Source: Candidatus Dormiibacterota bacterium (lineage in GTDB: Bacteria > Chloroflexota > Dormibacteria > Aeolococcales > Bog-877). From it: a stretch of DNA of 19,804 bases. The stretch spans positions 1,987-21,790 of the forward strand of contig PLDE01000090.1 in assembly GCA_003135035.1 (NCBI GenBank). Direction: 5' to 3'. Under the pieces are notes generated by a model, which saw nothing but the letters and a program-made list of their open reading frames with translations, ran no database searches and had not been told where the DNA came from. This document shows, in pieces, positions 1 through 19,804 of the stretch; position 1 is the first letter of the stretch, and each line of letters opens with the position of its first letter. The position numbers and the translations under genes are program-made.

Positions 1-48
1 CTTGCCCTCGTCGCCCCACTGGCCGCCGAGGCAGATGACGACGCTCAC
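1..48 (-). CDS. purA: Adenylosuccinate synthetase, N-terminal 16 codons only (cut by window edge)
   Basis: Read on the minus strand from GTG at 48, the frame gives VSVVICLGGQWGDEGK and runs off the window. This is the PurA N terminus: the GQWGDEGK segment belongs to the GTP/IMP-binding loop found at the start of nearly all adenylosuccinate synthetases. The enzyme converts IMP and aspartate to adenylosuccinate using GTP, the first committed step of AMP synthesis, in the cytoplasm. The start lies 9 bases after the dnaB stop, with only a weak purine-rich leader, so translation is probably coupled to dnaB. The order rplI-dnaB-purA is common in Gram-positive-type genomes, which supports the call. 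Only the start is visible, so nothing can be said about the rest of the protein. Confidence 0.9.
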   Translation of the reverse strand, partial: MSVVICLGGQWGDEGK

Positions 49-57
49 CGCCGCCGC

Positions 58-1434
58 TCACTCACCCGAAGGGTCCTGATGGGAACGGTCGACGTCGTGG
101 AAGGCGGTCTGGCCGGCATTGAAGTAAAGATTGATCCGATCCACCGGACCGTTGCGGTTCTTGGCGATGTCGAGCTCGGTCATGGCCGGGTCCTTGCCCT
201 CCTCGTGCATCCCCGGGCGGTAGAGGAACATCACGATGTCCGAGTCCTGTTCGATGCTGCCCGAGTCGCGCAGGTCGCTCAGCTGGGGACGACGGTCGGT
301 CCGCCGCTCCGACTCCCGGTTGAGCTGGGAGACCGCGATCACCGGCACGTCCAACTCCCGGGCCAGGCTCTTGAGCCCGGCGGAGATCTCGGAGACCTCT
401 TGAGCGCGCGAGTCGGAGCGGGTGGTCGCCCGCATCAGCTGAAGGTAGTCGATGATGAAGAGGTCGACCCGATTGGCCGCCCGCAGCCGTCGCGCCTTGG
501 CCCGCATCTCGATCACCGAGAGGGCCGGCGTGTCATCGATGTAGATGTTGGCCCGGCTCAGGGTGTCCATCGCGGTGGCGATCCTCTGCCAGGTGTCGTC
601 GGCCAGCTGGCCGGTGCGGAGGCGGTAGGAGTCGACGCCGGCTTCGCTGCAGAGCATCCGCTGCACCAAGGCGTCCCTCGACATCTCCAGGCTGAACAGG
701 GCCACTCCGTGCTGGCGCTGCACCGCCGCATGACGGGCCACGTTGAGAGCGAAGGAGGTCTTGCCCACCCCGGGCCGGGCGGCGACCACGATCAGCTCCG
801 AGCGCTGGAAACCGGAGGTGACCGCGTCCAGCTTGCCGAATCCGCTGGCAACCCCGGTCACCGAACGCTTGGCCCGCTGTTGGTAGGCGTTCTGCAGGGT
901 GTCCCAGGTCTGGGGCAGGCGCTCGGCGATTGACTCGAAGTCGCTCTTGACCCGGCCCCGGTCGGCCACCTGGAAGACGGTGCGCTCGGCCTCCTCAATC
1001 GCCGGTTGGGCCTCCAAGCTCTCGTCGAAGCCGAGATCGGCCAGCCGTCCCCCGGCGGAGATGAGCCTGCGCTTGAGGGAGTGGTCGGTGACGATCCGGG
1101 CGTAGTACTCGACGTTGGCCGCCGTGGGGACGGAAGCGGCCAGCGAGGTGAGCGTCTCCAGGCCGCCAACCCGTCCCAGCGAACCCTGGCGCTCGAGCTC
1201 GTCGGCCAGGGTCAGAGTGTCGATGGGGGTTCCCTGGGAGAAGAGATGGAGCATGGCCCGGAAGACGTCGGCGTGGGCGGCCAAGTAGAAGTCGTCGGCT
1301 TCCAACTTGCCCACTACCACCCCGATCTGGTCCTTGTCCAGAAGCAGAGCCCCGAGAACAGATCGCTCGGCGTCGACGTTGTGGGGCGGGAGCCGAAGCG
1401 GGGTGGCCGGCCGGAGCTCCGGCCGGGCGCTCAC
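58..1434 (-). CDS. dnaB: Replicative DNA helicase DnaB
   Basis: Hexameric 5'-3' helicase that unwinds DNA at the replication fork and binds primase and the loader. The 458-aa product has the usual family length. The N-terminal DnaB domain (about residues 15-120) opens with LPPHNVDAERSVLGALLLD. The RecA-like ATPase domain follows, with Walker A ARPGVGKT (219-226), SLEM (248-251) and Walker B LFIIDYLQL (325-333), and later DLRDSGSIEQDSD. No intein interrupts the P-loop. The start is GTG at 1434 and overlaps the rplI stop in a GTGA, so the two are translationally coupled. purA follows 9 bases downstream. Membership in the rplI-dnaB-purA operon is seen directly; the function is a family assignment. 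Confidence 0.97.
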   Translation of the reverse strand: MSARPELRPATPLRLPPHNVDAERSVLGALLLDKDQIGVVVGKLEADDFYLAAHADVFRAMLHLFSQGTPIDTLTLADELERQGSLGRVGGLETLTSLAASVPTAANVEYYARIVTDHSLKRRLISAGGRLADLGFDESLEAQPAIEEAERTVFQVADRGRVKSDFESIAERLPQTWDTLQNAYQQRAKRSVTGVASGFGKLDAVTSGFQRSELIVVAARPGVGKTSFALNVARHAAVQRQHGVALFSLEMSRDALVQRMLCSEAGVDSYRLRTGQLADDTWQRIATAMDTLSRANIYIDDTPALSVIEMRAKARRLRAANRVDLFIIDYLQLMRATTRSDSRAQEVSEISAGLKSLARELDVPVIAVSQLNRESERRTDRRPQLSDLRDSGSIEQDSDIVMFLYRPGMHEEGKDPAMTELDIAKNRNGPVDRINLYFNAGQTAFHDVDRSHQDPSGE

Positions 1435-1874
1435 GCCGCGACGACCCGGATTTGGATGCGGGCCTCGACCTCAGAGGTGAGCTTGGCCACCGCCTGGTGC
1501 TCGCCGACCTCGTGGGCGGGCTCGAACTCGATCTTGCGCCGGTCAAGGACCACCCCCAACTGGGACTCGATCGCCTCTGCCACGTCTATGTTCACCACCG
1601 CTCCGTAGAGCTTGCCGGACTCCCCCGCCCGAGCGGTGATCTCCACCACCGTCGCCTCCAGCTTGGTGGCGGTCGCCCGGGCATCGGCCAGTTCTGCCTC
1701 CACCCGATGGCGCTGGCGATCACGCTGGGCCTTGATCTGGGCTTCCGCGGTCGCCCGAGCGGGCTGGGCCAGATGGCGGGGTAAGAGGAAGTTGCGGGCG
1801 TAGCCGTCCGCCACCTCGCGGACATCCCCAGCTCTGCCGGTGCCGCTCACGTCCTTGGTCAGGATGACCTTCAA
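1431..1874 (-). CDS. rplI: 50S ribosomal protein L9
   Basis: L9 binds 23S rRNA near the base of the L1 stalk and helps maintain reading frame. The 147-aa product matches the usual length of about 148. It opens MKVILTKDVSGTGRAGDV and carries the L9 signature around GYARNFLLPRHLA (about residues 24-36), then a long charged linker helix and the C-terminal domain (about 80-147, with SGKLYGAV). The start is TTG at 1874, overlapping the stop of the DUF1232 gene as TTGA; a GAGGAG Shine-Dalgarno sits 8 bases upstream and decides this start. The 3' end overlaps dnaB. L9 is usually preceded by rpsF, ssb and rpsR; here those are absent and a DUF1232 gene takes their place. Confidence 0.97.
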   Translation of the reverse strand: MKVILTKDVSGTGRAGDVREVADGYARNFLLPRHLAQPARATAEAQIKAQRDRQRHRVEAELADARATATKLEATVVEITARAGESGKLYGAVVNIDVAEAIESQLGVVLDRRKIEFEPAHEVGEHQAVAKLTSEVEARIQIRVVAA

Positions 1875-2398
1875 ATCGAATGCTCCTCGTTGGCTCGCGG
1901 CAGTGGGCCGTCGGGCTCGGCCTCAGTTCCTGCCTCAATGGTCCGCCCCCCGGCTGACGCAGGAGAACGGTACCAGGGAGCAGGCTCGGCCGCCCACGGT
2001 GCCGCCGGCAGGGCCGGCGCGCGTCGCCCCGGGCGGCCGGGCAGTTTTCTGACCAGTTGAGCCAGCCGACCGGCGGCGACCTGCCCCTGCCGGAGATCAA
2101 GATCGAAGCGGCTACGTCCGGCCCGGATCTCCGCCTCGATCTCCTCGCGCAGGGAGCGGGCCGCCTGGCTGTTGAAAGTTCGGACCGCGAGCACGGTCAG
2201 AGCGATGGCGTCCATTTGGCCCACGACGGGGACCCATGCGGGAAGGTCAACGACCGGGTTGAGGATGATCGCCAAAGAGCCCGCCAAGGCCGCCTTGAGC
2301 GGCGCTGGGGTACGGGGATCGCGAGCCAGACAGTAGGCCAGACGCAGTTGCTGGGGCAACTCCCAGATCAGTAAGCGGAGTCGCTTCAGGCGACCCAT
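1871..2398 (-). CDS. DUF1232 (YkvA-like) membrane protein
   Basis: The N-terminal part matches the DUF1232 pattern: LARDPRTPAPLKAALAG, then a hydrophobic run with NPVVDLPAWVPVVGQMDAIAL, where family members carry a conserved P-(I/V)-D-L-(I/L)-P-x-x-(I/V)-P turn between two hydrophobic helices. About 175 aa. The C-terminal half is hydrophilic, rich in Pro, Ala and Arg, and probably disordered. The family's biochemical function is unknown. ATG at 2398 is preferred because GGGGTG lies 6 bases upstream; an in-frame GTG at 2407 has no such site. The gene heads the rplI-dnaB-purA operon and overlaps rplI by 4 bases, so its translation is coupled to L9. Confidence 0.82.
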   Translation of the reverse strand: MGRLKRLRLLIWELPQQLRLAYCLARDPRTPAPLKAALAGSLAIILNPVVDLPAWVPVVGQMDAIALTVLAVRTFNSQAARSLREEIEAEIRAGRSRFDLDLRQGQVAAGRLAQLVRKLPGRPGRRAPALPAAPWAAEPAPWYRSPASAGGRTIEAGTEAEPDGPLPRANEEHSI

Positions 2399-2441
2399 GG
2401 CAGACACCCCGAATAACTAAAAGTCGTCCCCCGACGGTTCC

Positions 2442-2447
2442 AGTCTA
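2442..2447 (-). promoter_or_regulatory. Possible -10 element for the DUF1232-rplI-dnaB-purA operon
   Basis: Minus-strand hexamer TAGACT fits TANNNT and lies about 43 bases upstream of the preferred ATG at 2398. No convincing -35 is visible 16-18 bases further up. This is weak evidence, offered as the best candidate in the gap. Confidence 0.3.
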
Positions 2448-2518
2448 TCTGTAGTCCGAGAACCGGCGGATCCCGGGTCGGGGTCCCCAAGCTGGATCGC
2501 CCAGGGACTGTTCGGTGA

Positions 2519-2713
2519 GGCAGAAGTCGTCTCGTCGGCACTACCACTGGAACTTGCTATGAGGCCCTTGACCTGGCCGCGGTGTTGGCTCACGGGCAGG
2601 TCACCGATGCCTATCTGGTCGCCCTCGCCGGACACAACCAGGGCCGGCTGATTACCTTCAACCGCGACCTGGATCGGCGCTCTCCGGCGACCGCCCTGCT
2701 GCTACCGGTCTGA
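2519..2713 (+). pseudogene. VapC-type PIN-domain toxin, C-terminal remnant
   Basis: The plus strand between the DUF1232 operon and cca, otherwise gene-free, is open from 2519 (after an in-frame TGA at 2516) to a TGA at 2711-2713. The conceptual product includes QVTDAYLVALAGHNQGRLIT, then FNRDLDRR and a short tail ending LLLPV. This is the PIN C-terminal pattern: a catalytic Asp in TDAYL, a helix, then a strand LITFNRDL carrying the last acidic motif. The N-terminal half with the first catalytic Asp and the central Glu is missing, and no good start codon or antitoxin gene is present. I infer a decayed fragment of a type II toxin gene. It differs from the intact VapC at 18096-18473, so it is not a recent copy of it. 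Confidence 0.6.
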
Positions 2714-2748
2714 GTCGGCGTAGCGGGCTGGCTTCACGGGGGCGGGCC

Positions 2749-4218
2749 CTAATCTCCGAGGGCCGCTCCCGGCTCACCGGGTCGAGGCTGCCAGCTGTCG
2801 CGACGGTCCTCCAAGTAGCCGATCGCTGCGCTCTGGGCACTGGGCTCGTCCGCCGGAGGCAGCTGCCCCTCCATGACCGCCTCCAACAGTGCGGCCTGGG
2901 CGCGTCCGATCCAGGGACCGGGAGGGAGTTCAAAGGCAGCTTTGAGCTGCTCTCCTCCCAGAGCGGGTCGGAGGCCCTGGGGGTGGGCGTCCCCTACGGC
3001 TAGCAGCCGGTCCTCGAGTTCGGAGAGGAGTTCGAGGCCGGGATATGACGAGCCCGCGGTGTCGGCCCGGGCCAGGGCCATCAACTCGGGACGCAGCTCA
3101 CCGGCGGCATGCCAGAGCCGCCGGATCGCGCTGTCGGCCCAATCGGACTGGTACTGAATGGGACGCATGTGCAAGAGAACCAACTGGCGCACGGCGTCGA
3201 TCTCGGCACCGCTGAAGCGGAGCCGACGCATGACCGACTCGCTCAGCGCCGCCCCCACCTGGGGGTGGCGGTGAAAGGTGGGACCGTCAGGGCCCGACCC
3301 GGCAGTGCTCGGCTTGCCGACGTCGTGAAAGAGCACGGCGAGACGGACCAGCCGCTGCGGGCTGGCGCTGTCGAGCGCAAGACAGGTGTGCTCGAAGACG
3401 TCTCCCAGGTGGTACCCGCCCTGCTCGACCCCGGCCATGGCGGCGAGCTCGGCTGAGATCTCGAGGAGAAGCCCGCTGCGCTGGAGAATGCGCAGGCCCA
3501 GAGAGGGCCGGGGCGAGAGCAGAAGCTTGAGCAGCTCATCGCGCACCCGCTCCGGAGAAACGATCCCCAAACGAGGCGCCATCTCAGCCATGGCCGCCTC
3601 CACTCCCGGGGCCAGCTGGAACTCCAGCTGGGACGCAAAGCGCGCCGCCCGAAGCATCCGTAGGGGATCCTCGGAGAAGGTCTCCGCCGGGGGCAGGGGA
3701 GTCCTGAGGATCCCCGCCCGGAGGTCGCGCAGGCCCTGGTAGGTGGGATCCAGAACCGCCCCGTCACTGTCCAGGAGCAGGGCGTTGATGGTGAAGTCGC
3801 GGCGCTGGGCGTCCTCCTCCATGGTGCCCTCCCGAACTGTGGGCTTGCGGCTCTCGGGGGAGTAGGCCTCAGCGCGGGCGCGCACGAATTCGACGGTGAA
3901 ACGATTCTGGCCCGGTACCAAAAAGGCGATCTGGGCGGTCCCGAAGCGCTCGAAGGCGACCACTCGAGCCCGTCTGTCCCAGCGCTGGCGCAGCCACTCG
4001 GCGGCCACCTCGGCGCTGCCCTTCTCGACCACCACGTCGACGTCGGTGTCGGCGGGGCGACCCAGGAGAAGGTCGCGAACGTAGCCGCCGACGATGCAGA
4101 CCCGGGCCCCTATCCCTCGCTCCAGCTCGGGCAAGAGGCGCCGCAGCGGACCAGCCCCGGGTGCCTCGGCAACAATCTCGAGGGGCGGGTGGAGCTCAGG
4201 CGAAGACAAGGTCGTCAT
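2749..4218 (-). CDS. cca: CCA tRNA nucleotidyltransferase / poly(A) polymerase family protein with HD domain
   Basis: Adds or repairs the 3' CCA of tRNAs using CTP and ATP. From ATG at 4218 the product is 489 aa. The head domain shows GGYVRDLLLG (about residues 44-53) and the metal-binding DTDVD (57-61), then RRDFTINALL (139-148) and EDPLRMLRAARF (183-194), the classic class II nucleotidyltransferase motifs. A C-terminal HD domain follows with VFEHTCLAL and LFHDVGKP (His-Asp about 298-299), as in CCA enzymes with associated phosphohydrolase activity. The frame is open further upstream, but that extension lies inside the regulator gene and lacks family similarity. The chosen start overlaps the 3' end of the HxlR gene by 23 bases. 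The Shine-Dalgarno is weak, which suggests coupling. Confidence 0.93.
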   Translation of the reverse strand: MTTLSSPELHPPLEIVAEAPGAGPLRRLLPELERGIGARVCIVGGYVRDLLLGRPADTDVDVVVEKGSAEVAAEWLRQRWDRRARVVAFERFGTAQIAFLVPGQNRFTVEFVRARAEAYSPESRKPTVREGTMEEDAQRRDFTINALLLDSDGAVLDPTYQGLRDLRAGILRTPLPPAETFSEDPLRMLRAARFASQLEFQLAPGVEAAMAEMAPRLGIVSPERVRDELLKLLLSPRPSLGLRILQRSGLLLEISAELAAMAGVEQGGYHLGDVFEHTCLALDSASPQRLVRLAVLFHDVGKPSTAGSGPDGPTFHRHPQVGAALSESVMRRLRFSGAEIDAVRQLVLLHMRPIQYQSDWADSAIRRLWHAAGELRPELMALARADTAGSSYPGLELLSELEDRLLAVGDAHPQGLRPALGGEQLKAAFELPPGPWIGRAQAALLEAVMEGQLPPADEPSAQSAAIGYLEDRRDSWQPRPGEPGAALGD

Positions 4219-4630
4219 CCCCAGTGCGCTCGCCGGGAACGACCAGTTCGTCACAGGTGGGGCAGTAGAAACGGACGTCCATGGCCGTGCCACAGCGGTC
4301 GTGGACGGCGCCGGGTTCCCCCTCCTCAGCACCCCAGCCGGCGAGCGCCTCGATGACGGCGACCAGTCCCCGACCTGCGGAAGTCAGGCTGTACTCGACT
4401 CGAGGAGGACGGGCGGAGTACCTCTGGGTTTCCACCACCCCGGCCAGCTCGAGCCGGCGCAGTCTCTCGCTGAGCACGTTGGAGGCGATCGAGGGCAGGT
4501 CCTGCTGGAGATCGCTGTAGCGGCGCGGACCGGCCAGAAGCGCCTCGACCAGGAGCAAGGCCCAGCGATCGCCGACGCGGTCCAGCGCCGCCGCCAATCC
4601 TGGCCTCCCGGTCGCGGGTAACTGGGTCAC
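4196..4630 (-). CDS. HxlR-family winged-helix transcriptional regulator
   Basis: From GTG at 4630 the product is 144 aa. The HxlR wHTH spans about residues 10-90: AALDRVGDRWALLLVEALLAGPRRYSDL, read in pieces as DRWALLLVEAL and GPRRYSDL, then LPSIASNVLSERLRRLELAG (the recognition helix region) and a wing ending SLTSAG. The conserved Cys that many HxlR sensors carry just before the first helix is absent (RPGLAAAL here). A C-terminal tail has three cysteines, C113 and the CPTC pair C123/C126, which could bind metal or sense redox state. The gene overlaps cca and is divergent from the protease at 4738. The frame stays open upstream to 4798, but no better start is seen; the start choice is moderately secure. 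Confidence 0.85.
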   Translation of the reverse strand: MTQLPATGRPGLAAALDRVGDRWALLLVEALLAGPRRYSDLQQDLPSIASNVLSERLRRLELAGVVETQRYSARPPRVEYSLTSAGRGLVAVIEALAGWGAEEGEPGAVHDRCGTAMDVRFYCPTCDELVVPGERTGDDDLVFA

Positions 4631-4662
4631 TGCTGAATCTTCGCTTGCCCAGGATGGCCACG

Positions 4663-4710
4663 TTTGAAGGCTCCTCTTTTCGGATATACTTGTCACTTGC
4701 AAGACACTAT
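4663..4710 (+). promoter_or_regulatory. Promoter of the protease gene with a candidate HxlR operator
   Basis: An AT-rich patch between divergent genes holds TATACT at 4685-4690 with TTGAAG at 4664-4669 as a possible -35 (15-base spacer). Over and just downstream of the -10 lies ACTTGTCACTTGCAAGACAC: a direct repeat ACTTG-TC-ACTTG and the 8-base palindrome CTTGCAAG. HxlR regulators commonly bind such sites next to their own gene and repress a divergent one. The promoter and repeat are seen in the sequence; regulation by the neighbouring HxlR is inferred. Confidence 0.5.
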
Positions 4711-4737
4711 CGACTCGGTTTATCAAGAGGAGAGCGC

Positions 4738-5685
4738 TTGGGCTTTGTAGACGAATTGGAAGCGGCGGCGGCGAAGGTGAATCAGACCGGCCTCTCATCG
4801 GTGGTTGGGATTGGCAGCCGGTGGCCCTCGGGGAGCGGATTCCTCCTCGCCGACGGTCTCGTCGTTACCAGCGCCCACAACATTCACGGAGAGAGCGCGC
4901 AGGTTCACTTCGCGGACGGCTCACGGCGAGAGGCGACTTCGATCAACGCCGACAGGGCGGGAGACCTGGCGGTGATCCAGGTGTCAACAGAGGGTGCCTC
5001 GCCGGCTGCGTTTGCCGGGAGCGATCCCGCACTAGGCACTCCCATCTTCGCCGTGGCCAACCCGGGGGGCCGGGGCATGAGGCTCAGTTTTGGGGTGGTC
5101 TCGGGCAAGGACCGGGACTTCCGTGGTCCCGGCGGTCATCCCATCACGGGTGGCTTCGAGCACACGGCCCCGCTCCCCCACGGGTCGTCCGGGGGCCCGG
5201 TTTTGAACTTCGCCGGGGAGGTGCTGGGGATCAACACCAAGCGCCTTGGCGAGGGGCTCTACGCCGCTCTGCGGACCGATGAGGCACTGCGCCACCGCTT
5301 AGAGGCCCTGGGCAAGGGTGAGGCGGTCGTCCGCGCTTACCTGGGAGTCGGACTCCTGCCCGGCGAGGTGGCCCGGCGGCTCCGAGCGGCGGTCGGGTTG
5401 CCGGAACGGAACGGGGTGCTGGTCCAACACATAGACCCCGACGGCCCCGCCGCCCAGGCCGGGATCCTCAAGGGGGACCTGCTCACCAAGGCCCTCCGCG
5501 CCGAACTCTCCCGCGCCTCCAACCTGCACCGAGTACTGGCCACCGCCAAGCCGGGTGACTCGATTCGGCTGGAACTGCTTCGCGGAGTTGAGGAGAGGAC
5601 CGTCGAGGCTATCCTCGCCAGCGAGCCGGAGAAGCCGCACCGCGAGCCGCGAGGATCCGGCCGGGGACACCACCGGCCCCACTGA
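4738..5685 (+). CDS. Trypsin-like (S1C/HtrA-type) serine protease with PDZ domain, no signal peptide
   Basis: About 315 aa from TTG at 4738, chosen because AAGAGGAG lies 5 bases upstream. The protease domain carries the full triad: His47 in TSAHNI, Asp76 in DLAVI and Ser151 in GSSGGP. A PDZ domain covers about residues 198-295, with AYLGVGL and NGVLVQHIDPDGPAAQAGIL, typical of DegP/HtrA proteins. The tail is basic and His/Pro-rich. Unlike most HtrA proteins there is no signal peptide or membrane anchor; the N terminus is GFVDELEAAAAKVNQ, so a cytoplasmic location is inferred. It is divergent from an HxlR regulator and shares its promoter region. The substrate is unknown. Confidence 0.88.
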   Translation: MGFVDELEAAAAKVNQTGLSSVVGIGSRWPSGSGFLLADGLVVTSAHNIHGESAQVHFADGSRREATSINADRAGDLAVIQVSTEGASPAAFAGSDPALGTPIFAVANPGGRGMRLSFGVVSGKDRDFRGPGGHPITGGFEHTAPLPHGSSGGPVLNFAGEVLGINTKRLGEGLYAALRTDEALRHRLEALGKGEAVVRAYLGVGLLPGEVARRLRAAVGLPERNGVLVQHIDPDGPAAQAGILKGDLLTKALRAELSRASNLHRVLATAKPGDSIRLELLRGVEERTVEAILASEPEKPHREPRGSGRGHHRPH

Positions 5686-5757
5686 TCTGAGCTTGGCCGG
5701 GGACGCGCCCGAACGTGAGTGCTCCCCGGCTCTGTTCGCTCGGACGGAACGAGGCCT

Positions 5758-5763
5758 TATACT
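5758..5763 (+). promoter_or_regulatory. Probable -10 element of the IclR gene
   Basis: TATACT lies 42 bases upstream of the GTG at 5800. The best -35 candidate is TTCGCT at 5735-5740 with a 17-base spacer, which is weak. Transcription would begin near 5770, just ahead of the GGAGGAG ribosome site at 5771-5777. Confidence 0.45.
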
Positions 5764-5785
5764 GGCGGCGGGAGGAGCGCCGCAA

Positions 5786-5803
5786 GTGTCACACGGAGAG
5801 TGA
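5786..5803 (+). promoter_or_regulatory. Five-codon upstream reading frame coupled to the IclR gene
   Basis: GTG TCA CAC GGA GAG TGA (VSHGE) begins 8 bases after a strong GGAGGAG site at 5771-5777. Its TGA overlaps the GTG at 5800 of the IclR frame as GTGA, the same 4-base junction used between dnaB and rplI. A ribosome ending this frame would be placed on the regulator's start. This could be a leader peptide that controls or couples translation, or the purine run could serve a regulator start directly. The reading is inferred from spacing alone. Confidence 0.35.
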
Positions 5804-6570
5804 GGCGGGAAGGCTTGCCGCGGGTGCTGAGTCACCAGCGCAATCCGCTCGGCCGCACGGTACGGCTACTCGGCTGGATGGCCGACCACGCCGCCGAGGA
5901 CTATGGAGTGAGGGAGCTGGCGGCCGCCGTCGGGATGGCGCCCAGCACCGTCCATCGTTCGCTGGGGGCCCTGGAAGAGGAAGGGTTGATCGAGTCCGTC
6001 TCAACCTCAGGCCGATACCGGCTCAGTCTCGGCTTCTATCGCCTCGCCCTCCGCGGCGCCGCCCGGGCGCCAATCGTGGAACTGGCCCTACCCCACCTGC
6101 GCGTGGCCGCCAAGGCCGGAGGTGAGACCGCCCTGCTCGCGCTCTACGGTGCACCCGAGCTAGCGGCCATGTACGTCGCCGAGATTCCCGCCCGCCATCC
6201 CCTCCAGGTCAGACCAGCTCTCCACGAGTGGATGCAGTTGACTGTCTGCGCCGCCGGGCTGGCGATTCTGTCGGAGCTCGACGGGGAGACACTGATCTCT
6301 GCCTTCGGACAGGAGCGAGCCTCGGTGAACGCCTCCCAGCTGGCGGACCAGCTGGCGGTCGTCCGAGAGCGCGGATTCGCCTCCCTGCCCGGCCGCGCCG
6401 GCAACTTCGCCGGCGAGGTTGCGGCCCCCTTCTGGGGACCTGGGCGCAAGGTGCTGGGAGCGGTGGCCTTCGCCGTGCCCGAACGCCGCTTCAACCCGGT
6501 TCTGGAGACTTCCCTGGGCCAGCTCCTGGTCGAGCAGGCCCGGGCTATCTCGAGCGCCCTGGCCGGGTAG
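5800..6570 (+). CDS. IclR-family transcriptional regulator
   Basis: About 256 aa from GTG at 5800. The N-terminal winged helix (about residues 14-75) contains GRTVRLLGWM, VRELAAAVGMAPSTVHRSLG and the wing GRYRLS. The C-terminal effector-binding domain (about 85-255) follows the IclR layout, ending in a LGAVAFAVPERRF-type strand and the last helix. Such proteins bind small metabolites and usually repress catabolic genes. GTG at 5824, with GGGAAGG upstream, is an alternative start. The gene converges on the ROK kinase with 17 bases between them. A link to sugar metabolism is only suggested by that neighbour. Confidence 0.88.
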   Translation: MRREGLPRVLSHQRNPLGRTVRLLGWMADHAAEDYGVRELAAAVGMAPSTVHRSLGALEEEGLIESVSTSGRYRLSLGFYRLALRGAARAPIVELALPHLRVAAKAGGETALLALYGAPELAAMYVAEIPARHPLQVRPALHEWMQLTVCAAGLAILSELDGETLISAFGQERASVNASQLADQLAVVRERGFASLPGRAGNFAGEVAAPFWGPGRKVLGAVAFAVPERRFNPVLETSLGQLLVEQARAISSALAG

Positions 6571-6587
6571 ACGGCGGCGGCTCCTGG

Positions 6588-7547
6588 CTAGGGCAGGGCC
6601 ACCTTGGCGACCGGCACCTCCCTCTCCCGGGCATAGTCGAGGCCCAACTCCACTGCGCCGAGAAGACCCTGCTCCTCCCCCAAAGCCGCCCGTTCGACCC
6701 GGCAGGTGACCCGCACAGAGGGGAAGGAAGCGTCGCTGATGCTGGTCAGGACGTCAGCCCAGAACTTAGGCGAGGAGGCGAGCACGCCGCCGCCCAGAGC
6801 GACCGCCTCTGGGTTGAGGAGGTTGATCAGACCGCCGAGGGCCAGGCCGACGTAACGGGCGGCCTTGCCGAGGACCTCCTGGGCCCCGACATCGCCCGCG
6901 GCGGCCAGACGACCCACTTCCGAGGCGCTGCTGACCCCGGCGGCGCGGGCGATTGCGGTCCCCGAGGAGAGCGCTTCCAAACAGCCCCGGTTGCCGCAGT
7001 TGCAGAGGGGGCCGTCGGGGACGATGACCATGTGGCCGAACTCGCCGGCGTAGCCCTGGTGGCCCCGGTAGAGCTGGCCACCCAGGATCAGGCCCGCCCC
7101 GATGCCGGTGCTCACGGTTACGTAGACAAAGTCCTGGGTGCCCCGGCCGGTGCCCCGGCGGTGCTCGGCGAGAGCGGCCAGGTTGGCATCGTGCTCGATC
7201 AGGCATGGGCAGCCGAGCAGCTTCTCGAGCCGGTCCCGGACCGGCACCCGGCGCCAGCCGGGCAGGTTGGGCGCGCCCTCGACGACTCCGGCTCCGCTGT
7301 CGACCGGGCCGGGCACCCCGACCGCCAGAACCAGCCCGGAGAGCCGGGCCTGGGGCTCGGCCGATACCACCTCCCGGACCAGTGCGTCGATCTGCGCCAG
7401 CACGCCGGCAGGTCCCTCGGTGGCGGCGGTGCGGGCTCGGGCTCGGTGGCGCACCTCGCCGTCCGGCCCGGCCAGGCCCACCCGGAGCCAGGTACCCCCG
7501 AGGTCCACGCCGGCCACGAAGGCAGGCGAATTGAAGGAGCGAGCCAC
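6588..7547 (-). CDS. ROK-family sugar kinase (glucokinase-like)
   Basis: 319 aa, typical of single-domain ROK kinases that phosphorylate glucose, N-acetylmannosamine or related sugars with ATP. GVDLGGTWLRVGL (about residues 13-25) is the phosphate-binding start. Asp120 in IEHDANLAALAE is the expected catalytic base. His172 with Cys182, Cys184 and Cys189 in CNCGNRGCLE forms the ROK zinc site. There is no N-terminal DNA-binding domain, so it is a kinase and not an NagC/XylR-type repressor. The start is GTG at 7547, 5 bases after the endonuclease IV stop; it is the last gene of the long minus-strand run. The exact sugar cannot be told from sequence. Confidence 0.92.
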   Translation of the reverse strand: MARSFNSPAFVAGVDLGGTWLRVGLAGPDGEVRHRARARTAATEGPAGVLAQIDALVREVVSAEPQARLSGLVLAVGVPGPVDSGAGVVEGAPNLPGWRRVPVRDRLEKLLGCPCLIEHDANLAALAEHRRGTGRGTQDFVYVTVSTGIGAGLILGGQLYRGHQGYAGEFGHMVIVPDGPLCNCGNRGCLEALSSGTAIARAAGVSSASEVGRLAAAGDVGAQEVLGKAARYVGLALGGLINLLNPEAVALGGGVLASSPKFWADVLTSISDASFPSVRVTCRVERAALGEEQGLLGAVELGLDYAREREVPVAKVALP

Positions 7548-7552
7548 TTGGG

Positions 7553-8425
7553 TCAGGTCTCCAGCAGCGGCGCCAGGGGAGGCAGTCCGGCGAGCAAGCG
7601 GAGCCGCTCGACGTTGGCCCGGTCCGGGCCCTGGTGCTCGAGGCCGGGAACCTCAAGGATGAAGGGGGCCTGGCTGAGGTGGGCATCCGCCAGCATCCAG
7701 CGGAAGGCCTCGGCGCCGATCTCCCCATCCCCGATGTTCTGGTGGCGGTCCACGTTGGAGCCGAAGACCGCCTTGGAGTCGTTGGCGTGGATCGCCGCCA
7801 GGCGCTCGAATCCGATCTCTCGGCCGAGCTCGTCCACCATCTTCGCCCGGGCCTCGGGATCGCGCAGATCGTGGCCGGCAGTGAAAGCATGGGCTGTGTC
7901 GAGACAGAAGCGGAGCCGGGGATGATCCACCGCCTCCATCATCTGCCTGATCTGGGCAAAGGAGCTGCCGATGTTGGCGCCTGATCCGGCGCTGTTCTCG
8001 ATGATCAAGAGGCTCTCTCCATCGGTCTCGTCGAGAGCCCAGCGCATGGTCTCCGCCATCTGGGGAAGGACCACCTCGAAGCCCTGACCCTTGTGCGAAC
8101 CGGGATGGAAGATCACCCCCCGCACCCCGAGCAGGTTGGCGATCTCCAGGTGGTGGCGGAGCGAGCCACGGGACTGAACCAGCAGCGCCTCCTTGGCGGT
8201 GGCCAGGTTGATCAGGTAGGGGGCATGGAAGAAGAAGGCATTCAGGCCGGTCTCCGTCATGCGCTGGCGAAAGCTGGCCACCGCTTCCTCATCAGGATGC
8301 AGTCGCCGCCAGGTCTGGGGCGGGGTGGGGTGGATCTGGATGGCCTCGGCGCCGATCTCCAGGGCGCGGTCAAAAGCGGTCAAGATCCCGCCTTGAGAGG
8401 AAACGTGGGCTCCGATCGTGGCCAC
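7553..8425 (-). CDS. nfo: Endonuclease IV, AP endonuclease
   Basis: Cleaves 5' to abasic sites in base excision repair using a trinuclear zinc centre. The 290-aa product has the family's length and metal ligands: His67 (FFHAPY), His107 (FHPGSHKG), Glu143 (IIENSAGSG), Asp176 and His179 (CLDTAHAF), His213 (IHANDS), Asp226 and His228 (NVDRHQNIG) and Glu258 (LEVPG). N-terminal GAHVSSQGG is the family hallmark. GTG at 8425 follows the TAG of the lipoprotein gene by 2 bases, so the two are in one transcript. Confidence 0.96.
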   Translation of the reverse strand: MATIGAHVSSQGGILTAFDRALEIGAEAIQIHPTPPQTWRRLHPDEEAVASFRQRMTETGLNAFFFHAPYLINLATAKEALLVQSRGSLRHHLEIANLLGVRGVIFHPGSHKGQGFEVVLPQMAETMRWALDETDGESLLIIENSAGSGANIGSSFAQIRQMMEAVDHPRLRFCLDTAHAFTAGHDLRDPEARAKMVDELGREIGFERLAAIHANDSKAVFGSNVDRHQNIGDGEIGAEAFRWMLADAHLSQAPFILEVPGLEHQGPDRANVERLRLLAGLPPLAPLLET

Positions 8426-8427
8426 GG

Positions 8428-9159
8428 CTACCCCGGAGCCGCCTGGGTGGGGGGCACGTACACCTGGGAGGCAGGCGGAGCCGCCAGCTCGCGGCTGCGA
8501 CCGAAAGCGCCGTAGGCGAGCGAGATTGGCTGGTCTCCGCTAATGGCCAACTCCAGCAGGTGGTCAGTGGTAGGGGCGACGAACAGACGTAATGATGAGC
8601 TTCCCCCGGGCTCCTCCACCACAAGCACGGCCACAGCGCCGAGCTTAGAGCGGCGCACGGTCAGGGGTCCTCGCATAGCCCGTCTCAGGGTGCTCGCCAG
8701 GCCGGCCCCCGCGAAGGGCTCCACGCTCTGGCGATAGCTGACGGCCACCGCATGGGGTTGAACTACCCAGGTGGTCGCCGGATTGAGGTTTCCCGGCAAA
8801 GCGGTGATACCGAGCTCCTCGAGCTCGGTGGGGGAGCGAACGTAGACCTTGCTGCCGATGGCGATGACGTCGCTGTGAAAGATGGCGGCGTGGGGGACGG
8901 CGATGTCCAGGGTGCCCTGGAAGTTCCCGTCGTGCAAGACCAGCACCCGGAAGCTGGTGGTGGTGTCGACAGCCCGGCTGGTTCCGGTGATCTGATAGGC
9001 GCTCAGCCCGTCCATCGAGGCCACCACGCGATCGATCAGGGTCGGCCCACTGGGGAGGCCTTGGCCGCAGCCAGCGAGCAGAGGCAGCGCCCCGGCCAGC
9101 AACAAGGGAGCGATCCCCACCCGGTGGCGAAAAGGCAGGCGCAAGAGGCCAAGAGGCAC
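8428..9159 (-). CDS. LppX/LprAFG-like lipoprotein
   Basis: From GTG at 9159 the product is 243 aa with a signal peptide (basic LPFRHR, hydrophobic APLLLAGALPLLAG) and lipobox LLAGC, giving a lipidated Cys31. GGAAGG 8 bases upstream and the preceding TAG 2 bases away support this start; the longer open frame upstream is a shadow of the exchanger gene. The mature part has the layout of LppX/LprG-type lipoproteins: an SMDGLSAYQITGTSR-like start, alternating strands with KVYVRSPTELEELG, and a C-terminal half of short strands. In mycobacteria such proteins carry lipids between membranes. Similarity is judged by eye, so the family is likely rather than certain. Confidence 0.75.
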   Translation of the reverse strand: MPLGLLRLPFRHRVGIAPLLLAGALPLLAGCGQGLPSGPTLIDRVVASMDGLSAYQITGTSRAVDTTTSFRVLVLHDGNFQGTLDIAVPHAAIFHSDVIAIGSKVYVRSPTELEELGITALPGNLNPATTWVVQPHAVAVSYRQSVEPFAGAGLASTLRRAMRGPLTVRRSKLGAVAVLVVEEPGGSSSLRLFVAPTTDHLLELAISGDQPISLAYGAFGRSRELAAPPASQVYVPPTQAAPG

Positions 9160-9161
9160 GG

Positions 9162-10154
9162 CTAGACCTTCCCGACCGTCACCAGCAGGGCGTAGACAAC
9201 GTAAAGGCCGATCCCGACCGGGGCCAGCACCCAGGTGCTGACCCCGCGGCGCCCGGCGGCGAGGAATGCCACCAGGACGGCGACGCCGGTGACGGCGGCC
9301 GAGAGAAAGCCGGCGGTGGAGAGCCGCCAGGGAGTGAAGCAGAGCCCGATGATGGCGGGGAAGGTGGCCTGGAAGACCATCGAGCCGGTGACGTTGCCCA
9401 GGGCCAGGCTGTCCCGGTCCCGGCGAATCCAGAGCGTGCCGGCGGTCACCTCGGGTAGCTCGGTCGCGATCGGAACCAGCAGGAGAGCGAGAACTAAAGG
9501 CGAGAGGTGGGCCAGGCTGGCCACCTTGTGGAGACCGAAGAGGAAGACCTCGCTGGCCAGAGCCAGACCCACCAGCCCCACCAGCGCCTGGACCGCCGGC
9601 AGCGCCAACCGGCTCGGCCCCTCGGGGCTCCAACCGCGCGCCAGGCGGGAGAACCAGAGCGGCTCATAGTCACCTTCCGGCGCCGCGTCGGCGCGGATGG
9701 TGCGTCGGACGAAGGCGACGTAGAGCAGGGCCAGCAGAGCCGCGTCCGCCCAACGCACCTGCCGGGGCAGGAAGGCGCCGGCGATGAGCAGGACGTAGCT
9801 CATCGAGAAGGCCCAGAGCACCCGGTGGGCGTTGGGGGTGCTCACCCGCAGGTGGGTCCTACCGCAGATGAGTCCGACCGCCCCGACCAGACCGAGCCCG
9901 ATCGTGGCCAGCATCAGGGGAGCGCCTAGGATCGCGCCGGTGGCGGTCTGGGAGGCCTCGCGGCCACCGGAGATGAGAGCAACGATCGGGACGATGGTCT
10001 CCGGCATAGCGGTGCCGACCGCCGCCATGACACTCCCGGTCATGCCGTGGCCCATGCCCAAGCTGCGGGCACCCCACTCGACGGCGTTGGTGAAGAGGAC
10101 CGCCGCCACCAGCATCAGGACCAGGCCGGCGACGAAGGCGAGCGCTATCTGCAT
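9162..10154 (-). CDS. Calcium/sodium:proton exchanger family membrane protein (CaCA superfamily)
   Basis: 330 aa, about 9-11 hydrophobic segments. Two alpha repeats are visible: GTAMPE (residues 47-52), followed by GAILGAPLML (74-83), and IATELPE (229-235), followed by LGNVTGSMVFQA (252-263). The paired acidic Glu52 and Glu235 would bind the cation as in YrbG/NCX proteins. The central cytoplasmic loop (about 151-180) is charged. Expected role: export of Ca2+ or another cation in exchange for Na+ or H+. The ATG at 10154 starts 4 bases after the NUDIX stop and the gene is followed at 2 bases by the lipoprotein. The transported ion is not determined. Confidence 0.88.
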   Translation of the reverse strand: MQIALAFVAGLVLMLVAAVLFTNAVEWGARSLGMGHGMTGSVMAAVGTAMPETIVPIVALISGGREASQTATGAILGAPLMLATIGLGLVGAVGLICGRTHLRVSTPNAHRVLWAFSMSYVLLIAGAFLPRQVRWADAALLALLYVAFVRRTIRADAAPEGDYEPLWFSRLARGWSPEGPSRLALPAVQALVGLVGLALASEVFLFGLHKVASLAHLSPLVLALLLVPIATELPEVTAGTLWIRRDRDSLALGNVTGSMVFQATFPAIIGLCFTPWRLSTAGFLSAAVTGVAVLVAFLAAGRRGVSTWVLAPVGIGLYVVYALLVTVGKV

Positions 10155-10158
10155 GAGC

Positions 10159-10674
10159 TCAGCGCGGAGCGGAACCGGACCGGGTTGGGAGCAGCGTCCC
10201 GACCGAATCGCCGATCAAAGCGAAGCCATGGCTCAGGACAGAGCCCACCCCGACCGGCTGGACCCTCTCCTCGGGGGCGCTGGCCGAGGGGACCAGGGCA
10301 TCGGCAATCCGCTGCCGGTACCAGGGAAAGAGCGAACGCGGCATTCGTTCCGGTTCCACCCAGCCCAGGCGCCAGGCCTCCCGGCTGCGCTGGAGTTGGC
10401 CCCCCACCACCCGGGCCCGAAAGACGACGTCGGTGTCGTGACGAATTCCGGTGAAGCGGTAGTAGCCGATGATCCGCTCGACCTCGATCTCCAGGCCGGT
10501 CTCCTCGCGAGTCTCCCGGACCACCGTGGCCGACGGCTCCTCGCCGGGGCCGACGTGGCCGCCCGGCGGCTCCCAACCGACCGGCCAGGGTCGCAGCTGG
10601 AGCAGGACCCGCCCCCTGCCATCGACCACCACAGCCTGGGCCCCGACGATCGTCCGCTGGCCTAGAGCACGCAC
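10159..10674 (-). CDS. NUDIX hydrolase
   Basis: From GTG at 10674 the product is 171 aa. A canonical Nudix box occupies residues 39-61 (Gly39, Glu45, Arg53-Glu54, Glu57-Glu58, Gly60), which coordinates Mg2+ for cleavage of nucleoside diphosphate-linked compounds. An N-terminal strand AQAVVVDGRGRVLLQLRPW precedes it. A C-terminal tail of about 45 residues is basic and Pro/Ser-rich and has no recognised domain. The 5' end overlaps the M50 gene by 13 bases. The frame is open much further upstream, but that part only shadows the M50 gene. The substrate cannot be predicted. Confidence 0.87.
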   Translation of the reverse strand: MRALGQRTIVGAQAVVVDGRGRVLLQLRPWPVGWEPPGGHVGPGEEPSATVVRETREETGLEIEVERIIGYYRFTGIRHDTDVVFRARVVGGQLQRSREAWRLGWVEPERMPRSLFPWYRQRIADALVPSASAPEERVQPVGVGSVLSHGFALIGDSVGTLLPTRSGSAPR

Positions 10675-11444
10675 GGATTGGCCAGAGCGTTGGCTAGGCC
10701 CTGAGAGGCCGGGGTGATGATGACGTTGATGGTGGGAAAGAGTTCGGAAGGTGGCACCCCTCCGACCACGATCCGCCAGAGCCAGTCGGCGGCCGCAAAG
10801 ATGGGGGCCCCGATCGAGAAGCCGGAATTGAAGAACTCCGGCAGGACGAAGAAGAGGAAAAGGACGGCGAGGAGAATTCCCGTCCGGTTGCGATCGATCC
10901 ACTGGAACAGGGATGGGGCGTGGCTCCGGAAGAGTCCTTCGGCGACCCCATATCCGTCCAAGGGGGGGATCGGAACTAGGTTGAAGACGAAGAGGATGAC
11001 GTTGACGAAAAAGGCCTCGATCAGAATCCAGTACAGGTAGCCGGCCAAAGGCAGGTCGAAGCTGGGCAGGTAGCAGCCCTGGACCGAGGGATCGGCGGCA
11101 ATCAGCAGCCGCAGCAGGATCCCCAGCAGGGCGGCGATGAGGAGATTGCTGAGGGGACCGCTGGCGCACAGCCAGGCGCGCTGGCGACCCCGCCGGATGT
11201 ACATCGGGTTGAACTGCACGGGACGGGCGAAGCCGATCCCGATCAGGACCAGACAGGCCAGGCCCACCGGGTCGATCTGCACGGCGGGGTTGAAGGAGAG
11301 CCGGCCCTGGGCTCTGGGTGTGGGATCACCGTATGAGGTCGCTGTCAGCGCGTGGCAGAACTCGTGAACGGTGAAGCCGATGACGATCCCGGGAACGGCA
11401 AAGAGCAGCAGGACGAGATAGAACTCGATGCCGGTCCCCAACAC
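10662..11444 (-). CDS. Site-2 protease family (M50) intramembrane metalloprotease
   Basis: 260 aa with about six hydrophobic segments. The zinc site is HEFCH (His27, Glu28, His31) inside the first membrane helix, and the third ligand is expected at Asp163 in IPPLDGYG, equivalent to the family's NPDG motif. There is no PDZ domain, so it resembles the compact YwhC/Rip3-less group of M50 proteins rather than RseP. Such enzymes cut membrane-spanning segments. GTG at 11444 begins 6 bases after the 76-aa gene's stop; TTG at 11441 is the next codon and an alternative. The position in an operon with a tail-anchored protein and a Get3-like ATPase raises the possibility of a shared membrane-protein substrate, but this is inference. 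Confidence 0.88.
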   Translation of the reverse strand: MLGTGIEFYLVLLLFAVPGIVIGFTVHEFCHALTATSYGDPTPRAQGRLSFNPAVQIDPVGLACLVLIGIGFARPVQFNPMYIRRGRQRAWLCASGPLSNLLIAALLGILLRLLIAADPSVQGCYLPSFDLPLAGYLYWILIEAFFVNVILFVFNLVPIPPLDGYGVAEGLFRSHAPSLFQWIDRNRTGILLAVLFLFFVLPEFFNSGFSIGAPIFAAADWLWRIVVGGVPPSELFPTINVIITPASQGLANALANPCVL

Positions 11445-11450
11445 CGGATG

Positions 11451-11681
11451 TCAGTCCAGGACGATCTTGCGAGCGCGGCGCCGACCCTTGGGCCCTCGGG
11501 GATGGCGGCGGTGCTCGACCGCCGCCGCCGCCGCCAGGAACATCTCGCGCTGCGCCTTGAGGAGGTGGGCGCGCGACTCGGGGGGCACCAAGTCGCCGAT
11601 TTCTCCGGCGGCCCGGGAAACGACTTCTCCGATCTGGCGCACCGCCCACTCGCCTACGCGCGCCGCTTCTTCACGCTCCAT
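11451..11681 (-). CDS. Small protein of unknown function (76 aa)
   Basis: ATG at 11681 overlaps the ArsA-like gene's TGA by one base (TGATG), and GGGAGGT lies 5 bases upstream, so the gene is translated and coupled. The protein is charged, with a helical middle (AHLLKAQREMFLAAAAAVEH, about residues 38-57) and a basic tail with RRHPRGPKGRRR. There is no membrane segment or Cys. It belongs to no family I can name, though the HLL-AQRE-LAA pattern resembles short proteins found in actinobacterial genomes. Placement between the Get3-like ATPase and the M50 protease suggests an accessory role in that cassette. Confidence 0.7.
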   Translation of the reverse strand: MEREEAARVGEWAVRQIGEVVSRAAGEIGDLVPPESRAHLLKAQREMFLAAAAAVEHRRHPRGPKGRRRARKIVLD

Positions 11682-12847
11682 CAGGACCTCCCGAAATGAA
11701 TGGCCAGCTGGCCGCTCTCCAGGTGCGCCGCCGTGGTCACCTTGCCATGCAGCACCCGCGGCAGGCTGATCTCTCGCTTGTAAGGGCCAACACTGACATA
11801 GAGTTCGTCGTCCCGTTGGGTCAGCTCCACCTGCTCCTTGCTGGCGAAGGGCAGCTGCAGAGTGAGCACGTACTCGTCACCCTCCTTGTGCAGCGCCTGC
11901 GGCTTGGTGTCATAGAGGATGGCACTGGGATCGATGTCGCCAAAGAGCGAGTCAGCGAGCTCGCTCAGATTGGCCAGACCGACTATCTCGTGGTCAAAGA
12001 GCTGGCTGTTGAGGATGGGAACCGGGGAAAACGCGGCCTCCACCTGCTCTGCGTAGCGCTGCTGAGACTTACGCCAGTCGGCGAAGTAGCCCTCGCCGAC
12101 GGCCTCCGGGAGCACCCGGTTGACCAGCACAGCGTCGACCTGGTAATCGTAGAGATTGAGATAGGTGTACGCTCGCTCAGCTTCTTTGATAACCATCTTT
12201 TCGAGGTTGAGCACGAGCCTGACGGTGCAGGTTTTGGAGTCGCTGAGCACCTCTTTCATGGAGTCCAGGTCCAAGAGAAGATCCTTGATCGAGCCGTAGA
12301 TTTCGTCGCCTGGCAGCGGAATTTTGATGAATGGTTGCACGATCGGGCGAGCCACCCGCATGACCTTGCGTTCGAGCGGAAAGATACGGTCCAGATACCA
12401 GTGGGCGACGTCGGGAAAGGCGAGCAACTGTAGGGTCTCACCGGTGGGCGCGCAGTCGACGATCAGCACGTCGTGTTGATTCAGTTGGGCGTGACGCCGG
12501 ATCCACATCAGGCTGGAGATTTCCTCCATCCCGGGCGGAGTGGCCAACTCTTCGGCGATGATCTCATCCACGCCCTGGCTGTTGAACAGCACCGATAGAT
12601 AGCCATGGATCTTGTCCCAGTGCCCCTCCATTTCATGGAGTGCGTTGACCTCCTGCGCGTAGAGGTTCTCAGCCACCTGGGTGGGCTCGGGGGCGAGCTC
12701 CCGGTCCAGCGAGTCCCCCAGGCTGTGGGCGGCGTCGGTGGAGATGATCAGGGTTCTCAGTCCCATCGCAGCACACTTGACCGCGGTAGCGGCGGCCACG
12801 GTGGTCTTGCCCACACCGCCCTTACCGGTGTAGAGGATCACCCGCAT
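11681..12847 (-). CDS. ArsA/Get3-type ATPase with C-terminal Hsp20-like domain
   Basis: 388 aa. Deviant Walker A GKGGVGKTT (residues 8-16), switch STDAAHS (36-42) and DCAPTGETLQLLAFP (131-145) are those of the ArsA/Get3 family. There is a single ATPase half, unlike the double-headed arsenite pump ATPase, and no ArsB-type permease gene is nearby. The last 65 or so residues (about 321-386), with YVLTLQLPF, LYVSVGPYKREI and LAIHFGR, look like the Hsp20/alpha-crystallin domain fused to Get3d-type proteins. The Get3 zinc CxxC is absent. A role in binding or delivering hydrophobic client proteins is more likely than arsenic resistance. The ATG at 12847 has no Shine-Dalgarno but a -10 hexamer 7 bases upstream. 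Base composition dips to about half G+C around 12160-12350. Confidence 0.9.
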   Translation of the reverse strand: MRVILYTGKGGVGKTTVAAATAVKCAAMGLRTLIISTDAAHSLGDSLDRELAPEPTQVAENLYAQEVNALHEMEGHWDKIHGYLSVLFNSQGVDEIIAEELATPPGMEEISSLMWIRRHAQLNQHDVLIVDCAPTGETLQLLAFPDVAHWYLDRIFPLERKVMRVARPIVQPFIKIPLPGDEIYGSIKDLLLDLDSMKEVLSDSKTCTVRLVLNLEKMVIKEAERAYTYLNLYDYQVDAVLVNRVLPEAVGEGYFADWRKSQQRYAEQVEAAFSPVPILNSQLFDHEIVGLANLSELADSLFGDIDPSAILYDTKPQALHKEGDEYVLTLQLPFASKEQVELTQRDDELYVSVGPYKREISLPRVLHGKVTTAAHLESGQLAIHFGRS

Positions 12848-12854
12848 TTGAGCG

Positions 12855-12860
12855 AGTATA
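12855..12860 (-). promoter_or_regulatory. -10 element placing a leaderless start on the ArsA-like gene
   Basis: Minus-strand TATACT is followed by seven bases (CGCTCAA) and then the ATG at 12847, so transcription would begin at or next to the start codon. There is no Shine-Dalgarno in the leader and the -35 region is weak. An internal promoter here would let the ATPase be made independently of the tail-anchored protein. Confidence 0.5.
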
Positions 12861-12882
12861 GAGACGGCCGAAAATCGTCCTC

Positions 12883-13356
12883 TTAGCGGAGGACGAAGAA
12901 GCCCACCACCACCATCACCACCATAACCCCGCTGACCAGCATCACCCGGCGCAGGTCGAGCCAGAGATAGGGGGTGCGGTCGGTCGGGACGGCGGGGCTG
13001 TCATCGAGCGGCTCGAGATGGGCCTGCTGCTGGCGCTGGCGCTCGGCTCGACCGGCTGGGCCCGCCTTCTTGGGAAGAAAGGAGGGGCCCGCCGAGAGGC
13101 TGGTGGCGGGCGCAGCCGCGGCCAGGCCAGGGTTCGCTACTGGCGGTTGGGCGGCTGGCTTCGGGCTTGCCTGGCGCCGGGGCAGGAACGTCCCCGCCGC
13201 CGGGCTGACCGCCGTCTCCGGGGGCACGCTGTCCAGGTCGGCTTCTGGAATCGCCTCAACTGGATTCGGGACATTCGCCGCCACCTGCGATCGGGCGGCG
13301 TTGGGCGTCGGCGGCCGCTTGCGCGAGGTCGAGCGGCGCTTGGGGCGTCTTGCCAA
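12883..13356 (-). CDS. Tail-anchored membrane protein, Pro/Ala-rich, unknown function
   Basis: 157 aa from TTG at 13356, supported by GGAG 7 bases upstream. The N-terminal 130 residues are basic at first (MARRPKRRSTSRKRP), then rich in Pro and Ala and probably disordered. The only hydrophobic stretch is at the extreme C terminus (about 138-156, VMLVSGVMVVMVVVGFFVL), preceded by DLRR and followed by a single Arg: tail-anchored topology, with the bulk in the cytoplasm. Two similar motifs, FLPRR (about 57-61) and FLPKK (about 93-97), each follow an AG and may be docking sites. It is the first gene of the run and lies 35 bases upstream of the Get3-like ATPase. No known family is recognised. Confidence 0.75.
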   Translation of the reverse strand: MARRPKRRSTSRKRPPTPNAARSQVAANVPNPVEAIPEADLDSVPPETAVSPAAGTFLPRRQASPKPAAQPPVANPGLAAAAPATSLSAGPSFLPKKAGPAGRAERQRQQQAHLEPLDDSPAVPTDRTPYLWLDLRRVMLVSGVMVVMVVVGFFVLR

Positions 13357-13792
13357 TTAGGGCTCCGCGAACTGGGTGCTGGACCAAGCCCGGGGTCGGG
13401 CGCGGCAAGTGTATCCAAGCTGGGCTTGAAACTCGATGGCCCGAGACGAGTGCAGGCAGCGAGCACCGGCGGGGTGGGGGTCAGCTTGGCGAAGGAGGGG
13501 ACGAAGCGATGCCAGCGCCCACTGCCTGCGTGGGCGATGTGTGTGGGGCCACATCTTGTGCCCGCAGTGCATTGAACCACAGAATGTTGTGGACCGCAAG
13601 GGCCTAGACCCACCAGATTTCGACCAATTTCGGTGCGTCGAGAACACTCCCGCCTGGGGAGCCCCGACCGCCCGGGAGAAAGCTGTCCCTCGGCTACGCT
13701 TACTGGCCCGAAGCGACCGTCGGCCGACGACGAAGCAGCAGCTGAGCGGTGCTGGCCGACACCTGGGGAAGGCGGGCCTCTGGCTGATCAGA
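13357..13792. other. Gene-free stretch with short palindromes; candidate promoter
   Basis: No supported gene in about 435 bases. On the minus strand TACACT (13408-13413) is a possible -10 for the tail-anchored gene. Inverted repeats include CCACA-6-TGTGG (13577-13592), the perfect 12-base palindrome CGTCGGCCGACG (13718-13729) and CTGATC-A-GATCAG (13784-13796), the last overlapping the YchF stop. None is followed by a T-run in the YchF reading direction, so a rho-independent terminator is not supported. Open frames in the stretch lack ribosome sites and family similarity. Confidence 0.5.
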
Positions 13793-13796
13793 TCAG
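13784..13796. repeat. 13-base palindrome over the YchF stop codon
   Basis: CTGATC and GATCAG flank one central base. The TGA of YchF (13793-13795 on the minus strand) is part of the right arm. It may be chance or a protein site; no T-tract supports a terminator. Confidence 0.4.
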
Positions 13797-14899
13797 ACGT
13801 TGAACAGGAAGTGCATCACGTCGCCGTCCTGGACCAGGTAGTCACGCCCCTCTAGCCGGCGCTGACCGCGCTCTCTGACCGCCGCGTAGCTGCCTGCCTC
13901 CACCAGCTCCTGCCAAGCGCACACCTCAGCCCGAATGAAGCCCTTGGCAAAGTCGGTGTGGATGGCTCCGGCGGCGTCCCGGGCGTTGGCCCCCTGAGCC
14001 ACCGTCCACGCTCGCACCTCCTTCTCCCCGGCGGTGAAGAACGTCTGCAGGCGGAGGGCGTGATAGCCGGCCCGACTGAGCCGCCCCAGACCGGCCTCGC
14101 TCAGGCCCAGACCGGCCAGGAACTCCTCGGCCTCCTGCGGCTCCAGCTCGGAGAGTTCCGCCTCCAGCTTGGCGGAGACGGCGACGAAGTCGGCGCCCTC
14201 CTGGGCGGCTCGGTCGGCGATTCTCCCTGCCGCACCGGCCGCCGCATCCCCGGCCAACTCGTCCTCGTCGACGTTGCCGACGAAGATCACCGGCTTGGCG
14301 GTCAGCAGCTGCGCCTCGCGGACGCCGACCTCCTCCTCGGCGCTGAGGCTGACCCGGCGCGCGGGGAGTCCCTGGTCGAGCACCTCGCGAACCTTGTTCA
14401 GACCCGAGACCTCCGCCTGCAGTTCCCGCGAGGCGGCTCCCGCCCGGGCCGTCTTGCCGGAGCGCTCGAGGCGGCGGTCGACCGTGCCCAGGTCGGCCAG
14501 AGTCAGCTCGAGCTCCAAGATCTCCAGATCACGGAGAGGATCCACGGCGCCCTCGACGTGGCCGACCTCGGACGCGGTGAAGGCACGGAGCACGAAGGCG
14601 ATGGCGTCGGCGCTCCGAATATGGCCCAGGAACTGGTTACCCAGCCCCTCACCCGAGTGAGCACCGCGGACCAGGCCAGCGATGTCGGTGAAGGTGACCG
14701 TGGCGGGAATCACCTTGGGGGGATGGAATACCTCGGCCAACTGGCGGATGCGGTCATCCGGAACGGGAACCACCCCGGTGTTGGGATCGATGGTTGTGAA
14801 GGGAAAGGCACCCACCGCGACGTGGGCTCGGGTCAGGGCGTTGAAGAGCGTCGACTTACCGGCATTGGGCAGCCCAACGATGCCAACTGAGAGGCTCAA
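13793..14899 (-). CDS. ychF: Redox-regulated ATPase/GTPase YchF (Obg-like)
   Basis: 368 aa, the family's usual length. The G1 loop is GLPNAGKS (residues 9-16), the switch region holds FTDIAGLVRGA, and NVDE replaces the NKxD guanine motif, as in YchF/OLA1, which prefer ATP. A coiled-coil segment (about 130-200) precedes the C-terminal TGS-like domain with IHTDFAKGFIRAEV and the conserved end DVMHFLFNV. YchF associates with ribosomes and is linked to stress and translation control. The start is TTG at 14899, with GAGGCGG 6 bases upstream. It is the last gene of the three-gene minus-strand operon and follows the HAD phosphatase by 10 bases. Confidence 0.96.
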   Translation of the reverse strand: MSLSVGIVGLPNAGKSTLFNALTRAHVAVGAFPFTTIDPNTGVVPVPDDRIRQLAEVFHPPKVIPATVTFTDIAGLVRGAHSGEGLGNQFLGHIRSADAIAFVLRAFTASEVGHVEGAVDPLRDLEILELELTLADLGTVDRRLERSGKTARAGAASRELQAEVSGLNKVREVLDQGLPARRVSLSAEEEVGVREAQLLTAKPVIFVGNVDEDELAGDAAAGAAGRIADRAAQEGADFVAVSAKLEAELSELEPQEAEEFLAGLGLSEAGLGRLSRAGYHALRLQTFFTAGEKEVRAWTVAQGANARDAAGAIHTDFAKGFIRAEVCAWQELVEAGSYAAVRERGQRRLEGRDYLVQDGDVMHFLFNV

Positions 14900-14909
14900 C
14901 CTCGCCGCC

Positions 14910-15758
14910 TCAGGGGGTGCCGACCGGGATCAGGAGAACTCGGCGCACCAGCTCTTCCAACCCATTCTGCCCGGGGCCGGGCACGAGCCAGTCGGCCGCC
15001 GCCCGAACCTCCGGGGCAGCGGTTTCGACCGCCACCTTGGTGCCGGCAACGGCCAGGAGAGGGAGATCGTTGGGGGCATCCCCGAGCGTCACCACGTCCT
15101 GGGGGTCGACCCCCAGATGGCGGCACAGCCAGCGCAGCGCGTGACCCTTGTTCACTCCTGGGGCGGTGACCTCACAGAAGCCGATCAGAGAGCGGGTCAC
15201 CTCGGCCCGAGCGCCGATCAAGCGCTTGAGCTCCCCGAGGGCGCTGGCGAAGCGCCCCGGGTCTTCGGCGACGATGGTGAGCTTGGTGCTGCCCCGGCGG
15301 ACACGCTCCTCCAGGGAGGGGTCGGTCGCGACCTCGGCCTCGACCTGGGCGATCCCGGTGTAGAAGCGCACGTCATCGTTGATCTCGTCCACGTAGAGGT
15401 GGTCGTCCTGGTAGACGTTGAGGGCGTAGCTCCGCTGGCGACAGATCTCCAGGACCTCGAGCCCCAGCTCACCCGAGATCTCGTCGCGGCTGAGAACCGG
15501 GGCGGAGGCCATCTCCTCCTCTGAGGTTCCGCTGGCCAGCTCTTTGATCAGAGCGCCCTGATAGCAGATCAAAGGAAGATCCACGCCCAGCGCCAAGGCG
15601 TGGGGGAGCCCGGAGCGGTACATGCGCCCGGTGGCGACGCCGACCTGGATGCCCGCCTCTCGGGCCCGGGCTACCGCGGCGGTGTCGGCGGGGTCAACCT
15701 GGAGCCTCTCATCGAGAAGCGTGCCATCCAGGTCGGAGATGATCAGCCTGGGTCTCAC
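14910..15758 (-). CDS. Cof-type HAD-superfamily phosphatase
   Basis: 282 aa. HAD motif I DLDGTLLD (residues 9-16, nucleophile Asp9 and Asp11), motif II GVATGR (40-45), Lys204 in NKGHALRWL as motif III and GDAPNDLPLL (226-235) as motif IV. The size and the large cap between motifs II and III (about residues 80-190) mark the Cof/IIB group, which dephosphorylates sugar phosphates, FMN or pyridoxal phosphate. The substrate is not determined. The start is GTG at 15758, overlapping the dehydrogenase stop as GTGA, and YchF follows, so the three form one operon. Confidence 0.92.
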   Translation of the reverse strand: MRPRLIISDLDGTLLDERLQVDPADTAAVARAREAGIQVGVATGRMYRSGLPHALALGVDLPLICYQGALIKELASGTSEEEMASAPVLSRDEISGELGLEVLEICRQRSYALNVYQDDHLYVDEINDDVRFYTGIAQVEAEVATDPSLEERVRRGSTKLTIVAEDPGRFASALGELKRLIGARAEVTRSLIGFCEVTAPGVNKGHALRWLCRHLGVDPQDVVTLGDAPNDLPLLAVAGTKVAVETAAPEVRAAADWLVPGPGQNGLEELVRRVLLIPVGTP

Positions 15759-16726
15759 CGGCGGGGGGCGACCTCGGGGTTGGCGCAGGCCAAGGGCGCC
15801 TTGCCGTCGAGGACGTTGAGGATGTTGCGGGCAGCCAGCTCCCCCATCGCCGCCCGGGTCTTCCCGGTGGCGCTGCCCAGGTGCGGCAGCAACACGGCGG
15901 TGATGCAGTCGGCCAGGCCCGCAGCCATCTCCGGCTCGCGCTCGTAGACATCGAGTCCAGCCCCGGCGATCACACCAGAGCGGAGAGCATTGACCAGGGC
16001 CGCCTCGTCGATGATCGGTCCCCGCGAGGTGTTGACCAGGATGGCACTGCGGCGCATGCTGGCCAGCTCTGCTTCGCCGATCAGGTGGTGGGTCTCCTCG
16101 GTCAGCGGCACGTGGCAGCTGACGAAGTCGGACTCGATCAGGAGCCGGTCCAGAGAGCAGGCCTCGACATCGAGATCTCCCTCTCGGACCACGCCAACCG
16201 GGTCGTAGGCGAGGATGCGCATGGCGAAGCCCCCGGCGGCGCGCCGGGCAACCGCCTTGCCGATCCTGCCGAAGCCGATGATCCCGAGGGTGGCTCCCGT
16301 CACCTCCTGACCCAAGAGGTAGTCCGGCCGCCAGCCGTCGTAGCGGCCGTCCCGCATCTCCCGGTCGGATTCGACCACCCGGCGCGCTGCCGACAAGAGC
16401 AGGGTCATGGCCAGGTCGGCGGTGGCATCGGTGAGCACGTCAGGGGTGTGGCCGACGTAGATGCCTCGCTGGGTGCAGCCGGGGATGTCGACGTTGTCCA
16501 AGCCGACCGCGTAGTTGGAGACGACGCGGAGGCCGGGTCCAGCCGCATCTAGAGCTGCCTCGTCAATTCGGTCCCGCAGCTGGGGAAGGAGGGCATCGGC
16601 ACCCGCGATCACCTCCCGGTACCGCTCCGGGGGCAGGATCTCACCCAGGATCTCCAGCTCACAGCGCTCTCGGAGCAAGCTCTCAGCCGGACCAGGCACG
16701 GACAGGGTCATGACCACCTTCGCCAC
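15755..16726 (-). CDS. D-2-hydroxyacid dehydrogenase (glyoxylate/hydroxypyruvate reductase-like)
   Basis: 323 aa from GTG at 16726, which gives MAKVVMTLSVPGP, the expected start for this family; ATG at 16711 is an alternative. The NAD-binding motif GFGRIG is at about 151-156. Catalytic residues are visible: Arg235 in NTSRGPIIDE, Glu264 in YEREPE and His282 in LLPHLGSA. It should reduce glyoxylate or hydroxypyruvate, or oxidise a D-2-hydroxyacid, with NAD(P)H. It leads the operon with the HAD phosphatase and YchF and diverges from the helicase gene; the 75-base gap between them serves both. The exact substrate is uncertain. Confidence 0.93.
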   Translation of the reverse strand: MAKVVMTLSVPGPAESLLRERCELEILGEILPPERYREVIAGADALLPQLRDRIDEAALDAAGPGLRVVSNYAVGLDNVDIPGCTQRGIYVGHTPDVLTDATADLAMTLLLSAARRVVESDREMRDGRYDGWRPDYLLGQEVTGATLGIIGFGRIGKAVARRAAGGFAMRILAYDPVGVVREGDLDVEACSLDRLLIESDFVSCHVPLTEETHHLIGEAELASMRRSAILVNTSRGPIIDEAALVNALRSGVIAGAGLDVYEREPEMAAGLADCITAVLLPHLGSATGKTRAAMGELAARNILNVLDGKAPLACANPEVAPRR

Positions 16727-16788
16727 TCTGGAGCCATTGTCGCCGATGCCCGCCCTAGCGCCGCGGGGAGAGTTCGGAGCGGATGGGG

Positions 16789-16794
16789 TATATT
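16789..16794 (+). promoter_or_regulatory. -10 element placing a leaderless start on the helicase gene
   Basis: TATATT is followed by seven bases and the TTG at 16802, the same geometry as the ArsA-like gene. There is no Shine-Dalgarno in between. A -35 is not clear. Confidence 0.45.
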
Positions 16795-16801
16795 CAATTC
16801 G

Positions 16802-18043
16802 TTGCCAACTCGCTCTAGACGTCCCTTCCGGCCCACCCATCGCACCGCCTACCTGGGCCCCGATGAGCTCCCCCAGCCGGATCCCGCCGCCTCCGTCAGC
16901 TTCTCCGAGCTTGGGCTCTCGGCGCCGATGCTGAGAACCCTCGCTGAGGTTGGCTACAGCGACCCCACTCCGATTCAGGCTCTGACGCTGCCGGTGGCGT
17001 TATCCGGGCGGGACTTCGTGGGTCAGGCCCGAACCGGATCGGGCAAGACCGCCGCCTTCGCGGTCCCCATCCTGGAGCGACTGGACCCGACCTCGAAGAG
17101 TGTCCAAGCGCTGGTGCTGTGCCCCACTCGCGAGCTGGCCGCCCAGGTGACAGTTGAGTTCGAGAAGCTGGCTCAGGGCCGGTCGGTGCAGATTCTCACC
17201 GTGGTCGGCGGCGATCCCATCCGACGCCAGCTCGATGGCCTCCTCGCCCATCCCCAGGTGGTGGTGGGTACCCCCGGGCGGGTCCTCGACCACCTCCAGC
17301 GCCGCACCCTGTCCTTGGGGGAGATCCGCTTCGTGGTTCTGGACGAGGCCGACCGGATGCTTGACATGGGCTTCGCCCCCGACGTGGAGCGGATCCTGCT
17401 CCAGACCTCCAAACAACGCCAGACCATGCTCTTCTCGGCGACCGTGCCGGAATGGGTCCACCGTCTCGCTTCCCGCCACATGCAGGACGCCGAGACCGTC
17501 TCGGTCAGCGGTCGGACTGAGCTGGTGCCGACGGTGCGCCAATGGTGCATCGAGTGCTCCTGGTCGGAGAAGGAAGAGGCGCTGGGAATGCTCATGGACA
17601 GTCCCCTGGTCACCCTGGGCCTGATCTTCAGCAACACCAAGCGCAACGCCGACCATCTTCACACCGCCCTGCTCGGCCGCGGCTACGACGTCACGGTCAT
17701 CCATGGCGACCTCTCCCAGCGCGAGCGCGACCAGGCCCTGGAGCGATTCCGGGGCAGCAAGGTGCGCTTCCTGATCGCCACCGACGTCGCCGCCCGGGGT
17801 CTCGACATCGACGACATCAGCCACGTCATCAACTACGACATCCCGGCCACCCCTGAGGACTACGTCCACCGGGTGGGGCGGACAGCTCGAGCCGGCCGCG
17901 ACGGTGTCGCCCTGACCCTGATCACCCCGATTGAGATCCTCAAGATCCGGGACATCGAACGCCATACCAAGCGCTCGATCGAGCGGCACACCCTTGAGGA
18001 CCTGAAGCTGCTGGCCGGCACCGCTGGCGCCCTCGCCGGCTGA
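16802..18043 (+). CDS. DEAD-box ATP-dependent RNA helicase
   Basis: 413 aa with every DEAD-box motif in order: Q motif with PTPIQ (55-59), I ARTGSGKT (76-83), Ia PTRELA (108-113), Ib TPGR (157-160), II DEAD (181-184), III SAT (212-214), IV LIFSNTK, V TDVAARGLDID and VI HRVGRTARAG. It remodels RNA duplexes and is usually involved in ribosome assembly or mRNA decay. The N terminus adds about 30 residues of basic, Pro-rich sequence. There is little beyond the second RecA domain, so no RNA-binding tail as in CsdA or DbpA. TTG at 16802 is the only start that keeps the Q motif. The gene converges on vapC. Confidence 0.95.
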   Translation: MPTRSRRPFRPTHRTAYLGPDELPQPDPAASVSFSELGLSAPMLRTLAEVGYSDPTPIQALTLPVALSGRDFVGQARTGSGKTAAFAVPILERLDPTSKSVQALVLCPTRELAAQVTVEFEKLAQGRSVQILTVVGGDPIRRQLDGLLAHPQVVVGTPGRVLDHLQRRTLSLGEIRFVVLDEADRMLDMGFAPDVERILLQTSKQRQTMLFSATVPEWVHRLASRHMQDAETVSVSGRTELVPTVRQWCIECSWSEKEEALGMLMDSPLVTLGLIFSNTKRNADHLHTALLGRGYDVTVIHGDLSQRERDQALERFRGSKVRFLIATDVAARGLDIDDISHVINYDIPATPEDYVHRVGRTARAGRDGVALTLITPIEILKIRDIERHTKRSIERHTLEDLKLLAGTAGALAG

Positions 18044-18095
18044 GCACCCGTTCGGCCCCAACTCTCGAGTTATCTCGTCGCCACGATCACCCCGG

Positions 18096-18473
18096 TTAGT
18101 AGGGAGCTTGTAGTTCCGGGAACATAGGGAAATGGCGGACATTGCGCGTTAGCAGCCGCGCTCCGGTGCGGATGGCCGTGGCGGCTATGGCCAGATCCGC
18201 GCCATCGATTGCCTGGTGACTGGGCAGCCAGCGGCGCCCCAGAGCACCCGCGCCCTCGGCAATCTCGGCGTCAACAGGATGCCAGATCAGCGTGGCAAGC
18301 AGCAACCGTGTTGGTTCCTCTTCTCTGGGCCGCATCCCGGCCAGTGTCTCCAGCCTGGTGATCTCACTGGCATGTAGCGGCGCCTCAGCCCGCTCCCGTT
18401 CAAGGAGTACAGCCGCACCGGTATGGCCACGCAGGTAGTCGATCAGCACTGAGGTATCGACCAAAGCCGTCAT
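18096..18473 (-). CDS. vapC: VapC-type PIN-domain ribonuclease toxin
   Basis: 125 aa. The PIN active site is visible: Asp6 in LVDTSVLIDY, Glu42 in ITRLETLAG and Asp93 in IDGADLAIAATA; the fourth acidic position reads TRN, so that residue is replaced by Asn111. VapC toxins cut tRNA or rRNA when released from VapB. ATG at 18473 overlaps the antitoxin's TGA by 4 bases (ATGA), the classic toxin-antitoxin junction. It ends 53 bases from the helicase stop, convergent. Its target cannot be predicted. Confidence 0.93.
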   Translation of the reverse strand: MTALVDTSVLIDYLRGHTGAAVLLERERAEAPLHASEITRLETLAGMRPREEEPTRLLLATLIWHPVDAEIAEGAGALGRRWLPSHQAIDGADLAIAATAIRTGARLLTRNVRHFPMFPELQAPY

Positions 18474-18724
18474 GATCCGGACCCATCCACCCGAGACCCC
18501 GAGCGCAGGTGATCCACCCAGGCTTCCCCCTCCTGGCGATCCTGCCCCCAGGCACCCAAGGCACTTCGCATCGCGGCCAGATCATCTGCAGTGCAGCGCT
18601 CCACCCCGTACACCGTCTCCACCGCGGCTCGGATCAGGGCAGAGATGGAGCTGCCCGTGCGGGCGGACTCCGCGTCCAGGGCTTGCCGCTCCTCGCGAGT
18701 CAGCGAGATCTGCGTTCTCTGCAT
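18470..18724 (-). CDS. vapB: VapB-type ribbon-helix-helix antitoxin
   Basis: 84 aa. N-terminal RTQISLTREERQALDAES, then SISALIRAAVETVYG, is a ribbon-helix-helix fold; the C-terminal half, with MRSALGAWGQ and a hydrophilic tail, would wrap the toxin. It neutralises the VapC encoded just downstream and, with it, represses the operon. ATG at 18724 has no Shine-Dalgarno, and a TANNNT hexamer lies 6 bases upstream, so the mRNA may be leaderless. The operator sits over this start. Confidence 0.9.
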   Translation of the reverse strand: MQRTQISLTREERQALDAESARTGSSISALIRAAVETVYGVERCTADDLAAMRSALGAWGQDRQEGEAWVDHLRSGSRVDGSGS

Positions 18725-18741
18725 GATGTAAGACTACATCA
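18724..18741. promoter_or_regulatory. VapBC operator, perfect inverted repeat over the promoter and start
   Basis: TGATGTA-AGAC-TACATCA has 7-base arms and a 4-base centre. The left end includes the first base of the vapB start; the minus-strand hexamer TAGTCT (18731-18736) lies in its centre and is a likely -10. Binding of the VapB ribbon-helix-helix here would block the promoter. The palindrome is seen; the binding is inferred. Confidence 0.7.
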
Positions 18742-18744
18742 CTC

Positions 18745-18802
18745 GGCTCTGGGCCGACGAGTCGCGCCGTGGCGGCACTCGACCTGCCACGGCGCCAGAG
18801 CC
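18745..18802. repeat. Nested inverted repeat between vapBC and padR
   Basis: Inner arms GCGCCGTGGC (18764-18773) and GCCACGGCGC (18786-18795) are perfect over 10 bases with a 12-base loop. Outer arms GGCTCTGG (18745-18752) and CCAGAGCC (18795-18802) add 8 bases, sharing one base. An 11-base left-side bulge separates them. It lies between divergent genes, so it is not a terminator for either. Confidence 0.65.
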
Positions 18803-18836
18803 CGGCCCGGCCCGGAGGCTCGCCAATACGAGCATC

Positions 18837-18861
18837 GAGGGGCGGATCTGATCCGCCCCTC
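18837..18861. repeat. 25-base perfect inverted repeat upstream of padR
   Basis: GAGGGGCGGATC and GATCCGCCCCTC (12 bases each) flank one central T. A smaller hairpin, GACTC-TTCC-GAGTC (18869-18882), follows before the padR promoter. No T-run follows, and it lies between divergent genes, so a protein site or cruciform is more likely than a terminator. Confidence 0.65.
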
Positions 18862-18899
18862 CAACCGAGACTCTTCCGAGTCGCTCTACTACAGTCCGC

Positions 18900-18905
18900 T
18901 ATACT
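18900..18905 (+). promoter_or_regulatory. Probable -10 element of padR, with possible PadR half sites
   Basis: TATACT lies 12 bases before the ATG at 18918, leaving a 5' leader of only about 5-6 bases. CAGT-7-ACTG overlaps it (18892-18906) and could be a self-operator. The -35 is unclear. Confidence 0.45.
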
Positions 18906-18917
18906 GCAGAGCGCACT

Positions 18918-19804
18918 ATGGCACTCCGAACCTGGACCCGTCCGAAGCACGACCTGCTGACCCTGGCTGCTCTCGGGCTGCTGGCGGAGCGGCCGCGGCA
19001 CACCTATGAGATCCAAAGGGAGCTGCACCAGCGGAACAAGGACTTCGCCGGCAACCCCAGAGCGCTCTATCACGCCGTGGATCGCTTAGCGGCCGGAGGG
19101 TTGATCGAGTTAGCCGAAACCGTGCGGGACGGCCACCGCCCGGAGCGGATCGTCTACCGAGCGACTCCCGAAGGGTGCGAGGAGTTGCAGCAATGGCTGT
19201 TCGACCTCCTGGCTGTCCCCCGCCAGGAGCCGTCGGAGTTCTCCGCCGCGGTCAGCATGATCGGGTATCTCTCGGAGCCAGCGGGCCTTCGAGCGCTGGC
19301 TCAGCGGGTGGCCCAGCTGGAGGGCCGGATCGCCGCCATGAACGCCGTGCTGTCCTCGCTGCTCGACCAGTTCGGAATGCCTCGGCTCTTCCTCCTGGAG
19401 CGGGAGTTCGAGCGAAGCCTGTGGCGGGCTGAGCTGGCCTGGGTAACCGAGCTCATCAGCGAGATCAGGGCGGGTGAACTGGCCGTCGACCAGCAGTGGC
19501 TGCACGCCCACGTCGATGGCGACAACGAACCCGATCCCGCAGCTTCGGCGCCGCTGGCGACGGTGGCACCGAAGCCGCGGCGAGGCCAAGGATCCGGGCA
19601 GCACCGGCCCCAACTACGGGTCGAGCAGGGAGGAACTGATGACGGATCCCGATGGTTCGCGCCAGACCGTGATCAGCGTGCACCAGCTACGCCGCGTCTT
19701 CAAATCGCGCAAGGGTGCCGTGGAAGCTGTTGCCGGCATCGACCTGGAGGTCTACGCGGGCGAGATCTTTGGCTTCCTGGGACCCAATGGCGCGGGCAAG
19801 ACGA
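18918..19804 (+). CDS. PadR-family transcriptional regulator, reading frame without a stop in the window
   Basis: From ATG at 18918 the frame encodes a PadR winged helix (about residues 10-93: LAALGLLAERPRHTYEIQREL, given here as LLAERPRHTYEI, then ALYHAVDRLAAGGLIE and the wing RIVYRATPEG). A C-terminal helical dimerisation region (about 100-198) follows, with FERSLWRAELAWVTELI. PadR proteins commonly repress an adjacent drug-efflux ABC operon, which fits the next gene. The conserved part ends near 19520. The frame then stays open through a Pro/Ala-rich tail and continues, out of frame, inside the ABC gene to the window edge. A real stop near 19640 may have been lost by an indel or assembly error, or the protein may have a long tail. 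The end coordinate marks the window edge only. Confidence 0.8.
   Translation, partial: MALRTWTRPKHDLLTLAALGLLAERPRHTYEIQRELHQRNKDFAGNPRALYHAVDRLAAGGLIELAETVRDGHRPERIVYRATPEGCEELQQWLFDLLAVPRQEPSEFSAAVSMIGYLSEPAGLRALAQRVAQLEGRIAAMNAVLSSLLDQFGMPRLFLLEREFERSLWRAELAWVTELISEIRAGELAVDQQWLHAHVDGDNEPDPAASAPLATVAPKPRRGQGSGQHRPQLRVEQGGTDDGSRWFAPDRDQRAPATPRLQIAQGCRGSCCRHRPGGLRGRDLWLPGTQWRGQD
19639..19804 (+). CDS. ABC transporter ATP-binding protein, drug-export type (N-terminal part)
   Basis: ATG at 19639 is preceded by GGGAGG 5 bases upstream, a strong site. The 55 visible residues read into VISVHQLRRVFKSRKG, then the A-loop region and Walker A GPNGAGKT, in the DrrA/CcmA-like pattern (GEIFGFLGPNGAGKT). 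It should power an ABC-2 exporter whose permease lies beyond the window. It is cut by the window edge. Regulation by the adjacent PadR is the usual arrangement. Confidence 0.92.
   Translation, partial: MTDPDGSRQTVISVHQLRRVFKSRKGAVEAVAGIDLEVYAGEIFGFLGPNGAGKT

Follow-up and report, generated by a model that had tools for sequence, protein, structure and literature searches.

A small downstream protein with a docking-type tail is a candidate partner of a Get3d-like ATPase in the Dormibacterota

It is proposed that the most constant partner of a Get3d-like ATPase in the class examined is a small protein encoded directly downstream of it, which would dock on the ATPase in trans through a short C-terminal tail, and that the tail-anchored (TA) protein encoded upstream is independent of the ATPase. 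This reading is given an even chance of being correct; the gene order, the joint absence of ATPase and small gene, the conservation of the tail and the similarity of fold were observed, and the dimer, the docking, the regulation and the handling of clients are predicted. The three genes are situated together in the window, i.e. the whole stretch of DNA analysed (19,804 nt), at the coordinates listed in Table 1. The host assembly (GCA_003135035.1; 1.92 Mb, 309 contigs, completeness 64%) contains a single match to the ATPase. The labels f1 to f4 denote families of the searched genome set and were taken as given; the window belongs to f1.

A sequence-only reading of this DNA had placed the TA ORF 35 nt upstream of the ATPase gene, and its coordinates are right. 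The 76-aa gene that follows the ATPase and the M50 protease gene were both missing from that account.

Table 1. Features of the Get3d-like ATPase locus in the window
Feature	Position	Strand	Basis or remarks
TA (tail-anchored) protein, 157 aa, TTG start	13356..12883	−	ORF; N terminus basic, linker rich in Pro/Ala, single membrane helix at the C terminus
TA C-terminal membrane helix, residues 138-156	12889..12945	−	KD 2.90
TA membrane-proximal motif [IV]PxxR[VTI]P[YF]xxxD[LVI], residues 124-138	12943..12987	−	Alignment of relatives
TATACT, candidate −10 of a putative leaderless ATPase transcript, −13 from ATG	12855..12860	−	Kept in f1 loci
Get3d-like ATPase, 388 aa, ATG start; one Get3/ArsA domain and a C-terminal alpha-crystallin (Hsp20-like) domain	12847..11681	−	
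ArsA_HSP20 domain PF17886, ATPase residues 323-385	11693..11881	−	E 4.7e-20; strands of the model fall within 317-387
Candidate partner protein, 76 aa, with two predicted helices followed by a C-terminal tail	11681..11451	−	1-base overlap with ATPase stop
I-V-L-D tail of the 76-aa protein ([IV]-x-[ILV]-[DE]-stop motif)	11454..11465	−	
M50 (site-2 type) membrane metalloprotease gene	10662..11444	−	PF02163; 6 nt past the small gene
YchF ATPase, upstream neighbour	13793..14899	−	TIGR00092

The ATPase was matched by PF02374 (ArsA_ATPase) over residues 1-302 in one stretch (E 1.9e-89), and it passes the cut-off of TIGR00345 (GET3_arsA_TRC40) in NCBIfam. Together with the PF17886 match, these results bear out the earlier description of a single-headed ArsA/Get3 ATPase with an Hsp20-like C terminus. 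The deviant Walker A P-loop, TGKGGVGKT, and the switch I residues are invariant among 41 ATPase sequences; a search for the zinc-binding CXXC motif found no C..C in the window translation. The protein therefore has the features of Get3d, namely a single Get3/ArsA domain, a C-terminal alpha-crystallin domain and no CXXC, and its full-length alignment to 8egk and 8elf shows the Get3d fold. In the monomer model, helices span residues 145-173 and 181-201, which would bear on a putative hydrophobic client chamber. Assignment to the cyanobacterial NosAFP equivalog was ruled out by the NF050088 score of 146.2 bits, below the cut-off of 325, although the wider Get3d architecture still holds.

In sequence-profile comparison, the ATPase scores higher with algal ArsA1 (254 bits) and with archaeal Get3 (246) than with NosGet3d (All4481; 132) or AtGet3d (79). 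Passages of PMC10248533 describe switch I of NosGet3d as degenerate, unlike the invariant switch I seen here, and the downstream tail-bearing gene is a further difference from Get3d. The archaeal and eukaryotic Get3/TRC40 proteins differ in that the window ATPase has an extra Hsp20-like domain. Its NCBIfam scores set it apart from the mycobacterial Get3-like pair (6bs3; BagA/BagB), at 59 against a cut-off of 400 and 42 against 521 bits. Records titled as Bacillota (or its genera) and Methylomirabilota also hold Get3-type ATPases that match over the Hsp20-like C terminus (loci L052, L055-L058, L060, L063, L064, L067, L070, L074, L076-L078, L080, L082-L085, L091, L092, L094, L099, L105, L107 and L109). 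The occurrence of such ATPases in these phyla fits poorly with linking the architecture to the emergence of photosynthesis.

The distribution of the small gene was determined with a profile of 20 small proteins (alignment A5) in 110 genomes of the class. The gene was found in 87 of them, as was the ATPase (E 1e-40), and both were absent from all 18 genomes of f3. Two exceptions to the co-occurrence were observed: G008 has no ATPase but carries the small gene close to the start of a contig, and in G092 the ATPase is truncated and the small gene was not among the matches. In the class it is the small gene, not the TA gene, that tracks the ATPase, and it is the likelier partner. Its conservation, its docking-type tail and its presence and absence together with the ATPase make it a candidate partner and offer a possible reason for the extra domain.

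The tail was spotted first and counted afterwards. The ATPase loci (L001-L110 minus repeats) comprise 95 distinct loci from several phyla, and in the 94 with at least 450 nt downstream an ORF of 50-130 aa ending in [IV]-x-[ILV]-[DE]-stop was sought. This strict tail was found downstream in 58 of the 94, a looser ending in 11 and neither in 25; the looser ending in L075 looks like chance. As a control, the strict tail occurred at 60 of 15,443 random anchors and in 16 of 948 ORFs of at least 150 aa. Two of the 25 loci lacking a tail ORF, L039 and L041, are Dormibacterota contigs in which the profile search finds the small gene (G019, G005), and the remainder are titled as other Chloroflexota groups.

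A second count over the 95 loci used models in which the tail was masked, although the sequences behind these models had themselves been selected by tail. The small gene was found beside 70 ATPases, and all 70 small proteins have a C-terminal I-x-[ILV], in 60 cases as the strict [IV]-x-[ILV]-[DE] and in 10 as a looser form. Small genes of type A adjoin 49 loci (44 strict, 5 loose; one further type A match lies elsewhere) and those of type B adjoin 21 (16 strict, 5 loose). Small-protein type A5 (Dormibacterota, Methylomirabilota and some others) was compared with type A6 (Bacillota and L059), giving an hhalign probability of 46% and an E value of 2e-4. Because the sequences in alignments A4 to A7 were picked by tail, its invariance there is no evidence by itself, and because the loci are related by descent, their counts are not independent events. 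The small partner is not universal, since 25 of the 95 loci are without it, as are six further Hsp20-domain loci in other Chloroflexota, where no tail ORF was found downstream (one of these has only 56 nt). Likewise, no tail ORF was found downstream at those ArsA-type loci that lack an Hsp20-like domain (G052, G058, G060 and G184).

In Bacillota, the same tail is carried by a MarR regulator encoded upstream of the ATPase. The tail-masked model identified 19 such loci, of which 17 have the strict tail and the other two end in I-x-I-Q; one additional match to the model lies elsewhere. Four of the MarR genes were scanned and matched PF01047, and an example with a KKIEIE-type C terminus is situated at L082:5329-5808.

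The I-x-I tail of small heat-shock proteins binds the beta4/beta8 groove, according to passages of PMC3638399, and BAG3 docks in trans on HSPB8, according to passages of PMC10351472. Alpha-crystallin domains being the docking sites of such tails, it is proposed that the small protein docks in trans on the Hsp20 domain of the ATPase, which would act as a dimer. The small protein would fold as a helical hairpin, leaving its C-terminal [IV]-x-[ILV]-[DE] tail free to enter the beta4/beta8 groove of this domain. The strict tail was found at the C terminus of the ATPase itself in none of the 95 loci; the ATPase chains being without a tail of their own, it is therefore proposed that the small protein, or MarR in Bacillota, supplies one in trans. 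The same groove might also accept the tail of the Bacillota MarR, and gene control would then be coupled to the occupancy of the chaperone. In the ATPase this groove may be changed, because the Get3d alpha-crystallin domain is described, in parts of PMC10248533, as lacking oligomerisation features and packing on the Get3 body. The likeness to the IPV motifs of BAG3 on HSPB8, and to small heat-shock I-x-I tails, lies in a short I-x-I/V element for an alpha-crystallin domain. What differs is that the putative docking tail here belongs to a separate protein, either the two-helix small protein or MarR, of which it is the free C terminus, and that the alpha-crystallin domain is part of an ATPase chain.

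In a wider form, bacterial Get3d-type ATPases would use their alpha-crystallin domain as a docking hub for I-x-I/V-acid tails in trans, borne by small proteins and by MarR in Bacillota, with the TA protein as one membrane client in Dormibacterota; this proposal is tentative and is given slightly less than an even chance. If true, it would account for the missing partners of Get3d and would provide a feedback switch, the regulator being freed or trapped according to the occupancy of the chaperone. According to PMC10248533, the interaction partners of Get3d are still to be found and the role of its alpha-crystallin domain is unclear. Searches of open-licence papers found none joining Get3d with IXI, none joining Dormibacter with tail-anchored, none joining ArsA, HSP20, tail-anchored and bacteria, and none on the subject of BagA/BagB.

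It could also be supposed that the tail serves self-assembly of the small protein, or a separate small heat-shock protein, and that the link to the ATPase is operonic only. Small heat-shock proteins are present in most bacteria, and the 25 ATPase loci that do without the small gene would agree with such a role. However, the joint absence of ATPase and small gene from all 18 f3 genomes, and the presence of the same tail on another fold (MarR) beside the same ATPase in Bacillota, argue against it, and this explanation is considered somewhat unlikely.

The proposal that the small protein is the docking partner leaves the TA protein to be accounted for. Among 23 ORFs of the window tested, it was the only one with a single hydrophobic segment at the extreme C terminus, and the next best value after that of the membrane helix was KD 0.86; the earlier claim of a sole, C-terminal hydrophobic segment is therefore correct, and the protein is of the tail-anchored kind. 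At a laxer threshold (KD 1.2), further hydrophobic windows totalled one in f1 and five in f2. The start and frame are backed by a basic N-terminal motif and by the membrane-proximal motif, both conserved in relatives. The same architecture, in which 1-7 residues follow the helix, was found in 47 sequences (window included), and P124, R127, P129 and D134 are invariant in 29 sequences, 7 of them from genomes without the ATPase. The family means for K/R in the first 30 residues range from 8.3 to 8.7 (8.7 in f3), and the mean KD of the helix is 2.85 in f1, 3.13 in f2, 2.66 in f3 and 2.57 in f4. No Pfam or NCBIfam match to the TA protein was obtained at E 1. Identity with SecE was rejected for the same reason, and no SecE motif was seen by eye. 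Its [IV]P[LFT] element was not used as an IPV-type docking motif, because it is equally conserved in f3, which is without the ATPase.

A profile of 32 TA proteins (alignment A1) found the family in 103 of the 110 class genomes, at two places in G061. Both the TA and ATPase genes are present in 84 genomes, and in 81 of these the TA gene is upstream on the same strand and contig, so that the pair pointed out in the sequence-only reading is indeed conserved in related genomes; in the other three the genes are on different contigs. The spacing between the matches is less than 200 nt in 55 of the 81 and 204-2282 nt in 26, and 24 of the larger gaps are in f4. In f4 loci L153, L155, L156, L159 and L160 the two genes are separated by at least one additional ORF, which by eye resembles DUF1003; the one insert ORF that was scanned matched DUF1003 (PF06210). 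The TA gene alone was found in 19 genomes (18 of f3, and G080), and the ATPase alone in three (G033, G076 and G093), on contigs of 5.1-8.4 kb; G093 has a TA fragment (E 3e-4) at a contig end. Neither gene was found in G008, G017, G043 and G077. The ATPase match is broken into pieces in G004 and G037.

All 18 f3 genomes have the TA gene and none has the ATPase (E 1e-40). In 11 f3 loci fetched, M50 follows in nine and YchF is upstream in nine, and the ATPase is absent; more widely, loci of f1, f3 and f4, and part of those of f2, have an M50 gene close to the TA gene. The next ORF after the TA gene is bactofilin-like (136-159 aa) in nine of the 11 (L141-L147, L150 and L151), a 68-aa ORF precedes the bactofilin-like gene in L148, and L149 stops at a contig edge. 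The one bactofilin-like protein scanned matched PF04519 (E 7.8e-25). In L141-L148, L150 and L151, the bactofilin-like gene occupies the position of the ATPase and small gene. A PF02374 search of seven f3 genomes gave, in G050, G054, G056 and G061, only matches of about 1e-8 or weaker, above the Pfam cut-off; these were taken as related P-loop ATPases, because the same search gives matches in all 14 control genomes. The other three (G052, G058 and G060) contain two ArsA-type genes in tandem at a different place, both lacking the Hsp20-like domain.

The TA proteins of f3 keep the invariant residues and the basic N terminus, which argues that the gene is under selection without the ATPase; their helix resembles that of f4. 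The f3 genomes are in effect a natural knockout, in which the TA gene lives without the ATPase, and they guard against reading every neighbour as a client. They show that the TA protein is independent of this ATPase, while leaving room for the ATPase to handle it where both occur. In a search of 400 genomes of the phylum, TA family matches were obtained in 66, of which 53 are in the class and the 13 outside it are weak (best 5.5e-8); absence elsewhere in the phylum is not firm, because mostly ten candidates were scored per genome. Eight of the 13 weak relatives were fetched and have a similar layout. Among ten neighbour proteins scanned in all from these loci, there was no adjoining ArsA and no common theme; a strong PF02374 gene is present in six of the eight genomes, located either on a different contig or at a distance of hundreds of kilobases.

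Sequences resembling promoter elements were also compared. In f1, TATACT is situated 12-15 nt ahead of the ATPase start, within the gap after the TA gene, in 12 of 13 loci (window included); the ATPase is split in the 13th (L007). Of 17 f2 loci, 12 have TACGCT ahead of the TA start and the others have variants of it; in f2 the short gap just before the ATPase is without such an element. A scan for the two-hexamer consensus found no classical promoter. From the position of these elements the transcripts would be leaderless, and the f1 ATPase seems to have its own promoter.

The sequence-only reading had held that the TA protein is a dedicated client, whose membrane helix the ATPase captures and which it delivers to the membrane. 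The conserved order of the two genes, the f2 arrangement, with its element before the TA gene and none before the ATPase, and the Get3d fold are all in its favour, as is the higher mean hydrophobicity of the TA helix in f1 and f2 compared with f3; in passages of PMC10248533, NosGet3d and AtGet3d are described as capturing a TA protein. Set against this, the TA gene is retained with the same invariant residues and an f4-like helix in 18 of 18 f3 genomes without the ATPase, the eight weak relatives do not adjoin an ArsA gene, and a promoter-like element of its own precedes the f1 ATPase. The earlier interpretation is thus supported in part: the adjacency is real, the dedication is weakened by f3, and a dedicated client is considered unlikely. 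The adjacency in three families (81 of 84 genomes) may nevertheless reflect a genuine link. Under the reading favoured here, the TA protein would be an independent membrane protein whose neighbourhood is shared by descent, and it may be a client of the ATPase, among several others, without depending on it.

In yeast Get2, a basic N terminus is joined by a flexible linker to a membrane helix. That the TA protein is a membrane receptor of this type, holding the ATPase by its N terminus, would suit its topology (basic N terminus, Pro/Ala-rich linker, terminal helix) and the conserved gene order, but is very unlikely, the N terminus being equally basic in f3, which is without such an ATPase.

Two minor observations concern the same DNA. 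The TA linker contains two [ST]FLP[RK][RK] elements (window positions 13174-13191 and 13066-13083), and one to three LP-basic elements are present in all 11 f1 TA sequences, as against one (L023) of 36 others checked. At positions 18096-18724 of the window there is a PIN (PF01850) and RHH (PF01402) gene pair, with a VapBC-like toxin-antitoxin layout.
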